In this document: positions 1-64,000 of the stretch, one piece after another | Numbering within the stretch: the first letter of the stretch is position 1 | Layout of the letters: every line of letters begins with the position of its first letter | Assembly (NCBI GenBank): GCA_019119395.1 | Contig: DWXC01000027.1 | Span: forward strand, 1 to 64,000 | Direction of reading: 5' to 3' | DNA: 64,000 nt | Origin: Candidatus Borkfalkia stercoripullorum | Lineage (GTDB): Bacteria > Bacillota > Clostridia > Christensenellales > Borkfalkiaceae | Program-made: the position numbers and the translations under genes | The notes under the pieces: model-generated | Database searches by the model: none | What the model was told of the DNA's origin: nothing | What the model saw: the letters and a program-made list of their open reading frames with translations, nothing else

Positions 1-275
1 CCGTGTTCGAGCTGCTCGCGCTCAAAAAGCCCGCCCTGCTCGTACCGCTCGAAAACAGGCGCTCGCGCGGCGACCAATTGCAGAATGCGCAGTACTTTGA
101 AAAGCGGGGACTGTGCCGCATCCTGCGCGAGTCCGACCTTTCGCCCCGCACCCTGCTCGGCGGAGTACGCGCGCTTGCTGCGGATGAAAAGTTGAAACAA
201 AACCTCGCCGCCGCCCCTTTCTCCGCAGGGAACGGCTCCATCGCCGAACTGATCTGCGATACAGCGGACAAATAA
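1..275 (+). CDS. MurG-like undecaprenyl-PP-MurNAc GlcNAc transferase, 3' part
   Basis: The reading frame is open from the left edge and stops at 273-275, so only the last ~91 codons are visible. The segment ELLALKKPALLVPL followed by SRGDQLQNAQYFEKRG matches the UDP-sugar-binding C-terminal half of MurG-family glycosyltransferases, which add GlcNAc to lipid I at the inner membrane face. The SRGDQ variant is, from memory, typical of a second MurG-like group in Clostridia, so this may not be the housekeeping MurG. A terminator follows 25 bases downstream. Confidence 0.75.
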   Translation, partial: VFELLALKKPALLVPLENRRSRGDQLQNAQYFEKRGLCRILRESDLSPRTLLGGVRALAADEKLKQNLAAAPFSAGNGSIAELICDTADK

Positions 276-300
276 TCAGAGAACGCGGCAAATGGGCGAA

Positions 301-332
301 AAAAGGATGGCAACGAAACGCCATCCTTTTTT
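301..332. terminator. bidirectional intrinsic terminator
   Basis: Arms AAAAGGATGGC (301-311) and GCCATCCTTTT (320-330) form an 11-bp stem with an 8-base loop and T/A tracts on both sides. It serves the MurG-like gene on the plus strand and the convergent lipoprotein gene on the minus strand. Confidence 0.9.
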
Positions 333-340
333 ACTTACTT

Positions 341-1003
341 TTATGCAACGAAATCGATATTGACGTCGCCGTTATTGCAATTTGCGACCAGCGATTTTGC
401 GCCGCCCTCTTTTATCTCAGGCAGATTGCTTTTTCCGCTTTTGACTTTGCAGTCGATGGCAAAATCATCCCAACCGCCGCGCACGGAGCCTGTGATGTTT
501 CCGTTTTTCGCCGTTACGCTCAATTCTGTTCCCACTTCAAGTTTTTCAAAATTCAAGTCGCCTCCGTTGGAATTGAGCGAAATTTCTCCCTGTACAGCCA
601 ACGACGAAACATCGACCGTTTCGTTCGTCGTGCTGACTGTAATTCCGGACAATCCCTCCGGCAAAGCCACCACTATTTTGCGGTATTCCGCCGCCGGTTT
701 TGTTCCGATGTAATCCGTCCAGGTCTTGTTCGTTTCGAACGTCATCGTCAATTCGCCGTCTTCCGACACGGATATATTATAGTATTCCTTTTCGCTTTCG
801 CTGTACTCGATATGAACCTGCCCGTCCTCGGAAGGGATAACTTCGACCGCCCGATCTTCGACGTCGATCGCAACTGATTTTACAACCGTATCGCCGGACT
901 CCCAGTTTTTCGCCTCGAATGTCTGCTCACCCGAGCATCCCGCGAAAGCCAAAGCCATCGCAAAAACTGAACACAACGATAACACCGCCATAATTTTTTT
1001 CAT
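341..1003 (-). CDS. DUF4097-type lipoprotein
   Basis: A 220-residue protein. It begins with a lipoprotein signal (MKKIMAVLSLCSVFAMALAFAGC, lipobox Cys at about residue 23) and continues as a beta-rich domain with repeated short strands (for example GISVTAKNG-like turns around NSNGGDLNF and SVTAKNGNITGSV), the right-handed beta-helix pattern of DUF4097 (putative adhesin) proteins. These are exported and anchored outside the membrane; several family members are linked to envelope-stress operons, but a role here is unknown. The start has a clear AAGGAGG site. Its promoter contains a perfect palindrome between -35 and -10 (see separate entry), so expression is probably controlled by a dedicated regulator. 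No partner gene lies next to it. Confidence 0.8.
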   Translation of the reverse strand: MKKIMAVLSLCSVFAMALAFAGCSGEQTFEAKNWESGDTVVKSVAIDVEDRAVEVIPSEDGQVHIEYSESEKEYYNISVSEDGELTMTFETNKTWTDYIGTKPAAEYRKIVVALPEGLSGITVSTTNETVDVSSLAVQGEISLNSNGGDLNFEKLEVGTELSVTAKNGNITGSVRGGWDDFAIDCKVKSGKSNLPEIKEGGAKSLVANCNNGDVNIDFVA

Positions 1004-1056
1004 AGAAAACCTCCTTGTCTCCTTTCTTGCTTTTCAGTTCTTATTGTATTGTCCCA

Positions 1057-1087
1057 AGTATAAACTTTTGTGTAACACAAAAGTCAA
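1057..1087 (-). promoter_or_regulatory. promoter with 19-bp spacer and palindromic operator
   Basis: On the minus strand -35 TTGACT (1082-1087) and -10 TATACT (1057-1062) are separated by 19 bp instead of 17. A perfect inverted repeat, arms ACTTTTGTGT and ACACAAAAGT around one central base (1064-1084), fills the spacer. A long spacer carrying a dyad is the layout bound by MerR-family activators, which untwist the DNA. The regulator itself is not in the window. It drives the DUF4097 lipoprotein gene. Confidence 0.7.
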
Positions 1088-1289
1088 GCGAATGAAAGAG
1101 AAAAAGTAATAAAAAATTTTCAGCGGTCATAACTATGAAAACCGACAGAAAAATCGGCATACGATTGCCGACTCGCACCCTGCTTATAATGGAGCCGACC
1201 GCCGTCTTTTTCTGCCAAAAGAAAAACGGACTGAATTCAATGATTTTTATTCTATCACAGAAATTCTTACTTGTTGCGTTACAATAGAC

Positions 1290-1481
1290 GTGTTATGGCG
1301 GGTCAAACACATTATGAAACGGCAAGGCATAGGAGCGACCTATCCCGCTACAGCGCAAGCAGGCGATGTTGAACACAAATATCCCCTAATCCAATGGACT
1401 GTATCTTATATAGGGAAAGTTTCTGAATATGACAAAACGCGGATCAAAATATCGGATGAGGAAACGCCACAGGAAAAATAA
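1290..1481 (+). CDS. possible small protein or decayed fragment, unrecognised
   Basis: A 63-codon frame starting at a GTG without a ribosome binding site. The encoded peptide is basic and hydrophilic (MLWRVKHIMKRQGIG at the start, EYDKTRIKISDEETPQEK at the end) with no signal or membrane segment. A 10-bp hairpin begins 9 bases after the stop, which supports an expressed unit, but the missing start signal and a base composition richer in A+T than the neighbours suggest a remnant. I do not recognise a family. Confidence 0.3.
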   Translation: MLWRVKHIMKRQGIGATYPATAQAGDVEHKYPLIQWTVSYIGKVSEYDKTRIKISDEETPQEK

Positions 1482-1490
1482 GCAAAAAAA

Positions 1491-1515
1491 TAACGGGTAT
1501 AAATGATACCCGTTA
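1491..1515. terminator. hairpin, possible terminator
   Basis: Perfect 10-bp arms TAACGGGTAT (1491-1500) and ATACCCGTTA (1506-1515) with a 5-base loop, just after the stop of the small frame at 1290-1481. The run of A before it would give a U-tract on the minus strand; there is none on the plus strand. Confidence 0.5.
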
Positions 1516-1744
1516 AATGCGGATAGACTTGAATATCCGGTCGGACTATCCCCGACGCCGCATTATTAACAATATATACCTATCCGCGGCAAAAGTCAAA
1601 CAATATGAACGAAAAAGGACAAAAAAACGTAAACCGAAGGCTCGATTCAGGTTCTGACTGGCGGAAAGTGAAGGATTCGGGCTCATAGAGCCTTGACGCG
1701 AAAGCGCCAAACGTTATTTCGGCAATCCCTCGCCGGAAGCGGCA
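1516..1744. other. non-coding stretch with small hairpins and a degenerate tRNA 3' end
   Basis: No credible gene. A hairpin-forming segment pairs GCGGATAG (from 1519) with CTATCC and CCGC around 1546-1562. Bases 1659-1679 match the 3' end of tRNA-Ser at 1780-1800 in 19 of 21 positions, including the CCA complement. This could be an old attachment site or the rest of a second tRNA-Ser gene. Confidence 0.5.
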
Positions 1745-1745
1745 G

Positions 1746-1774
1746 GCAAAAGGCGCAGCACATGGCTGCGCCTT
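1746..1774 (-). terminator. tRNA-Ser terminator
   Basis: Stem GGCGCAGC (1752-1759) and GCTGCGCC (1765-1772) with a 5-base loop; on the minus strand it is followed by UUUU (complement of 1748-1751). It lies directly downstream of the tRNA-Ser 3' end. Confidence 0.8.
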
Positions 1775-1779
1775 GCCTT

Positions 1780-1867
1780 TGGCGGAAGGTGAGGGATTCG
1801 AACCCCCGGACCCTTGCAGGTCTTCAGTTTTCAAGACTGACGCCATCGACCTCTCTGCCAACCTTCC
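1780..1867 (-). tRNA. tRNA-Ser (anticodon UGA)
   Basis: Read on the minus strand, the acceptor stem GGAAGGT (complement of 1861-1867) pairs with ACCTTCC, followed by discriminator G and an encoded CCA (complement of 1780-1782). The anticodon loop CTTGAAA holds TGA, the T arm contains GGTTCGAATCC, and there is a long variable arm (class II) as expected for tRNA-Ser. It decodes UCA and, by wobble, other UCN codons. Confidence 0.95.
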
Positions 1868-1995
1868 GTGTTAAAATTTATGGCGATCATAAGTCCGGAT
1901 TTGTTTGTGCCGTATGAAATCTTTATCATTTTAGCAGACATTTGACGGTTTGTCAATCGTTTGGTTTTTGTAAAGGCGGGCGACGGACGTTTTTC

Positions 1996-2024
1996 TTGAC
2001 AAAACGTCCGTTTTCGGTTATACT
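1996..2024 (+). promoter_or_regulatory. sigma-A promoter of the tyrA-aro gene run
   Basis: TTGACA (1996-2001), 17-bp spacer, TATACT (2019-2024). It sits about 65 bases upstream of the tyrA start. Confidence 0.85.
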
Positions 2025-2092
2025 GCACACTATATCAAGAAAGAAAGCGGAAGTTTGCGGCGCAGTGCCGCACTCGCGCGTAAGAGGAACAC

Positions 2093-2908
2093 ATGAAAAT
2101 TCTCATAGCGGGACTGGGGCTTATCGGCGGTTCAATTGCAAAGGCGCTCAAGCGCGCCGGATATGCGGCGGACGGATTCGACCGCCGTAATGTCTGCGGG
2201 GCGGCAATAAAAGAGAACGTCATCGAAAAAGAAGCGTGCGGTTGTGCCGCGTACGATCTCGTTCTCGTCGCGCTGCCGCCCGATGCGGCGATCGCATTTA
2301 TCGGGGATAACCAATTTAAAGACGGGGCGATCGTTGCGGATATCTGCGGTGTGAAAGGGGCTTTGGAACGCTTTGTTTATGCCGAATCCAGGAATTTCCG
2401 TTACGTCGGGTGCCATCCGATGGCCGGGAAAGAAGTTTCGGGGTTTGAAAACTCGTGCGAAGATCTCTTCGACGGTGCAAGCATGATCATTGCGGAAAAC
2501 GGTCGTACGGACAAAAACGCCGTTCGCGAGCTGGAAGCGCTGTTCGGGAAGCTGGGCTTTTCGCGCATCGTGCGCTGTTCGGCGGAATATCACGACAAAA
2601 AGATCGCTTATACCTCCCAGTTGGCGCATATCGTGAGCAACGCGTACGTAAAGAGCGAAACCGCCGACGGTTATGCGGGGTTTACGGGCGGCAGTTTTCA
2701 GGACATGACGCGCATTGCGGGCGTCGACGAAAAGGTCTGGACGCGCCTTTATTTCCTCAACCGGCAGAATATCGCGGAGGAATTGCGCGGGCTGATATGC
2801 CGTCTGCAAGAATACGAATCCGCTTTGGTTTCCGGCAACGAAGAGGAGCTGGCCCGTTTGCTGCGCGAAGGACGGCTCCGAAAAGAGAAACTGGATACGG
2901 AAAAATGA
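2093..2908 (+). CDS. tyrA: prephenate dehydrogenase
   Basis: The 271-residue product oxidatively decarboxylates prephenate to 4-hydroxyphenylpyruvate, the step committed to tyrosine, using NAD(P). The N-terminus carries the Rossmann motif GLGLIGGS (residues 7-14), and GCHPMAGKE (about 106-114) contains the conserved catalytic His108. The rest is the helical dimerisation region. There is no fused chorismate mutase or ACT domain, so this is the short form. The gene opens a long co-directional run that includes six shikimate-pathway genes, behind a consensus promoter. Confidence 0.93.
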   Translation: MKILIAGLGLIGGSIAKALKRAGYAADGFDRRNVCGAAIKENVIEKEACGCAAYDLVLVALPPDAAIAFIGDNQFKDGAIVADICGVKGALERFVYAESRNFRYVGCHPMAGKEVSGFENSCEDLFDGASMIIAENGRTDKNAVRELEALFGKLGFSRIVRCSAEYHDKKIAYTSQLAHIVSNAYVKSETADGYAGFTGGSFQDMTRIAGVDEKVWTRLYFLNRQNIAEELRGLICRLQEYESALVSGNEEELARLLREGRLRKEKLDTEK

Positions 2909-2943
2909 AGATTTTCGCGCCCGAAGAACAGTCCCGCATTTGT

Positions 2944-2972
2944 TTTACATCGCGCGGAGAATGTGGTATAAT
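2944..2972 (+). promoter_or_regulatory. internal sigma-A promoter
   Basis: TTTACA (2944-2949), 17-bp spacer, TATAAT (2967-2972). Transcription would start near 2979, so the ATG at 2973 would not be within this transcript. This supports the later start at 3018 for the next gene. It gives the MBL-rho-aro genes a promoter independent of tyrA. Confidence 0.75.
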
Positions 2973-3017
2973 ATGAAAGACGAAGCCGAGTTCAAAGACG
3001 GCGTTTCGGTTTTTTTT

Positions 3018-3401
3018 ATGGATAAATTCACAATATTTCTGAAATCGGAGTCCGAAAACGGCGGAGAACGGTTTTCCGCCGAGGCTTTCCGCCGTACAGA
3101 CGGGGAGGGGGTCACGTTTTCTTTTTCGGTTTCGGGCGGGCGATACCGCATCCGCCTCGGCAAAAAGGTTTTTGTCGAACGGTCTGGGGAAGTTTCTTAC
3201 TGTCTGAATTTCGGAGAAGGCGAACGGTATCCCGCCGTCATCGGGACCGCTTACGGAGAGATCCCCGCCGAAGTCGAGGCCGAGCGTGTTTGTGTGCGAA
3301 AGCGCGGCGATTCTTATTTTTTGAAAACGGATTACGTTTTGTTTTTTTCGGGTTTTTCTCAAAGACACAAGATCCTGTTTACTGCAAAAGCTGCCGATTG
3401 A
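3018..3401 (+). CDS. DUF1934 (YwiB-like) beta-barrel protein
   Basis: Starting at the ATG at 3018 the product has 127 residues. Upstream in-frame starts at 2940 and 2973 precede or overlap the promoter at 2944-2972, so they are less likely. The pattern VERSGEV..CLNFGEGER and YGEIPAEVEAERV resembles the DUF1934/YwiB family, small lipocalin-like cytoplasmic proteins without known function. No signal peptide or membrane segment. Two internal candidate starts and a weak ribosome binding site leave the exact N-terminus open. Confidence 0.55.
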   Translation: MDKFTIFLKSESENGGERFSAEAFRRTDGEGVTFSFSVSGGRYRIRLGKKVFVERSGEVSYCLNFGEGERYPAVIGTAYGEIPAEVEAERVCVRKRGDSYFLKTDYVLFFSGFSQRHKILFTAKAAD

Positions 3402-3441
3402 TTTTGGGGCAACGCTTGAACAATAAAATAAAGGAGAGGGT

Positions 3442-4083
3442 ATGAAGATCAGATATCTGGGACATTCCTGTTTTTTATTCGACGACGGCAAGACGCGCAT
3501 CCTTACCGATCCGTTTTCGGGGATCGGTTACGAAATGCCCGACGTCCGGGCGGATTATGTGACGGTGAGTCACGATCATTTCGACCATAACCATGTTTCA
3601 GGCGTGCGGGGCGTCAAAGAGATTTTTACCCGCCCGGGCAAATTGCGCGCGGGAGACGTCGCGATCGAGGGCGTTGCGTGCCTGCACGACGATGCCGGCG
3701 GCAGAAAAAGGGGAAAGGTCGTCGCTTATACTTTCGATTTCGGCGGGATCAAAGTGTGTCATCTCGGAGACCTCGGCGAAGCGTTTTCAGAGGAAAGGGC
3801 GGCGGCGTTCGGGCATCCCGATATTCTTTTGATCCCCGTGGGCGGCACATATACGATCGATGCCGCGCAGGCGGTGCGCTATATCGAAGCGATCCGCCCC
3901 GAAACAGTTATTCCGATGCATTATAAGACGGAGAAGTGCGCGCTCGACATTTCGCCTCTTTCCGGATTTGCGGAAGCGTACGGCAAAGAAAAATTTGTCG
4001 GCCCGCTTGAAACGCTGGATACCGATAATATCGGCGCTTATACGGGTAAAGCCGTTGTCATGGAGGTGAGCCGCCGTGGATGA
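3442..4083 (+). CDS. metallo-beta-lactamase fold hydrolase (UlaG/UPF0173-like)
   Basis: A 213-residue cytoplasmic protein with the metal-binding motif HDHFDH (residues 44-49, pattern HxHxDH) and later CHLGD and PMHYKTEK, which supply further His/Asp ligands. The overall layout matches the compact hydrolase group that includes UlaG and UPF0173 proteins. The substrate cannot be read from the sequence. An AAGGAGAGGG site precedes the ATG. Its stop overlaps the GTG start of rho by 8 bases, so the two are translationally coupled. Confidence 0.75.
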   Translation: MKIRYLGHSCFLFDDGKTRILTDPFSGIGYEMPDVRADYVTVSHDHFDHNHVSGVRGVKEIFTRPGKLRAGDVAIEGVACLHDDAGGRKRGKVVAYTFDFGGIKVCHLGDLGEAFSEERAAAFGHPDILLIPVGGTYTIDAAQAVRYIEAIRPETVIPMHYKTEKCALDISPLSGFAEAYGKEKFVGPLETLDTDNIGAYTGKAVVMEVSRRG

Positions 4084-5545
4084 GATCATCAAAAAATACG
4101 CGTCCGCTTTTGAATATATGGACGGCATGAGCGTTTACGAAGTGCGCAACATTGCGCGCGAGTGCGGCGTGCGTTCTCCTACGACGGAAAAGAAAAACGA
4201 ACTGATCGCGCGGATCATCGGCGTGGAGGCGGGCGTCATGCCCGTGGAACTCAAAACGTCGAACAAGGGCGCGCCCCCCAAGGGCGGGAAAGTGCCCGAA
4301 GCGGTCATGAAGGAGATCAGGCGGCGCATCGCCGAAGTCCGTCAGAACGAGCCGTATCCTCAGCCCGAAGAAAACGATAACGGCATCGAAATACGCTTCC
4401 GCGATTCGGAGAATTCGGACGGTTCGGAAGAGGCGATTTATAAAGGCGTTCTGGAAATGCACCCGCAAGGGTACGGCTTTCTGCGCGCCGAAAATTGCGA
4501 GCCGGGGAAAAAGGATGTCTTTGTGCCCGGGCCCGTCATTCATAAATTCAGGCTCAAAAGCGGCGATTTTGTCGCCTGTTACGTAAAGCAGAACAGGGAG
4601 AGCGGCTCTCCCGCGCTCGAAAAACTCGCCGCCGTCAACGGGAAACTCCCCGGCGGGCCTTTGGAGCGGAGCGATTTCGACGATCTTACACCGCATTATC
4701 CGTCCGAAAAGATCGAACTGGGCGCAAGGGGAAAATTGTCCCTTCGCTGCATCGACCTTATGTGTCCGATCGGCAAAGGCCAGCGCGGGCTGATCGTGTC
4801 TCCCCCCAAAGCGGGGAAAACGACCCTTCTCAAAGATATAGCGGATTCGATCGCGGAAGACCATCCGGATCTGCATCTGATCATTTTGCTCATCGACGAA
4901 CGTCCGGAAGAGGTTACGGACATGAAAGCGAGCATCCCGAAAGCGGAGATCGTCTATTCTACGTTCGACGAGTCGGCGGAACATCATGTCGGGGTCTCCC
5001 GTCTCATCCTCGACAGGGCGAAGCGCCTTGCCGAGAGCGGGAGAAACGTCGTCATCCTGCTCGATTCCATTACGAAGCTTGCGCGCGCGTATAACAACGT
5101 GGTTGCGCCGTCGGGCAAGATACTTTCCGGCGGATTAGATCCTGCGGCGCTCGTTGCGCCGAAAAAGTTTTTCGGTTCCGCAAGAAGTTTCGGGAGGGAA
5201 GGTTCGCTCACCATTTTGGCCACCGCGCTCGTCGATACGGGCAGCCGCATGGACGACGTGATCTATGAAGAGTTCAAGGGTACGGGCAATATGGAGATCC
5301 ACCTTTCCAGGGATCTTGCAGAGCGGCGCATTTTCCCCGCCATCGACGTGTATCGTTCGGGAACGAGGAAAGAGGAGCTTTTGCTCAGCGAAGCGGAACT
5401 GGCCTGCTCGTATGCCGTCCGCCGCGCGTTTACGAAAGAAAACGCGACGGAAGGGCTGTTCGAACTGATGAAAAAGACGAAAGACAATAAAGAACTTGCC
5501 GCCTCGGCGGGCGAGTGGTCAAAGACATATAAAGCACAGAGGTGA
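4076..5545 (+). CDS. rho: transcription termination factor Rho
   Basis: A 489-residue hexameric RNA helicase that ends transcription of untranslated RNA. Residues 1-50 form a Rho_N (SAP-like) helical domain, about 51-120 is a charged linker, and MHPQGYGFLRAE near 128-139 starts the cold-shock RNA-binding fold. Walker A is SPPKAGKTT (242-250), followed by the Walker B stretch VVILLDSITKLARAYN. The start is GTG at 4076 with GGAGGTG 8 bases upstream, overlapping the preceding gene. Its position inside an aromatic amino acid gene run is notable because Rho commonly regulates its own transcript. Confidence 0.96.
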   Translation: MDEIIKKYASAFEYMDGMSVYEVRNIARECGVRSPTTEKKNELIARIIGVEAGVMPVELKTSNKGAPPKGGKVPEAVMKEIRRRIAEVRQNEPYPQPEENDNGIEIRFRDSENSDGSEEAIYKGVLEMHPQGYGFLRAENCEPGKKDVFVPGPVIHKFRLKSGDFVACYVKQNRESGSPALEKLAAVNGKLPGGPLERSDFDDLTPHYPSEKIELGARGKLSLRCIDLMCPIGKGQRGLIVSPPKAGKTTLLKDIADSIAEDHPDLHLIILLIDERPEEVTDMKASIPKAEIVYSTFDESAEHHVGVSRLILDRAKRLAESGRNVVILLDSITKLARAYNNVVAPSGKILSGGLDPAALVAPKKFFGSARSFGREGSLTILATALVDTGSRMDDVIYEEFKGTGNMEIHLSRDLAERRIFPAIDVYRSGTRKEELLLSEAELACSYAVRRAFTKENATEGLFELMKKTKDNKELAASAGEWSKTYKAQR

Positions 5546-5550
5546 ATCAA

Positions 5551-6510
5551 ATGGCGGAATATTATGTAGGCATCGACTTCGGCGGCATGAGCGCGAAAGC
5601 GGGGCTTTTCGACAAAAATTCTAAAATGCTCGCGAAGGATACGGTAAAGACTTCCAAAGACGATAATTACGTCACTACGGTCGCAAAAATGGCGCAGCTC
5701 GTCAAAAAACTTTGCGAAGAGAACGATGTGCCGATAAAGAGCGTCAGGCGCATCGGGCTTGCGTCTCCCGGCGTGATCGACAGCAAGGAAGGAGTCGTGG
5801 TGCGTTGGGGCAATTACAACTGGTCGGACAAGCCGCTCGCAAGGGATATGAGCGAAGCGGTCGGCGCGGAGGTTCGCGTCGTGAACGATGCGAACGCCGC
5901 CGCATACGGGGAGGCGATCTACGGCGCGGCGAAAGCCTATAAAAACAGTATTTTCATTACGCTCGGCACGGGCATCGGCAGCGGCATCATAATCGACGGA
6001 AAGCTGTTCGAGGGCGTGCGCGGCGCGGGTGCGGAAGCGGGCCACATGGTCATTCAGGTCGGCGGTGTTCCCTGCGGCTGCGGAAGGAAAGGGTGCTTCG
6101 AGCAGTATGCGTCCGCTTCGGCGCTCATCCGAGACACCAAGCGCGCCATGTTCGAAAACAAGGAAAGCATCATGTGGCAGATGACGGGCGGCGATCCCGA
6201 AAACGTGGACGGCAAAACGGCGTTCGCGGCGTCGAGAGAAGGGGATGCGGCCGCGCAGACCGTCGTCAAAAATTATATCGTTTATCTCGGGGAAGGGATA
6301 CTCAATCTCGTCAGCATATTCCGTCCCGAAGCGGTCATCCTCGGCGGCGGCGTGTGCAACGAGGGCGAATATCTCCTTGCGCCGCTCCGCAAATATGTGG
6401 CGGAAAGGCTGTATGTCGGATGCGATAAAGTGCCTCTCACGCTCAACAGGGCGGCGCTCGGAAACGATGCGGGCATTTACGGCGCGCTCGCGTTCGCCAT
6501 GGAGAAATGA
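5551..6510 (+). CDS. ROK family sugar kinase (glucokinase-like)
   Basis: I choose the ATG at 5551 (319 residues) because AGAGGTG lies 6 bases upstream; the GTG at 5542 would sit inside that site. Motifs: phosphate loop IDFGGMSAKAG near the N-terminus, catalytic NDANAAAYGE, LGTGIGSGI, and the ROK zinc site CGCGRKGCFE. Such enzymes phosphorylate glucose or related hexoses with ATP in the cytoplasm. No DNA-binding domain, so it is an enzyme rather than a ROK repressor. It abuts rho (5 bases) and overlaps the patatin gene by 4 bases. Confidence 0.85.
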   Translation: MAEYYVGIDFGGMSAKAGLFDKNSKMLAKDTVKTSKDDNYVTTVAKMAQLVKKLCEENDVPIKSVRRIGLASPGVIDSKEGVVVRWGNYNWSDKPLARDMSEAVGAEVRVVNDANAAAYGEAIYGAAKAYKNSIFITLGTGIGSGIIIDGKLFEGVRGAGAEAGHMVIQVGGVPCGCGRKGCFEQYASASALIRDTKRAMFENKESIMWQMTGGDPENVDGKTAFAASREGDAAAQTVVKNYIVYLGEGILNLVSIFRPEAVILGGGVCNEGEYLLAPLRKYVAERLYVGCDKVPLTLNRAALGNDAGIYGALAFAMEK

Positions 6511-7271
6511 TGTCTGCGAAAAAATGTATAGCCGCTGCGCTCGGAAGCGGCGGCGCGAAAGGCATGGCGCACGTAGGTGCGCTGAAAGCGCTGGAAGAGT
6601 GCGGCATACGGTTTTGCGCGGTCGCGGGGACTTCTATCGGAAGCATCGTCGGCGCGCTGTATGCGAAGGGATATTCCCCGTCCGATATTTCGGGGCTTTT
6701 GCAAAGGCTGGATCTGAAAAATCTTGCAATATCCGTTCTCGCGTCTGCGTCCGTCGCGCCCGTGCGCGCCGCTCTCGATTCTCTTTTGGACGAGAGCGAT
6801 TTTTCCGCCCTGCAAATGCCGTTCGCGGCGGTCGCGACGGATACGGAGAGCGGTGAAGAGGTTGTTTTGCGTTCGGGGAACGTGGCGGAGGCCGTCCTCG
6901 CGTCTTCGGCGATGCCGCCGTTTTTTAAAAGCGTGAACGTCGGCGGGAGACTTCTTGCAGACGGCGCTTTCACCAATGCCGTCCCCGGCGACGTTGCGCG
7001 CTCGCTGGGCGCGGATTTCGTGCTGGGCATTTCTCTGTCGCCCGCAAAGTCTTACGAGAGGACGGAGTTTTTTACGGCGGGCGGCGTGTTGAAAGTGTGT
7101 TATCAGAAGGGGATCGGGGCCTGCGACTATCTGCTCGAGCCCGACCTTTCGGATTATGCCGCGACGGATGCCGCAAAGGCTTCCGTCATGTACGATATCG
7201 GTTACGAATGCGCGATGCGCCATGCGGAGGAGATCGCGGCGGCGCTCCGCGCGAAGCGGATCAAAATCTGA
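6507..7271 (+). CDS. patatin-like phospholipase (RssA/YchK group)
   Basis: A 254-residue serine hydrolase. The oxyanion loop GSGGAKG is at 13-19, the nucleophile elbow GTSIGS at 41-46 (Ser43) and the catalytic Asp in ADGAFTNAVP (Asp152), giving the Ser-Asp dyad of patatins. The short form without a TPR or cyclic-nucleotide domain matches the bacterial RssA-type group that acts on lipid acyl chains; the true substrate is unknown. The start codon overlaps the ROK kinase stop. Confidence 0.85.
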   Translation: MMSAKKCIAAALGSGGAKGMAHVGALKALEECGIRFCAVAGTSIGSIVGALYAKGYSPSDISGLLQRLDLKNLAISVLASASVAPVRAALDSLLDESDFSALQMPFAAVATDTESGEEVVLRSGNVAEAVLASSAMPPFFKSVNVGGRLLADGAFTNAVPGDVARSLGADFVLGISLSPAKSYERTEFFTAGGVLKVCYQKGIGACDYLLEPDLSDYAATDAAKASVMYDIGYECAMRHAEEIAAALRAKRIKI

Positions 7272-7289
7272 CGGGATAGTTCGGTTGCC

Positions 7290-8399
7290 ATGAAGGAGAA
7301 AGAAGCGGCCGTCCGCGCGGCGGTTGCGGGTAAAGACAAAAAGAAACATCGGCTGCACCGCGCCGCGATCATAAGCGCGGCGGCGGTGTTTGTCATCGCG
7401 CTCGCTCTTGCGCTCGTGCATTTCTGCTATTGGCCGCTGCAATATTTGTGGGTGAAATTTTCGAATCCCGACGTCGCCGCCGCAAAGGCGGGGGAACTGC
7501 GCGTACACTTTGTCGACGTGGGGCAGGGCGACGCGGTCATCGTCGAACTCCCCGACGGGAAAAGCATGCTCATCGACGGCGGGAACGAATCGTATGCCTC
7601 CAAAAGCGCGCTCCTGCGCTATGCGAACGCGCTCGGCGTGCGCATGTTCGACTATCTTCTGCTTACACACCCCGATGAAGATCACGCGGGCGGGTTGGAC
7701 GAGGCGCTGAAATGTTTCGGCGCGGAAAAGGCGTTTATTCCTTATATTCTGAATTACGCCGCGGATTCATCGTATGCCGATTTTTTGGACGCCGCCGCGG
7801 ATACGGGGTGCGAGACGGAAATATCCCGTACGTTCCTTACGGTGCTTTCCGAGGACAAGGACGATTTTTATTACATGATGTTCCTTTCGCCCTTTGAGGC
7901 GGGCGTCCCCGGGAGTTTTTACGACGAAGCGAATGCGGAAAACGCAACGGATACCGACGTGAACAATGCTTCCGCCGTTTTATGGCTGGAATATGCGGGG
8001 CGTAGTATTCTGTTTACGGGAGATATTACGGAGGAAGCCGAGGCAAAACTTGTCGACGATTACGAAATTTTAGGAAACGAGTGCTTCAAAGCAGAGGAAG
8101 CGGCCGCGTGGGGCGAAACCGTTACGCTCGCGCCCGCGCTCGACGAACTCGACTTTCTGAAAGCGGCGCATCACGGGTCGGCGGGTTCTTCTTCGGAGCG
8201 TTTTTTGCGGCTGACTTCGCCCGAATGCGCTTTTATCGGCGTCGGAGCCGGCAATTCGTACGGGCATCCGGCGCAGGAGACCGTCGGGCGGCTTGCGGAC
8301 ATCGGTGCGGAGATATACAGGACGGACGAACTCGGCAGCATCGTTCTCACGGTTCGCGCCGACGGCACTTATGCGATAGACTATATCGGCCGCGCGTAG
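7290..8399 (+). CDS. ComEC-like membrane-anchored MBL-fold hydrolase
   Basis: 369 residues. A single membrane helix at about 30-50 (IISAAAVFVIALALALVHFC) anchors an MBL domain with DVGQGDAVIVELPDG, LLTHPDEDHAGGLDE and KAAHHGSAGSS. These match the hydrolase domain of ComEC/Rec2 DNA-uptake channels, but the multi-pass channel is missing. Free-standing versions are common in Clostridia and are thought to be extracellular nucleases or phosphodiesterases. About 20 bases separate it from the patatin gene and from aroC. Confidence 0.8.
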   Translation: MKEKEAAVRAAVAGKDKKKHRLHRAAIISAAAVFVIALALALVHFCYWPLQYLWVKFSNPDVAAAKAGELRVHFVDVGQGDAVIVELPDGKSMLIDGGNESYASKSALLRYANALGVRMFDYLLLTHPDEDHAGGLDEALKCFGAEKAFIPYILNYAADSSYADFLDAAADTGCETEISRTFLTVLSEDKDDFYYMMFLSPFEAGVPGSFYDEANAENATDTDVNNASAVLWLEYAGRSILFTGDITEEAEAKLVDDYEILGNECFKAEEAAAWGETVTLAPALDELDFLKAAHHGSAGSSSERFLRLTSPECAFIGVGAGNSYGHPAQETVGRLADIGAEIYRTDELGSIVLTVRADGTYAIDYIGRA

Positions 8400-8421
8400 C
8401 GGCTTTTTCGGAGGATACCAT

Positions 8422-9555
8422 ATGTTGAAACTTACGACGGCGGGCGAGTCTCACGGCAGGGCGCTGACCGCGATCATCGAGGGGCTCCCTTCCAATCTGA
8501 AGGTGGAGAAAGAAGAGATCGACTATTATCTCGCGCTCCGCCAGAGCGGATACGGCCGCGGCGCGCGGCAGAAGATCGAAAGCGACCGCGCGGAGATCGT
8601 TTCGGGGGTCAGGGACAAACTGACGCTCGGAAGTCCCGTGTGCATCGTCGTGGAAAATAAGGATTACAAAAACTGGGAAGAATACATGTCGCCGTACGGG
8701 GCGGATGTTTCCAAGCGCCGCCTGACCAAGGTGCGCCCCGGGCATGCCGACCTTACGGGGCTTTTCAAATACGATCAGACGGACGCGCGCAATATTCTGG
8801 AACGCGCCTCCGCGCGAGAAACGGCCGTGCGCGTCGCCGCGGGTACGATCGCGCGCATGTTCCTGCGCGAACTCGGGGTTGAGGTCGCGGGCTACGTCAG
8901 GAGCGTTGAAAGCGTTTCTGACGAAAAGGAATACACCTTTGACGAGATCAGGGCGGCAAAGACTTCCGAACTGTTTATGCCTGACAGAGAACTTTGCGAA
9001 CGCGCAAAAAAACGCATCGACGAGATCAAAGAGGCGAAAGATACGGCGGGAGGCGTCATCGAACTGCACGTGAAAGGGATGAAGAGCGGCTTCGGCAGCT
9101 GTATGTCTTATTCCGAAAAACTGGACGCGCACCTTGCGGGCGCGATCATGAGCGTGCAGGCGATCAAAGGCGTGGAGATCGGCCTCGGATTTGAGGCGGC
9201 AAGGCGGCCGGGAAGCCGCGTACACGATGAAATTTATTATCGGGACGGGAATTTTTTCCGCAAAACGAACAATGCGGGCGGCATCGAGGGCGGTATGTCC
9301 AACGGGCAGGAGATCGTGCTCCGCGCGGCGATGAAGCCCATCCCCACGCTGATGCGCGGGCTCGACACCGTCGATTTCGATACCAAAGAGCCGTGCCGCG
9401 CGGCGACGGAACGCAGCGACGTCTGTTCCGTGGCGGCGTGCGACGTCATTTTGGAGAGCGTGGTCTGCTTCGCCCTTGCCGAAAAGATCTTGCAGCGGCT
9501 GGGCGGCGACAACATGCGCGAGATCAAGGAACGCTGGGACAAGCTCCCGCGGTAA
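8422..9555 (+). CDS. aroC: chorismate synthase
   Basis: 377 residues, full length. Converts 5-enolpyruvylshikimate-3-phosphate to chorismate with reduced FMN, the last step of the shared aromatic pathway. The family signature GESHGRALTAIIEGLP is at residues 8-23, the LRQSGYGRGARQKIE loop follows, and RASARETAVRVAAG carries the conserved Arg/Ser. It opens the cluster aroC-aroB-aroA-aroE-aroQ-aroK with 14 bases or less (once 69) between genes, clearly one operon. Confidence 0.96.
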   Translation: MLKLTTAGESHGRALTAIIEGLPSNLKVEKEEIDYYLALRQSGYGRGARQKIESDRAEIVSGVRDKLTLGSPVCIVVENKDYKNWEEYMSPYGADVSKRRLTKVRPGHADLTGLFKYDQTDARNILERASARETAVRVAAGTIARMFLRELGVEVAGYVRSVESVSDEKEYTFDEIRAAKTSELFMPDRELCERAKKRIDEIKEAKDTAGGVIELHVKGMKSGFGSCMSYSEKLDAHLAGAIMSVQAIKGVEIGLGFEAARRPGSRVHDEIYYRDGNFFRKTNNAGGIEGGMSNGQEIVLRAAMKPIPTLMRGLDTVDFDTKEPCRAATERSDVCSVAACDVILESVVCFALAEKILQRLGGDNMREIKERWDKLPR

Positions 9556-9569
9556 ACAAGGGATAAAGT

Positions 9570-10625
9570 ATGCAGACGATAGAAGTGAAAACAAAATCCC
9601 GCCCGAGCACCGTTTACTGCGGAAAAGGCGCTGCGGAAAAGGCGCGTGACATTTTGCGCGGAAAAGACGTGTTCGTGGTCACGGACGCGAACGTTTTCCG
9701 TCTTTACGAAAAATGGGCCGGGGATATGTTCGGCGATGCGCCGATATGCGTCGTGCCGGCGGGGGAGCGTCACAAAAACCGCGGCACGCTGTTTGCGATT
9801 CTGGACAAAATGCTGGACGCGCGGCTCAACCGCGGCAGCGTTCTGGTCGCGCTCGGCGGCGGCGTGGTCGGAGATATGGCGGGACTTGCCGCGTCGCTGT
9901 ATATGCGCGGCATTCATGCCGTGCAAGTGCCGACGACGCTTTTGGCGCAGGTGGATTCCTCCGTGGGAGGAAAAACGGCGATCGACCACCGCGGCGTGAA
10001 GAACGTGATCGGCGCGTTTTATCAGCCCGAATACGTTCTGTGCGACCCGATGTTTCTGCATACCCTTCCGCCAAGGGAATTGCGGTGCGGGCTCGGCGAG
10101 ATCGTTAAGACGGGCGCGTTGGATGCGGACATCCTCGATAAACTCGAAAAAAATTCGGACAGGCTGTTCGACCTTTCGTTCATGGAAGACGTTACGGCTG
10201 ATTGCGTACGATTCAAGGCGGGCGTCGTGGAAAAGGACGAGTGTGAGCGGAACGGGCTTCGCAAGTGCCTGAATATGGGGCATACGACGGGGCACGCGCT
10301 CGAGCTGTTTTACGGGAGGCGTTCGCACGGGGAATACGTGCTCATCGGCATGTATTTTGAAAGCATCATCGCCGAGCGCAAAGGCGTGTGTTCCCGAGTG
10401 TATGCGGAGCAGCTGCGCGCACTCATTCAAAAGGTTATCGGGCGTATCCCGAAATTCCGGAATATAGGCGAGGCGGCGCGCGTCGCCCTGTTCGATAAGA
10501 AAAACGAAGGGAAAAACGAGGTCTCACTCATACTGCCGAAAACGCGCGGCGGGTTTGCCGAAGCGAAATTGTCCATCGGCGATTACGTCGGCATGATCGA
10601 GGAGATCGGCGGAGGGGTTTTATGA
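9570..10625 (+). CDS. aroB: 3-dehydroquinate synthase
   Basis: 351 residues. Cyclises DAHP to 3-dehydroquinate using NAD and a divalent metal, the second step of the shikimate pathway. GGGVVGDMAGLAASLYMRG and QVPTTLLAQVDSSVGGKTAI are the NAD- and substrate-binding signatures, and GEIVKTG and NMGHTTGHALE provide the metal ligands Glu and His. The stop overlaps the aroA start by 4 bases (ATGA). Confidence 0.95.
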   Translation: MQTIEVKTKSRPSTVYCGKGAAEKARDILRGKDVFVVTDANVFRLYEKWAGDMFGDAPICVVPAGERHKNRGTLFAILDKMLDARLNRGSVLVALGGGVVGDMAGLAASLYMRGIHAVQVPTTLLAQVDSSVGGKTAIDHRGVKNVIGAFYQPEYVLCDPMFLHTLPPRELRCGLGEIVKTGALDADILDKLEKNSDRLFDLSFMEDVTADCVRFKAGVVEKDECERNGLRKCLNMGHTTGHALELFYGRRSHGEYVLIGMYFESIIAERKGVCSRVYAEQLRALIQKVIGRIPKFRNIGEAARVALFDKKNEGKNEVSLILPKTRGGFAEAKLSIGDYVGMIEEIGGGVL

Positions 10626-11860
10626 AGATATTGCCGCGCACAGAATATGCGGGCGAATTTGCGGTGCCGGGCGACAAATCGATCACGCACCGCGCGATCA
10701 TGTTCAACAGTATTGCGGAAGGGGAAGCGCGCATCACGAACGCGCTCCTCGGAGAGGACTGCCTTTCGACTGCGGCGTGCATGCGCGCGCTCGGTGCAAA
10801 AGTGGAGATCGGCGAAGATGTCGTATCCGTGCAGGGTACGGATAAACTTTGCGATGCGGAATGCTATTGCGGAAACAGCGGCACGACCATGCGGCTTTTA
10901 ACGGGCCTTGTTTCGGGGCAAAGGGTGAACGTGACCCTCACGGGCGATCCTTCCCTGTCCAAACGCCCCATGGAGCGGGTCGCAAAACCTCTGCGCCTTT
11001 TGGGCGCGGACATCGATACGACGGATGGCTGCGCGCCCGTTTACGTCCGCGCGGCGAAGCTTTGCGGCAGGGAAGTGGATACCGCTTCGGCGAGCGCGCA
11101 GGTCAAAAGCGCGCTGATCCTGGCGGCGCTCGGCGCGGACGGGGAAACGTTCGTACACGAGTCGATCAAAACGCGCGACCATACAGAACGCATGCTCGCG
11201 GCGATGGGGGCGGACATCCGCGTGCTCGGCAACACCGTTCAGGTGAAAAAGAGCAGGCTGAAAAGCCGCGACGTGGAAGTCCCCGGCGATATATCGAGCG
11301 CGGCGTACTTTATGGCGCTCGGCGCGCTCCTCGGGGAAACGCTCTGTAAAAATGTGGGCGTGAATCCTACGAGGACGGGCATATTGACCGCTTTTGACAG
11401 GATGGGCGTCGATTATCGGCTCGAAAACGAACGCACGGTGTGCGGCGAGCCCGTTGCAGATATCCGCGTGAAAAAGTCGCGGCTGAAAGCGATCACGCTG
11501 ACGAAAGAGATCATGCCTGCCCTTATAGACGAGCTGCCCGTCATCGCGGTGCTGTGCGCCTATGCGGACGGCGAAAGCGTGATCTCGGGCGCGGAAGAAC
11601 TGCGCATAAAGGAGAGCGACCGCATCAAGACGACTGCGGAAATGATCGCCGATTTCGGGGGCAGCATCATGCCCCGCGAGGACGGTTTCGTCATACGCGG
11701 AAAAAAGAAACTTGCGGGCGGTACTGCGGATTCTTTCCTCGATCACCGCATTGCGATGAGCGCGGCGGTCGCGCTCATGGCGAGCGAAAAGGGCGGGGAG
11801 ATCAAAAATGCGGAATGCGTCAACATTTCTTTTCCCGGCTTTTTCGATATGCTCGGCTGA
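10622..11860 (+). CDS. aroA: 3-phosphoshikimate 1-carboxyvinyltransferase (EPSP synthase)
   Basis: 412 residues with two inside-out alpha/beta domains. Transfers enolpyruvate from PEP to shikimate-3-phosphate. PGDKSITHRA (near 20) is the N-terminal PEP/S3P motif, CGNSGTTMRLLTG (about 81-93) the glycine-rich PEP loop, and GDPSLSKRPMERV and KESDRIK further active-site segments. The NSGTTMRL wording differs from the NAGTAMRP of class I enzymes. Overlaps aroB by 4 bases. Confidence 0.95.
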   Translation: MKILPRTEYAGEFAVPGDKSITHRAIMFNSIAEGEARITNALLGEDCLSTAACMRALGAKVEIGEDVVSVQGTDKLCDAECYCGNSGTTMRLLTGLVSGQRVNVTLTGDPSLSKRPMERVAKPLRLLGADIDTTDGCAPVYVRAAKLCGREVDTASASAQVKSALILAALGADGETFVHESIKTRDHTERMLAAMGADIRVLGNTVQVKKSRLKSRDVEVPGDISSAAYFMALGALLGETLCKNVGVNPTRTGILTAFDRMGVDYRLENERTVCGEPVADIRVKKSRLKAITLTKEIMPALIDELPVIAVLCAYADGESVISGAEELRIKESDRIKTTAEMIADFGGSIMPREDGFVIRGKKKLAGGTADSFLDHRIAMSAAVALMASEKGGEIKNAECVNISFPGFFDMLG

Positions 11861-11929
11861 AACTTCGGAGATCCGCCATTTTTATAAATCTGCGATGCGG
11901 CGCATTGTGTGCCGGAGGAGTACGAATCT

Positions 11930-12724
11930 ATGCTGAAACTTGCGGTCATCGGAAAGGACGTTTCCAAATCTGACAGCGGCAGGATGCACACGTTTATTCT
12001 GCGGGGGCTGGGACGCGATTGCTCTTACGAACTCATGTCTTCCTCCGCCGAAGATTTCGATACGAACGCGAAAAAACTGCTTGCGGAATACGACGCGTTC
12101 AACGTGACCATTCCCTATAAACTGGATATCATTCCCTATCTCGAACGGACGGAGGGGGACGCCGTAACGTTCGGCGCGGTCAACACCGTCAAGGGCGGGA
12201 TCGGTTACAATACGGACGGGGCGGGGTTTTCGCTCATGCTGAAAAACAACGGCATTGACCCCGCGGGCAGAAAAGTCCTCGTGCTCGGCGCGGGCGGCGC
12301 GGGCAGGAGCGTCGTCAAAAAATTACTCGACGCGGGCGCGGAAGTATATCTTTATGATTTGAAAAAGGAAAACGCGCGGGAGGTCTGCCGCGAATTTGCG
12401 GGCGCGAAACTCCTTGAAAAAGTCGCGCCTTCCCCGTATTATGCGATCGTCAATGTGACGGGCGTGGGCATGCACAAGACGGAGGGGCTTTCCCCCGTGG
12501 GCGGCGATGTTTTGGCCGCGTGCGAAGTCGCGGTCGATCTCATCTACTATCCCCGTAAAAGCGAATTTTTGCGCATTGCCGAATCGCTCGGCAAAAAAAT
12601 CGTCAACGGAGAAGGGATGCTCTTTTATCAGGCGTATTACGCGGACTGCATCTATCTCGGGCGCGCGCCTTCCGATGCGGAGGCGAAGGCGCTGTTTGAA
12701 AAATATCAGGAGGAAAGGCAATGA
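11930..12724 (+). CDS. aroE: shikimate 5-dehydrogenase
   Basis: 264 residues from the ATG at 11930, chosen because GGAGGAG lies 9 bases upstream (an upstream GTG at 11909 would precede that site). NADPH-dependent reduction of 3-dehydroshikimate to shikimate. The substrate motif is SKSDSGRMH near residue 12, the catalytic Lys is in FNVTIPYK, and the cofactor loop is GAGGAGRSV. The 69-base gap after aroA contains no terminator, so it remains in the operon. It overlaps aroQ by 4 bases. Confidence 0.93.
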   Translation: MLKLAVIGKDVSKSDSGRMHTFILRGLGRDCSYELMSSSAEDFDTNAKKLLAEYDAFNVTIPYKLDIIPYLERTEGDAVTFGAVNTVKGGIGYNTDGAGFSLMLKNNGIDPAGRKVLVLGAGGAGRSVVKKLLDAGAEVYLYDLKKENAREVCREFAGAKLLEKVAPSPYYAIVNVTGVGMHKTEGLSPVGGDVLAACEVAVDLIYYPRKSEFLRIAESLGKKIVNGEGMLFYQAYYADCIYLGRAPSDAEAKALFEKYQEERQ

Positions 12725-13137
12725 AACTTCTCGTATTGAACGGCGTGAATCTGAACATGACGGGGCGGCGCGAAAAATCCGTTTACGGTACGCAGACGCT
12801 TGACGACATCAACCGCGAGATCGCGGCGTTCTGCAAAGCCCGCGGCGCGGAATGCGAATTTTTCCAGAGCAATCTGGAAGGGGAGCTGTGTACAAAAATA
12901 CAGGAATCGGATGCCGACGGCATCATTCTCAACGCGGGGGCTTTCACGCATTACAGTTACGCCCTGCGCGACGCGATCGCGTCCGTAACTACCCCCGTCG
13001 TGGAAGTGCATATGTCCAACGTGCACGCGCGGGAAGAGTTCAGGCATAAATCGGTCATATCCGAGGTGTGCAGGGGCACGATCCTCGGGTTCGGCAAAAA
13101 CAGTTATATCCTTGCGACGGAGAGCTTTCTGCTATGA
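12721..13137 (+). CDS. aroQ: type II 3-dehydroquinate dehydratase
   Basis: 138 residues, the flavodoxin-like dodecameric type II enzyme. Dehydrates 3-dehydroquinate to 3-dehydroshikimate. Signatures: NGVNLNMTGRREKSVYG at the N-terminus (catalytic Tyr), NAGAFTHYSYALRDAI, VEVHMSNVHAREEFR with the catalytic His. ATGA overlaps tie it to aroE and aroK. Confidence 0.95.
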   Translation: MKLLVLNGVNLNMTGRREKSVYGTQTLDDINREIAAFCKARGAECEFFQSNLEGELCTKIQESDADGIILNAGAFTHYSYALRDAIASVTTPVVEVHMSNVHAREEFRHKSVISEVCRGTILGFGKNSYILATESFLL

Positions 13138-13646
13138 ACATCGTACTTTGCGGAATGATGGGCGCGGGCAAGACCAGCGTCGGCATTAAAATTTCCGACC
13201 TGACGGGGATGCGGTGGTACGATACGGACGATCTGATCACCCAAAAATACGGGCGGATCCCCGCGATCTTTGAGTTTTACGGGGAGAACCGGTTTCGTGA
13301 AATGGAGACGGAGATCGTGAAAAAGGTCTCCGAGGAGGACGGCGTCGTCATTTCCACGGGCGGCGGCTGCGTGCTCCGCCCCGAAAACAGCGCCATGCTC
13401 AAAAAACACGGAAAAATCGTCTTTCTCAAAGTGGATATCCACACGCTTTTCGAAAGGACGGGCCACACGAGCGATGAGCGCCCGCTCCTGAAAAATACGA
13501 CTTTCGAAAAGATGAAAGAACTGCTCGACTACCGCACGCCGATTTATGAAAGCTGTGCCGATCATACCATCGACACCAACGGCAAAGACGTGGAGGCTGT
13601 CGCCCGCGAGATCTGTTCGGTCTGCGGCGCGGCGATCAAAGGATGA
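13134..13646 (+). CDS. aroK: shikimate kinase
   Basis: 170 residues from the ATG at 13134, which overlaps the aroQ stop (ATGA); an upstream in-frame start at 13068 would overlap aroQ by 70 bases. Phosphorylates shikimate at O3. P-loop GMMGAGKTS (residues 7-15), substrate motif WYDTDD, shikimate loop STGGGCVLR and the lid region HTSDERPLL are all present. Confidence 0.94.
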   Translation: MNIVLCGMMGAGKTSVGIKISDLTGMRWYDTDDLITQKYGRIPAIFEFYGENRFREMETEIVKKVSEEDGVVISTGGGCVLRPENSAMLKKHGKIVFLKVDIHTLFERTGHTSDERPLLKNTTFEKMKELLDYRTPIYESCADHTIDTNGKDVEAVAREICSVCGAAIKG

Positions 13647-14356
13647 GCACCGTTCTCGTCACGGGCGGCTCGCGCGGGATCGGGCGGGCGGTCTGCCTCG
13701 CGTTCGCGAAGGCGGGCTACGACGTCGCGTTCTGCTATTCGAAAGACGAAGAGGGGGCAAAGGAGACGTGCCGGCTCGTCGAGGCGGCGGGCGCGGGCGC
13801 ACAGCCTTTTATGTGCGACGTGTCGGACGAAGACGCGGTCGGCAAAATGTTTTCTTCCGTGTTCGGGCTGAAAGTGCTCGTGAACAACGCGGGGATCGCG
13901 CATTACGGGCAGATCCAGGATACCTCTTATGCCGAGTGGAACAGGCTGTTTTCCGTCAATGCGGGCGGGGCTTTCCTTTGCACGCGCGCGGCCGCTTTAA
14001 AATTTCTCAAAAGCGGCGGCGGGAGCATCGTAAATATATCTTCCGTTTGGGGGGAAACGGGCGCCTCCTGCGAGGCGGCATATTCGGCGAGCAAGGCAGC
14101 CCTGATCGGTTTTACCAAAGCCGCGGCAAAAGAGCTTGCCCCCGCGGGGATCCGCGTCAACTGCGTTTCCGCGGGCATGATCGCGACGGACATGAACGCG
14201 CGTTTTTCGGCAAAGGAGCGCCGCGGTTTTGTTTCCGAAATTCCCGCCATGCGGGAAGGTACGCCCGAAGAGGTCGCCGCAGCCGTCTTGTTTTTGGCCG
14301 AAAGCCGGTATCTGACAGGCGAAGTGCTGCGCGTGAACGGCGGCGCGCTCGTCTGA
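13643..14356 (+). CDS. short-chain dehydrogenase, FabG-like
   Basis: 237 residues. NAD(P) motif TGGSRGIG at 7-14, NNAG, catalytic Ser in NISSVWGETG and YSASK Tyr/Lys pair, ending in LRVNGGALV, the full layout of 3-oxoacyl-ACP reductase FabG. It is the last gene of the aro run, overlapping aroK by 4 bases, away from any fatty acid genes, so the physiological substrate is uncertain. Confidence 0.8.
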   Translation: MSTVLVTGGSRGIGRAVCLAFAKAGYDVAFCYSKDEEGAKETCRLVEAAGAGAQPFMCDVSDEDAVGKMFSSVFGLKVLVNNAGIAHYGQIQDTSYAEWNRLFSVNAGGAFLCTRAAALKFLKSGGGSIVNISSVWGETGASCEAAYSASKAALIGFTKAAAKELAPAGIRVNCVSAGMIATDMNARFSAKERRGFVSEIPAMREGTPEEVAAAVLFLAESRYLTGEVLRVNGGALV

Positions 14357-14368
14357 AGCGCGCTTTTT
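14343..14368 (+). terminator. terminator of the aro gene run
   Basis: GCGCGCT (14343-14349) pairs with AGCGCGC (14357-14363) across a 7-base loop containing the stop codon, followed by TTTTT. It overlaps the 3' end of the FabG-like gene. Confidence 0.75.
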
Positions 14369-14527
14369 GTATATTTGGTGCCGCTTTTTGTAAAAAATTT
14401 GAAAAAGAATGGAGCGCAAAAAAGGTTTTTGCGGATTTTCGGGTAATATATTAAATAGCGGGTTCTCGTCCGATCGCGGCGAAATCGTCTCGCCGCATAC
14501 AGCTATTTTCAATACCGCTACGAGATC

Positions 14528-15562
14528 ATGAATATTTCCGATTCCGTAAAACAGCGCACTTACGCGAAAGAGAGGGCGTTCCTTTCGCCTTACGCGCAGC
14601 TCTCCGAAAAGACGAAGGGCCGCGCCCGCCTTGAAGATCCGTGCAACATGCGCACGGATTTTCAGCGCGACAGAGACCGCGTCATTTACAGCAAGGCATT
14701 TTTGCGGCTGAAAAACAAGACGCAGGTCTTTTTCTCGCCGGAGGGCGATCATTTCCGTACCCGCATGACGCACACGATCGACGTTTCGCAGATCGCGCGT
14801 TCGATCGCCAGAAGCCTCGCGCTCAACGAAGACCTCGCCGAGGCGATCTCTTTGGGGCACGATCTGGGGCATACGCCGTTCGGGCACGCCGGGGAGAGGG
14901 TGCTCAACAGTCTTTCTCCGTTCGGTTTTGCGCATAACGAGCAGTCGCTGCGCGTCGTCGACGTGCTGGAAAAAGACGGGAAAGGGCTGAACCTCACTTT
15001 CGAAGTGCGCGACGGCATCGTCAACCACAAAAAGAGCGGGCATCCCGCAACGCTCGAAGGGAAAGCTGTATCCCTTGCCGACCGGATCGCTTACGTCAAT
15101 CACGACATCGAGGATGCGATCCGCGCGGGGCTTTTGAAAGAGGACGAACTTCCCCAAAAAGACGTCGCCGTTCTCGGGGCGTCATCTCGCGACAGGATCA
15201 ACAGGATGATCACGTCCATTTACGAAAACAGCGTCGGCAAAAACGAGGTAAAACTCGGCGATGCCGAGGCGGAAGCGCTGGAAGATCTGCGCTCTTTTAT
15301 GTTCGAACGGGTGTACATAACCGATCTTTCGATGAAAGAGGAAGAAAGGGCGAAGCGCATGCTGTCCGCAATGTTCGACTATTTCCGCAAAGACAAGGAC
15401 AAGCTGCCCGCCTTTTATCTCGGGCTTTGCGAAAAGTATCCGCTCGAACAGGTCATATGCGACTATCTTTCGTCCATGACGGACAAGTATGCGGTCGCGG
15501 TATTCAACAGCATATTTATTCCCAAAAGCTGGGCGCTTCGGGAGGAAGATATAGAACTTTAA
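14528..15562 (+). CDS. dgt: deoxyguanosinetriphosphate triphosphohydrolase-like protein
   Basis: 344 residues with an HD phosphohydrolase core: HTIDVSQIARS and SLGHDLGHTPFGHAGE supply the His/Asp metal ligands, and the N-terminal RDRDRVIYSKAFLRLKNKTQVF is typical of dGTPase-like proteins. It removes triphosphate from dNTPs in purified relatives. It opens the dnaG-rpoD operon, the place held by rpsU in Bacillus-type macromolecular-synthesis operons. The 171-base leader has two hairpins (CGCAAAAA...TTTTTGCG near 14418-14436 and GCGGCGA...TCGCCGC near 14477-14497). Confidence 0.9.
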   Translation: MNISDSVKQRTYAKERAFLSPYAQLSEKTKGRARLEDPCNMRTDFQRDRDRVIYSKAFLRLKNKTQVFFSPEGDHFRTRMTHTIDVSQIARSIARSLALNEDLAEAISLGHDLGHTPFGHAGERVLNSLSPFGFAHNEQSLRVVDVLEKDGKGLNLTFEVRDGIVNHKKSGHPATLEGKAVSLADRIAYVNHDIEDAIRAGLLKEDELPQKDVAVLGASSRDRINRMITSIYENSVGKNEVKLGDAEAEALEDLRSFMFERVYITDLSMKEEERAKRMLSAMFDYFRKDKDKLPAFYLGLCEKYPLEQVICDYLSSMTDKYAVAVFNSIFIPKSWALREEDIEL

Positions 15563-15600
15563 GCCGCAGGAGCATTTGCGGCGCGGAGGAAAAAGGTGCA

Positions 15601-17373
15601 ATGCCGAAAGGGTTGGACGGAGAATTTCTCGCACAACTGAAAAGCAAGAACGACATCGTGGAAGTGATCGGTTCTTACGTCAATCTGGAAAGGAAGGGCA
15701 CGAATTACTGGGCGTGCTGTCCCTTTCATCACGAAAAGACGCCTTCCTTTTCCGTCAACTCGCTCGATCAGTACTACCATTGCTTCGGCTGCGGCGCGAG
15801 CGGGGACGTGATCACTTTCATCCGCGAGATCGAGTCCGTCGACTTTGTAGACGCGGTCAAGATCCTGGCGGAACGGGTAAAAATGCCGCTGCCCGACATG
15901 AATTTCGATTCGGAAAAGACGCTCGAACAAAAGCGCAGGCGCGACGAGGTGTTGAAGATACTCAACGCGGCGGCGCATTTTTACCTCGACAATCTCAATT
16001 CCGGCAAAGCGGACGCGCATATCCAATATATTTTGGACAGAAAGCTGTCCGCGCCTACGGTGCGCAAATTCGGGCTGGGAGCGTCCCTCGATTTCAAAAC
16101 GCTCCCGCAGTTTTTATCGGACAAGGGTTTCCGCCGCGACGATATTCTGGAAAGCGGCGCCGTGACCCTTTCGGACAAGGGGAAACTGACCGACGCGCAG
16201 GGCGGGCGGCTGATCTTCCCGATCATCAACGCCATGGGCGACGTGGTCGCGTTCGGCGGCAGGGTGCTCGAAAAGACGGATTTTGCGAAATATAAAAACA
16301 CGAAAGAGACCATCGTTTTCAATAAAAGCAAAAACTTATACAACATCAATCTCGTCAAAAAGCAAAAAAAGGCGGAAGGACTGAAAAATATCGTCATGAC
16401 GGAAGGGTATATGGACACCATTTCCCTTTGGCAGGCTGGGTTTCACAACGTGGTCGCCAGCATGGGCACGGCGCTCACGAAGGAGCAGGCTCGCCTGGCG
16501 AAGCGGTATGTGGACGACGTTCTCATCAGTTACGACGGTGATTTTGCCGGGCAGAAAGGGGCGATCCGCGGGCTGGAAATTTTGCGCGACGAGGGGATCA
16601 ACGTGCGCGTCGTCGCTCTGCCCGAAGGGCTCGATCCCGACGACGTTGTAAAAAAATACGGGAGCGAAGGGTATCGGAAATGCCTCGACGAGGCGATGCC
16701 GCTCATCGACTTCAAACTCAAAGTTCTGGAGCGCGGGAGAGATCTTTCCAGGACGGAGGACAAGCGCGAATATATACGCGACGCGATCAAGGTCATCCGC
16801 GAAGCGGAAAGCGCGAGCGTTCGGGAAGACCTTTTGAAAACGCTGCGCGACAAGACGGGCGTCACCTACGAATCGCTCAGACGCGATCTCGACAGCGAGC
16901 CCGAGCGCCCTTCGGCGGAGCCGCAGGAGATCGTGCGCGGAGAGGACGGCGCGGACAGGAACGTCAAAGCGAGCCGCTTTATTTTGGCTTCCGTCCTGTT
17001 TAACGCAAAATATGCGAGGAATTTCGACCTTTCGGGTGTCAAATTTGACAATAATGTGCATAATATCATCGCAGAGTACATTATCGGGCGCAAAAAACGG
17101 GGTGAAATTGCCAGAGCGAGCGACCTTTTCGAAATTTTTGACGAAAATACGCCCGAACTTTCGGCGATCCTCGATTTGAGCCTCGGCGACAATTTCGGCA
17201 GCGCCGAATCGGAAAGATACTTTGCCGACTGCGTCAAAACGCTCGAAAGACAGAAAATAGACAGGGAGATCGCCGCGCTTCGTGCGATGTGCGACGCGGA
17301 GACCGACCTCGAAAAGCGGAAACAATACACGCGCCGAATACTCGAACTTTTCATTCAGCTCAAAAATTTTTAA
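15601..17373 (+). CDS. dnaG: DNA primase
   Basis: 590 residues from the ATG at 15601, 9 bases after a GGAGG site; a longer frame reaches back into dgt but has no initiation signal. Synthesises RNA primers at the replication fork. The CHC2 zinc finger (Cys40, His43, Cys60, Cys63) is at the N-terminus, the TOPRIM catalytic domain contains VMTEGYMDTISL and SYDGDFAGQKGA, and the C-terminal third is the variable DnaB-interaction region. It sits between dgt and rpoD, the classic arrangement. Confidence 0.96.
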   Translation: MPKGLDGEFLAQLKSKNDIVEVIGSYVNLERKGTNYWACCPFHHEKTPSFSVNSLDQYYHCFGCGASGDVITFIREIESVDFVDAVKILAERVKMPLPDMNFDSEKTLEQKRRRDEVLKILNAAAHFYLDNLNSGKADAHIQYILDRKLSAPTVRKFGLGASLDFKTLPQFLSDKGFRRDDILESGAVTLSDKGKLTDAQGGRLIFPIINAMGDVVAFGGRVLEKTDFAKYKNTKETIVFNKSKNLYNINLVKKQKKAEGLKNIVMTEGYMDTISLWQAGFHNVVASMGTALTKEQARLAKRYVDDVLISYDGDFAGQKGAIRGLEILRDEGINVRVVALPEGLDPDDVVKKYGSEGYRKCLDEAMPLIDFKLKVLERGRDLSRTEDKREYIRDAIKVIREAESASVREDLLKTLRDKTGVTYESLRRDLDSEPERPSAEPQEIVRGEDGADRNVKASRFILASVLFNAKYARNFDLSGVKFDNNVHNIIAEYIIGRKKRGEIARASDLFEIFDENTPELSAILDLSLGDNFGSAESERYFADCVKTLERQKIDREIAALRAMCDAETDLEKRKQYTRRILELFIQLKNF

Positions 17374-17398
17374 CATAAGCGGAGGATAAACATTTTAA

Positions 17399-18454
17399 AT
17401 GAGCGTATCCGAACAAAAACTCAACGAAATACTCAAACAGATCGTCGCCGAATACCGTCAGAAGGGCAGCATTTCCACGAACGCCCTCTGCGATATCCTC
17501 GAAAAGGTAGATACCAACCCCGATCAGATCGATTATATCTATAAATCGATCGGCGAGGCCGGCATTCAGATCGTCGACGAGGACGAGCGCGACAGGGAAC
17601 TCTTCGAACAGGCGCTCCGCGACATCGGGCTGGACGACCCGGTCAAGATGTATCTGAAAGACATCGGCAAAGTTCCTCTTTTGTCTGCGGATGAAGAGAT
17701 CGACCTCGCGCGGCGCATGCAGGAGGGGGACGAAGCCGCGAAAAAGCGCCTTTCCGAGGCGAACCTCCGTCTCGTCGTTTCCATCGCGAAACGGTACGTG
17801 GGGCGCGGGATGCTCTTTCTCGACCTCATTCAGGAAGGCAATCTCGGCCTGATGAAGGCCGTGGAGAAGTTCGATTATCAGAAAGGTTTCAAATTTTCGA
17901 CCTATGCGACCTGGTGGATACGCCAGGCGATCACGAGGGCGATCGCCGACCAGGCGCGCACGATCAGGATCCCCGTGCATATGGTGGAGACGATCAACCG
18001 CCTTTCCCGCGCGTCGCGCATACTTTTACAGCAGTTGGGCAGAGAGCCTACGCCGGCGGAGATCGCCAAAGAGCTGAACATGCCCGAAGACCGCGTCCGC
18101 GAGATCCAGAAGATCGCACAGGATCCCGTTTCCTTGGAAACGCCGATCGGCGAGGAAGAGGATTCGCACCTCGGGGATTTCATCGAGGACGACCGCGCGA
18201 CCACGCCGAGCGATTCGGTCGCGTTCACCATGCTCAAAGAACAGCTTTTGGGCGTGCTCGATACGCTCACCCCGCGCGAAGAAAAAGTTTTGCGCTTGCG
18301 CTACGGCATCGACGACGGCAAACCGCGCACTCTCGAAGAGGTCGGCAAGGAATTCAACGTCACCCGTGAACGTATCCGTCAGATCGAGGCAAAGGCGCTG
18401 CGTAAACTCCGCCATCCCAGCCGCAGCAAAAAGCTGAAAGACTTTCTCGATTGA
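17399..18454 (+). CDS. rpoD: RNA polymerase primary sigma factor SigA/RpoD
   Basis: 351 residues. A short N-terminal region 1.1 (about 1-70) precedes region 1.2, then region 2 ([47 protein letters not shown]) and region 4 ([28 protein letters not shown]). It recognises the TTGACA/TATAAT promoters seen throughout the window. GGAGG stands ahead of the ATG; its stop overlaps the start of trmK. Confidence 0.97.
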
Positions 18455-19128
18455 TGAAATTGACGAAGAGGCTCGCCGCCGTCTGCGGCGAACTTGAAAA
18501 GTGCGATACGTTTGCCGACGTCGGATGCGACCACGGTTATTGCACGCTGTACATGCTCGAAAACGGGCTGTGCCGCACGGCGCAGATATCCGATATCAGC
18601 GCAAAGAGTTTGAAAAAAGCGCAGGCGCTCCTTTCGGCATACATAGCGGAAGGCAGAGTGTGCCCCGTCGTATGCGACGGGCTTGCGGGGGTCGATCGCG
18701 GGACGGAACAGGTGCTCATCGCGGGCATGGGCGGCGAAGAGATCGTAAAAATCCTTTCGGACGGTTTTCTTCCGCCCAAACTCGTATTGCAGCCGATGAA
18801 AAATGCGGAAAAAGTGCGCGCGTTCCTCCTGGGGCGCGGCTACGCGCTCCTGCGCGATCATACCTTTTACGCCGATAAAAAATTCTACGACCTCATAAAG
18901 GCCGTAAAGGGCGGAAAACAGGAAGAGTACAATAAAGACATGCTCTCGTTCGGGCGGGAGAATATCATTTCCCCCACGGAGGATTTTGCGAAGATGCTCG
19001 AAAGGGATATCTCTCGGTGCAGGGAGTGGCGCGAAAGCGCAGCGGAAGGGCGCGCGGAGATCGACGCCCGGCTGAAAAAATTGGAGGGACTGTACGATGA
19101 AACTTGCAGACGTTTACGCAGTCATTGA
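18454..19128 (+). CDS. trmK: tRNA (adenine(22)-N1)-methyltransferase TrmK
   Basis: 224 residues, ATG at 18454 overlapping the rpoD stop. SAM-dependent enzyme that methylates A22 of tRNA; the Rossmann motif is FADVGCDHGYCTLYM and AGMGGEEI is the family-specific catalytic segment. The C-terminal part is a coiled region. The trmK-nif3 pair downstream of rpoD is a common arrangement in Firmicutes. It overlaps the next gene by 32 bases. Confidence 0.9.
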   Translation: MKLTKRLAAVCGELEKCDTFADVGCDHGYCTLYMLENGLCRTAQISDISAKSLKKAQALLSAYIAEGRVCPVVCDGLAGVDRGTEQVLIAGMGGEEIVKILSDGFLPPKLVLQPMKNAEKVRAFLLGRGYALLRDHTFYADKKFYDLIKAVKGGKQEEYNKDMLSFGRENIISPTEDFAKMLERDISRCREWRESAAEGRAEIDARLKKLEGLYDETCRRLRSH

Positions 19129-19879
19129 CGGAGCTTATCCCAAAAAATTGAGCGATGTTTACGTTAAAAACTTCGGTGCGCACGACAACAGCGGCGTGCT
19201 GATCGATACGGGCGACGATATCACGGGCATGGTCTTTTCCCTCGATCTGTCCGGCGGGGCGATCGCCGCGGCGAAGGCGCGGGGCGCGAATCTCATCGTG
19301 ACGCACCATCCAGCCATATTCTTTCCTGTTTCTGCGCTGAATGTGCAGGACGCTTCGGGGGCGCGGCTCGTTTCCTGTCTGCGCGCGGGGATCTGCGTGA
19401 TCTCCATGCACCTGAACCTCGATTTCGCCCCCGAAGGCATCGATTATCATCTGGCAAAAGGCATCGGCGGGCAGGATGTTTCCGATACATACGAAAACAT
19501 CGACGGCGGTGCGTACGGCCGCGTTTACGATGTGCGCAGGCAATCTTTTGCAGATCTTTGTGCGCATGTTTCGAAAGAATTTCATACCGGGCGTCTTCTT
19601 TCTTACGGCGCGGAGGGTGAGATTTCGCGCGCGGCGTCCTTTTGCGGCGCGGGCGTGGACGGCGGAGCGATACGCTTTGCGAAAGAGCACGGCGCGGACG
19701 TCATTGTCTCGTCCGACGTCAAGCACAATTATATTTGCGACATTCTCGAATCGGGCATGCGTTTGGTCGTTCTGACGCATTACGCGAGCGAGAATTACGG
19801 ATTCAAAAAAATTTATCAGAAAATCGGCGATAAACTCGGCGTCCCCGCTTATTATCACGAGGACGGGTTTATGCTCTGA
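19097..19879 (+). CDS. Nif3-like dinuclear metal center protein (YqfO family)
   Basis: 260 residues. THHPAIFF and the downstream SSDVKHNY, HYASENYG segments carry the His/Asp/Glu ligands of the two-metal site of Nif3/YqfO proteins. Often annotated GTP cyclohydrolase I type 2; the cellular role is unsettled. It lacks the extra PII-like insertion found in some homologues (about 370 residues). It starts inside trmK, indicating coupling. Confidence 0.87.
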   Translation: MKLADVYAVIDGAYPKKLSDVYVKNFGAHDNSGVLIDTGDDITGMVFSLDLSGGAIAAAKARGANLIVTHHPAIFFPVSALNVQDASGARLVSCLRAGICVISMHLNLDFAPEGIDYHLAKGIGGQDVSDTYENIDGGAYGRVYDVRRQSFADLCAHVSKEFHTGRLLSYGAEGEISRAASFCGAGVDGGAIRFAKEHGADVIVSSDVKHNYICDILESGMRLVVLTHYASENYGFKKIYQKIGDKLGVPAYYHEDGFML

Positions 19880-19896
19880 TTTCAGGGAGGTATAAA

Positions 19897-20598
19897 ATGA
19901 TAGACGAATTGTTGAAATATCAGGAGGCGGACGGAAAACTCCGCGCGATCGAACAGGAGATCGCTTCGACGGACGAGCGCAAAAAATATATGACGGCGCG
20001 CAAATTCCTCGAAAAAGCGCCCGAAAAACTCGAAGCGCTGGACGCGCGCGCGGCGGAATTCAAGAGAATGTTCGAAAGGCTCGAGCAGAAATATTCCGAG
20101 ATCGCGGACACGATCAAAGATTACGAAAACCTCGACGAAATGGTGGACGAGCAGGGCGGCGAGATCGCCTTTTACAAGAAGAACGCGGCCGCCATATCGG
20201 ACAGCCTGAAAAGCCTGAAAGCGGAGATCAATAAACTCGTTCAGCAGATCGAAAAGACTTCCGCCGAATATGCCGCGGCGAAGAAACAGACGATCGCCAT
20301 GCAGAAGCAATATAAAGAGTATAAGGAAAAGTATTCCGCCGTCAAGGAATCGCATGCGCAGGAAGTCGCCGCGGTGGAGGCGGAGCTGGCGAAACTTAGC
20401 AAAGACGTGCCCGCGGATACGCTCGCAAAATACAAAGCCAAGCGCAAGGAAAAAGTTTTCCCCGTGGTGGTGGAGGTGTCGGGCAACAGATGCCCGCAAT
20501 GCGGCATGGAACTTTCCATTGCGGAAATTTCCAAACTTGCGGACGGCAATTTCATCGAATGCGACAGTTGCCGCCGCATCCTGTTCAAAAGAAAATGA
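19897..20598 (+). CDS. coiled-coil protein with C-terminal zinc ribbon
   Basis: 233 residues. Residues 1-185 are an almost continuous coiled coil rich in Glu, Lys and Ala; the end carries CPQCG and CDSCRRI, a four-Cys zinc ribbon. This is the layout of the zf-RING_7/CT398-type family that usually follows nif3 in Firmicutes. Function unknown, proposed nucleic acid or protein scaffold. A strong terminator follows, ending the dgt operon. Confidence 0.85.
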   Translation: MIDELLKYQEADGKLRAIEQEIASTDERKKYMTARKFLEKAPEKLEALDARAAEFKRMFERLEQKYSEIADTIKDYENLDEMVDEQGGEIAFYKKNAAAISDSLKSLKAEINKLVQQIEKTSAEYAAAKKQTIAMQKQYKEYKEKYSAVKESHAQEVAAVEAELAKLSKDVPADTLAKYKAKRKEKVFPVVVEVSGNRCPQCGMELSIAEISKLADGNFIECDSCRRILFKRK

Positions 20599-20606
20599 TC
20601 TGACGA

Positions 20607-20647
20607 GCGGCGCGCCTGCAAAAGCGGGCGCGCCGCATCTTTTATTT
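20607..20647 (+). terminator. terminator of the dgt-dnaG-rpoD operon
   Basis: GCGGCGCGCC (20607-20616) and GGCGCGCCGC (20627-20636) form a perfect 10-bp stem, followed by ATCTTTTATTT. Confidence 0.9.
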
Positions 20648-20658
20648 CGGAGGGAAAC

Positions 20659-23064
20659 ATGGAAGAGCGCGTTCGGCAAATCCTTTCATCGATGACGATA
20701 CAGGAAAAAGCCGCTCTGCTGTGCGGAAGCGGCTTTTGGTATGCAGGCAACGAAAAAACGGGTAAGATCATGCTGACGGACGGGCCGTCGGGGCTGCGTA
20801 AACAGCAGGGCAAGGCGGATATGTCGGGCATCAACGAAAGCGTACCCGCTACGGTATACCCGTGCGCGTGCCTTTCCGCATGCTCGTGGGACGAATCGCT
20901 TCTGTTTCGCATGGGCGAAATGTTGGGCAGGGAATGCCGTAAAGAGGACGTTTCCGTCCTGTTAGGGCCGGCCGTAAATCATAAGAGGGATCCGCGCGGG
21001 GGCAGAAATTTCGAATATTTTTCCGAAGATCCGCTTCTTTCGGGAAAACTCGGCGCGGCGTATGTGCGCGGCGTCCAGTCCGCGGGCGTCGGCGCTTGCG
21101 TAAAACACTTTGCCTGCAACTCGCAGGAAGATCACCGCATGTTTTCGGACAGCGTCGTCGACGAGCGGGCGCTGCGCGAAATTTATCTCAAACAGTTCGA
21201 GATCATCGTAAAAGAGGCAAAACCTTGGGCGCTCATGACCGCTTACAATAAACTCAACGGAGTTCCTTGTTCGCAGAACGCGCGCCTCATGGAGATCGCG
21301 CGCGGAGAGTGGGGGTTTGACGGGGTTTTCCTCACCGATTGGGGCGCATTGTACGAGAGGGCGGATGCGTACGCGGCGGGGCTGGATCTGGAAATGCCCG
21401 GGGTATGCGGCGGCGCGGAAGAGACCGTGAGCGCCGTGGCGGAAAATAAAATGAGCGAAAGCACGCTCGACGCACGCGCGGAGAAAGTGGTCGGACTCAT
21501 CTTAAAATCGCGGCAGCAAGGAAAGAAATCGACTTTCGACAGGAAAGAGAGCCTTTTCCTCGCGCAGGAGATCGCCGAAGAGTCCGCGGTTCTTCTCAAA
21601 AACGATGAAGATATCCTGCCGTTGACCGCGGACGGCGGGGAAAAGATCGCAATCATCGGCGCGTTCGCGGAAAAGCCGCGGTATCAGGGCGGCGGCAGCG
21701 GAAAGGCCGTGCCCTCCGATCAGGACAGCTTTTTGCGGGCGCTCAAAGATTGCGGCGCGGCATACGATTACGCGCGCGGCTACGACAGGGCGAACGGAGA
21801 ATCGAGCGGGCGGCTCATCGCCGAAGCCGCCGCGCTTGCGGGCGTCAGGAGATGCGCCGTCGTGTTTGCTGGATTTGCGGAAGGCGCTGAAAGCGAGGGG
21901 TACGATAAACAAGGTATTTCACTCCCCGCATCGCAAAACAAACTCATCGAAGCGGTCGCGGAGGCGAACCCGAACACGGTCGTCGTGCTTTCGTGCGGCT
22001 GCCCGGTCGCCATGCCGTGGCTGGGAAAGGTGAAAGGCGTTCTGCTGATGTATCTTGCGGGCTGTCAGAGCGGCAAGGCATGCGCGTCGCTCCTGTTCGG
22101 CGCAAAAAATCCGTCGGGGAAACTGGCTGAAACCTTCCCGTTAAGGATCGAAGACGTGCCCGCTTATTCCGATTTCGGCAGGAACGAAGATTATGCCGAA
22201 TATCTCGAAAGCATTTTCACGGGATACCGTTGGTACGACGCCGCCGAAAAAAAAGTCCTGTTCCCGTTCGGGTTCGGGCTTTCGTATACGAAGTTCGAAT
22301 ACGGCCCGCTTGTGCTGTCCTCGGAAAATTTGGGCGGAAACGGAAGTATTACGGCGCGCATCCGCATAAAAAATACGGGGACGCGTGCGGGCGCGGAAGT
22401 CGTTCAGATTTATGTCGGGCAAAAATCGCCCGTCACGTTCAAGCCCGAAAAGGAGCTGCGTGCCTTTAAAAAAATCCGTCTTGCGGCAGGAGAGGAGCAG
22501 GAGATCGAATTTACGCTAAACAGAGACGCCTTTTCGCATTACGATCCCGAAAAGGGTACGGTCGTCGAGCGCGGAAATTATTTTGTCATGGCGGCGGCAT
22601 CTTCGCGCGATATCAGGGCAAAGGCTTGCGTGCGCGTCGACGGGGATGAAGGACGCGATTTCAGGGAGTGCGCTTCCGCATATTACGGCTTGTCGGATGA
22701 GGCAGCGATCCCGCGCGAGCAATTTTATGCGATGTCGGGGCTGAAACATCCCGAGCCGCGCAGTGTTTTGCCGATCACGCTCCATTCGCCGCTAAAGGAC
22801 ATGGCAAACAGCAAAGGGGGTAAATTGCTTTACAGGCTGATGCGTTACTTCGCCGGAAAGGGTAAAGATCCCGTTACGGCAAAGATGCAGAGGGCAGTCT
22901 TTGCTGAAATGCCCGTCGTCGGGCTTACGGTCGGCATTCCGATTTCCAGGGAAGGCGCTCAAGGCATTGCGGAAATCGCCAACGGGCACAGGCTGCGCGG
23001 AATTAAAATTGTTCTGCGCGATCTGAAAAAATATCGGAAAAAGAAAGGAAAAAGCCCCGTGTAA
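20659..23064 (+). CDS. glycoside hydrolase family 3 beta-glucosidase-like enzyme
   Basis: 801 residues without a signal peptide, so cytoplasmic. The GH3 N-terminal barrel has KHFACNSQEDHR and the nucleophile Asp in FLTDWGA; the alpha/beta sandwich domain follows (GGGSGKAVPSD), then a fibronectin III-like domain (VQIYVGQKSPV..FKKIRLAAGEEQEIEF). About 110 residues at the C-terminus, from roughly residue 690, are an extra basic extension (RLMRYFAGKGKDPV..KKYRKKKGKSPV) seen in some clostridial family members. Likely releases glucose or xylose from beta-linked oligosaccharides taken up by the cell. AGGAGGG-like site ahead of the ATG. Confidence 0.9.
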   Translation: MEERVRQILSSMTIQEKAALLCGSGFWYAGNEKTGKIMLTDGPSGLRKQQGKADMSGINESVPATVYPCACLSACSWDESLLFRMGEMLGRECRKEDVSVLLGPAVNHKRDPRGGRNFEYFSEDPLLSGKLGAAYVRGVQSAGVGACVKHFACNSQEDHRMFSDSVVDERALREIYLKQFEIIVKEAKPWALMTAYNKLNGVPCSQNARLMEIARGEWGFDGVFLTDWGALYERADAYAAGLDLEMPGVCGGAEETVSAVAENKMSESTLDARAEKVVGLILKSRQQGKKSTFDRKESLFLAQEIAEESAVLLKNDEDILPLTADGGEKIAIIGAFAEKPRYQGGGSGKAVPSDQDSFLRALKDCGAAYDYARGYDRANGESSGRLIAEAAALAGVRRCAVVFAGFAEGAESEGYDKQGISLPASQNKLIEAVAEANPNTVVVLSCGCPVAMPWLGKVKGVLLMYLAGCQSGKACASLLFGAKNPSGKLAETFPLRIEDVPAYSDFGRNEDYAEYLESIFTGYRWYDAAEKKVLFPFGFGLSYTKFEYGPLVLSSENLGGNGSITARIRIKNTGTRAGAEVVQIYVGQKSPVTFKPEKELRAFKKIRLAAGEEQEIEFTLNRDAFSHYDPEKGTVVERGNYFVMAAASSRDIRAKACVRVDGDEGRDFRECASAYYGLSDEAAIPREQFYAMSGLKHPEPRSVLPITLHSPLKDMANSKGGKLLYRLMRYFAGKGKDPVTAKMQRAVFAEMPVVGLTVGIPISREGAQGIAEIANGHRLRGIKIVLRDLKKYRKKKGKSPV

Positions 23065-23297
23065 CGTCGCGGGGCCGAATAATTGCGCCGATATCCTTGG
23101 AATGCGCGTGAGATCTGAGCGGAAAGGCGCAGGTTTGCCGACGAACGCAATTCCGAGCGCGGTATCCGGAGTAATCGAGCCGTGCGGCCGGATCGGCGCA
23201 AGCAATTCCCGCACGGCCAACAGCTTGCAATCGGCTCAGCACAAGCAAATCCCGCGGCGATCACGCCTGGCGTGATTCGTTATGACGGTAAAAGAAT
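23065..23297. other. intergenic region with strong potential RNA structure
   Basis: No convincing gene. GCCCCG/CGGGGC pairing spans the GH3 stop. CGTGCGG (near 23192) pairs with CCGCACG (near 23213), enclosed by GAGC/GCTC, and GCAAGC can pair with GCTTGC across the loop. ATCACGC/GCGTGAT (near 23258-23274) is another hairpin. A 57-codon frame starting at 23103 has no ribosome binding site and is not called. Confidence 0.4.
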
Positions 23298-23332
23298 CGC
23301 CCCGAAAGCGTTCGCTTTCGGGGCGTCTTTTT
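23298..23332. terminator. bidirectional terminator
   Basis: CGCCCCGAAAGC and GCTTTCGGGGCG (23298-23325) make a perfect 12-bp stem with a 4-base loop. TCTTTTT follows on the plus strand and ATTCTTTT on the minus strand, so it can end both the GH3 transcript and the convergent lipoprotein transcript. Confidence 0.93.
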
Positions 23333-23346
23333 ATGCGTTATGAGGA

Positions 23347-26300
23347 TTATTTGTTATCCTCGTCTCCGTTGCCGTCCGCATTGCCGTTTTCGTCGGTCGC
23401 TGCGTCCGTTTCGGAATTGCCGTCCGCCTCTTCGCTCTCGTCGCGGTAGGGGTCGAAATCGTCTCTGCCTTCGTCTACGCGGTAGATGTCTTCTTCGTCG
23501 ATCTCGTCCTCATCGGGGAGCACGTCGGGCGCGTTTTCGTCTTTGGCGTCGTCGGCTGCCTCGGCAAGTTTCAGCTTTCTGATATAACGGGTGCGCCTTG
23601 CGTCATACTGCGCCGCATACTTGACCTTGTTCTTGCGGATATTTGCAAGCAGGCGTTTCACGAGCAGGGAAATGAGCGTCACAAACAGCGCGACGGCCAG
23701 TGCGATGGAGGGGATCAAAAGCCACAGGTTGGTCGTCGAACCGCTGCCGGAAGTATCGTCCGTTGTGCTGTCGTCCGTCGAATCGCTGCTGGATGCGACC
23801 GCGATCTCGCTTGCGCCGTAATTGACGAAAGTGTTGTATTCGGTATATCCGTTTTCCGATCCGTTAAATTTGAGATACGCGACCGTGTCGGAATAGGAAG
23901 AAGGATCGTAGTCGGAGTAGGGGTCGCTTTCCCTCGTTTCGAGCGAATTTTCCGCGTCGTAAGGCGCATAGTCGGCGCTGTCATAGAGGGAGAAGTGATA
24001 ATAGATCAGCGAAGTGCCGTCCGCGGTCTCTTCGATGAAATTCTCGGGATTTTCGAGATAAGCGTCGAGGATCTCTTCTTCGGTGGAGTAAAGCGTGCCG
24101 TTCAGCTTGCTGTTTTCGCCGAGAGCCAGGAGACTTTCGGAAAGCATGCCGCTGAATCCGGATTCGTCCAAAGTAGAGTAGCTTACCTGATCGAACACCA
24201 CGTAGCTGTTTGCGGCCATCGTTTCGGAATTGTCGCGGGAACCGTTCCAGACTTCGAGGCGGTAATTTTTCTCCTCGCTTCCGTTTGCGATGAAGAAGTT
24301 TACATAGATCCACTTGTTCGCGTTTTCGGCGGTGCCTTCAATGACCTGCACGAGGTCTTTGCCGCTTTCCGTGAGGTTCTGCAAAGTCGCCGCGGTAAGG
24401 TCGGCCGCATCTACGTCCGCTTTCGTGAAATCCCTCACGGCTACGCTGTAGGTGTCGTTATCCTCGTCGTGATACCTGTAGAACTCTCCGTCGTGCAGAT
24501 AATAGACGATGTTGCCGTCCGTATCGATCAGGTTTTCGTCCTCGTCCGTATCGTAATTGGCGAGGTTCGCGTAATAGTAGTCGCCGCTGTGGCGGGATGC
24601 CGTCGACCAAAGCCCGTTGTCCTGTTTGTAGAAGAGGGTATCGGAATCTTTGTTGAAATCCTTATCGTCGGGGTCTTTCGTCACGACGTTTCCGTCGGTA
24701 TCATAGCGATAGGAAACGCCCGCGGTATATTTGAGATTGTCGGTGTATTTGGTCTCTTTGTCTTCGTTTTCCGTCGTGTCGATCAGATAGATATACGCCT
24801 TCGCGCCTTCGCTCAGCTTAACGCGGAGATTGACCTGCGTATAGGAATCGGCGCTGATGGTGGAAGACGTGCCGACAAAGCCGTAAGAGTATTCCGCCGC
24901 AGTCTGCAGGGTATTGATGATGAAGAGGGGCTGCGTCGTGTTCGAGCCGAGTACTTCGTTCCACCAGGTGGATGCAGTCAAAGCGTCGGTATAGTTGGCC
25001 AGCACGGCGTTGAGCCAGGCGCTGTTCCAGTAATTTTCCGCGTAATCTTTATTGACAAGGCCCGCATAGGTACTCAAATCGCTTTCGGTCGCTTCGGCGT
25101 CCGTATTTGCATGCTGGTTTTTGCCGCTGAGTTCCTCGCCGCCGACATAGACGGAATTGCCTTTCACGCCGTCGTAGTTTGCGAGATCCGCAAACCCGTC
25201 CCTGATCGCTTCGGAACCTTCCGTGTTGCCCGTATATGCGGGGTCGTCAAACACGACGGAAGAGTTGCTGTCGAGCGGGCTGCCGGTCAGAGCGACTTCC
25301 ACGGCATACGTCCCGGTAGAGATAAGGGCTGCTTCCTCATCGGTAAGATAGGAATAGCTGAAACCTGTAAACGCCGCATAACCGTCCAAGTAGGAATCGA
25401 AAGTCGTATCGGCGATATCTGTCGGGCCGAAATTGAATTTCAGGGTAAAGGTAAGCGGGTTGTCCGTGTCGTTGGAAATGTACAGATAGCATTGCTGCCA
25501 GCCGTCGAAGATATCCTCGGTCGTGCCGTTGTCGTCCGTGAGGTCGACGGGATCCAGCGTCGTGGTGTCAACGGCGCCGAGCGTCGTTTCCGTCTCATAG
25601 TCTACCACGGTTACCGTAGCGCCCGTGCCGCCGTTGAGTTCGGAAGTTTTGACCCAGAAACTGAACATGAGCGTCTGGTCTTTTGCCACGGTAAAGATGC
25701 TGTCGGCGGCGGTAACGTCGCTCTGCGAAAGGGTGGCGGTGTAGGGCATGCCTTTGCCGCTGTACAGCATCAGAATTTGCGAATTGCCGAAAAGCTCTTC
25801 GAATTTGGCGAAATCTTCCGCAACGGAGGCGGGGTATGCCGTATCGGTGATATTTGAAACGTTTATGACGCCCGAGCGGTCATCGTCCTGATCGTCGGTA
25901 AGTTTTTCGACATTTGCGCTGCCTATATAATCGGCAAGGGTGTGCGTCTTGCCGTTCCTGTCCGCAGTCGTGGGACTTACGGTCGCCTGATCGATCGTGA
26001 TCCCGTTGAGCCCGTTTGTGAAATTTTCAAGGTCGAGGGCAAACGTGCGGTAAGAACTCGAAATCGCGTCGACGCGCTTCGCGTTTGTGGAATAAATGTC
26101 GAGGGTATATTTCTGCGAAGAAGAGAGGGAAGCCGTTTCGTCTTCATACTCGTCCGCCGTCATGACTTCGTATTCGAGGTCGTCGAAGAAAGCGTAACCC
26201 TGCACATATTCATAATTGTTGCTGTCCACGTCGTTCGTCCTGCCAAGCCCGAGGTAGACGGTGAAAGTGGTTGCGGCGTAAGAAGAAGCCTTCACATAAA

Positions 26301-27138
26301 AAGTATACTGCACCCAACCGTTGTTGTCGTTTGACGCGTTCAGCTTTTCCGTATCGATATTGCGGACGACGAGGGAATCCTGCGCGGTTCCGCCCACGGT
26401 GTTGTAAACTTCGATGTATGCGCCCCTGTTTCCGTTGACGGGCGTATTCTCGTTATAAGTCATTCCGTAAGTTTTGACCCAAACGGAGAACTTTGCGGCC
26501 GTGCCCGCCTGCAAAGTGACAGAGGAGGAAGCGTACCTTGCCGCCGTGCCGTATCCGTTGGAACGGTAATTGTGGAGCATGAGCACGTGCGTGCCGTTTT
26601 CTTCATCCGCAACGCCCGCCGCTGCGTTGTGCGTGCCGGGATTTACCGCATTGATCGAGGCTTTGTCGATGTTTTCATAAGTGATATCGGTATCCTCGTC
26701 GCTGTTGTTCGCATCGGCGATATCCCATCCGGGGACGTCGTAATCGCTGTCGATGTCGGTATAATATTCGTCGGGCTCCTCGGTCGTGTTGTCCTCGTCC
26801 TGCTGGATCTCGTACTGTTCCCTGGCATAGACGAATTTATCGCCCCAATTGAGGGAAGTGTCGACGATGCCCGATTTGGAAAGGGAAGAGCTCCCCTGCG
26901 TGGAGAGAGTCCAATTGTCGGGCGACCCGATAAGATAGGAACCGTCGCTGTCGGTGAAAAATTCGAAATCTCCGTTCGCGAAGGTCTGGGTATCCGTCGG
27001 GGTCTCCGTCGTATCGTCTTCTTCGCTCGTGTCGTTCGAACAAGCCGAGAAGATGAGCGCGCAGGAAGCCAGCATCATGACGAATGCCAGTATCCACGTC
27101 GTGATCCTCAGTTTGCCAAGTTGTCTGTTCTTTGCCAT
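23347..27138 (-). CDS. large secreted multi-module lipoprotein with C-terminal membrane anchor
   Basis: 1263 residues. The basic N-terminus and hydrophobic stretch end in two candidate lipobox cysteines (LASC at 23-26 and FSAC at 30-33). The ectodomain is very acidic, rich in Asp, Thr, Ser and Tyr, and holds at least four beta-sandwich segments similar in pattern to carbohydrate-binding modules (for example KFSVWVKTYG / GWVQYTFYVKAS / FFDDLEYE, then LMFSFWVKTSE / GWQQCYLYIS, and WIYVNFFIANG). Near 1140-1160 lies a membrane helix (LLIPSIALAVALFVTLISLL) followed by a basic then strongly acidic tail of ~100 residues. The combination of lipid anchor and C-terminal helix is odd. Probably surface glycan binding; substrate unknown. 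No catalytic domain seen. Confidence 0.65.
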   Translation of the reverse strand: MAKNRQLGKLRITTWILAFVMMLASCALIFSACSNDTSEEDDTTETPTDTQTFANGDFEFFTDSDGSYLIGSPDNWTLSTQGSSSLSKSGIVDTSLNWGDKFVYAREQYEIQQDEDNTTEEPDEYYTDIDSDYDVPGWDIADANNSDEDTDITYENIDKASINAVNPGTHNAAAGVADEENGTHVLMLHNYRSNGYGTAARYASSSVTLQAGTAAKFSVWVKTYGMTYNENTPVNGNRGAYIEVYNTVGGTAQDSLVVRNIDTEKLNASNDNNGWVQYTFYVKASSYAATTFTVYLGLGRTNDVDSNNYEYVQGYAFFDDLEYEVMTADEYEDETASLSSSQKYTLDIYSTNAKRVDAISSSYRTFALDLENFTNGLNGITIDQATVSPTTADRNGKTHTLADYIGSANVEKLTDDQDDDRSGVINVSNITDTAYPASVAEDFAKFEELFGNSQILMLYSGKGMPYTATLSQSDVTAADSIFTVAKDQTLMFSFWVKTSELNGGTGATVTVVDYETETTLGAVDTTTLDPVDLTDDNGTTEDIFDGWQQCYLYISNDTDNPLTFTLKFNFGPTDIADTTFDSYLDGYAAFTGFSYSYLTDEEAALISTGTYAVEVALTGSPLDSNSSVVFDDPAYTGNTEGSEAIRDGFADLANYDGVKGNSVYVGGEELSGKNQHANTDAEATESDLSTYAGLVNKDYAENYWNSAWLNAVLANYTDALTASTWWNEVLGSNTTQPLFIINTLQTAAEYSYGFVGTSSTISADSYTQVNLRVKLSEGAKAYIYLIDTTENEDKETKYTDNLKYTAGVSYRYDTDGNVVTKDPDDKDFNKDSDTLFYKQDNGLWSTASRHSGDYYYANLANYDTDEDENLIDTDGNIVYYLHDGEFYRYHDEDNDTYSVAVRDFTKADVDAADLTAATLQNLTESGKDLVQVIEGTAENANKWIYVNFFIANGSEEKNYRLEVWNGSRDNSETMAANSYVVFDQVSYSTLDESGFSGMLSESLLALGENSKLNGTLYSTEEEILDAYLENPENFIEETADGTSLIYYHFSLYDSADYAPYDAENSLETRESDPYSDYDPSSYSDTVAYLKFNGSENGYTEYNTFVNYGASEIAVASSSDSTDDSTTDDTSGSGSTTNLWLLIPSIALAVALFVTLISLLVKRLLANIRKNKVKYAAQYDARRTRYIRKLKLAEAADDAKDENAPDVLPDEDEIDEEDIYRVDEGRDDFDPYRDESEEADGNSETDAATDENGNADGNGDEDNK

Positions 27139-27211
27139 ATAAAAACACCTTTACAGAAATTTAAAAATTTGAACCGTCCTATATCCGGCAAATTCAAAAT
27201 CGTACTATCTT

Positions 27212-27240
27212 ATTCTAATATAAATGGCAATGAAAATCAA
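27212..27240 (-). promoter_or_regulatory. promoter of the large lipoprotein gene
   Basis: On the minus strand TTGATT (27235-27240), 17-bp spacer, TAGAAT (27212-27217), about 70 bases upstream of the start codon; AAAGGTG is the ribosome binding site. Confidence 0.7.
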
Positions 27241-27363
27241 GCGATAACGGTCAAAAAAAAGTGAAATTTGAATTAAATTTTACATTATCGGCGCAAACTA
27301 TCCGAAAAGAGACGCCGAGCGGAAAAAGAGTCCGCTTTCGGCGCGAAAGGAGGAGGAATCGTT

Positions 27364-27726
27364 TTGAAAAAAGGGAAAGGCAGCGCCGCACTCGCGTGCG
27401 GCGGCATCGTTACGGGGGCGGTCAACGGGCTGTTCGGCGGCGGGGGCGGCATGATCGTCGTCCCGTTTCTGACGGGGGTGGCGAAAAAACCGCCTCTCGT
27501 CGCGCACGCCACGGCGATCCTCGTGATCCTTCCCGTCAGCCTCGTGAGCGCCGTGTTTTATCTGGTCAACGGTTATTTCGATACGGAATTGTTTCTCGCG
27601 GTCGGGCTCGGCGTTGCCTTCGGCGGTTTTCTGGGTGCGCGCGCGCTCAACGCGATGTCCGCGGGGGAGGCGACCGTTCTGTTCGCCGCCGTTATGTTCG
27701 CGGCGGGCATAAGGATGATTATCTGA
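27364..27726 (+). CDS. half-size TauE/SafE-family permease, first half
   Basis: 120 residues, TTG start 7-8 bases after a strong AAAGGAGGAGG site. Four probable membrane helices with the family signature GGIVTGAVNGLFGGGGGMIVVPFL. TauE/SafE proteins normally have about 250 residues made of two such repeats and export sulfite, sulfoacetate or similar organic anions. Here the second repeat is a separate gene 12 bases downstream, so the working transporter is probably a heterodimer. The stop is genuine in the sequence given, with the next gene having its own AAAGGGGG-type site. Confidence 0.75.
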   Translation: MKKGKGSAALACGGIVTGAVNGLFGGGGGMIVVPFLTGVAKKPPLVAHATAILVILPVSLVSAVFYLVNGYFDTELFLAVGLGVAFGGFLGARALNAMSAGEATVLFAAVMFAAGIRMII

Positions 27727-27738
27727 AAGGGGGCGGCG

Positions 27739-28143
27739 ATGCGTTTTATCGTTTATCTTATTGCGGGGCTTGCCGGCGGCGTGCTCGGCGGCATGGGGAT
27801 GGGCGGCGGCACCGTGCTCATACCGATCCTGACCATTTTCTGCGGTGTGGAACAGCACCTCGCGCAGTCGGTCAATCTGCTTTCGTTTCTGCCCATGGCG
27901 CTGCTGTCGCTGGGCGTGCATTTTTCCAACGGGTTGGTCGATACGAAGGGCATAGCCCTGATGATCGTGCCCGCCGTCCTGCTCTCTGCGGTCGGCAGTT
28001 ATTTCGTGAAAGACCTTACCGGGCCTTTTCTCCGCGCCGCGTTCGGCGTTTTCCTGTGTATTCTCTCCGTGTGGCAGGCATATCAGGGGATCGTGCAGAT
28101 CAGGGAGAAAAGAGGAGATAAGGCGCGGCCTGCGCAGCGATAA
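27739..28143 (+). CDS. half-size TauE/SafE-family permease, second half
   Basis: 134 residues, about four membrane helices. LAGGVLGGMGMGGGTVLIPIL repeats the glycine-rich motif of the preceding gene and corresponds to the second half of a normal TauE/SafE permease. Spacing of 12 bases and co-direction indicate co-translation with the first half. The basic tail (QIREKRGDKARPAQR) suggests a cytoplasmic C-terminus. Substrate unknown. Confidence 0.75.
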   Translation: MRFIVYLIAGLAGGVLGGMGMGGGTVLIPILTIFCGVEQHLAQSVNLLSFLPMALLSLGVHFSNGLVDTKGIALMIVPAVLLSAVGSYFVKDLTGPFLRAAFGVFLCILSVWQAYQGIVQIREKRGDKARPAQR

Positions 28144-28179
28144 CACCTGGTTATAAGGCGGTAAGAAATTTTTATATTT

Positions 28180-28203
28180 CCGTTTTTTAACGGCTTTTTC
28201 TTT
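28180..28203 (+). terminator. weak terminator after the permease pair
   Basis: CCGTT (28180-28184) and AACGG (28189-28193) with a TTTT loop, followed by CTTTTTCTTT. Short stem, good U-tract. Confidence 0.5.
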
Positions 28204-28229
28204 ACAAGCGCGGCAAAAAATGGTAAAAT
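28201..28229 (+). promoter_or_regulatory. sigma-A promoter of the rnf operon
   Basis: TTTACA (28201-28206), 17-bp spacer, TAAAAT (28224-28229). Transcription would start about 85 bases ahead of rnfC. Confidence 0.75.
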
Positions 28230-28320
28230 TTTTTCGTCGGTAGCGACATGCAGGGCTATAAATATCATAATTTATATATTGTGTCCGTCGACGGGCAAAA
28301 CTTGCAGGGAGGCTGTTTAT

Positions 28321-29673
28321 TTGTTTACTTTTTCCAACGGGGTGCACCCGAAAGGGCGCAAAGGGATCTCGGCGGGAGCGGAGATCGGGCGCGGCCCCGA
28401 TCCCGAAACCGTGTACGTCCCTCTTTCACAGCATATCGGCAGGCCCGCCGTTCCCGTCGTGCAGGCGGGGCAGAGGGTGCTTTGCGGCGAACTGATCGCG
28501 AAGGCGGCGGAAGGGCTTTCCGCCAACGTATACTCTCCCGTTTCGGGCACGGTCAAGGGCGTGGTGGGGCATATCACGCTTTCGGGGAAAAAAGCGGATC
28601 ATATCCTCATCGAAAACGACCATGCCGACGAGAAAGTTTTTTTGCCCCCGCTTGCGGAGATCTCGAGAGAGAGCGTGCTTTCGCGCATAGCGGAGGCGGG
28701 TATCGTCGGAATGGGCGGCGCTGCGTTCCCGACCGCGGCAAAACTGGGGACGGATAAAAAAATAGACGTGCTCGTTGTCAACGGAGCGGAGTGCGAGCCT
28801 TACATTACCTGCGATTACCGCATCATGCTCGAATATACGGAAGAGCTTCTCAAGGGCATCCGTCATTGTATGGCGGCATGCGGCGCTCCGCACGCGGTCA
28901 TCGGTATAGAAAGCAATAAAAAAGACGCCGCGGCGAAGTTGTCGCGCGCGGCGGGGAACGGCGTTTCGGTAAAAATATTAAAGACGAAATACCCGCAGGG
29001 AGCGGAAAAACAGCTCGTATACGGCTGTACGGGGCGGACGATCCCCGAGGGCAGGCTTCCGGCGGACGCAGGCGTGCTCGTGGTCAACGTGCATACGGCG
29101 CTCGCGGTCTATAAAGCCGTAGACGAAAACACCCCTTGTTACGAGCGCGTCATGACGGTCAGCGGCAAACGCGCGGACAAGCCCGCCAATATCTGGGTGA
29201 AAAACGGAACGCTGTACCGCGACGTTGCGCAGTTTTGCGGCGCGCACGAGGACTGTGCGCGCATCGTTTCCGGCGGGCCGATGATGGGAGAACCCGTCTT
29301 TTCCCTGAAGATCTGCACGGGGAAGGGGACTTCCTCCCTGCTGTTTCTTGACGACAGCGAGTGTGTGAGCAAACAGGCGGAACCTTGCATCGGCTGCGGC
29401 AGGTGCGTACAGGCTTGCCCGATGGGGCTTTCGCCCGTCTTTATCGAGCGCGCCGTGTTCGATAAACGTTACGACGAAGCGGAAGCGTTCGGCGCGGATT
29501 GGTGTATCGGCTGCGGATGCTGTTCGTACGTCTGCCCCGCAAAGCGCTTTTTGGTACAGAGCGTGAAGCTCGGCAAGAAAGTTTTGCGCGAGCGGAGAGA
29601 GAGGGAAAAAGAGCGCGCGGCCTCCGCCGCGGCAGGAAATAACGCAGAAGGAGCGGAAAAGAAGGATGTCTGA
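28321..29673 (+). CDS. rnfC: Rnf complex subunit RnfC
   Basis: 450 residues from a TTG at 28321, selected because AGGGAGG (28306-28312) is 8 bases upstream; a GTG at 28279 would put 14 unrelated residues in front of the conserved FTFSNGVHPKG. RnfC is the peripheral NAD(H)-oxidoreductase subunit. A glycine-rich NADH/FMN segment (GMGGAAFPTAAKL, NGAECEPYIT) is followed by two [4Fe-4S] motifs, CIGCGRCVQACP and CIGCGCCSYVCP. The C-terminal tail is long, charged and probably disordered. First gene of rnfCDGEAB, overlapping rnfD by 8 bases. Confidence 0.95.
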   Translation: MFTFSNGVHPKGRKGISAGAEIGRGPDPETVYVPLSQHIGRPAVPVVQAGQRVLCGELIAKAAEGLSANVYSPVSGTVKGVVGHITLSGKKADHILIENDHADEKVFLPPLAEISRESVLSRIAEAGIVGMGGAAFPTAAKLGTDKKIDVLVVNGAECEPYITCDYRIMLEYTEELLKGIRHCMAACGAPHAVIGIESNKKDAAAKLSRAAGNGVSVKILKTKYPQGAEKQLVYGCTGRTIPEGRLPADAGVLVVNVHTALAVYKAVDENTPCYERVMTVSGKRADKPANIWVKNGTLYRDVAQFCGAHEDCARIVSGGPMMGEPVFSLKICTGKGTSSLLFLDDSECVSKQAEPCIGCGRCVQACPMGLSPVFIERAVFDKRYDEAEAFGADWCIGCGCCSYVCPAKRFLVQSVKLGKKVLRERREREKERAASAAAGNNAEGAEKKDV

Positions 29674-32191
29674 GATCGCCAACTATAAAGTAGCCGCTTC
29701 TCCGCACACGCTGGACGGGGCGAACACGCGCCGCATCATGCTCGACGTGTTGATCGCTCTGCTGCCGTGCCTCGTCGCGGGCGTCGTATATTTCGGGCTG
29801 TATGCGCTCATGCTCGTCGTCATCTGCATGGCGGTGTGTTTCGCGAGCGAACAAATTTATAATCTGATCCGCAAAAAACCGTTTACGACCGATCTTTCCG
29901 CCCTCGTGACGGGTTTGATTTTGGGGCTCAATCTTCCGCCCCGCGCGCCCTGGTACATCCCCGTGATCGGCGGCGTGTTCGCGATCGTTATCGTGAAGAT
30001 GCTGTTCGGCGGGCTGGGGAAAAACTTCGCCAACCCCGCGGCGGCGGCGCGCGTCTTTCTGCTCCTCGCGTATTCGGCGACGATGTCCTCGTTTATCGGG
30101 GCTGATATATCCGGCAACATCCTCGGCGCGGACGGCACGACCGGCGCGACCTATCTGGGCGGCGGGACTGCCGCTTTGGGGGAGAGTTTTCTCGGCGTCG
30201 GCGGATATTGGGGGAACGTCCTGCAGCTGTTTTTCGGGAGCGTCGGCGGGAGCATCGGCGAAACGTGCAAACTCGCCGTGCTTGCGGGCGGCGTATATCT
30301 GATCGCGCGCAGGGTCATCGATTGGCGCATCCCCGCGGTGTACCTGCTTACATCGGCGATGTTCGCGCTCTTTTTCTGGAACAGCGCGCAGGAAATTTTA
30401 CTGCAACTTTTTTCGGGCGGGCTGATGTTCGGCGCGTTTTTTATGGCGACCGATTACGCGACTTCCCCGAAATGGAAATATAACCGCGTTTTATATGCGT
30501 TCGGGCTGGGCGTGCTCACGATGGTGATACGCCGTTTCGGCAGCTACCCGGAAGGCACGTCGCTCGCGATCCTTTTCATGAACCTGCTCGTGCCCGCGAT
30601 GGACAGGTTTATCCGTCCCGTTCGCTTCGGACAAACGACGAAAAAGGGGACGCCCAAACCGCAGGCCATGAAGTGGTGCATGCGCGGGCTCTGCATCGCC
30701 CTTGCGGCGGCGCTGGCGGTCGGCACGCCCGTCATTGCGGTCGCGGAGTACAACCGCCCCCGCGAGGCGGAGCTGCCCGACGTGTCTTTCCGCTATATTC
30801 AGTCCGTTTCGCTGGACAGGCGCGGCAAATATTATTTTGAGACGGAAGGCGGCGCTGCGATCACGGAAAGCTATACCCAGCAGCTCGCCTACAGGATCGT
30901 GATCGACCCCGAAGCGGGGATCGTGGCGGATATAACGCCCGTCACGCAGAGCACGATGGGCTATACGGCGGAACTTTCTCTGTTTGAAGGGAAAACCTAC
31001 GGGGAAGTCGCCTCCCTGACCGATCTTTCAGCGGATTCGGAAACGAGCGCGACGCTGACGAATACCGCGCTCAAAGGCATGGTCGAAGAGTGCTTTATCG
31101 CGGCGGACGTTCTGGAAAACGCGCGGGATACGGCCGTATCTTACCGCTATATCCGTGCGGCGGCAGATTCGGCGCTGTTCGGCGGCAGGGCGTACCTGGT
31201 AGCCGGCGGCGCGAAGATCACCGAAGCGTATACGCAGCAGCTGCTGTACTATGTAGCGATACAGGACGGAAAGGTCGGTTCGATCGTGCCGCTCGTGCAG
31301 AGCACGATGGGCTATACCGCCGACTTGTTCCTGTTCGAAGGGAAAGGGTATGCGGAGATCGCCGCGCTCGAAGGGAGTGACTTGGAAAGCGACGCGGAAA
31401 CGGGCGCCACGCTGACGAACACGGCGCTCAGAGACATGGTTCTCGAATGCCTGATCGACTATGACTGCGTTTCGGGAGCGGTCGCTCTGCCCGAAAACTT
31501 CTCGTATATCCGCGCGGCGGCGGATTCGTCGCTGTTCGGCGGCAGGGCGTACCTGGTCGCGGGCGGCGCGAAGATCACCGAAGCGTATACACAGCAGCTG
31601 CTGTACTATGTAGCGATACAGGACGGAAAGGTCGGTGCGATCGTGCCGCTCGTGCAGAGCACGATGGGCTATACCGCCGACTTGTCCCTGTTCGAAGGGA
31701 AAGGGTATGCGGAGATCGCCGCGCTCGAAGGGAGCGACTTGGAAAGCGATGCGGAAACGGGCGCCACGCTGACGAACACGGCGCTCAAAGACATGGTTCT
31801 CGAATGCCTGCTTGCGGAGGACGTGTTCGCGTCGCCCGAGACGCTTCCCGCGGGACTGACCTATGTGCGCGCGGCGGGCGGTTCGGCGCTGTTCGGCGGC
31901 GAGTCTTTCCTCGCGGAAGGATATGCCGATCTTTCGGAATATAATTACCGTCAGCCGCTCCTGTTCTATATCAATATTGCGGACGGAAAAGTGGCGCAGA
32001 TCATACCGCTCCGTCAGAGTACGATGGGGTATACGGCGGAGATTTCCCTGTTCGAAGGAAAGACGGAAAGCGAGATAGAAGAGATTTCTGACCTTTCGGC
32101 AGATTCGGAAACGAGCGCGACGCGCACGAATACCGCGCTGAAAGAGATGATACTCGAATGTTTCGGCGTTGCGGGAGGTGATGCGGAATGA
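29666..32191 (+). CDS. rnfD: RnfD fused to four tandem FMN-binding repeats
   Basis: 841 residues, against roughly 300-350 for usual RnfD. Residues 1-315 are a normal multi-helix RnfD with its own flavin motif DGTTGAT (156-162, attachment Thr162). An extra membrane helix follows at about 340-360, then four repeats of close to 119 residues: R1 377-477, R2 495-596, R3 614-715, R4 733-833. Each has YTQQL/YNYRQP-type beta strands, the block QSTMGYTA with SLFEGK or FLFEGK, and a flavinylation-type motif D-x-E-T-(S/G)-A-T ending at Thr463, Thr582, Thr701 and Thr819. This resembles the FMN_bind domain of RnfG/NqrC. A Cys follows each Thr by exactly 13 residues. RnfD conducts electrons through the membrane in the ferredoxin:NAD oxidoreductase; the repeats, probably outside the membrane, could form a flavin chain. 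ApbE, needed for covalent FMN, is not in the window. Confidence 0.93.
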   Translation: MSEIANYKVAASPHTLDGANTRRIMLDVLIALLPCLVAGVVYFGLYALMLVVICMAVCFASEQIYNLIRKKPFTTDLSALVTGLILGLNLPPRAPWYIPVIGGVFAIVIVKMLFGGLGKNFANPAAAARVFLLLAYSATMSSFIGADISGNILGADGTTGATYLGGGTAALGESFLGVGGYWGNVLQLFFGSVGGSIGETCKLAVLAGGVYLIARRVIDWRIPAVYLLTSAMFALFFWNSAQEILLQLFSGGLMFGAFFMATDYATSPKWKYNRVLYAFGLGVLTMVIRRFGSYPEGTSLAILFMNLLVPAMDRFIRPVRFGQTTKKGTPKPQAMKWCMRGLCIALAAALAVGTPVIAVAEYNRPREAELPDVSFRYIQSVSLDRRGKYYFETEGGAAITESYTQQLAYRIVIDPEAGIVADITPVTQSTMGYTAELSLFEGKTYGEVASLTDLSADSETSATLTNTALKGMVEECFIAADVLENARDTAVSYRYIRAAADSALFGGRAYLVAGGAKITEAYTQQLLYYVAIQDGKVGSIVPLVQSTMGYTADLFLFEGKGYAEIAALEGSDLESDAETGATLTNTALRDMVLECLIDYDCVSGAVALPENFSYIRAAADSSLFGGRAYLVAGGAKITEAYTQQLLYYVAIQDGKVGAIVPLVQSTMGYTADLSLFEGKGYAEIAALEGSDLESDAETGATLTNTALKDMVLECLLAEDVFASPETLPAGLTYVRAAGGSALFGGESFLAEGYADLSEYNYRQPLLFYINIADGKVAQIIPLRQSTMGYTAEISLFEGKTESEIEEISDLSADSETSATRTNTALKEMILECFGVAGGDAE
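30794..32164 (+). repeat. four in-gene repeats encoding FMN-binding modules
   Basis: Repeat units lie at about 30794-31096, 31148-31453, 31505-31810 and 31862-32164. Units 2 and 3 are offset by 357 bases (119 codons) and are nearly identical at DNA level, indicating recent duplication or gene conversion. Units 1 and 4 are clearly diverged. Confidence 0.92.
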
Positions 32192-32724
32192 GCGCGAAAG
32201 TCAAGTCTATGATACAGGGCGTTGCGGTGCTCGCCTGCATCGCGCTCGTCTGCGGGCTGTTGCTCGGCGCGGTCAACCATTTCACGTACGTCGACCCCTT
32301 CCAGTCCACGCTCGACGGGTTCAAAGAGGACAGCGGCGCGGCGGGTGAATTCGAGATGCTCATATCCGAAGATACGCCGGTGGACGGCTCTTCGGGGATC
32401 ATCAAATATTACGCGCTTTCGACGGACGGCGTCCATGCGTTTCTTGCGAGTGCCACCAGCCAGTACGGGGAAGTGCAGCTGTATGTTTATATCCGAGACG
32501 GGCAGATCTATAAGATCGTTTTGGGCAGCTGCACGGACGATTTTTCCTCCGATCTTACGAAGGGCAGCTTTTTCGAACAGTTTTACGGAACGGATCTTTC
32601 GGCGCTCGACCCGCTTACGGCAGACAACGTTTCGAACGCGACGTACAGTTCGACGGCCGCGAAAAACGCGATCGACGCCGTGGCGAAATATTATAACGAA
32701 AATTTGGCGGGAGGGGAGCGATGA
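32188..32724 (+). CDS. rnfG: Rnf complex subunit RnfG
   Basis: 178 residues: one N-terminal membrane helix (about 8-30) and an extracytoplasmic FMN_bind domain. The flavin motif reads DNVSNAT (146-152, attachment Thr152); the usual Gly before Ala-Thr is replaced by Asn. RnfG passes electrons between the RnfA/E iron-sulfur centre and RnfD. It does not carry the Cys found in the RnfD repeats. ATGA overlaps connect it with rnfD and rnfE. Confidence 0.9.
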   Translation: MSAKVKSMIQGVAVLACIALVCGLLLGAVNHFTYVDPFQSTLDGFKEDSGAAGEFEMLISEDTPVDGSSGIIKYYALSTDGVHAFLASATSQYGEVQLYVYIRDGQIYKIVLGSCTDDFSSDLTKGSFFEQFYGTDLSALDPLTADNVSNATYSSTAAKNAIDAVAKYYNENLAGGER

Positions 32725-33449
32725 AGTTCGATAAAAAGAAATTCGGCGACACTTTGATCGGCGGACTGATCAAAAACAACCCGACGTTCGTGCTCGTGCT
32801 GGGCACCTGCCCGACCATCGCGATGACGACGACGCTCTTTCAGGCGTTTGCGATGGGCATGGCGACGACGTTCGTGCTCATCTTCTCCAATCTGTTTATC
32901 AGCCTGCTCCGCAAGGCGATCCCCGACAAAGTGCGTATCCCTTGTTACATCGTCATCATTTCCACGTTTGTCATCATTGTGCAGATGGTGATGCAGAAAT
33001 TTATGCCCGACCTTTACAGTACCATGCGCGCGTTCATCGCGCTCATCGTCGTCAACTGCATCATATTGGCGCGAGCGGAAAGTTATGCGTCCTGCAATAA
33101 GCCGTTTTACAGCATGGTCGACGGTCTTTCGGTCGGCATCGGCTTTACCGCCGCGCTCTGCCTGATCGGCATCGTGCGCGAGTTCCTCTCGAGCGGTTCG
33201 TTTGCGGGCTTTGCGATCCCCGGCTTTCCCGCGATGTCGGGCGCGGGAGCGAGCGCGTTCGGCTTTATCGTATTCGGCTGCCTGATGGCGCTTTTCAACT
33301 TCCTTGTGGAAAAAGTGAAAAAGCGTTCGGCGGGCAAACGGGCGGAGAAGGAGCGGAAAGCGGATTCCGCCGAAGCCGCGCCTGAAGAGGGGAAAGAGAA
33401 TGCTGCGCCTGAGGCATTGCCCGGGAACGGAAAGGAGGCAAAATCATGA
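32721..33449 (+). CDS. rnfE: Rnf complex subunit RnfE
   Basis: 242 residues with six membrane helices. NNPTFVLVLGTCPTIAMTTT and VNCIILARAESYA carry the conserved Cys residues that, together with RnfA, bind the intramembrane iron-sulfur cluster. The last ~45 residues are a charged tail (KKRSAGKRAEKERKADSAEA onward), longer than in most homologues. Overlaps both neighbours by 4 bases. Confidence 0.95.
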   Translation: MKFDKKKFGDTLIGGLIKNNPTFVLVLGTCPTIAMTTTLFQAFAMGMATTFVLIFSNLFISLLRKAIPDKVRIPCYIVIISTFVIIVQMVMQKFMPDLYSTMRAFIALIVVNCIILARAESYASCNKPFYSMVDGLSVGIGFTAALCLIGIVREFLSSGSFAGFAIPGFPAMSGAGASAFGFIVFGCLMALFNFLVEKVKKRSAGKRAEKERKADSAEAAPEEGKENAAPEALPGNGKEAKS

Positions 33450-34030
33450 CGGTTTCGATCATATCGGTCATGTTCGCGGCGGTGTTGTCGCAGAACATCG
33501 TGCTGTCGCAGTATCAGGGCATCTGCCCTTTCCTGGGCGTGTCCAAAAAGATCTCCAGCGCGGCGGGCATGGGGTTTGCGGTCATATTCGTCATGGCTGT
33601 TTCCTCCGTCTTTACATGGCTCGTTTACAACTATGTTCTCGTTCCGCTCGGACTCGATTACCTGTATACGATGGCATTTATTTTGGTCATTGCGAGCCTC
33701 GTGCAGATCACGGAAATGGTCGTCAAGCGGTATTCTCCCACATTGTACAGCGCGCTCGGCGTTTATTTGCCCCTCATTACCACGAACTGCGCGATCCTCG
33801 GCACGGCGAACAGTACCGTGGTGTTCAGTTCCTATACGTTCGTGGAAACTTTTGCGGTGTCCGTGGCGACGGGCGTCGGGTTTTTGCTGGCGATCGTGCT
33901 TTTGGCATGCGTGCGCCTGAAAACGGACAGGGCAGACATTCCGAAGTGCTTCAAGGGCTTCCCGATCACCCTCGTGACGGCGGCGATCATGGCGCTCGCG
34001 TTCGCGGGCTTTGCGGGCATTCTCGGGTAA
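33446..34030 (+). CDS. rnfA: Rnf complex subunit RnfA
   Basis: 194 residues, six membrane helices, paralogous to RnfE with inverted topology. SQNIVLSQYQGICPFLGVSKK and TTNCAILGTANSTV contain the two cluster-binding Cys residues. Length and motifs are typical. GGAGG site ahead of ATG within the end of rnfE. Confidence 0.96.
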   Translation: MTVSIISVMFAAVLSQNIVLSQYQGICPFLGVSKKISSAAGMGFAVIFVMAVSSVFTWLVYNYVLVPLGLDYLYTMAFILVIASLVQITEMVVKRYSPTLYSALGVYLPLITTNCAILGTANSTVVFSSYTFVETFAVSVATGVGFLLAIVLLACVRLKTDRADIPKCFKGFPITLVTAAIMALAFAGFAGILG

Positions 34031-34039
34031 GGAGATCGA

Positions 34040-34834
34040 ATGGAAACTTTTATCGAAATTCTTAAGGCGGGCGGCATCATGCTGGCGATCGCGCTCGTGT
34101 TCGGCGTCGTTCTCGTCATATGCGCGAACGTATTTGCGGTCAAGAAAGACGAACGCATCGAACGGGTGGAAAATCTGCTTGCGAAATCCAACTGCGGCGG
34201 ATGCGGCAGGGCGGGGTGCGCGCAGTTTGCCGAAGCGCTCGTCAAAGGCGAGGCAAAACTTTCCGACTGCAAGGCGACGCCCGCGGCGAACAAAGAAAAA
34301 ATCGCCGAAATTCTCGGCGGCGGGGAAGTCGGGGAGGATACGGTCGCCGTCGTGCATTGCAACGGCGGGAACAACTGTTACGACAAATACGATTATCAGG
34401 GATACGGCAACTGCGCTTCCTGCGAACTCATCGCGGGCGGCGTCAAGGCCTGCCCCGTCGGTTGTATCGGAAAAAAAACGTGCGCGGATCTGTGCCCGCA
34501 CTATGCGATAGACGTCGGCGACGGCGGGTATGCCGCCGTCGATAAGGAAAAGTGCGTTTCCTGCGGCGTGTGTATCGACAACTGCCCGAAACACATCATC
34601 GGGCGCATCCCGAAGAGCGCAAAGGTCTACATTGCCTGTTCCAACCACGGCAAGGGCAAAGAGGTGATGGAACTTTGCAAGCACGGCTGCATCGGCTGCG
34701 GGATCTGTGCGAAAAACTGCCCCGAGGGCGCGATCGCAATGAAAGACGGGCTTCCGGAAATCGATTATAAAAAATGCACGGGCTGCCTTACCTGCGTGGC
34801 GAAATGCCCGAGGCATTGCATCAAGGAACATTGA
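34040..34834 (+). CDS. rnfB: Rnf complex subunit RnfB (ferredoxin-accepting)
   Basis: 264 residues. N-terminal membrane helix (about 12-33), then the four-Cys [4Fe-4S] domain NCGGCGRAGCAQFAEAL...DC, a Cys-rich middle (CNGGNNC, CASC, CPVGCIG), and ferredoxin-like motifs CVSCGVCIDNCP, CIGCGICAKNCP and CTGCLTCVAKCP. It takes electrons from reduced ferredoxin at the cytoplasmic side. The order C-D-G-E-A-B is the standard one of clostridial and acetogen operons. Confidence 0.95.
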   Translation: METFIEILKAGGIMLAIALVFGVVLVICANVFAVKKDERIERVENLLAKSNCGGCGRAGCAQFAEALVKGEAKLSDCKATPAANKEKIAEILGGGEVGEDTVAVVHCNGGNNCYDKYDYQGYGNCASCELIAGGVKACPVGCIGKKTCADLCPHYAIDVGDGGYAAVDKEKCVSCGVCIDNCPKHIIGRIPKSAKVYIACSNHGKGKEVMELCKHGCIGCGICAKNCPEGAIAMKDGLPEIDYKKCTGCLTCVAKCPRHCIKEH

Positions 34835-34837
34835 AAG

Positions 34838-35488
34838 ATGAAATATGATCCGATCCTGTTCGATTTTGACGGCACGCTTTTCGATACGAGCGAAGGGATC
34901 CTGAACGGCATCCGCCTTACGTTGGAAAAGGCGGGGTTTTCCGTCGGCGCGGACAGTGAATTGTATAAATTCATCGGCCCGCCCGTCGTGCAGGCGTTCA
35001 AGGAATTTTGCGGCATGACCGAGGATGAGGCGCGGCGTGCGAAAGGGGTGTACCGCGAATATTATGCGAAGTACGGCATAATGCAGTGTAAACCGATCGG
35101 CGGTGCGGAAGAATGCCTGAAAAAACTTTGTGCGGCGGGCAGGACGCTCGCCGTGGCGACTTCCAAGCCCGAGCCGTTTGCCCGCGCGATCCTCGAAAGA
35201 TATGGGTTTACGGGCTATTTCAAAGCGATCGCGGGCGGCTTTTTGGACGAAACGCGTTCAAAAAAGAGCGAAGTCATCGCCGCGGCGCTGGAACAACTGC
35301 AAACGCGCGATGTTTCCCGCGCGGTCATGGTGGGCGACAGAAAATATGACGTGCTCGGCGCAAAAGAAGTCGGCCTGCCGTGTATCGGCCTGGACAGCGG
35401 ATTTTCGGAGGTCGGAGAGCTTGAGGCCGCGGGGGCGATTTTCGTCGTGAAAAATTTTGCGCAGCTGGAGAAATTGCTGCTCGGCTGA
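34838..35488 (+). CDS. HAD-family phosphatase (Gph/PpaX-like)
   Basis: 216 residues. Catalytic DFDGTLFDT (residues 8-16) with the nucleophile and acid Asp pair, a helical cap, VATSKPEPFA and VMVGDRKYDVLGA, the four HAD motifs. Similar to phosphoglycolate and pyrophosphate phosphatases; the substrate cannot be told. Only 3 bases separate it from rnfB, so it is transcribed with rnf, although no functional link is evident. Confidence 0.85.
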   Translation: MKYDPILFDFDGTLFDTSEGILNGIRLTLEKAGFSVGADSELYKFIGPPVVQAFKEFCGMTEDEARRAKGVYREYYAKYGIMQCKPIGGAEECLKKLCAAGRTLAVATSKPEPFARAILERYGFTGYFKAIAGGFLDETRSKKSEVIAAALEQLQTRDVSRAVMVGDRKYDVLGAKEVGLPCIGLDSGFSEVGELEAAGAIFVVKNFAQLEKLLLG

Positions 35489-35679
35489 TTTCCGCGCGCT
35501 ATCATCGGGGGAACGGGTTTTGTGCATTTTGTACATTCCGCCCCCCCTCTTTTTTTGGCGTTTTCTGACATTGTTTTTCAAACTGTTGCAATAAATTAAC
35601 AAAATTAGCGTTAATTATCATTAAATAATCAAAATAACAATATTTTTTAAAAAAAATGCACAAAAATGTGAAAAGGGTC
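35489..35679. other. A+T-rich intergenic region
   Basis: No gene seen. It holds runs of C7 and T7 (35541-35560) and a very A+T-rich segment (about 35590-35670) directly upstream of a promoter, which could act as an UP-element or a curved region. No clear terminator for the rnf operon was found here. Confidence 0.5.
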
Positions 35680-35708
35680 TGTACAAACAGGCAAAAGAAT
35701 GTTATAAT
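35680..35708 (+). promoter_or_regulatory. promoter of the ppx/gppA gene
   Basis: TGTACA (35680-35685), 17-bp spacer, perfect TATAAT (35703-35708), preceded by an A+T-rich tract. Confidence 0.7.
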
Positions 35709-35792
35709 GATTTCGGTTAGATTTTTATAATAGGGAAACAGGGGTTTCCGAGGAAAATGAGTGAGTTCTATTATTTGCAATGAGGTAACAAC

Positions 35793-37307
35793 GTGGAAAA
35801 GATCGGCATCATCGATTTGGGATCGAATTCGGCAAGGCTCGTCATCGTCGAACTGTTCGGCGAGGGGCATTTTATGGTCGTGGACGAGCTTAAGGAGAGC
35901 GTCCGTCTCGGCCAGGATATGGAAAGGGACGGCTTTTTGAAGCCCCAGCGCGTGGCTGAAACCATCAAAACGCTGAAAATGTTTAAAAAGCTCTGCGACG
36001 CGAGCAGGGTGGATCGCATTATAGCCGTCGCGACGGCGGCCGTGCGCAGGGCGAAAAACCAGCGCAGTTTTCTTGACGAATTGCAGGCGACCTGCGGTAT
36101 AAAGGTCAAAGTATTGAGCGAGGAAGAAGAAGCTACGCTCGTATACCGCGGCGTCATCAACTCCATGGACATCCCGAAGGGGATCATCCTCGAGATCGGC
36201 GGCGGCAGCACCAAGATCGTTTATTACAACCGCAGGAATATGCTCAATTACGCGACGCTCCCGTTCGGGGCGGTCACGCTGACCGATCTTTTTAAAGGCG
36301 ACGGGCTCACGCCCGAGCAGCAGGCGGAAAAGGTCGAGGAGTTTTTCACCGAACAGCTTTCGCATATCGAATGGCTTTCCGAAGTCGAACCCGACGTGCA
36401 GATGATCGGTGTGGGCGGTTCTTTCCGCAACATCTTCAAGATCAGCAAACTCGTACGCAAATATCCTTTGGACACCGTGCACAATTACAATCTGCCCGTT
36501 GAAGATTTCGAGTCTATCTACGACATGATCAAGGTTCTCGATCTTGACAAAAAGAAAAAGATCAAGGGGCTTTCTTCGGGCAGGGCGGATATCCTTCCCG
36601 CGGCGCTGGCGGTCGTAAAATCGTTCGTGCATTATATGCATTACGACAATTTCGTCATCGGCGGTTCGGGGCTGCGCGAAGGTATCATGTTCAATCAGGC
36701 GCTTCCCATCACTTTGGAAAAGCCGATTTCCGATATTCTCGGGTACAGCCTCAACAGTCTGGTCAAATACTACGAGTGCGACGAAAAGCACGTCGAACAC
36801 GTCGTCAATCTTTCGGTTCAGCTTTTCAAACAGCTCCGCGTTCTGCATAAGTTCCCGCGGCAGTATCTGAAGATCCTGAAAGTGGCGGCGACCTTGCACG
36901 ACTGCGGCACGCGCGTCAAATTCTATAATCATCAGAAGCACAGTTGCTATATGATCCTCAATGCGACGCTGTACGGCATTACCCACAGGGAGATCGTTTT
37001 GGCGGCGTTCGTTGCGGGATGCCACAAGAAAGAGGACATCAACGCTGCGGATTGGGCGAAGTATAAGGACATTGTGCAGGAGGACGACTTTGACGCGGTG
37101 AAAAAACTCGGCGTCATGCTCCGCATCGCGGAAAGTCTGGACAGGAGCAGTTCGGGGACGGTCAAGGGCATCAACTGCGACGTGCTCGGAGATTCCGTCA
37201 TCATGAAGACTGAAGTGGACGGGGACGCTTCTTTGGAGATCCGCGACGCGCTTACGGCGAATGCGGAGTTCAGAAAGTCTTTCCGTAAAAATCTTGAGAT
37301 CCTTTAA
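35793..37307 (+). CDS. Ppx/GppA family exopolyphosphatase with HD domain
   Basis: 504 residues, GTG start with GAGGT 7-8 bases upstream. The N-terminal ASKHA phosphatase domain has DLGSNSARLVIVE and EIGGGSTKIVYYN; the C-terminal half (from about 320) has the HD-type LHDCGTRVKFYNHQKHSCYMI segment. Such proteins degrade polyphosphate and/or hydrolyse pppGpp to ppGpp, linking phosphate and stringent responses. It stands apart from any polyphosphate kinase gene in this window. Confidence 0.88.
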   Translation: MEKIGIIDLGSNSARLVIVELFGEGHFMVVDELKESVRLGQDMERDGFLKPQRVAETIKTLKMFKKLCDASRVDRIIAVATAAVRRAKNQRSFLDELQATCGIKVKVLSEEEEATLVYRGVINSMDIPKGIILEIGGGSTKIVYYNRRNMLNYATLPFGAVTLTDLFKGDGLTPEQQAEKVEEFFTEQLSHIEWLSEVEPDVQMIGVGGSFRNIFKISKLVRKYPLDTVHNYNLPVEDFESIYDMIKVLDLDKKKKIKGLSSGRADILPAALAVVKSFVHYMHYDNFVIGGSGLREGIMFNQALPITLEKPISDILGYSLNSLVKYYECDEKHVEHVVNLSVQLFKQLRVLHKFPRQYLKILKVAATLHDCGTRVKFYNHQKHSCYMILNATLYGITHREIVLAAFVAGCHKKEDINAADWAKYKDIVQEDDFDAVKKLGVMLRIAESLDRSSSGTVKGINCDVLGDSVIMKTEVDGDASLEIRDALTANAEFRKSFRKNLEIL

Positions 37308-37316
37308 AATTTTTCG

Positions 37317-37340
37317 TTGCCGCAAAGAACTTTGCGGCAA
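37317..37340. terminator. strong hairpin between ppx and maf
   Basis: TTGCCGCAAAG (37317-37327) and CTTTGCGGCAA (37330-37340) form a perfect 11-bp inverted repeat with two bases between, 10 bases after the ppx stop and 21 bases before the maf ATG. There is a T-tract only upstream, so it could be a minus-strand terminator, a processing site or an operator. Confidence 0.5.
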
Positions 37341-37361
37341 TCGTGCTATCTTGCATTCGTC

Positions 37362-37919
37362 ATGAAACTTATACTTGCGAGCGCGTCTCCGCGCAGAAAA
37401 GAAATACTGTCGCGTTTGATCGGGGATTTCGAAGTGATCCCGTCGGACGCGGAAGAAAAAACAGAGGGGCTTTCCCCGAGGGATACGGCTGAAACGCTCG
37501 CGGTCCGCAAGGCGGAAAGCGTGTTTGCGCGGTATCCCGGCTGTGCCGTTCTGGGCGCGGATACCGTCGTCGCGTTCGAAAACTGCATTTTGGGCAAGCC
37601 GAAAGACGAGGCGGACGCGGCAAAGACTCTTGCGCGGCTGAGCGGCAAAAAACACGAAGTGTTTACGGGCTGGTGCCTGATCGCGCCGTGCGGCAGGGCG
37701 AGCGGCGCGGAACGTTCGGAAGTGGAATTCAATGCGCTGAGCGAGGCGTTCATCCGCGCATACGTCGAGAGCGGGAAACCGTTGGACAAGGCGGGCAGTT
37801 ACGGCATTCAGGACGATAAACGCATCGTAAAGAGGTATGAAGGAAGTTTTACGAATATCGTGGGGCTTCCCGAAGAGCAAATAAAAATTCAGTTGGAAAA
37901 ATTCGGGTTATACAAATGA
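37362..37919 (+). CDS. maf: Maf-like nucleotide pyrophosphatase
   Basis: 185 residues from the ATG at 37362; an upstream in-frame start lies within the hairpin and lacks conserved residues. ASASPRRKEIL (N-terminus), VLGADTVVAF, and the SYGIQDD segment are Maf signatures. Maf proteins hydrolyse dTTP/UTP or modified nucleotides and are linked to septum formation. In Clostridia maf usually precedes mreBCD; here an mreB-like gene overlaps it by 4 bases. The ribosome binding site is weak. Confidence 0.9.
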   Translation: MKLILASASPRRKEILSRLIGDFEVIPSDAEEKTEGLSPRDTAETLAVRKAESVFARYPGCAVLGADTVVAFENCILGKPKDEADAAKTLARLSGKKHEVFTGWCLIAPCGRASGAERSEVEFNALSEAFIRAYVESGKPLDKAGSYGIQDDKRIVKRYEGSFTNIVGLPEEQIKIQLEKFGLYK

Positions 37920-38914
37920 TTAAGTTAGCGATCGATCTCGGTTCATCCGTCACGAAAATTTTTATGATCGGCAGCGGCATCGTGCTGGCCGAACCGTCGT
38001 GCGTGGCGGTCGCTTCGGGCACGGACGTCGTCAAGGCGATCGGGGAAGAGGCAAAGCAGCTGATCGGTAAAACGGCGGAATATACGACGATCGTGTCTCC
38101 CGTGTTTGAGGCGGACATCGTCAACGAAAATATGGCGGCGGTCATGCTCTCTTATTTTTTGAAAAAAATCGAGATCGGCCCGTCCCGTGCGAGAAAAACC
38201 GAAGCCGTGTTCGCCGTTCCGTGCGGCGCGTCTGAAGAGCTGCTCGATAAATATTACCGCCTGGCGGACGCCTGCAAGATCGGCAGCGTGCGCTTTGCCG
38301 AAGTGCCGTTTTTGTCCGCGTTCGGGCAAAACCTTATGTTGAGCGAAACCAACCCCGTATTCGTCATCGATATCGGCGGCGGGTGTACGAACATCGCGGC
38401 GTTTTCTTTGGACGGAATCATTGCGGGGGTCTCCCTCAATATCGGCGGCGGGAATATCGACAGCCACGTTATTGACAAGGTCGCGGAATCGTTCAACCTG
38501 AAGATCGGGCTTCTGACCAGCGAAAAGATCAAAAACACGATCGGAAGCCTGTATAAAAACGATAACGACAGTATGGTCGTCAACGGGCGCGACATCACGA
38601 GCGGCCGCCCGCGTTCCGTCGCCGTTTCGTCTCCCGACGTGTATGAATGCATGAAGGTTTTTGCCGATAAGATCGTCGAATATGCGGGCATGGTGCTTGC
38701 CAAGCTGCCCGCGGAAGTTTCCGCGTCGGTCTGGCACGGAGGCATTTATCTGTCCGGCGGGATGGCGAAATTGATCGGGTTGGACGATTATATTTCGAAC
38801 GCGCTGCAAATGGACGTTTACGTCGCGGACGAGCCGCAGATGGCGGTCATCCTCGGCGGAGGCGCGGCGATCGGGAACGAGGATATTTTGGAGACGATCC
38901 GCATAGATTACTGA
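37916..38914 (+). CDS. divergent MreB-like actin homologue
   Basis: 332 residues. Phosphate-1 loop AIDLGSSVTKIF, phosphate-2 FVIDIGGGCTNIAAFSLDG and the adenosine-side GGIYLSGGMAKL define the actin fold; GIVLAEPSCVAV and SEKIKNTIGSLY..GRDITSGRPRSV align with MreB/Mbl. The membrane-binding N-terminal extension of some MreBs is absent and the EEPMAAAIG segment is replaced by AEVPFLSAFG. MreB filaments guide side-wall synthesis. mreC and mreD do not follow, so this may be a specialised paralogue. Confidence 0.75.
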   Translation: MIKLAIDLGSSVTKIFMIGSGIVLAEPSCVAVASGTDVVKAIGEEAKQLIGKTAEYTTIVSPVFEADIVNENMAAVMLSYFLKKIEIGPSRARKTEAVFAVPCGASEELLDKYYRLADACKIGSVRFAEVPFLSAFGQNLMLSETNPVFVIDIGGGCTNIAAFSLDGIIAGVSLNIGGGNIDSHVIDKVAESFNLKIGLLTSEKIKNTIGSLYKNDNDSMVVNGRDITSGRPRSVAVSSPDVYECMKVFADKIVEYAGMVLAKLPAEVSASVWHGGIYLSGGMAKLIGLDDYISNALQMDVYVADEPQMAVILGGGAAIGNEDILETIRIDY

Positions 38915-38947
38915 TGCGGCGTTTATAATTCAAAAGGGAGGGAATGT

Positions 38948-40486
38948 ATGAAAAAGTGTTTGCAATGCGGGCAGGAAGCGGAAGATTCTTTAAATTTCTG
39001 CGGTCATTGCGGTGCAAGTTTGGGGCAAGAGCCCGCGGAGCGGTCTGACGGCGGAAGAACGGCGGACGCCGAAAGGAAAAAGGAAAAAAGAGAGAAGAGA
39101 ATTGCGTCGATCAGGCGCGTCTTTTCGGGTATAGTCATGCCGGCCCTTGCTGCGTTTGTCGGCCTCGTGCTTTTTGTGAGCGGTTTTTTTATCAACATCG
39201 ATTATTATCCCGCCGAACAGGTACAGGCACAGTTTAATTTGATTTCTGGCGATACGGATATTTCGGCCGTTCTGGAACAGACGCCCGTCGAGCAAAACGT
39301 GTTCAATGTTTTCGGCGCGTTGTTTACGGGGAAAGATGCCGAAAAGATTGCGGAGAAACAGCAGGAAATACAGCAAAAACTTTCCGCGAAACTGCAAAAC
39401 GTCATGCAGGATTACGGTATGCGCATTGCGGAACTTTCGTTGGCGGCCGAAGCCGGGGATTCCGGGGTGGTCGCGGAGCTGTTTGCGCTTTACGAAGAAA
39501 TAGCCGACGATTACGCATCGGAATTGGCGGGCATAAATCTTATACAGAGCGACGTAATTGCGGCGGAACTTGCGCTGAGCCAGGCGGACGGCTCTATGGC
39601 CGGCGGAGATTCTTCTGCCCGGGTGGATAAATGGGTCGCGGATACATATTTCCGTACCGCCATTATGACCGTATACGTCTTCGGTTATATTTATTTACTG
39701 GCGATCTCGCTGTTGTATTTGTACGGCGCTGTTATCGGGTTTGTCAGGCACAAGGAGAATACGCGGGGCGGGAAATTTTTCCTTATGTACCTTTTGGGGT
39801 GCTTCGCGATGCTGGCGGCAGGGCAGCTGACCGCAACCTCTTTGAACGCGGTCGGCATATTCTGCTTCGTTTTTGCCGCGGCGGCCGCGCTCGTTTATTA
39901 CGCGATGCGTGTATTCTGTACATATAAGTTTGATGCGAAGAGCATTGTCGCGCTCTCGGTGAAAGGAGTTTCGGCAATTTTTTGTTTTGCCGTGCTTTGC
40001 GTTTTAATGGGAAATATATACGATTTCGGAGTAGCCGTCGATAAGATCGGCGCGGTTTTCGGGATGTATGTATTCGGTGACGCGTACGGGTTTTCCGAAG
40101 GCGTGGCCATTACGTTGAGGAATTTCTTTGCCGTGACGATCCCGTACCTTGCGGTCTGTGCGTTTACGGCGATATTGTTTTTCAGGCAGATGCGGTCTGT
40201 TTGGGAGAACGGGGCGGATGAATCTTTGTTGTGGTTTGCCGCTCCGGCGGGCTTTGCTTTGGCGCAAATGATCGTTTTGTTTGCGTGCACGGAAGCGGGC
40301 GCGGTCGCATTGGTGGAGACTCCCGGTGCGGCGTTTACCGTGTTTTTGCTTTTGGCGGCGGTTGCGGTTTGCTGTGTTGCGGGGGGTGCGTTGAGCAAGG
40401 AACTTTCGCAAAAGGCTGACGGCGGATCGGAAGCGGGCGGCGAGGGCTGCGTTGCCGATGAAGGCGTGCCGCCCGATCAGATATAA
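38948..40486 (+). CDS. zinc-ribbon multi-pass membrane protein, function unknown
   Basis: 512 residues. The N-terminus is a short zinc ribbon (CLQCG..CGHCG, residues 4-23) followed by a charged linker. One membrane helix at about 58-80, an external loop of ~150 residues predicted helical (glutamine- and glutamate-rich AEKIAEKQQEIQQKLSAKLQ), then about seven more helices to residue 480 and a short acidic tail. The layout suggests a regulator or scaffold with a cytoplasmic zinc knuckle. It lies 33 bases after the MreB-like gene with an AAGGGAGGG site, so the two are probably co-expressed. Not recognised. Confidence 0.65.
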   Translation: MKKCLQCGQEAEDSLNFCGHCGASLGQEPAERSDGGRTADAERKKEKREKRIASIRRVFSGIVMPALAAFVGLVLFVSGFFINIDYYPAEQVQAQFNLISGDTDISAVLEQTPVEQNVFNVFGALFTGKDAEKIAEKQQEIQQKLSAKLQNVMQDYGMRIAELSLAAEAGDSGVVAELFALYEEIADDYASELAGINLIQSDVIAAELALSQADGSMAGGDSSARVDKWVADTYFRTAIMTVYVFGYIYLLAISLLYLYGAVIGFVRHKENTRGGKFFLMYLLGCFAMLAAGQLTATSLNAVGIFCFVFAAAAALVYYAMRVFCTYKFDAKSIVALSVKGVSAIFCFAVLCVLMGNIYDFGVAVDKIGAVFGMYVFGDAYGFSEGVAITLRNFFAVTIPYLAVCAFTAILFFRQMRSVWENGADESLLWFAAPAGFALAQMIVLFACTEAGAVALVETPGAAFTVFLLLAAVAVCCVAGGALSKELSQKADGGSEAGGEGCVADEGVPPDQI

Positions 40487-40502
40487 ATTTACGGAAATAA
40501 AG

Positions 40503-40540
40503 ACGTGCGCCTCCTTTTCTAAAAAGGAGGCGCACGTTTT
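40503..40540. terminator. bidirectional terminator
   Basis: 16-bp perfect stem, ACGTGCGCCTCCTTTT (40503-40518) with AAAAGGAGGCGCACGT (40522-40537) and a 3-base loop, between convergent genes. T-rich on both exits. Confidence 0.93.
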
Positions 40541-40552
40541 CATGTCAGCCGT

Positions 40553-42217
40553 TTATTCGCGGTGAAAGTCGTTTTCCCTGATCTCAACGCGGCGTATTTT
40601 GCCGCTGATCGTTTTGGGAAGCTCTTCCACGAATTCGACGATGCGCGGGTATTTGTAAGGCGCGGTCGTCTTTTTAACGTGATTTTGCAGTTCTTTGACG
40701 AGCTCTTCGCTCGCTTCATAGCCTTTGGCGAGCACGACGGTCGCCTTTACGATCTGTCCGCGCAGTTCGTCCGGTACGGCGGTAATGGCGCACTCGAGTA
40801 CTGCGGGGTGTTCCATGAGGGCGCTCTCCACTTCGAACGGCCCGATGCGGTAGCCCGAACTTTTGATGATGTCGTCTTTCCTTCCGACGAACCAATAATA
40901 ACCGTCGCTGTCACAGAACGCAAGGTCGCCCATGTGGTAGTACCCGTCGTATTTTACCGATTCGGTCAGCGCGTCGTCGAGGTAATAGCCCGAAAACAAC
41001 CCTTCCTGCGGGTCGCGCAGGCGGATGCAGATCTCGCCGGTCTCTCCCTGCTCGACGGGCCTGTCCTCGTTGTTCAAAAGCTGTACGTAATAGAGGGGGG
41101 AAGGCCTGCCCATCGAACCGGGGCGTATCTCCATGTATTGAGAAAACGTGCCGCACACGACCGTCGTTTCCGTCTGGCCGAACCCTTCGTAAATGGCGTG
41201 CCCCGTTTTCATCATGATCTGGCGGTAAATTTCGGGGTTGAGCGCTTCGCCTGCCGTCATCATGAATTTGATGCTCGAAAGGTCGTATTTGGAAAGGTCT
41301 GATTTCATCATGAAACGGTAGACGGTAGGGGGCGCGCAGAAAGTCGTGATGCCGTATTTGGATACGTGGTTCAGGAGCGCGTCGGGGTCGAATTTTCCGT
41401 GAAAATCATATACGAAGATCGCCGAACCGCAAAGCCACTGTCCGAACAGTTTTCCCCAGCTCGCTTTTGCCCAACCCGTTTCGGCAAGCGTGAAGTGCAG
41501 CCCGTCGTCCATGCAGTTGAGCCAATATTTTGCGGTCACGATATGCCCGAGCGTATAGCGCTGGGGCAGGGCGACCATTTTAGGCATTCCCGTAGTACCC
41601 GAAGTAAAATAGACGAGAATGGTATCGCCGGCACTGCGCTCGTTTTTGTAGGGGATATCGAGCGTTTCGCTCTGCTTTTCCGTCTCTTCCGTGTAGTCGA
41701 TAAAACCTTCGCGTTTTCCGACGCACACCGCCTGCACGGGGGAAGAAACTTTTTTTACCGCTTTGAGGATATTGTCGCACAGTTCGTCTTCGCTTACGGC
41801 GACGATCATTTTAACGCGGGCTTTTTCCATGCGGTATACGATGTCTTTTTCCATCAGCATGTGCGTCGCGGGGATGGCGATCGCGCCGAGTTTTGCAAGC
41901 GCCATCAAAGTCGTCCAGTATTCCCAGCGCCGCTGCAATATGACGAGCACGGTATCTCCTTTTCCGATCCCGCGGGAACGGAAAAAGTTTGCCGCCTTGT
42001 CGGAAAGGCGCTTGACGTCGGCAAACGAAAAGATGCGTTCGTCTCCGAGGTCGTCGCACCAGACGAGCGCGCGTTTTTCGGGCGTAAGCCTCGCGTATTC
42101 ATCCACAACGTCGTATGCGTAATTGAAGTTTTCGGGGACGTTGAGCCTGAAATTGTTATAGAAATCGTTGTAATCTTTGAATTGCGTGGAATTTGTGAAC
42201 CGATCCAGAAGATTCAT
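40553..42217 (-). CDS. acyl-CoA synthetase (AMP-forming, medium-chain/acetyl type)
   Basis: 554 residues. Motifs of the ANL superfamily: P-loop YFTSGTTGMPK, core YEGFGQTETT, hinge YHMGDLAFCDSDGYYWFVGRKDDIIKSSG (in part), and the catalytic Lys in PKTISGKIRR near the C-terminus. Activates a carboxylic acid to acyl-AMP then acyl-CoA in the cytoplasm. The N-terminal DRFTNSTQFKDYNDFYNNF is typical of the acetyl-CoA synthetase-like group of gut Clostridia. An extended -10 (TG-T-TAGAAT, 42264-42269) lies upstream. Confidence 0.88.
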   Translation of the reverse strand: MNLLDRFTNSTQFKDYNDFYNNFRLNVPENFNYAYDVVDEYARLTPEKRALVWCDDLGDERIFSFADVKRLSDKAANFFRSRGIGKGDTVLVILQRRWEYWTTLMALAKLGAIAIPATHMLMEKDIVYRMEKARVKMIVAVSEDELCDNILKAVKKVSSPVQAVCVGKREGFIDYTEETEKQSETLDIPYKNERSAGDTILVYFTSGTTGMPKMVALPQRYTLGHIVTAKYWLNCMDDGLHFTLAETGWAKASWGKLFGQWLCGSAIFVYDFHGKFDPDALLNHVSKYGITTFCAPPTVYRFMMKSDLSKYDLSSIKFMMTAGEALNPEIYRQIMMKTGHAIYEGFGQTETTVVCGTFSQYMEIRPGSMGRPSPLYYVQLLNNEDRPVEQGETGEICIRLRDPQEGLFSGYYLDDALTESVKYDGYYHMGDLAFCDSDGYYWFVGRKDDIIKSSGYRIGPFEVESALMEHPAVLECAITAVPDELRGQIVKATVVLAKGYEASEELVKELQNHVKKTTAPYKYPRIVEFVEELPKTISGKIRRVEIRENDFHRE

Positions 42218-42330
42218 AGGTAGGAGGCCTCCGTGCGCCTGTTTTCAACATGCTATCCTGTATATTCTAACATATTTTCTGCAAATAATAAAGTGCTTTT
42301 CGCAAATTCTTTTTAAATTTGTATGTTTAT

Positions 42331-42359
42331 TTGCAAAATCGGTAAGATAATGTTATAAT
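42331..42359 (+). promoter_or_regulatory. sigma-A promoter of the winged-helix gene pair
   Basis: TTGCAA (42331-42336), 17-bp spacer, perfect TATAAT (42354-42359), 50 bases ahead of the first gene. It shares an A+T-rich divergent region with the acyl-CoA synthetase gene. Confidence 0.8.
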
Positions 42360-42409
42360 AGGACTGCGGAACGGAAAGGATCGACCGGAAACCGTTCCGG
42401 AGGAACGAT

Positions 42410-42772
42410 ATGCTCGATAAACTGACCGCCGCCGTCCTCGAGATCGTGAACGAAGGATCGGGCGGTGCTTACAAAGTTATGGACGCGGACGATTTTCTCC
42501 CCGCGCTCAAAGAATCAGGGAAAGACGGTGCGGGGCTGGAAAGCGCGCTCCGTTACCTCGGCGAACGCGGTTATATCGACATCCGATATGCGGACAAGGG
42601 TACGTATTGTCTGTGTTCCCTTCCCAAAGGCAGAACGTATGCGGAGACCGCTGCCGCGGAGCGGGCGGAAAAAAAGACGAAAGGAAAGTTTTTGGCATTT
42701 TTTTTCGGCGCGTTCGCGGGCGGCTTTCTGGGCGCGCTCGCCGCGGGGCTGCTTGCGGCTTTCGTGTTTTGA
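42410..42772 (+). CDS. membrane-anchored winged-helix-like protein 1
   Basis: 120 residues. Residues 1-75 have the helix-helix-helix-wing spacing of a small winged-helix domain (LTAAVLEIVNE, FLPALKESG, LESALRYLGERGYIDIRYADKGTYCLC), and the C-terminus is a glycine-rich membrane helix (FLAFFFGAFAGGFLGALAAG). Good GGAGG site. The next gene has the same layout. No enzyme motif. The DNA- or protein-binding head would face the cytoplasm. Not a family I can name. Confidence 0.6.
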   Translation: MLDKLTAAVLEIVNEGSGGAYKVMDADDFLPALKESGKDGAGLESALRYLGERGYIDIRYADKGTYCLCSLPKGRTYAETAAAERAEKKTKGKFLAFFFGAFAGGFLGALAAGLLAAFVF

Positions 42773-42799
42773 CGCACAGGGGACAGGAGTGAAGGCGCA

Positions 42800-43159
42800 A
42801 TGCTGAACAGACAGGAAAACGAAGTGATGAAAGCCGTGTATTCCATGTGCGACGGCAAGGGCAGCTGCCTCGTCAGCCCCATGGAGATCATGAGCATTCT
42901 TCCCGAAAAAAAGAAATATTCACCCGACCGCGTGGAAAAGATCTTGCATTCTTTGGAACTGGACGACTATTTCGACCTCATCGAGTCGGACAGAAAGGGG
43001 GAAAAGATGTACGTCATCACCCTGCACCCGAACGGGGAAGCGTATGCGCGCGAGCGGTTGCAGATGCGCCGCAGCGTCGCGTTCAAGATCGGACTTTCCG
43101 TCGCGGGTGCGGTCGTAACGTTTGTCGTCGGGCTGATTTTGAAAAGTATTTTTTCCTGA
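42800..43159 (+). CDS. membrane-anchored winged-helix-like protein 2
   Basis: 119 residues. Again a small winged-helix-type head (QENEVMKAVYSMCDG, SPDRVEKILHSLELDDYFDLIESDRKGEKMYVITL) followed by one C-terminal membrane helix (FKIGLSVAGAVVTFVVGLIL). Length, order and position make it a paralogue or partner of the preceding gene, 27 bases away. A terminator follows, so the pair is separate from uvrBA. Confidence 0.6.
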   Translation: MLNRQENEVMKAVYSMCDGKGSCLVSPMEIMSILPEKKKYSPDRVEKILHSLELDDYFDLIESDRKGEKMYVITLHPNGEAYARERLQMRRSVAFKIGLSVAGAVVTFVVGLILKSIFS

Positions 43160-43188
43160 AATGCAATGCCACATTGCATTTTATTTTT
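43160..43188 (+). terminator. terminator after the winged-helix pair
   Basis: AATGCAATG (43160-43168) and CATTGCATT (43172-43180), 9-bp stem, 3-base loop, followed by TTATTTTT. Confidence 0.85.
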
Positions 43189-43203
43189 GCCCCGTCGCTT
43201 TCG

Positions 43204-43232
43204 TTGACAACGCGCCCGATTTGCGTTATAAT
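43204..43232 (+). promoter_or_regulatory. consensus sigma-A promoter of uvrB-uvrA
   Basis: TTGACA (43204-43209), 17-bp spacer, TATAAT (43227-43232): both hexamers perfect. Confidence 0.92.
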
Positions 43233-43249
43233 ACAATAAACAGGAATAT

Positions 43250-43261
43250 AAACATTTGTTT
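43250..43261. promoter_or_regulatory. candidate SOS (LexA/DinR-like) operator
   Basis: AAACATTTGTTT is an inverted repeat of AAAC and GTTT around four bases, about 12 bases after the expected transcription start of uvrBA. Firmicute LexA boxes have GAAC-N4-GTTC spacing; here both half-sites differ at the outer base, so the call is tentative. Confidence 0.35.
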
Positions 43262-43303
43262 GTAATTTAAGAAACCGCGCGGTGCGCGGAATTTTTTCGG
43301 AAC

Positions 43304-45268
43304 ATGGATAAATTCGAACTTGTATCAACGTATCAGCCGACGGGGGATCAGCCGCAGGCGATAGAAAAACTGACGGAGGGGGTGCTTGACGGCATCCGCA
43401 CGCAGGTGCTGGTGGGGGTTACGGGCAGCGGCAAAACGTTTACGATGGCGAACATCATCAAAAACGTCAACCGCCCGACGCTCGTCATCGCGCACAACAA
43501 GACGCTCGCGGCGCAGCTTTGCAATGAGTTCCGCGAGTTTTTTCCGCATAACCGCGTGGAATATTTCGTGTCCTATTACGATTACTATCAGCCCGAAAGC
43601 TATATTCCGAGCACGGATACTTATATCGAAAAGGATATGTCCGTAAACGACGAGATAGATAAGCTCCGCAACTCCGCCACGGCCTCGCTCGGCGAACGAG
43701 CCGATACGCTGGTCGTTGCGAGCGTTTCGTGCATCTACGGCCTCGGTGCGCCCGAAGAGTATTTCAGGCTTTCCCTGTCTTTGCGCCCGGGCGATCAGAT
43801 CTCCCGCGACGAGCTGATCAGGCGGCTCATCGAATTGCAGTATACGCGCAAGGACATCGATTTTTCCCGCTCGTCTTTCCGCGTGCGCGGAGACGTGGTG
43901 GAAATATTCCCCGCGGGCGCGTCCGAGATCGCCATCCGCGTCGAATTTTTCGGCGACGAGATAGACAGGTTGTGCGAAGAGGAAGTCGTTACGGGCAAGA
44001 TCACGGCGGAACTCAAACACGCGGCGATTTTCCCCGCCAGCCATTACGCGGTGGGCAGCCAAAAGCTGATGTCCGCGATAGAGGAGATCGAGCGCGACCT
44101 CAAAACCGAAGTCAAGGCGTTTCAGGACGAAGGCAAACTGCTCGAAGCGCAGCGCCTGCAACAGCGCACCGAGTACGATATCGAAATGATGCGCGAAGTG
44201 GGCTATTGCAGCGGCGTGGAAAATTACAGCCGCTATTTCGACGGAAGAAAGCCCGGCGAACCGTCCTTTACGCTGCTCGATTATTTCCCGAAAAACTTTT
44301 TGGTGTTTATAGACGAAAGCCACATGACCATCCCGCAGATCCGCGCGATGTATCACGGCGACCTTTCGCGCAAGACCAACCTCGTCAACTACGGTTTCCG
44401 CATGCGTTCCGCTTACGATAACCGTCCGCTCACCTTCGAAGAGTTCGACGAGCGCGTGCCGCAGCTCATCTGCGTATCCGCCACGCCTGCCGAATACGAA
44501 CTGAAAGAGGCGGGGCAGATCGTGGAACAGATCATCCGCCCGACGGGGCTGCTCGATCCCGAAATCGAAGTCAGGCCCGTAAAGGGGCAGATAGACGACC
44601 TGCTCGGCGAGATCAAAAAAGTGACCGAGAGCGGCGGGCGCACGCTCATCACTACGCTTACCAAGCGCATGGCGGAAAATCTGACCGATTTTCTCAAAGA
44701 AAACGGCATAAAAGTACGCTATATGCACAGCGACATCGACACGCTCGAGCGCATCGACATCGTGAACGGTCTGCGGAGCGGCGAATTTGACGTGCTTTGC
44801 GGCATCAACCTTCTGCGCGAAGGGTTGGACATGCCCGAGGTCAAGCTCGTAGCCATTCTCGACGCCGACAAGGAAGGTTTTTTGCGCAGCGACACTTCGC
44901 TCATCCAGACGATCGGCCGCGCCGCGCGGAACGCCGAGGGGCGCGTCATCATGTACGCGGACACGGTCACGGGGAGCATGCGGCGCGCGATAGACGAAAC
45001 CGAGCGCAGGCGCAAGGCGCAGAAGGAATACAACGAGGCGCACGGCATCGTTCCGAAAACCATCGTCAAGGAAGTGAAGAGTTCCATCGCCATCACGCAG
45101 AAACAGAAAAAGCTGCCGGCCGACAAGATATCGGCAGAGGAAATTCCCGCGGAGATCGAAAAATTGAAGGCGCTCATGAAGATCGCGTCCAATCAGTTGG
45201 ATTTTGAAAAGGCGATCGAGATACGCGACACGATCAATTTGCTGAAAAGAAGGCTGCTGAAAAGGTAA
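43304..45268 (+). CDS. uvrB: excinuclease ABC subunit B
   Basis: 654 residues. Damage-verifying helicase of nucleotide excision repair. Walker [10 protein letters not shown], beta-hairpin [12 protein letters not shown] that clamps one strand, DESH box ([12 protein letters not shown]), helicase motif [11 protein letters not shown], and the C-terminal UVR motif that binds UvrC ([20 protein letters not shown]). Full length. The start lies about 65 bases after the transcription start, with a weak ribosome binding site. uvrA follows after 6 bases. Confidence 0.97.
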
Positions 45269-45274
45269 AACAGA

Positions 45275-48091
45275 ATGAAAGACGAAATATTTGTAAAGGG
45301 CGCAAAGGAAAACAATTTAAAAAATATCGACGTGCATATCCCGCGCGACAAGCTGGTCGTTTTTACGGGGCTTTCGGGCAGCGGCAAGTCTACCCTCGCG
45401 TTCGACACCATTTTTGCAGAGGGACAGCGGCGGTATGTGGAGAGCCTCTCTTCCTACGCGCGCCAATTTTTGGGGCAGATGGAAAAGCCCGACGTGGAGT
45501 CCATAGACGGGCTTTCTCCCGCCATTTCCATAGACCAGAAGACGACTTCGCACAACCCGCGTTCCACGGTGGGCACGGTAACGGAGATATACGACTATAT
45601 GCGCCTGCTGTTCGCGCGCGTCGGCATACCGCACTGCCCAAAATGCGGCAGGGAGATCCGCCGCCAGACGGTGGACGAGATCGCCGATAAGGTCATGGCG
45701 ATGCCCGAGGGGAGCAAAATACTCATAAACGCCCCAGTCGTGCGGGGCAGGAAAGGGGAGTATGCCAAAGAATTCGAATCCTTCCGCAAGAGCGGCTACG
45801 GCAGGGTCAAAGTGGACGGCATCGTATACGACTTGCAGGAAGACATCAAACTCGAAAAGAATATAAAGCACAACATCAGCGTGGTCGTAGACCGCCTGGT
45901 CGTGAAGGACGGCATACAGAAGCGCCTGACGGACAGCCTTGAAACCGCGCTGAAACTCGCCGACGGGCTCGTCGTGATCGACTGTGACGGAAATGAAGAC
46001 CTTCATTCCACCAAATACGCCTGCCCCGACTGCGGCATCAGCATAGAGGAGATCGAGCCGCGCCTCTTTTCATTCAATACGCCTTACGGCGCCTGCCCCG
46101 AATGTTCGGGCCTCGGGTTCAAGCAGGTCGTGGACGAGGCGCTCATCTGCCCCGACAAAAACAAATCTCTGCGCGAAGGCGCGATAAAGGTCGGCGGCTG
46201 GTTTTTGGACAGCCAAAAGACGAACAATATGTACGTCGAGGCGGTCGCAAAGCATTACGGCATAAACATGGATATCCCCGTAAAAGATATTCCCAAGGCG
46301 CAGTACGACATTCTGATGTACGGCTCGGGCGGGGAAAAGATCGATATGCAGTACGACGCCTACAACTTCCACGGCACTTATAAGATCGCGTGGGAGGGCT
46401 TTGTCAATTCGCTCACCCGCCGCTATCAGAATACGGAGAGCGAGGGGGTAAAGGGTGAAATCGAGCGCTATATCACCGATCTTCCCTGCCCGTCCTGCGG
46501 CGGAAAGAGGCTGAAAAAAGAGGCTTTGAGCGTGTATGTGGGCGGAAAGAACATCGCGGAACTTTGCGAAATGTCCGTCGACGATCTGTATGAGTTTTTC
46601 GAAAAACTCGAACTCACGCACACCGAACACATGATCGCCGATCTTATTTTGAAGGAGATCAAAGCGCGCCTGAACTTTTTGCGGAACGTGGGGCTTTCCT
46701 ATCTCGACCTCGCGCGCAGCGCGGGCACGCTTTCGGGCGGCGAAGCGCAGCGCATCCGCCTCGCCACGCAGATCGGAAGCGGGCTGACGGGCGTTTTGTA
46801 TATCCTCGACGAGCCGAGCATCGGGCTGCACCAGCGGGACAACGAAAAGCTCCTTGCGACATTGAAAAATCTGCGCGACCTCGGCAACACCCTCATCGTC
46901 GTCGAGCACGACGAGGATACCATGCGCGCGGCGGATTATATCGTCGACATCGGCCCCAAAGCGGGCGTTCACGGCGGACAAGTCGTCGCCGCGGGAACGG
47001 CGGAAGACATCATGAACTGCCCTGATTCCATCACGGGCGACTATCTTTCGGGCAGGCGCAAAATAGAGGCGCCCGCGGTAAGGCAGGCGCCGGACGGGCG
47101 CTGGTTCAAGGTGAAAAACTGCCGTCAGAACAATTTGAAGGGGATCGACGTGCAGATACCCGTGGGGCTGTTCACGGCGGTCACGGGTGTTTCGGGTTCG
47201 GGCAAAAGCTCGCTCGTGAACGAGATCGTTTATCCTTTCATGGCGAACGGGCTGAACGGCGCGCACATACCTACGGGCAAGTGCGACGGCTGCGAGGGGC
47301 TCGATTACTTCGATAAGGTGATCGCGATCGATCAGTCTCCCATTGGCAGGACGCCGCGCAGCAATCCCGCCACATATACGGGCGTTTTCGGGCTGATACG
47401 CGAATTGTTTGCGGCGACGCCCGACGCGCGCGAAAGGGGATACAAGGCGGGCAGGTTTTCCTTCAACGTCTCGGGCGGCAGATGCGAGCACTGTTTCGGC
47501 GACGGAATCATCAAAATCGAGATGCACTTTCTGCCGGATATTTTTGTCCCCTGCGAGGTGTGCGGCGGCAAACGTTACAACCGCGAAACGCTGGAAGTTC
47601 GTTATAAGGGTAAAAATATAGCCGAAGTTCTGGACATGACGATCGAAGAGGCGTGCGAGTTTTTTAAACCCGTAACATCCGTCTATAACAAGCTGAAAAC
47701 GATCAACGATGTCGGGCTCGGATACATCAAACTCGGGCAGAGCGCGACCACCCTTTCGGGCGGCGAAGCGCAGCGCGTAAAACTTGCGACAGAGCTTTCC
47801 AAGCGTTCTACGGGCAAAACGTGCTACATCCTCGACGAGCCGACTACGGGGCTGCACAGCTACGATGTAGACAAGCTTATTCAAGTACTGCAAAAGCTGA
47901 AAGCGGCGGGCAATACCATTATCGTCATCGAACACAATCTGGATGTGATAAAGGTTGCGGACTGGATCGTCGATCTCGGGAAAGAGGGCGGCGACATGGG
48001 CGGCGAGATCGTTGCAACGGGTACGCCCGAACAGATCGCGGCGTGCGAAGAGAGCTATACGGGGCGTTTTCTGAAACCGATGTTGTCTTGA
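45275..48091 (+). CDS. uvrA: excinuclease ABC subunit A
   Basis: 938 residues. Damage sensor of nucleotide excision repair with two ABC ATPase modules: Walker [21 protein letters not shown] and [15 protein letters not shown], signatures [14 protein letters not shown] and [14 protein letters not shown], zinc modules [28 protein letters not shown] and [17 protein letters not shown]. Normal length. It ends at a strong terminator. Confidence 0.97.
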
Positions 48092-48102
48092 TGAATATTA
48101 CG

Positions 48103-48139
48103 AAAAACCTCGGCGGTTTTATAAACCGCCGAGGTTTTT
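48103..48139. terminator. uvrBA terminator
   Basis: A 17-bp perfect stem, left arm 48103-48119 beginning AAAAACCTCGG and right arm 48123-48139 ending CCGAGGTTTTT, with loop TAT. Also usable on the minus strand for the DUF4363 gene. Confidence 0.94.
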
Positions 48140-48160
48140 GCTGTATTTTGCGCATTTTTG

Positions 48161-48180
48161 CAGTACTATGTCACGCATAA
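48161..48180. repeat. 20-bp intergenic repeat, copy 1
   Basis: CAGTACTATGTCACGCATAA. Two further copies lie in the pyr operon at 56999-57017 and 58606-58625. Copy 1 is between the uvrA terminator and the 3' end of the DUF4363 gene. Confidence 0.7.
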
Positions 48181-48184
48181 ACGG

Positions 48185-48562
48185 CTAAAAAACGTTTTCA
48201 AACGAGATGCTGTACGTTTTGGGTATCTGTTCGCAGATAGTGATGAGTACTTCGATTTTCGAAAGCGCGTCGTCATAGTTTTTCGTTTCCACATAACTGA
48301 CGGCTTCGCCAAGCCAATAGTCGATGTAGGAGATGTCGTTGTGCGGGATCACGGCGTGCAGTTTTTTCTTCTTGTTTTCCCAAAGCGTCTTTACGACTTC
48401 CGCGTCCGCGCGGTTTGCTTCCTCATCGCGGATCTTAAATTCGAGTGCGGAGAGGGCGGTTTCCAGTTCGCCGAATTGTCTGCTTACGAAATTATTTTCA
48501 AACACGGCCGCGCCCGCAAGCAATGCGGCGGATATCAGGATGGACAGTATCGTCTTTACCAT
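48185..48562 (-). CDS. DUF4363 family membrane-anchored protein
   Basis: 125 residues from the ATG at 48562, with GGAGGG upstream; an 18-residue upstream extension has no support. One N-terminal membrane helix (TILSILISAALLAGAAV) and a helical external domain (ETALSALEFKIRDEEANRAD). The fold and length match DUF4363, which in Clostridia regularly sits beside DUF421. It overlaps the upstream DUF421 gene by 7 bases. Role unknown, probably in the envelope or spore membrane. Confidence 0.8.
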   Translation of the reverse strand: MVKTILSILISAALLAGAAVFENNFVSRQFGELETALSALEFKIRDEEANRADAEVVKTLWENKKKKLHAVIPHNDISYIDYWLGEAVSYVETKNYDDALSKIEVLITICEQIPKTYSISFENVF

Positions 48563-49248
48563 GCCGTGCCCTCCGGCAGGCGCACGTGAAATGTGCGGTA
48601 TTTTTGTCCGTAGCACTGCATATATATTTTGCCGTTCCCGTCCAGCGTGAGGATGAAAACGCTGCGCCTTTTCTTAACATTCTGACTGTGCAGGGTCTCA
48701 TCGAAAAATTTTTCGTCGAGGTGCGCTTTTTCCAGATTCGTTTTGCTGTATTTTCCCTCTTCCAGCATGACGAGCGGGATGGACGGCGCGCCGCCGCTCT
48801 CCTTTTTTTCTTTCGGCATGGCGGAAAAATTTCCGTTCGCTTCATACAGGGCATAGTCTACGTCGTCAAACGAAAAATACCCCGCGCCCCGCATCGATTC
48901 TATAAGATCCGAAATGTCCAGGCTGTTCTTTTTCAGCTGCGTGATGTCGATGCCGCTCTTGTTGATGACGACAGACGGTTTTCCGCCGAGTACCGCTTTG
49001 AGCGGTTTGAGTTTCAGGTCGAAAACGAGCATGATCTGGTGCAGCAGAAAAATCGTCAGGATGGACACCGCGCCGTATAGGAGCGGGATGGACGTGTCTG
49101 CCATCGGTATGCAGGCAAGCTCGGCGATGAGCAGGGTTATGACCAATTCGAAAGGCTGCATCTCACCGATCTGCCTTTTGCCCATCATGCGCATTACGGC
49201 CAGCAGTGCAATGAATATGAGCGCCGTCCGCAAGAAAATAAGTCCCAT
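48556..49248 (-). CDS. DUF421 (YetF-like) membrane protein
   Basis: 230 residues from the ATG at 49248; a TTG 27 bases further up is possible. Three membrane helices (LRTALIFIALLAVMRMMG, ELVITLLIAELACIP, YGAVSILTIFLLHQIML) precede a soluble DUF421 domain (LKPLKAVLGGKPSVVINKSGID). In Bacillus, DUF421 proteins are spore membrane components that affect wet-heat resistance; by analogy this may act in spores. The DUF4363 gene downstream is the usual partner. Confidence 0.85.
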   Translation of the reverse strand: MGLIFLRTALIFIALLAVMRMMGKRQIGEMQPFELVITLLIAELACIPMADTSIPLLYGAVSILTIFLLHQIMLVFDLKLKPLKAVLGGKPSVVINKSGIDITQLKKNSLDISDLIESMRGAGYFSFDDVDYALYEANGNFSAMPKEKKESGGAPSIPLVMLEEGKYSKTNLEKAHLDEKFFDETLHSQNVKKRRSVFILTLDGNGKIYMQCYGQKYRTFHVRLPEGTAW

Positions 49249-49362
49249 ACACGCAGTATGCGGAAGCGTGCGCAAATTATTCCGTATGAGCTCCGCCCGA
49301 TAAATTGAATGTATGAAAATGTTCCGGGTTGAAAATATTCTGTGAAAACACGGTCGGTTTGC

Positions 49363-49391
49363 TTGCTTTTTTGTCGGGAAAGAGTTATACT
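49363..49391 (+). promoter_or_regulatory. promoter of the THF-riboswitch transcript
   Basis: TTGCTT (49363-49368), 17-bp spacer, TATACT (49386-49391), directly ahead of the riboswitch. Confidence 0.7.
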
Positions 49392-49394
49392 ACT

Positions 49395-49493
49395 AACCGC
49401 AGAGTAGCCGAGGCGCGTTAAGTGTTGCGAAACGGGACGTTGTTCGCAAACGAAAGGGGATTTCCCCTGCGGTGCCGTTCGGCGCGTCCGTTG
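49395..49493 (+). ncRNA. THF (tetrahydrofolate) riboswitch
   Basis: The conserved blocks appear in the right order: AGAGTAG (49401-49407), GCGCGTTAAGTG, GGGACG, AACGAA, CGGTG and GCGTCC. TTGCGAA and TTCGCAA form the P3-type stem, GCCGA and TCGGC part of P2, and GGGACG can pair with CGTCC for the pseudoknot. This matches the tetrahydrofolate-sensing class found in Clostridia. It lies about 80 bases before a folate-type transporter gene, whose Shine-Dalgarno region it probably controls. Confidence 0.92.
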
Positions 49494-49574
49494 TATAAAA
49501 AGACGCTCTTTCCGGCAAAGGAGCGCGACTGTTATTCCACGGGCCTCTCAGAAATTTTCTGGAGGTTTTTTTCT

Positions 49575-50225
49575 ATGCTTTCCAAATTGTCGAATGTTGT
49601 GTTTACGAGGTATTTTGCCTCGCTGTCCGCCGCGAAAAAGGTCGCGTACCTTGCCGTTTTCATTGCGCTCGGGGTCGTCGTCAATTCGTTTATCGAGATC
49701 TCGGCGCCGAGTACCAAAATAACGTTTACGTATTTTGTCTGCTTTTTGGCGGGCTTTTTGTTGGGGCCGCTGCCCGGTTTTCTCGTCGGTTTTTTGGGCG
49801 ACGCGATCGGCTTTTTGCTCGTTCCGCAGGATGTGTACTGGTTTTTCGGGCTGACGCTCGGGTTGTTCGGCATGATCGCCGGCTTTGTGCGCAAGATCCC
49901 TCTGCGGGGCAGGGCGGGCGTTTTCGGCAAAGCCGTCATCGCGCTGGTGATCAACTATCTGTTTATCACCTGTTTCGTCAATTCGCTTGCCAACTACAGT
50001 TATGTGTATATTTTTCTGCCGCACGTTGTCGAGGGGAAAACGTTTTGGATCTATCTTTCGGGCAGATTGGTCACGCAGACCATCGTTTACGCGGTAAACG
50101 TCGCCGCGGTCGCCGTGGTGCTTTCGGTTTTCGTCACGACCAATCTTTTCGGCCTGTTCCGCGATGAGCTGTACGCCCGTACGGGCGAAGCCGTAGGGCA
50201 CCGCCCGGAGGTCAAGACCTCCTGA
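49575..50225 (+). CDS. folT: ECF transporter S component, folate type
   Basis: 216 residues from the ATG at 49575 with TGGAGG upstream; a longer frame would run through the riboswitch. Six membrane helices with the FolT/DUF6580-like pattern: AAKKVAYLAVFIALGVVVNSF, FLAGFLLGPLPGFLVGFLGD and GDAIGFLL. S components capture vitamins and work with a shared EcfA1A2T module, not seen here. The THF riboswitch upstream supports folate as substrate. Its 3' end overlaps spoVB on the other strand by 14 bases. Confidence 0.88.
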   Translation: MLSKLSNVVFTRYFASLSAAKKVAYLAVFIALGVVVNSFIEISAPSTKITFTYFVCFLAGFLLGPLPGFLVGFLGDAIGFLLVPQDVYWFFGLTLGLFGMIAGFVRKIPLRGRAGVFGKAVIALVINYLFITCFVNSLANYSYVYIFLPHVVEGKTFWIYLSGRLVTQTIVYAVNVAAVAVVLSVFVTTNLFGLFRDELYARTGEAVGHRPEVKTS

Positions 50226-51714
50226 CGAGCAGCTTTGCCCACCTCGGTTCGGCAAGCCCGAGCGCAAAGAGGAAAAGAAGATCCGCCGCGAGAAGTATTG
50301 TGCCCGTCAGTATGACCGCGGGGAACAGGGGCATGACCGATACGAATAAATTGCGCAGTAAAATTCCCAACAGGCAAACGGGTATGATGCTGACCGCAGA
50401 GATCAAAGTGTGCTTCAAAAAGCGCACTTTTTCTTTGCTCTTTTTTACGATGAGGCGAAGGTTGAGCACGCAGGAAATGACCGCGCTTGCGGCCGTACCA
50501 GCGATCTGCGCATAGATCCCGATGCAGGCGGGCAAAAACCACGTGCACAGCAGGGTCGCCGCCGCGCCGATAAAAAAATAAACGCAGGTCTGCTTTTCAT
50601 AACCGACGGAATTGAGTATGCTCGTCGTGATCATGGCGATGCTCGTCGGCAGCAGCATGAAACAACAGTTTTTGATGATTTTTCCGCATTCTTCGTTGTG
50701 GAAGAGGATCTCGCCCAAGTCCTCGCCGAGGGCAAACAGCACGGGAATGATCGCGCACGCGATGAGTGCGGTTATTTTCAGCGCCTTTTCTATATTGTCG
50801 CGCAGTTCTTTATGTCTTCCGCGGTAAAAGTTTTCCGCGAGTTCGGGAACCATGACGAGCGCGAGCGAGCCGATGAGCGTGGCGGGGATGGACAGGACGG
50901 GCATGCTCATGCCCATGACCACGCCGATGCCGCTTATAGCTTCCGAAGAGCTCATGCCCGCGGCGATGAGCCTTGCGGGGAGAATGAGGGAGATCGCCGT
51001 ATTGATGAGCGATGAGGAAGTCCGCATCCCCGTGATGGGGAGCGCGGAGGAAAGGAGCGGTTTGAGCTGCGGGCGCGGGTCGGAAAACCGTCCGCCCTTC
51101 ACGAAAAAGTAGATGATCGAAATAGAAAAGGATACGAGGTAAGAAAAGACGATCGCGAAAGCGACGCGCCGCGCGCCGTCAAGCACGCTCGTCATTCCCG
51201 TGACGAGAATGACGCCCATCCCGATCATGCAGATCTCTTCGATGAGGTCGATGACGCAGTAAGGAATAAACTTTTTGTTCCCCCAGAGAGCCCCGCGTAT
51301 GACCGAATATACCGAGTTGAACGTCAGCGCGGGCAGCAGGATCATCAGAAGCGACATGCACCTCGGGTCGGAAAAGATGAAATCGAAAAGGTCGTGCCCG
51401 AAAAACAGGATGCAGAACACGGGGACGGAAAAGACGAGCACGGCGACGACCGCCGCCGTCACGGTGGAGCGTTCGGCTTTTTTGCTGCCCTTCGTGCGGT
51501 GCTTGGTGATGAGGCGCGAAACGGTCAGCGGTATGCCCGACGAGGTCGCCGTGACCAGCACGGCAAAGACGGAGAGCGCGAGCTGATAAAGCCCCATGCC
51601 TTCCGAACCGAGCGTGCGCGATAGGATGATGCGGTATAAAAACCCCAAAAATTTTTCCGCAACCGAAAAGACCGTTACATAGGCGGCCGTCCTGTAAATG
51701 TTTTCTTTGCTCAA
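50212..51714 (-). CDS. spoVB: SpoVB-like MOP-superfamily flippase
   Basis: 500 residues, about 14 membrane helices. FLYRIILSRTLGSEGMGLYQLALSV near the N-terminus and the GMSMPVLSIPATLIGSLALVMVPELAE block are typical of SpoVB/MurJ-type flippases. SpoVB moves lipid-linked peptidoglycan precursors for the spore cortex; related paralogues (AmJ, YtgP) serve vegetative growth, so the exact role is open. A -10 TATAAT on the minus strand lies at 51785-51790. Confidence 0.85.
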   Translation of the reverse strand: MSKENIYRTAAYVTVFSVAEKFLGFLYRIILSRTLGSEGMGLYQLALSVFAVLVTATSSGIPLTVSRLITKHRTKGSKKAERSTVTAAVVAVLVFSVPVFCILFFGHDLFDFIFSDPRCMSLLMILLPALTFNSVYSVIRGALWGNKKFIPYCVIDLIEEICMIGMGVILVTGMTSVLDGARRVAFAIVFSYLVSFSISIIYFFVKGGRFSDPRPQLKPLLSSALPITGMRTSSSLINTAISLILPARLIAAGMSSSEAISGIGVVMGMSMPVLSIPATLIGSLALVMVPELAENFYRGRHKELRDNIEKALKITALIACAIIPVLFALGEDLGEILFHNEECGKIIKNCCFMLLPTSIAMITTSILNSVGYEKQTCVYFFIGAAATLLCTWFLPACIGIYAQIAGTAASAVISCVLNLRLIVKKSKEKVRFLKHTLISAVSIIPVCLLGILLRNLFVSVMPLFPAVILTGTILLAADLLFLFALGLAEPRWAKLLVRRS

Positions 51715-51889
51715 AGCGAAAGCCCCGCGTGAAAATAGATTTGCGGCGGATCTTGGCGGAAATGCGCGAAAACCGTCACAATTTATTATATCTGTCGAAT
51801 ACCTTTAATATGATAGTCTTTTATGAGCGGAAAATTCGCCTTTTGCGGGCGGCGCATATTTTGCGTGCTTTTGCATATGATAAAATGCT

Positions 51890-52201
51890 ATGGAATTGCA
51901 GGAAGAAAAAAATCCGTTCGGTATCGTCGCGGTCAGGCAAGGCGACGCGCTTTGCGATTTGTGCCGCGCGGCGGGCGTTCCCGAACTTGCCGTCATCCGC
52001 CTGAACAAACTGGCGCGCCCGCCCGAAGAAGGGGAGCTGCTTCTGTTCCCGGAAGGGCGGTTTATCGTCTCCGCCGCAAAGGCGGGGGATACGCCCGCTT
52101 CGCTGTGCGCGGCGTACGGCATGCGTGCGGAAGAGTTTGCCCTTTTCAACGGCACTGAATTGTTTCCGGGGCAGGAAATTTTGCTTCGGAAAAAAGAATA
52201 A
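51890..52201 (+). CDS. small protein with two LysM-like motifs
   Basis: 103 residues. VRQGDALCDLCRAAGVPELAVIRLN and AKAGDTPASLCAAYGMRAEEFALFNG are two LysM-like units (peptidoglycan or chitin binding), the second clearer than the first, separated by LLLFPEGRFIV. There is no signal peptide, so it is either cytoplasmic until mother-cell lysis (as in spore coat proteins such as SafA-like) or exported otherwise. Divergent from spoVB. Confidence 0.7.
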   Translation: MELQEEKNPFGIVAVRQGDALCDLCRAAGVPELAVIRLNKLARPPEEGELLLFPEGRFIVSAAKAGDTPASLCAAYGMRAEEFALFNGTELFPGQEILLRKKE

Positions 52202-52256
52202 AAGAGCGCCGCGTCTTATGTCACACCTTGCGCGGGCATTTCATATATTGGAATAT

Positions 52257-52283
52257 AAAGACCGCATACAGCGGAGGTCTTTT
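52257..52283 (+). terminator. terminator after the LysM gene
   Basis: AAAGACCGC (52257-52265), loop ATACA, GCGGAGGTCTTTT with one bulged A. About 30 bases before the next start. Confidence 0.75.
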
Positions 52284-52312
52284 AGCTGAATTTTTAACAT
52301 TCGGAGGTTAAA

Positions 52313-52993
52313 ATGTCATTTTATTCCAATTTTCAGACTGACAAATGCCCCGGGCCCATCAACGGAAACCCGATCAACGGTCTGAACGAAAAAGTCTGTA
52401 TTCAGGCGCAGCGCGTTTTCGACGCGTGTATCCGCCAGGGGCAGACGGACGGGATCGTAGTCAACATCGTCGACCCCGTTCCCGCAAACCCTACATATCC
52501 GCTTACCTTTATCAGCGCGAGGAGCGTTTCGTCTGCGGGTACGGTCACGGCGTTTCAGGTCGACCGTCTGCCCGACAGGGCGAACTGCGCGAGGGTACAG
52601 GCGTCTGTCGATATCCCGATCGAGGTGGTCTATACCGATGCGAACGGCACGGAAGGTAAGGCGAGCGCCACGCTCACGGTCAGCGAGGACGTCATTCTGT
52701 TCGTGCCCCAGCCGTCCATCATGCCGTATGAAGTGCAGGCGGTAGTCAGTGCGGTCGCGCCCGAAGGGTCTTTCAATTCGGAAACCAACACGTTCACGAT
52801 CGACGCGTGTATCACGGTGATCTTGAAGATCGTCATCAACGTCGACCTGCTCGTGCCTTCTTACGGCTATTGCGTGATCCCGCCCGCGCAGGAATATACG
52901 CAGGAAGTCTGCGCCGGATTTTTTGAACTGCCTTTGTACCCGCAGGGGAATTGCGGCGGCTCGTCCGGATGCGGTTCGGGTTGCGGTAAGTAA
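52313..52993 (+). CDS. Cys-containing beta-rich protein, unknown function
   Basis: 226 residues, no signal peptide or membrane helix. KVCIQAQRVFDACIRQG near residue 27, a beta-rich central domain (FQVDRLPDRANCARVQASVDI, IEVVYTDANG) and a C-terminal CGGSSGCGSGCGK tail. Cysteines at both ends are reminiscent of spore-surface proteins that cross-link by disulfides; the function is my inference only. Good GGAGG site. Confidence 0.6.
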   Translation: MSFYSNFQTDKCPGPINGNPINGLNEKVCIQAQRVFDACIRQGQTDGIVVNIVDPVPANPTYPLTFISARSVSSAGTVTAFQVDRLPDRANCARVQASVDIPIEVVYTDANGTEGKASATLTVSEDVILFVPQPSIMPYEVQAVVSAVAPEGSFNSETNTFTIDACITVILKIVINVDLLVPSYGYCVIPPAQEYTQEVCAGFFELPLYPQGNCGGSSGCGSGCGK

Positions 52994-53004
52994 GACGGAT
53001 TCTG

Positions 53005-53037
53005 AAAAAGCCGGTATCCCCGATATCGGCTTTTTTA
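53005..53037 (+). terminator. terminator
   Basis: AAAAGCCGGTATC pairs with GATATCGGCTTTT across CCC with one G-T wobble, followed by a T run (53031-53036). Confidence 0.88.
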
Positions 53038-53057
53038 TTTGTTGTTTCGGAGGAGTT

Positions 53058-53243
53058 ATGAAAGATAAGAGGGAGAATGCGCCCGATGAAAAGAGCTGCC
53101 TGATCTGCGGGCAAAACGCGGGCGGCCGCGCCGTCTGCGACCGCTGCCGCGAAAGCCTTGCCCTGTGCGATATAGAAAATTTGGTTTCCCGCAAGATCCG
53201 CGGCGAAAAAAACCGCGCGGCGGCCGCAAACGCTTTCAAATAA
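53058..53243 (+). CDS. 61-residue zinc-ribbon protein
   Basis: A short protein from the ATG at 53058 with GGAGGAG 6-7 bases upstream. CLICGQNAGGRAVCDRCRESL is a four-Cys zinc knuckle; the rest is basic and hydrophilic. An in-frame extension upstream is unsupported. It may be a small regulatory or adaptor protein. Unrecognised. Confidence 0.6.
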   Translation: MKDKRENAPDEKSCLICGQNAGGRAVCDRCRESLALCDIENLVSRKIRGEKNRAAAANAFK

Positions 53244-53254
53244 AGCGGTTTTAT
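53231..53254 (+). terminator. hairpin at the end of the zinc-ribbon gene
   Basis: CGCTTT (53231-53236) and AAAGCG (53242-53247) with a 5-base loop, followed by GTTTTAT; it includes the stop codon. Confidence 0.5.
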
Positions 53255-53289
53255 GGTAAAATAGAGAAAAAATTTTGCGGGGACACAGC

Positions 53290-53988
53290 ATGAATGTTTT
53301 TGCCGTGAGCGATCTGCACCTTCCGGGCGGACAGGATAAGCCGATGGACGTGTTCGGAGGGGATTGGGCGGGGCATCTCGAAAAAATCAAGGCGGATTGG
53401 CGCGGGAAGGTTTCAAAGGAAGATATCGTGCTCATCGCGGGGGATATCAGTTGGGCGATGACGCTGGAAAGCGCGCTGCCCGATCTGAACGCCCTCGCCG
53501 ATCTCCCCGGCAGAAAAATATTCATCCGCGGCAACCACGACTATTGGTGGTCGGGTATAACCGCGCTGCGCAGGAACGCCCCGGACGACAGTTTTTATTT
53601 TTTGCAGAACGACTGCGTGCGCTTCGACGGGCTCGTCGTATGCGGTTCGCGCGGGTGGGCTTGCCCGGGCAGCGTCGATTTTTCGGAATCGGACAGAAAA
53701 ATTTACGAGCGTGAGGGGGAACGCTTCCGCCTCGCTTTCGGCTGCGTGCAAAAACTGCGGCAGGAGGGGGACAAGCTCGTGTGCATGATACACTATCCGC
53801 CTTTCAACGCAAAAAAAGAGGACACGCTCTTTACGGGAATGTTTGAAAAATACGGGGCGGACAAGGTCGTTTACGGGCATCTGCACGCAAATGCGGGAGC
53901 GTATGCCATGCGGACGGAGCGGAACGGGGTCGAGTACGTGCTGACTTCCTGTGATCTGCTCGGGTTTCGCCTTGCGCAAATTTATTGA
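53290..53988 (+). CDS. calcineurin-like metallophosphoesterase
   Basis: 232 residues from the ATG at 53290. The five metal motifs of the family are present: SDLHLPGG (D-x-H), AGDISW (GDxx), RGNHDYWW (GNHD), HYPPF and HLHANAG. Cytoplasmic. Similar to a group of bacterial phosphoesterases of about 230 residues acting on phosphodiesters; the substrate is unknown. Weak ribosome binding site. Confidence 0.85.
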   Translation: MNVFAVSDLHLPGGQDKPMDVFGGDWAGHLEKIKADWRGKVSKEDIVLIAGDISWAMTLESALPDLNALADLPGRKIFIRGNHDYWWSGITALRRNAPDDSFYFLQNDCVRFDGLVVCGSRGWACPGSVDFSESDRKIYEREGERFRLAFGCVQKLRQEGDKLVCMIHYPPFNAKKEDTLFTGMFEKYGADKVVYGHLHANAGAYAMRTERNGVEYVLTSCDLLGFRLAQIY

Positions 53989-54006
53989 GAAAAATTTTAT
54001 ATTCGC

Positions 54007-54035
54007 TTTACTTTGCCGCCCCTTTATGCTACAAT
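54007..54035 (+). promoter_or_regulatory. promoter of the pyr operon
   Basis: TTTACT (54007-54012), 17-bp spacer, TACAAT (54030-54035). The transcript has a leader of about 155 bases before pyrR. Confidence 0.7.
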
Positions 54036-54142
54036 AAAGAGGAACGAAGGCTTTAACGAACGGTACGGAGATGCCGCAAAGCTGTTCGGGCAAAAAGGCG
54101 AAAGAGAAGAGTAACTGTTTTCGTTGCTTGTTTGAACGGTAT

Positions 54143-54174
54143 CCCGCGCATATTTCCGTGCGCGGGTATTTTTA
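54143..54174 (+). terminator. attenuator-type terminator in the pyr leader
   Basis: CCCGCGCA (54143-54150) and TGCGCGGG (54159-54166) followed by TATTTTTAT, between the promoter and pyrR. Position and form fit PyrR- or translation-coupled attenuation, though the usual PyrR-binding loop is not evident. Confidence 0.75.
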
Positions 54175-54196
54175 TATCCTTGCGGGGTAAAGAAAA

Positions 54197-54739
54197 ATGG
54201 CGGAAGAACGCATCTTAATGGACGCTGCGGCGATCGGCAGGACGCTCGTGCGGCTGTCGCACGAAGTCGTGGAAAAAAACAAGGGGACGGACGGGCTGTG
54301 CCTGATCGGTGTAAAGCGCCGCGGCGAGATCGTTGCGCGCAGGATCGCCGGACTCATCAAAAAGGGGTACGGCGCGGAGATCCCGTGCGCGGGCATCGAC
54401 ATCGGCATGTACAGGGACGACCTTGTCAGCGGTTATTTCGTGCCGGACGCGCGCGTGAACCGGCTCGGTTTTGCGGTGGACGGCAAAAAAGTCGTGCTTT
54501 GCGACGACGTTCTGCATACGGGCAGGACGGTGCGCGCGGCGATAGAGGCGATATTCGATCTGGGGCGGCCCGCTTCGGTGCGCCTCCTGGTGCTCGTGGA
54601 CAGGGGCGGGCGGCAGATGCCCGTTTCGGCGGATCTCGTGGGAAAGAACATCCCCACGGCGTCGAGCGAGTTCATCGACGTGCGCCTTGCGGAGATCGAA
54701 GGGGAAGATTCCCTCGGCATATCCCGCGCTTCGGAGTGA
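54197..54739 (+). CDS. pyrR: pyrimidine operon regulator / uracil phosphoribosyltransferase PyrR
   Basis: 180 residues. The PRPP-binding loop VVLCDDVLHTGRTVRAA is typical, and GVKRRGEIVARRI and SSEFIDVRL lie in the expected places. PyrR binds UMP and pyr leader RNA to favour termination; it also makes UMP from uracil. First gene of the pyr operon, directly after an attenuator-like terminator, in keeping with autoregulation. Confidence 0.93.
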   Translation: MAEERILMDAAAIGRTLVRLSHEVVEKNKGTDGLCLIGVKRRGEIVARRIAGLIKKGYGAEIPCAGIDIGMYRDDLVSGYFVPDARVNRLGFAVDGKKVVLCDDVLHTGRTVRAAIEAIFDLGRPASVRLLVLVDRGGRQMPVSADLVGKNIPTASSEFIDVRLAEIEGEDSLGISRASE

Positions 54740-54764
54740 AAAATCTTTTACGAGAGGTATATCA

Positions 54765-55700
54765 ATGTTAGGGAAAGATCTGCTCGGTCTGTACGACGCG
54801 TCCGCCGAAGATATCACGCTCATCCTCGATACGGCGGTCGGCATGAAAAAATTGCTCACGCAGAACCTGAAAAAACTTCCGCATCTGCAGGGGCGGACGG
54901 TGACGACTCTCTTTTATGAAAACAGTACGAGGACGCGCTGTTCTTTCGAACTCGCCGCAAAATATCTGGGCGCGGGCACGGTGAACATTTCCGCGTCGTC
55001 GAGTTCGGTGCAGAAAGGGGAAACGCTCATCGACACGGGCAAAACGCTGGACGCGATGAAGAACGACGTCATCGTCATCCGCCACCCGATGGGCGGCGCG
55101 CCGCACCTTCTTGCAAAGAATGTAAAGGCGTCCGTCGTCAACGGAGGCGACGGCATGAACGAACACCCCACGCAGGCGCTGCTCGATTTTTACACCATGC
55201 GCGAAAAATTCGGCTCTTTCAAGGGGCTGAAAGTCGCGATCCTCGGCGACATCAAGCACTCCCGCGTGGCGAAGAGCAATCTTTTCGGGCTTACGAAACT
55301 CGGCGCGGAGGTCTGTATGTACTCTCCCGCGACGCTCATGCCGCAGGGGATAGACAGGCTCGGGGCGAAAATCGCAAGATCGCGCGAAGAGGCGCTTGCC
55401 GGCGCGAACGTCGTCATGGGGCTGCGCATTCAGCTCGAGCGCATGCACGGCGGCTTGTTCCCGTCCCTTTCAGAATACGCCAAGTATTACGGCGTATCCG
55501 AAGAACATCTGAAATATGCGGATAAAGACTGCATCGTCATGCACCCGGGCCCGGTCAACCGCGGCGTGGAATTCACGACGGGGGTCATCGACGGGGAAAA
55601 CAGCGAGATCAACGAGCAGGTTTTGAACGGCGTCGCCGTGCGCATGGCGCTGCTGTTCCTGCTCTGCAAAAACAGACAGGGAGGAAGCGAAAATGCGTAA
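54765..55700 (+). CDS. pyrB: aspartate carbamoyltransferase catalytic subunit
   Basis: 311 residues from the ATG at 54765 (GAGAGG upstream). Condenses carbamoyl phosphate and aspartate. STRTRCSFE is the carbamoyl-phosphate loop, NGGDGMNEHPTQALLD and HPGPVNRGVE further active-site segments. No PyrI regulatory subunit follows. It overlaps pyrC by 8 bases. Confidence 0.95.
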   Translation: MLGKDLLGLYDASAEDITLILDTAVGMKKLLTQNLKKLPHLQGRTVTTLFYENSTRTRCSFELAAKYLGAGTVNISASSSSVQKGETLIDTGKTLDAMKNDVIVIRHPMGGAPHLLAKNVKASVVNGGDGMNEHPTQALLDFYTMREKFGSFKGLKVAILGDIKHSRVAKSNLFGLTKLGAEVCMYSPATLMPQGIDRLGAKIARSREEALAGANVVMGLRIQLERMHGGLFPSLSEYAKYYGVSEEHLKYADKDCIVMHPGPVNRGVEFTTGVIDGENSEINEQVLNGVAVRMALLFLLCKNRQGGSENA

Positions 55701-56964
55701 ACTTCTCATCAAGGGCGGACAAGTTGTATTCGCGGACGAGGTGAAAGCCGCGGATATTCTTCTCGAAAACGGAAAGATCGCAAAGATCGGCAAAAATCTG
55801 AAGGCGGACGGCGCGGAAGTCGTCGACGCGGCGGGGCTGACCGTGTTCCCGGGGTTGATCGACATGCATGTGCATTTGAGAGAGCCGGGGTTCGAATACA
55901 AAGAGGACATCGCGAGCGGCAGCGCGGCGGCGGTCGCGGGCGGATTCACGCAGGTATGCTGTATGCCGAACACCGATCCCGTGTGCGACAATGCGGCGGT
56001 CGTAGGCTATATCGCGGCGCGGGCAAAAGAAGTCGGGCTGTGCAAGGTGCGGCCGATCGGGGCGATCACGCGCGGCGAAAAGGGCGAAACGCTCTCCGAA
56101 ATGGGTAAGATGAAGGATGCGGGCGCCGTCGCGGTCAGCGACGACGGAAAACCCGTCGCAAACGCGCGCATGATGCGGCTCGCTATGGAATACGCGTCCG
56201 ATTTCGGGCTGATATGCCTTTCCCATTGTGAGGACAAAGACCTCGTGGACGGCGGCGTCGTCAACGAGGGTTACAACAGTACTTTGGCGGGTTTGAAGGG
56301 GATCCCGCGCGCGGCGGAAGAGATCATTATCGCGCGCGAGATCATTCTGGCCGAAACGCTGCATAAGCGCGCGCATATCTGCCACGTCTCCACAAAGGGC
56401 GGCGTGCAGCTTTTGCGCGAAGCCAAGGCGCGCGGCGTTCAGATAACGGCGGAGACCTGCCCGCATTACTTTACTCTGACCGACGACGTCGTCACCTCTT
56501 TCGATGCAAACACGAAAGTTAACCCGCCGATCAGGGAAGCGGAGGATGTTGCGGCGATCAAAGAAGGGCTGCGCGACGGCACGCTCGACTGCATCGTTAC
56601 CGACCACGCGCCGCACCATGTAGACGAAAAGAACGTGGAGTACAATCTCGCCGCATTCGGTATCAGCGGCATCGAAACATCGTTCTCGCTTTCGTATACC
56701 TATCTCGTAAAGGGCGGCGTTTTGTCCCTTCCCGAACTTGCCGACCGCATGAGCGCCGCGCCCGCACGGATATTGCATCTGGAAGGCGGGAAGATCGCGG
56801 AAGGGGAAGTTGCCGATCTGATGCTTGCCGATCTGAATGCGGAGTACGTCATCGACGGCAAAAAGTTCGTTTCCAAGGGCAAAAACACGCCGTTTGGCGG
56901 CATGAAAGTTTCGGGTAAGGTCGTCTGTACGATCGTCGACGGCGACGTAAAATATCGGGCTTAA
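55693..56964 (+). CDS. pyrC: dihydroorotase
   Basis: 423 residues, class I (subtype with pyrB overlap). Cyclises carbamoyl-aspartate to dihydroorotate. DMHVHLREPGFEYKED gives the HxH zinc ligands, HICHVSTKGG and CIVTDHAPHHVDEK the further His/Asp. Full length, ends in the ECF-like KVVCTIVDGDV amidohydrolase tail. Confidence 0.95.
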   Translation: MRKLLIKGGQVVFADEVKAADILLENGKIAKIGKNLKADGAEVVDAAGLTVFPGLIDMHVHLREPGFEYKEDIASGSAAAVAGGFTQVCCMPNTDPVCDNAAVVGYIAARAKEVGLCKVRPIGAITRGEKGETLSEMGKMKDAGAVAVSDDGKPVANARMMRLAMEYASDFGLICLSHCEDKDLVDGGVVNEGYNSTLAGLKGIPRAAEEIIIAREIILAETLHKRAHICHVSTKGGVQLLREAKARGVQITAETCPHYFTLTDDVVTSFDANTKVNPPIREAEDVAAIKEGLRDGTLDCIVTDHAPHHVDEKNVEYNLAAFGISGIETSFSLSYTYLVKGGVLSLPELADRMSAAPARILHLEGGKIAEGEVADLMLADLNAEYVIDGKKFVSKGKNTPFGGMKVSGKVVCTIVDGDVKYRA

Positions 56965-56998
56965 AAGGCTGTAATATTCGGAATAATTGCAAAATTAA

Positions 56999-57017
56999 AG
57001 TACTATGCCACGCATAA
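56999..57017. repeat. 20-bp intergenic repeat, copy 2
   Basis: AGTACTATGCCACGCATAA, between pyrC and pyrE, 11 bases before the pyrE start. Differs from copy 1 by one base in the shared 19. Confidence 0.7.
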
Positions 57018-57028
57018 AGGAGTAAAAT

Positions 57029-57688
57029 ATGACTTATAAGCAGGAATTTATCCGCTTTCTTGCGGAGTGCGGCGTTTTGAAGTTCGGCACGTTCAAATTG
57101 AAGAGCGGCAGGATAGCCCCGTATTTTTTGAATGCGGGCGAATATAAGAAGGGATCGCAGATCAAGCGCCTCGGCGAGTTCTATGCCGACTGCATAGCGG
57201 AGAACAAGATACCCGCCGACACGCTGTTCGGGCCCGCATACAAGGGAGTGCCGCTCGCGCTTTCCGCGGCGGTCGCTCTGTATGAAAAGTACGGTATCGA
57301 CGTGAATTTTTGTTTCGACAGAAAGGAAGTCAAAGACCACGGCGAGGGCGGTATGTTCGTCGGCAAACAGCCCGAAGACGGGGAAAAGGTCGTCATCATC
57401 GAGGACGTAATGACGAGCGGAAAGGCGCTCAAAGAAGTGCTCCCCAAACTGCGCGGCGCGGCGAAGGTCGATATTTCCGGCATGGTCATTACCGTAGACA
57501 GGATGGAAAAGGCGCTCGACAGTGAAAAGTCCGCCGTACAGCAGGCTTACGAGCAGGAGGGCGTGAAAGTGTATTCCATCGTCACGATCAAGGACATCGT
57601 TGCGGCGCTCGAAGAGGGCGTCATTGAGGGGAAGGAACACGTTCCCGCGATACTCGATTATCTGAAAGAGTACGGCGCAAAATATTGA
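57029..57688 (+). CDS. pyrE: orotate phosphoribosyltransferase
   Basis: 219 residues. Makes OMP from orotate and PRPP. The PRPP motif VVIIEDVMTSGKALKE is complete and FGPAYKGVPLA, DRKEVKDHGEGG flank the active site. Preceded by a 64-base gap with repeat copy 2 and a GGAG site. Confidence 0.95.
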   Translation: MTYKQEFIRFLAECGVLKFGTFKLKSGRIAPYFLNAGEYKKGSQIKRLGEFYADCIAENKIPADTLFGPAYKGVPLALSAAVALYEKYGIDVNFCFDRKEVKDHGEGGMFVGKQPEDGEKVVIIEDVMTSGKALKEVLPKLRGAAKVDISGMVITVDRMEKALDSEKSAVQQAYEQEGVKVYSIVTIKDIVAALEEGVIEGKEHVPAILDYLKEYGAKY

Positions 57689-57696
57689 GGTGAAAA

Positions 57697-58602
57697 ATGA
57701 TCGATAAACTCATAGAAAAAATCGAACAAAAGCAAAACCCGACCGTCGTGGGGCTGGATACGAGTTTCGACTATCTGCCCGACGAAATGCGCGAGGGTGT
57801 AAACGATTTTGCGGGCGCGGCGGATGCGATCGCCGCTTTCAATAAAAAACTCGTCGACGCGGTCGCGGAGATCGTGCCTGCGGTCAAGGTGCAGATCGCC
57901 TATTATGAAATGTATGGCGTGGAGGGGATGCGCGCTTTTTACGATACCTGCCGCTATGCCGAAAGCAAGGGGCTCATCGTGATGGCGGATGCGAAGCGCA
58001 ACGACATCGGCGCGACAGCCGAATGTTATGCGAAGGCTTACCTCGGCGAAACGGCGGTCGGGGATAAAGCGTATACCGCTTTCGATTCGCACTTCCTGAC
58101 CGTAAACGGATATCTGGGTTCGGACGGGATCAAGCCCTTCCTCGGCTGGATGCAAAAGCGCGACAAGGGTATTTTCGTGCTCGTCAAGACCTCCAATAAA
58201 TCGAGCGGCGAATTGCAGGATCTGAAACTCGAAAACGGAAAGACCGTCTACGAATATATGGGAGCGCTCGTGGAAGAGTGGGGCAAAGACAGTATCGGGA
58301 AATACGGCTATTCTGACGTCGGCGCGGTCGTCGGCGCGACGCATCCCGTGCAGGCGGAAATATTGCGCAGAGAAATGCCGCATACCTTTTTCCTGATCCC
58401 CGGGTACGGTGCGCAGGGCGGCACGGCGGACGATCTGAAAGTTTGTTTCGACAAGAACGGCAGGGGCGGCATCGTCAATTCTTCCCGCGGCATTTTGTGC
58501 GCGTACAGACAGGAAAAGTATAAAGGGCTTCCGTTTGACGAGGCTGCGCGGAAAGCCTGCGAAGACATGAAGGCGGACTTGAACCGCGCAATTTCCGGTT
58601 AA
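57697..58602 (+). CDS. pyrF: orotidine 5'-phosphate decarboxylase, type 2
   Basis: 301 residues, the longer type 2 form (about 270-310) rather than the 230-residue Bacillus type. Decarboxylates OMP to UMP. Catalytic ADAKRNDIGATAECYAKAYLG, with VGLDTSFDYLP at the N-terminus. 8 bases after pyrE with GAGGTG site. Confidence 0.95.
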   Translation: MIDKLIEKIEQKQNPTVVGLDTSFDYLPDEMREGVNDFAGAADAIAAFNKKLVDAVAEIVPAVKVQIAYYEMYGVEGMRAFYDTCRYAESKGLIVMADAKRNDIGATAECYAKAYLGETAVGDKAYTAFDSHFLTVNGYLGSDGIKPFLGWMQKRDKGIFVLVKTSNKSSGELQDLKLENGKTVYEYMGALVEEWGKDSIGKYGYSDVGAVVGATHPVQAEILRREMPHTFFLIPGYGAQGGTADDLKVCFDKNGRGGIVNSSRGILCAYRQEKYKGLPFDEAARKACEDMKADLNRAISG

Positions 58603-58605
58603 TTT

Positions 58606-58625
58606 CAGTACTACGTCAGGCATAA
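58606..58625. repeat. 20-bp intergenic repeat, copy 3
   Basis: CAGTACTACGTCAGGCATAA, between pyrF and pyrK, two mismatches to copy 1. Confidence 0.65.
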
Positions 58626-58650
58626 TTCATTAAAAATCAAGGATAAAACA

Positions 58651-59424
58651 ATGAATGAAGTAACCGTCAGAATTTTGGAAAACAAGCCGGTCGCGGCGGG
58701 CATTTATAAAATGACGTTCGCGTTGCCCGAAAAAGTCGTTGGGATCTCCTGCGGAAAATTTGTGAATATTTCGGTCGGGGACGGCGCGCATCTTTTGCGC
58801 CGCCCGATCGCCGTCTGCGAGCATACGGAAGATACCGTTACGATCTGTTATCAGTTAAAGGGCGAAGGCACGAGGCTGATGAGCGGGAAAAAGGCGGGCG
58901 ATACGCTTTCGTGTGTTCTGCCCCTCGGCAACGGGTTTTCGTTGCGCGGCGAAGACAAGCGCATTGCGCTTGTCGGCGGCGGCGTCGGCGTTTTCCCGAT
59001 GTATTCGGTGCTCAAAGAATATGAGGGGACGGGCAAAAAATTCTTCTCTTATATCGGTTTTCGAAGCAAAGCCGCCGTCTGTTATGCGGAAGGTTTTGCC
59101 GCGCTTTCCGAAAAGGCGGAAATCGTCACCGACGACGGCAGCTTCGGGAAAAAATCGAACGCGGTCGAGGCTTTTTTGGGTGACTTTGAAAACGCAAAGC
59201 CCGACGTCGTATTGTCCTGCGGGCCGACGCCCATGCTGCGCGCGCTGAAAGCGGGGCTTGCCGAAAGGGGGATAAACATTCCCTGTTATGTGTCCCTCGA
59301 AGAGCGCATGGGATGCGGCATCGGCGCGTGCCTCGTCTGCGTGTGCAAAAAGAGCGGCAAAGCGGAAAACGCGCGCGTCTGCAAAGACGGCCCCGTTTTC
59401 GAGATAGGCGAGGTGGAACTGTAA
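58651..59424 (+). CDS. pyrK: dihydroorotate dehydrogenase electron-transfer subunit
   Basis: 257 residues. FAD/NAD-binding reductase of the PyrD-B type enzyme: LLRRPIAVCE binds FAD, GGGVGVFPMYSVL NAD, and a C-terminal [2Fe-2S] motif is seen at CGIGACLVCVCKK with C near 250. It passes dihydroorotate electrons to NAD. The adjacent pyrD overlaps its stop codon, so both subunits are made together. Confidence 0.94.
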   Translation: MNEVTVRILENKPVAAGIYKMTFALPEKVVGISCGKFVNISVGDGAHLLRRPIAVCEHTEDTVTICYQLKGEGTRLMSGKKAGDTLSCVLPLGNGFSLRGEDKRIALVGGGVGVFPMYSVLKEYEGTGKKFFSYIGFRSKAAVCYAEGFAALSEKAEIVTDDGSFGKKSNAVEAFLGDFENAKPDVVLSCGPTPMLRALKAGLAERGINIPCYVSLEERMGCGIGACLVCVCKKSGKAENARVCKDGPVFEIGEVEL

Positions 59425-60338
59425 TGGCGAATCTGAAAGTAAATCTTTGCGGGGTGGAATTGAAAAACCCCGTCGTTGCGGCGAGCGGCACGTTCGGGTT
59501 CGGCAAGGAATTCGATGAAATTTACGACATCGGCGTTTTGGGCGGCATCAGCACGAAAGGGCTGACGCTCGAACCCCGCCTCGGCAACCCCACGCCGCGC
59601 ATCGCGGAAGGGCGCGGCGTTATCCTGAACGCGGTGGGGCTGCAAAACCCCGGGGTCGACGCCTTTCTAAAAGACGACCTCGATTTTCTGAAAAGCAAGC
59701 ATATCGTCGTCATCGCGAACGTCGCGGGCAAAACGCTCGACGATTACGCGGGCATCTGTGAAAAATTGGACGGCAAAGTGGACATGATAGAGCTGAACAT
59801 CTCCTGCCCCAACGTGAAGTGCGGGGGCATGGCGTTCGGCATCAGGCCCGAAAGCGTGAACGAAGTCACGAAAGTTTCCAAAAGCGCGCTGAAAAAGACG
59901 CCGCTCATGGTCAAACTTTCGCCCAACGTCGAAAGCATCGCCGCGAATGCCGCCGCCGCGCAAAAGGGCGGGGCGGATGCGGTCTCCCTTATCAATACGC
60001 TGACGGGCATGGTCGTCGACATCGAAAGAAGAAGACCGCTCATCGCCAACAATACGGGCGGCGTTTCGGGCGCGGGCATCAAGCCGATCGCCGTCAGGAT
60101 GGTCTGGGAAGCGTGCAATGCGGTGGATATTCCCGTCATGGGCATGGGCGGCATAACGTCTGCGGAGGACGCGCTCGAATTTATCATCGCGGGCGCGGCG
60201 GCCGTGCAGGTGGGTACGGCGAATTTTACCGATACGCTTGCCATGCCGAAAATTATCGAAGGGCTGAACGCCTGGCTGGATTCGCACGGCGTTGCCGACG
60301 TCAACGAACTGCGCGGCACGCTCAAACTGAACGGCTGA
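59424..60338 (+). CDS. pyrD: dihydroorotate dehydrogenase B (NAD), catalytic subunit
   Basis: 304 residues from the ATG at 59424. FMN-binding barrel with NISCPNVKCGG (catalytic Cys), VKLSPNV, NTLTGMVVDIERRRP and GGITSAEDALEFIIAGAAAVQVGTA. Class 1B because it is paired with pyrK. Ends the pyr operon before a bidirectional terminator. carAB, needed for carbamoyl phosphate, is not in the window. Confidence 0.95.
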   Translation: MANLKVNLCGVELKNPVVAASGTFGFGKEFDEIYDIGVLGGISTKGLTLEPRLGNPTPRIAEGRGVILNAVGLQNPGVDAFLKDDLDFLKSKHIVVIANVAGKTLDDYAGICEKLDGKVDMIELNISCPNVKCGGMAFGIRPESVNEVTKVSKSALKKTPLMVKLSPNVESIAANAAAAQKGGADAVSLINTLTGMVVDIERRRPLIANNTGGVSGAGIKPIAVRMVWEACNAVDIPVMGMGGITSAEDALEFIIAGAAAVQVGTANFTDTLAMPKIIEGLNAWLDSHGVADVNELRGTLKLNG

Positions 60339-60352
60339 ATTTTGCGGAGAAA

Positions 60353-60386
60353 AAAACGCTTTGGCGCACTTGCGTCAAAGCGTTTT
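60353..60386. terminator. bidirectional terminator
   Basis: AAAACGCTTTGGCGCA (60353-60368) with TGCGTCAAAGCGTTTT (60371-60386), one G-T wobble; the right arm contains the stop of the convergent deacetylase gene. Confidence 0.9.
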
Positions 60387-61037
60387 GAATACATAGCCCT
60401 CATTTTTGAAGCGGCGTATGATTTCCGGCAGGGCGCGCACCGTGTTTTTGTATCCGACGCCGTCGTGCATGAGCAGAATGACGGTCGTTTTTCCTTCGCT
60501 CGTTCTGATCGCGTTTTCGAACAGCTGTTTTGCGGTATAGCGGCCCTCGGCGTCTCCCGCGGAGGCGTTCCAGTCGTAATACCTGTAACCCGCCCGCGTC
60601 ACGGCCTCCCGCAGGGAGGGGCAGAGGAAAGACCCTCCGGGGAATCGGTACAGATTTTTATTGTAATCGGGGAGGACTTTCTTTATCGCGCCGCGGCATT
60701 TTTCGATATCTTTCAGCAGGGCGGCCTTGTCCGCGTAAATTTCGTCATAGCGGTGCGAATATGTGTGTATGCCGATCGAATGCCCTTCTTCGGCCGTGCG
60801 TTTCAGGATTTTCTCTCTCCCTTTGATTTGCCTTCCGACGACGAAAAAAGTCGCCCGGACGTTTTCTTTTTTGAGGACGTCCAAAACTTTCGGGGTGGTG
60901 GAATCGGTCGGCCCGTCGTCGAAGGTCAGATAGATCTCGAGCGGCTGCGCGGGCGGAGAACATGCGCGCGCGGGAACGGAATGAAGAGCCGCAAAAGCGG
61001 CCAGAGCGATGAGCGCGGCGGCGATAAATTTCTTCAT
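60375..61037 (-). CDS. polysaccharide deacetylase (NodB/CE4 domain), secreted
   Basis: 220 residues. Signal peptide to about residue 25 (FIAAALIALAAFAALHSVPARA). CE4 motifs TFDDGPTDS (catalytic Asp40, metal Asp41), HTYSHR (metal His), RFPGGSF, DWNASAGD and LLMHD. It removes acetyl groups from peptidoglycan or chitin-like glycans outside the membrane; the PdaA/PdaB spore-type or vegetative role cannot be resolved. No Shine-Dalgarno is visible ahead of the ATG, only a run of T, so translation may be weak. Confidence 0.88.
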   Translation of the reverse strand: MKKFIAAALIALAAFAALHSVPARACSPPAQPLEIYLTFDDGPTDSTTPKVLDVLKKENVRATFFVVGRQIKGREKILKRTAEEGHSIGIHTYSHRYDEIYADKAALLKDIEKCRGAIKKVLPDYNKNLYRFPGGSFLCPSLREAVTRAGYRYYDWNASAGDAEGRYTAKQLFENAIRTSEGKTTVILLMHDGVGYKNTVRALPEIIRRFKNEGYVFKTL

Positions 61038-61130
61038 AAAAAAAGTTTGCGCTTTTTTGTGTTTTTCAGTCGAGGGCGCGGCGAAAAATTTTTACCGAAA
61101 AAACTTTTCAAAAAATTTTCGTCAAAACCG

Positions 61131-61159
61131 TTGACAAGACAAAAAAAGTGTGATATTCT
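61131..61159 (+). promoter_or_regulatory. promoter of the trpB2 T-box transcript
   Basis: TTGACA (61131-61136), 17-bp spacer, TATTCT (61154-61159). Confidence 0.8.
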
Positions 61160-61165
61160 GAAAAA

Positions 61166-61422
61166 AACCGAAGAGGTAAAAGAGTAGCTCGGCTACAGCA
61201 GATCAACAGAGAGTCTCCGATGGTGTGAATGAGGCGGTCTGACGCGGAGTGAATGGGTTACCGAGGGCGGGTGCGAAAGGCAGCGAGTAGTTCCCGACGT
61301 GGCTTTCACGTTACAGGAAGAGGGTATGATGGTACCTGCAACGAGGCGGCATGTTTATGCCGTAAAATTGGGTGGCAACACGGTTTTATTCGTCCCAAGC
61401 GAGTAGAACCGTGTCTTTTTTA
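61166..61422 (+). ncRNA. T-box leader specific for tRNA-Trp
   Basis: AGAGAG near 61210 starts Stem I, and GTGAATGGGTTACCGAG puts codon TGG at the specifier position. The T-box GGGTGGCAACACGG is at 61370-61383; its UGGC pairs with the GCCA end of tRNA-Trp (discriminator G). TTGGG/CCCAA forms the antiterminator, and AACACGGTT (61377-61385) with AACCGTGT (61407-61414) plus CTTTTTT the terminator. Low charging of tRNA-Trp would allow read-through into trpB2. Confidence 0.93.
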
Positions 61423-61456
61423 TGTCATAAAAAATCTAAAAAGGAGAACAAGAACC

Positions 61457-62839
61457 ATGGCAAAACAACCGATCCCTTACAAGATCTACCTGTCCGAAGA
61501 GGAGATCCCGAAAAAGTGGTATAACCTGAACGCGGCAATGAAGGTCAAACACGCTCCTTTTCTCAATCCTGCGACCCTCAAGCCTTGCGGGGCGGAAGAT
61601 CTGAAACCGGTATTCTGCGACGACTGCGTTTCGCAGGAACTCAACGTGACCGATCTCTACATCGATATCCCCGAAGAGATCCGCGATTTTTACAAGATGT
61701 ACCGCCCGTCGCCGTTGGTGCGCGCGTATTGTCTGGAAAAGGCGCTCGGCACGCCCGCGGAAATTTATTATAAGTTCGAAGGAAACAACACGTCCGGCTC
61801 GCATAAACTCAATTCCGCCGCCGCGCAGGCGTACTATGCGAAAAAGCAGGGGCTCAAATCCGTCACGACCGAAACGGGCGCGGGGCAGTGGGGCACGGCG
61901 CTTTCGATGGCGTCGGCATATTACGGGCTCGACCTCATCGTGTATATGGTCAAAGTTTCCAGCGAGCAGAAGCCTTACCGCAAAGAAGTGATGCGCACTT
62001 ACGGCGCACAGGTCATCCCTTCGCCTTCCGACACGACGGAAGCGGGCAGGAAGATATTGAAAGAATTCCCCGGTACGGGCGGCTCTCTCGGCTGCGCGAT
62101 CAGCGAGGCGGTGGAGCGCGCCGTCACTTCCGATTCCTGCCGCTATGTTTTGGGCAGCGTGCTCGATCACGTCCTGCTGCATCAGTCCGTCATCGGCCTG
62201 GAAAGCAAAGCCGCGCTCGAAAAGTATGACGTTCAGCCCGACACGATCATCGGCTGCGCGGGCGGCGGATCCAACTTCGGCGGACTCATCGCGCCTTTCA
62301 TGGGTGACAAGATCGCGGGGAAAAACAACATTGAATTTATCGGCGTCGAACCTGCGAGCTGCCCTTCGCTCACGCGCGGAAAATTCGTTTACGACTTCTG
62401 CGACAGCGCGAAGATCACGCCGCTTGCCAAGATGTATACGCTCGGCTGCGGTTTTATGCCCGCGCCCAACCATGCGGGCGGGCTTCGTTACCACGGCATG
62501 AGCCCGATCGTTTCCGAACTTTATCATCAGGGGCTTATGCGCGCGGTGGCGGTCGAACAGTCCAAAGTGTTCGAAGCGGCGGAATATTTCGCGCGCACGG
62601 AAGGTATCCTCCCTGCGCCCGAATCCAGCCACGCGATCCGCGTCGCGATCGACGAGGCTCTCAAATGCAAGGAATCGGGCGAAAAGAAGCGTATTCTTTT
62701 CGGGCTCACGGGGACGGGCTACTTCGACATGGCGGCGTACAAACAGTACAACGACGGCACGATGACCGACTATATCCCGACGGACGAAGACCTGGAAAAA
62801 GGTTTTGCGAGTATTCCCGATATTCCGCAGAATAAATAA
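61457..62839 (+). CDS. trpB2: TrpB2-type tryptophan synthase beta chain
   Basis: 460 residues from the ATG at 61457 (AAGGAG at 61441-61446), longer than ordinary TrpB (~400). The PLP Lys is in NNTSGSHKLNSA, ETGAGQWGTALSMA and GCAGGGSNFGG bind phosphate and cofactor. The insertion CDDCVSQELN and the N-terminal extension define the TrpB2 group, which couples indole and serine without needing TrpA. No trpA or other trp genes nearby, so it likely salvages indole. Under tryptophan T-box control. Confidence 0.93.
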   Translation: MAKQPIPYKIYLSEEEIPKKWYNLNAAMKVKHAPFLNPATLKPCGAEDLKPVFCDDCVSQELNVTDLYIDIPEEIRDFYKMYRPSPLVRAYCLEKALGTPAEIYYKFEGNNTSGSHKLNSAAAQAYYAKKQGLKSVTTETGAGQWGTALSMASAYYGLDLIVYMVKVSSEQKPYRKEVMRTYGAQVIPSPSDTTEAGRKILKEFPGTGGSLGCAISEAVERAVTSDSCRYVLGSVLDHVLLHQSVIGLESKAALEKYDVQPDTIIGCAGGGSNFGGLIAPFMGDKIAGKNNIEFIGVEPASCPSLTRGKFVYDFCDSAKITPLAKMYTLGCGFMPAPNHAGGLRYHGMSPIVSELYHQGLMRAVAVEQSKVFEAAEYFARTEGILPAPESSHAIRVAIDEALKCKESGEKKRILFGLTGTGYFDMAAYKQYNDGTMTDYIPTDEDLEKGFASIPDIPQNK

Positions 62840-62848
62840 AAAAATCCG

Positions 62849-62877
62849 TTTACAATCGGAGGAAATCATGTTATAAT
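62849..62877 (+). promoter_or_regulatory. promoter of galK
   Basis: TTTACA (62849-62854), 17-bp spacer, perfect TATAAT (62872-62877). Transcription would start near 62884, inside the left arm of the following hairpin. Confidence 0.8.
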
Positions 62878-62915
62878 AAACGGGAGAACAGTTATCGTTC
62901 TCCCGTTTAATTTAT
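62878..62915 (+). terminator. trpB2 terminator overlapping the galK start region
   Basis: AAACGGGAGAAC (62878-62889) and GTTCTCCCGTTT (62897-62908), perfect 12-bp stem with 7-base loop, followed by AATTTATTATTTT. Confidence 0.85.
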
Positions 62916-62940
62916 TATTTTAGGAAAGGCAAAAACGATC

Positions 62941-64000
62941 ATGAAACTCAAAGATCTGTACGGCGCATCTGCCGGCAAAGCGGCTTTTTCCCGCCGCATC
63001 GAACAACTTTCTGCACAGTACGAAAAACTTACGGGTAAAAAACCCGAATGTTTTTATTCCTCTTCCGGCAGGGCGGAAATTTGCGGGAACCATACCGACC
63101 ACAACCACGGCAAGGTTTTGGTCGCGGCGATCTCCTGCGACGTCCTTGCCGCCGTCGGAAAGACGGACGACGGAACGATCACCGTCCATTCTCTCGGATT
63201 TCCTCCTTTCTCGCTCAACATTGCAGACCTTGCCGTGAACAAAGAGGAATACGGCAAGAGCGTGGCGCTCGCGCGCGGCGTGGTAAAGGGGTTCAAAGAC
63301 CGCGGCTATGCCGTCGGCGGATTTACGGCGGTCACGGAGAGCACGATTTTCCGCGGGGCGGGGGTTTCTTCTTCGGCGGCGTTCGAACTTCTCATGTCCG
63401 AGATCCTCAACGACCTTTATTGCGGCGGCAGGGTCGGGAAAGTGGAAAAGGCGATCGTTTCGCAGTACGCCGAAAACGAATATTTCGGCAAACCCTGCGG
63501 GCTTTTGGATCAGTCGGGCATTTCTTTGGGCGGTATCAACGAGATCGACTTCAAAGACCCCGAATCCCCCGAGATCAGGTCTTTGGCCGCGCCCGAAGGG
63601 TATACGCTGGTCATAACCAACACGGGCGGTTCGCACGCGGCGCTCACCGAGCATTACGCGGCGATCAAAACGGAGATGCACGACGTCGCGAACTGTTTCA
63701 AAAAGCAGTATCTGCGCGAAGTCGCGCCCGATGAATTTTATGCGGCGATCCCCGCGCTTCGCAAAAAGGTGAGCGAAAGGGCGATCCTGCGCGCATGCCA
63801 CTTCTATGAAGAAAACGAACGCGTCGAACGCGCGGCGGCCGCTTTGAAAAGCGGTAACACGGCGGAGTTCCTTTCCGCGGTGGAAGAATCGGGGAAAAGC
63901 AGCCTGAACTGTCTGCAAAACTGTTTTGTTCCCGGGAGCTGCGAACAGCCCGTGACGCTCGCGATACATATCTCCGACCGTATCATTAAGGACGGGGCGG
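62941..64000 (+). CDS. galK: galactokinase, 5' part
   Basis: At least 353 residues, open to the window end. GHMP kinase: GRAEICGNHTDHNHGKVL is the galactokinase signature (usual GEHTDYN replaced by GNHTDHN), GAGVSSSAAFELL the ATP loop, and CGLLDQSGISLGG contains the catalytic Asp. The length already fits a ~400-residue galactokinase, though related kinases such as GalNAc kinase are possible given the changed signature. AGGAAAGG site about 11 bases upstream. Confidence 0.88.
   Translation, partial: MKLKDLYGASAGKAAFSRRIEQLSAQYEKLTGKKPECFYSSSGRAEICGNHTDHNHGKVLVAAISCDVLAAVGKTDDGTITVHSLGFPPFSLNIADLAVNKEEYGKSVALARGVVKGFKDRGYAVGGFTAVTESTIFRGAGVSSSAAFELLMSEILNDLYCGGRVGKVEKAIVSQYAENEYFGKPCGLLDQSGISLGGINEIDFKDPESPEIRSLAAPEGYTLVITNTGGSHAALTEHYAAIKTEMHDVANCFKKQYLREVAPDEFYAAIPALRKKVSERAILRACHFYEENERVERAAAALKSGNTAEFLSAVEESGKSSLNCLQNCFVPGSCEQPVTLAIHISDRIIKDGA

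Follow-up and report, generated by a model that had tools for sequence, protein, structure and literature searches.

An orphan MreB-family actin with a lost hydrolysis motif and a seemingly accessory zinc-ribbon membrane protein in Candidatus Borkfalkia

Introduction

MreB is usually treated as part of the Rod complex, and its gene commonly stands in the order maf-mreB-mreC-mreD. In the window, the whole 64,000-nucleotide stretch of contig DWXC01000027.1 from Candidatus Borkfalkia stercoripullorum analysed here, maf is followed by an mreB-like gene and then by a gene for a zinc-ribbon membrane protein. A first-pass annotation suggested that this membrane protein may be the partner of a specialised actin filament, replacing MreC and MreD, for cell shape or sporulation. 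Whether the two proteins are partners, and what kind of MreB is encoded here, are the questions raised by this locus.

Results

Gene order at the locus

A Ppx/GppA-type phosphatase gene (35793..37307, + strand; PF02541, 179.6 bits), a conserved upstream neighbour, precedes maf (37362..37919, + strand; PF02545, 188 bits), which begins with the ATG at 37362. The maf gene overlaps as ATGA with the gene for a 332-aa MreB-family actin (37916..38914, + strand), and 33 bases further on the same strand, behind a AGGGAGGG-type ribosome-binding site, lies the gene for a 512-aa protein with a zinc ribbon and about eight membrane helices, here termed ZrTM (38948..40486, + strand). The row of three open reading frames described by the first-pass annotation was thus confirmed. 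A terminator-like hairpin of 16 pairs (40503..40537, - strand) lies between ZrTM and a convergent gene (40553..42217, - strand), which we take from its sequence to be acyl-CoA synthetase-like (acs-like). This gene adjoins mreB directly in ZrTM-less relatives, with no ZrTM between the two in ten genus genomes.

The ppx-maf-mreB order is retained at most loci of the genus Candidatus Borkfalkia. Downstream of mreB are found a shikimate cluster in G016, G019, G029 and G031, adenylosuccinate synthetase in G002, an exonuclease with NusA in G033, an AMP-binding enzyme with an oxidoreductase in G036, diaminopimelate dehydrogenase in G023 and GcpE in G026. These are housekeeping genes, which makes the region 3' of mreB look like a site of rearrangement. 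They were considered as alternative MreB partners and rejected.

A conserved MreB fold

The actin matches PF06723 over its full length (242 bits, cut-off 27, residues 3-322) and scores below the NCBI naming models TIGR00904 (211.6, cut-off 365.75) and NF010539 (236.6, cut-off 293). Its structure model (pLDDT 94) has MreB proteins as best PDB matches (Z 42.7 to 1jce); the top 23 structure rows are all MreB or Mbl (Z 36.2-43.9), followed by BeeR (Z 34.3) and MamK (Z 33.8). It is the single MreB of the source genome, and MreB is present in all 37 genus genomes of the MreB/MreC survey (G061-G063 belong to the ZrTM survey only). With dN/dS values of 0.048-0.165 in seven pairs, mreB is, as judged from sequence divergence, under purifying selection. 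Most nucleotide-cleft residues are retained in the alignment, and the membrane-insertion loop of the genus, as delimited in PMC3163269, has basic residues in place of hydrophobic ones.

Absence of detectable Rod-complex genes

The first-pass annotation had suggested looking for canonical mreBCD elsewhere in the genome. Neither MreC (PF04085) nor MreD (PF04093) had a match in the source genome, which is 92% complete, and both were absent from the genus at Pfam sensitivity (0/37 each), which supports its idea that the MreB is specialised and that the lineage has no detectable MreC/MreD. A SEDS protein was matched in 32 of the 37 genomes and never as more than one gene, the double matches in G014 and G029 being contig-end pieces. 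In the source genome this protein is FtsW (TIGR02614, 362.8, cut-off 337.5), sits in the dcw cluster with FtsZ and is accompanied by an FtsI/SpoVD-type PBP; with a single SEDS at most, no RodA besides FtsW was found in the 37 genomes. PF00905 gave at most two matches per genus genome, compared with 5-8 rows in nine MreC-positive genomes. RodZ (HTH_25) had no match in the source genome; partial HTH matches turned up in other genomes, and within the genus weak partial ones exceeded the cut-off in G007 and G020. The source genome has no open reading frame between RimO and PgsA. All these absences hold at Pfam sensitivity in draft genomes, many of them MAGs, from which a strongly diverged MreC, MreD or RodA could escape.

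The source genome also encodes SpoIVA, SpoIIIAA and SpoIIIAB. A SpoIVA match is weak in 21 and absent in 6 of the 37 genus genomes, all of which carry MreB; the weak matches may be functional shortened forms.

Across the order, the MreC, MreD, SEDS, PBP and SpoIVA samples comprised the genus and families other than its own. Among 24 other genomes, all nine MreC-positive ones carry at least two SEDS, and 13 of the 15 MreC-negative ones carry one; the two exceptions, G042 and G057, are 51% and 74% complete. The order maf-mreB-mreC occurs in five MreC-positive families and maf-mreB alone in eight MreC-negative families. In the MreB tree, 15 MreBs of the genus (out of 33 rows) and 10 from MreC-negative families are set apart together by a 100/100 branch, although several of the other-family branches are very long. 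In this sample, every genome with an MreB of this orphan clade, from the genus and 10 other families, has no detectable MreC and no more than one SEDS gene. Neither MreC nor MreB is present in G047 and G049, suggesting that some lineages can do without an orphan MreB.

Loss of the ATP-hydrolysis motif

PMC9597168 gives the MreB ATP-hydrolysis motif as E...T-X-[D/E], reports it in 95.8% of 4832 MreBs and describes it as required for Pi release. By alignment, the window MreB has V130 (codon 38303..38305, + strand) where C. crescentus MreB has E140, the Glu that positions the water, and C157-T158-N159 (codons 38384..38392, + strand) in place of T167-X-E169. With V130, C157 and N159 at the motif positions, it is classed from its sequence as MreB-derived rather than as an active MreB. 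The intact motif was found in none of the 33 genus rows and none of the 10 other-family clade members, compared with 4 of 6 mreC-linked and 13 of 17 Mbl-like MreBs (minimum open reading frame 261 aa in the genus and 230 aa in other families; the stop-interrupted mreC-linked MreB of G037 was left out of alignment, count and tree, and the G060 MreB, whose contig has no mreC, was grouped with the mreC-linked ones by its position in the tree). The Glu itself is present in 0/43 genus and other-family clade members vs 21/23 comparison MreBs. It is missing in all 37 genus genomes, including G007, G016, G034 and G035, whose MreBs were not called as open reading frames or were too short for the alignment and were checked separately; its position is taken by V, T, A, S or I. 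The Thr is kept in 4 of the 33 aligned genus rows, and the acidic residue in 8 of the 10 other-family members despite the loss of Glu. Some motif element is also missing in two mreC-linked and four Mbl-like MreBs, and the MreC-negative G046 has an Mbl-like MreB with an intact motif, indicating that loss of the Rod complex and loss of the motif do not always go together.

Distribution and features of ZrTM

Of the 40 genus genomes, 13 carry ZrTM; a weak partial match in G007 (77 positions, E 3e-6) is not counted. A search beyond the genus covered 297 genomes of the order, in a sample with one other genus member and up to five candidates scored per genome. Apart from the source genome, two of them were matched, weakly and over part of the protein (E 1.3e-4 and 5.6e-4), and none of the 19 listed genomes from other genera of its own family was. 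Its presence and absence on the genus tree require seven gain/loss changes. In most carriers ZrTM is only 28-45% identical, while MreB is 78-90% identical. Relative to G008, dS is 0.18 for ZrTM vs 0.98 for mreB and 0.93 for ppx, and identity per 100 bases is 89-98% for ZrTM and 76-88% for mreB, which in this one species pair points to a recent exchange of ZrTM.

These data bear directly on the proposal that ZrTM is a dedicated membrane partner of the orphan MreB in place of MreC/MreD. The shared strand, the 33-base spacing and the lack of MreC and MreD in the genus are in keeping with it. The first-pass annotation held that the two genes not being conserved as neighbours would refute a partnership, and this is largely what relatives display, although adjacency is kept in 9 of the 13 carriers. 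In two of the four other carriers, G020 and G036, ZrTM adjoins the acs-like gene away from mreB. The remaining 27 of 40 genomes are without a counted ZrTM, including Ca. B. avistercoris (G012), whose MreB is 93% identical. Together with the seven changes on the tree, the disparity in divergence and the recent exchange, this makes the partnership very improbable, and the part of the first-pass annotation that cast ZrTM as a substitute for MreCD is not sustained. ZrTM seems, on these sequence comparisons, to be an optional, exchanged accessory gene and not a new partner of MreB.

The ZrTM N-terminus carries a CxxC...CxxC zinc ribbon (PF13240, 21.2 bits, just below the cut-off of 25), which was matched in 6 of 12 members, followed by eight membrane segments by hydropathy prediction; segments 1 and 2 are joined by a loop of some 150 residues that is mostly helical in the model (mean pLDDT 72). 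In Pfam, the window protein matched only zinc-ribbon models and DUF4519, all below cut-off, as were its NCBIfam matches. A diverged MreC or MreD was rejected for want of a family match (neither PF04085 nor PF04093 matched at E up to 1), and so was a defence protein, PADLOC finding none among 12 members. Foldseek gave no match at E <=0.001 and VIA-align none at Z >=8; no fold is claimed, since the model reaches only pLDDT 72 and was built from 12 sequences. The ZrTM profile was likewise built from 12 sequences, leaving out the ZrTM of G023 and G015. TcaA-type zinc-ribbon membrane proteins resemble ZrTM in having an N-terminal zinc ribbon followed by a membrane helix (NF053815, 20.9 bits, residues 1-77), but nothing matched past residue 77 and the score is far under the cut-off of 550. 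ZrTM may be an accessory protein of the membrane whose helical domain, perhaps for sensing a ligand, lies outside the cytoplasm.

Discussion

On balance, we consider it probable that the locus combines a Rod-less, poorly hydrolysing MreB scaffold with an accessory ZrTM. This two-part explanation builds on the gene order, the absences at Pfam sensitivity, the MreB clade, the motif loss, the selection on mreB and the patchiness and exchange of ZrTM, from which we infer the biochemistry, cell shape and partners of the orphan MreB. The actin gene seems to be a remnant of an ancestral maf-mreB-mreC operon and, as its first gene, to have outlasted what may have been a maf-mreB-mreC(-mreD-PBP2-rodA) block, the rest of the Rod complex being undetectable in this part of the order. 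Having lost the Glu-Thr-acidic triad but retained, under purifying selection, the actin fold and most residues of the nucleotide cleft, the protein would bind nucleotide with slow or no turnover, and could act as a long-lived scaffold or as an adaptor associated with the membrane. It might serve the sole remaining SEDS/class B PBP pair (FtsW with the FtsI/SpoVD-type PBP) or precursor enzymes, a divisome scaffold being our guess by analogy, and the cells probably lack MreB-directed lateral elongation. ZrTM would be a fast-evolving accessory at the operon end in about a third of species, moved between species and not needed by MreB.

Other readings of the actin have to be weighed against a poorly hydrolysing scaffold. 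The retained fold and nucleotide cleft, the purifying selection, and the Thr and acidic residues kept in some members would fit a filament that is still dynamic and hydrolyses through other residues, taking part in wall synthesis in largely the usual way by means of FtsW or of a SEDS protein that escaped recognition; according to PMC9597168, triad loss slows hydrolysis and need not abolish it. Against this stand the absence of the Glu throughout the genus and the near-universality and Pi-release role of the motif, and we regard such a filament as unlikely. Alternatively, the orphan MreB may no longer polymerise and, as a monomer or oligomer, may serve as an adaptor or regulator. Triad loss and the basic membrane-insertion loop agree with this, but the full-length conserved fold and the slow sequence change do not, leaving it rather improbable. 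Much the same doubt attaches to a role in sporulation (engulfment or spore wall) instead of vegetative growth: the source genome has the sporulation genes named above and SpoIVA occurs in 10/10 other-family genomes with an orphan-clade MreB, yet G047 and G049 carry SpoIVA without MreB, and the SpoIVA counts of the genus do not follow MreB.

The presence of MreB in all 37 genus genomes with a changed triad and no other core Rod gene detectable suggests that a Rod-independent role is selected, which could be studied on its own here. A bolder, tentative possibility is that, after loss of MreC, MreD, RodA and PBP2, this MreB clade turned into hydrolysis-dead scaffolds that took on a new job in gut Clostridia, which are probably not rods and often form spores; it would thus be a counterpart, in cells with a wall, to Spiroplasma MreB3. 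If true, the clade would be a natural experiment on MreB function without driving rod growth. For gut lineages of this kind, a rod shape need not follow from an encoded MreB. The locus also illustrates that adjacency in one genome is no evidence of partnership. Among the papers listed by searches of the open literature, none appeared to describe, for Borkfalkia or Christensenellales, an MreB lacking MreC/RodA, and an earlier description elsewhere is possible.

Compared with known systems, the orphan MreB shares with the canonical Rod MreB (maf-mreB-mreC-mreD) the actin fold (Z ~42 to T. maritima/C. crescentus MreB), the place behind maf and the nucleotide-cleft residues, but differs in having no detected MreC, MreD or second SEDS, in its lost triad and in the basic rather than hydrophobic membrane-insertion loop of the genus (PMC3163269). 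Chlamydial MreB is likewise retained in round cells according to a review (PMC12372405), but in a system without FtsZ, unlike the Borkfalkia source genome with its FtsZ, FtsW and FtsI/SpoVD-type PBP. The Mbl or solo MreB paralogues of Bacillota also have no mreC directly behind them, but the Mbl-like proteins of the order, so labelled here from their position in the tree, are separated from it by the 100/100 branch and mostly keep the motif. Wall-less Spiroplasma are not known to have a Rod complex. Their MreB3 (7e1g; PMC9597168) is the nearest parallel, an MreB-family actin with the triad replaced and still polymerising; slow Pi release is thus expected of both proteins. Unlike MreB3, to which it is 27% identical, the orphan MreB is the only MreB of its source genome, in a cell with FtsZ and FtsW, and where MreB3 has Asp for the Glu, the orphan MreBs have V, T, A, S or I.

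Gene order at the maf-mreB locus

The gene row described in the first-pass annotation, maf followed by an MreB-family gene and a gene for a 512-residue membrane protein, is present at 37362-40486 of the window. The maf and mreB genes (mreB at 37916-38914, +, 332 aa) share an ATGA overlap. A gap of 33 bases separates the mreB stop from the gene of the zinc-ribbon membrane protein, ZrTM (38948-40486, +), which is preceded by a good ribosome-binding site. ZrTM is followed by a terminator-like hairpin of 16 pairs (40503-40537) and then by a convergent gene that we take, from its sequence, to be acyl-CoA synthetase-like (acs-like). The ZrTM protein is predicted to have a zinc ribbon and a single membrane helix, then a largely helical loop of ~150 residues, followed by seven more membrane helices. 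The window MreB matches PF06723 with 242 bits, falls under the cut-offs of the NCBI naming models, and is 93% identical both to the MreB of genus genome G012 and to that on DXCL01000026.1 (Candidatus Borkfalkia avistercoris). Two ~120-aa proteins with one predicted membrane helix each, encoded at 42410-42772 and 42800-43159, are common in genus loci and had no Pfam match above cut-off.

An orphan MreB clade with no Rod complex detected

MreC and MreD were each detected in 0/37 genus genomes at Pfam sensitivity, and the loss of Rod genes reaches wider than the first-pass annotation had supposed. Genus genomes (n = 37) never contain more than one SEDS gene, and none was found in five of them (G003, G007, G010, G015 and G034); in the window's own genome this gene is ftsW, located within the dcw cluster with ftsZ. 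With at most two PF00905 matches per genus genome, a separate PBP2 is not seen. No HTH_25 (RodZ) match was obtained in the own genome; partial matches occur in other genomes, with those of genus members G007 and G020 above cut-off. PMC11536998 places Borkfalkiaceae MAGs with the order Christensenellales. Of 24 further genomes from this order, nine have MreC, accompanied by two or more SEDS genes, and exactly one SEDS gene is present in 13 of the 15 MreC-negative genomes, the remaining two being 51% and 74% complete.

The order maf-mreB-mreC is found in five MreC-positive families (G037, G039, G050, G052 and G058), and maf-mreB without mreC in eight MreC-negative families, with ppx directly before maf in three of these. 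In an unrooted tree of 48 MreBs, a 100/100 branch places 15 genus rows and 10 MreBs from MreC-negative families on one side and the mreC-linked and Mbl-like MreBs on the other. We infer a single ancestral loss of the Rod genes 3' of mreB with retention of mreB, a reading of an unrooted tree with very long branches in several other families. Besides the maf-linked orphan MreB, two MreC-negative genomes carry additional, tandemly arranged MreB paralogues in which the motif Glu is retained, three in G053 (L161, 5703-8878) and two in G038 (L152, 4879-6988).

Loss of the hydrolysis motif in a conserved fold

The ATP-hydrolysis motif E...T-X-[D/E], given in PMC9597168 as E140, T167 and E169 of C. 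crescentus MreB, aligns with V130, C157 and N159 of the window MreB. It is intact in 0/33 aligned genus rows and 0/10 other-family clade members; outside the clade, 4/6 mreC-linked and 13/17 Mbl-like MreBs retain it. The Glu alone is found in 0/43 clade MreBs, whereas 21/23 mreC-linked and Mbl-like MreBs have it, and it is likewise missing in the four genus genomes absent from the alignment. The Thr is retained in 4/33 genus rows and 2/10 other-family members, and the acidic residue in 2/33 and 8/10, respectively. The phosphate-loop Asp and Gly are conserved in the genus (31/31 rows with letters at those positions), as is the adenosine Gly (33/33). Opposite the two hydrophobic residues of the loop used for membrane insertion, described in PMC3163269 as L93/F94 of T. 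maritima MreB, the genus rows shown have basic residues (GPSRARK in the window) and most other-family members have hydrophobic residues nearby, the loop alignment being approximate. The predicted structure of the window MreB is a confident MreB fold (pLDDT 94; Z 42.7 and rmsd 1.8 over 328 residues against 1jce), and mreB dN/dS is 0.048-0.165 (seven pairs), indicating that it is not a decaying gene.

ZrTM as an accessory gene

The distribution of ZrTM, patchy in the genus and not always next to mreB, weighs against the proposal that it replaces MreCD. A profile of 12 members found ZrTM in 13 of 40 genus genomes, one weak partial match being left out. It adjoins mreB in nine carriers (G000, G004, G005, G008, G011, G013, G014, G018 and also G015, where a contig end truncates it) and is not beside mreB in G010, G020, G023 and G036; in G020 and G036 it adjoins the acs-like gene. 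In 10 ZrTM-less genomes (G001, G003, G006, G012, G017, G021, G022, G025, G028 and G030), mreB and the acs-like gene are direct convergent neighbours. ZrTM presence requires seven changes on a Ppx+MreB tree of 37 genomes (shuffled mean 11), four of them forced by well-supported branches.

Between the window and G008, synonymous distance is 0.18 for ZrTM, compared with 0.98 (mreB), 0.93 (ppx) and 0.74 (maf); for the remaining ZrTM pairs it is saturated or 2.1. Nucleotide identity against G008 (L062) rises over ZrTM within 38880-40500, reaching 89-98% per 100 bases compared with 76-88% in mreB; it is 83-85% just past ZrTM and up to 94% in parts of the acs-like gene. This rise and the low synonymous distance are likely the footprint of between-species recombination, and we read the pattern as a recent exchange. 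The zinc ribbon was matched in six of the 12 ZrTM members. A tandem ZrTM pair lies 3' of mreB in G004 (L079, 5792-8956), neither copy with a zinc ribbon. In a 297-genome sample of the order, the own genome aside, ZrTM gave no more than two matches, both weak and partial. We therefore regard ZrTM as an accessory gene, confidently detected in this genus alone, and not as a substitute for MreCD.

Possible role of the orphan MreB

The only wall synthases seen in the own genome are FtsW and an FtsI/SpoVD-type PBP, which would leave the orphan MreB without a RodA-PBP2 machine to direct. If its hydrolysis is slow or absent, this MreB would build stable instead of dynamic assemblies, and we therefore favour a static scaffold or adaptor, putatively for the remaining wall synthesis. 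A role in sporulation is possible, as SpoIVA, SpoIIIAA and SpoIIIAB all occur in the own genome, and SpoIVA is present in all ten other-family genomes with an orphan-clade MreB; however, G047 and G049 have SpoIVA and lack MreB.

Besides MreB, the genus may have a second morphogenetic NTPase with lost hydrolysis. SpoIVA gave a strong match in 10, a weak match in 21 and none in six of the 37 genus genomes; its feature at issue for hydrolysis is kept in the own genome and G006. In the own genome (C7, L150, 15248-16438), a strongly diverged FtsA-like gene precedes ftsZ; it scores 61.7 bits with TIGR01174, whose cut-off is 175.85.

A literature search found no description of such an orphan MreB clade. 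The lasting point, as judged by comparison of genomes, is an orphan MreB clade in whose genomes no Rod complex is detectable and whose members lack the hydrolysis motif, which 95.8% of 4832 non-Spiroplasma MreBs carry according to PMC9597168.
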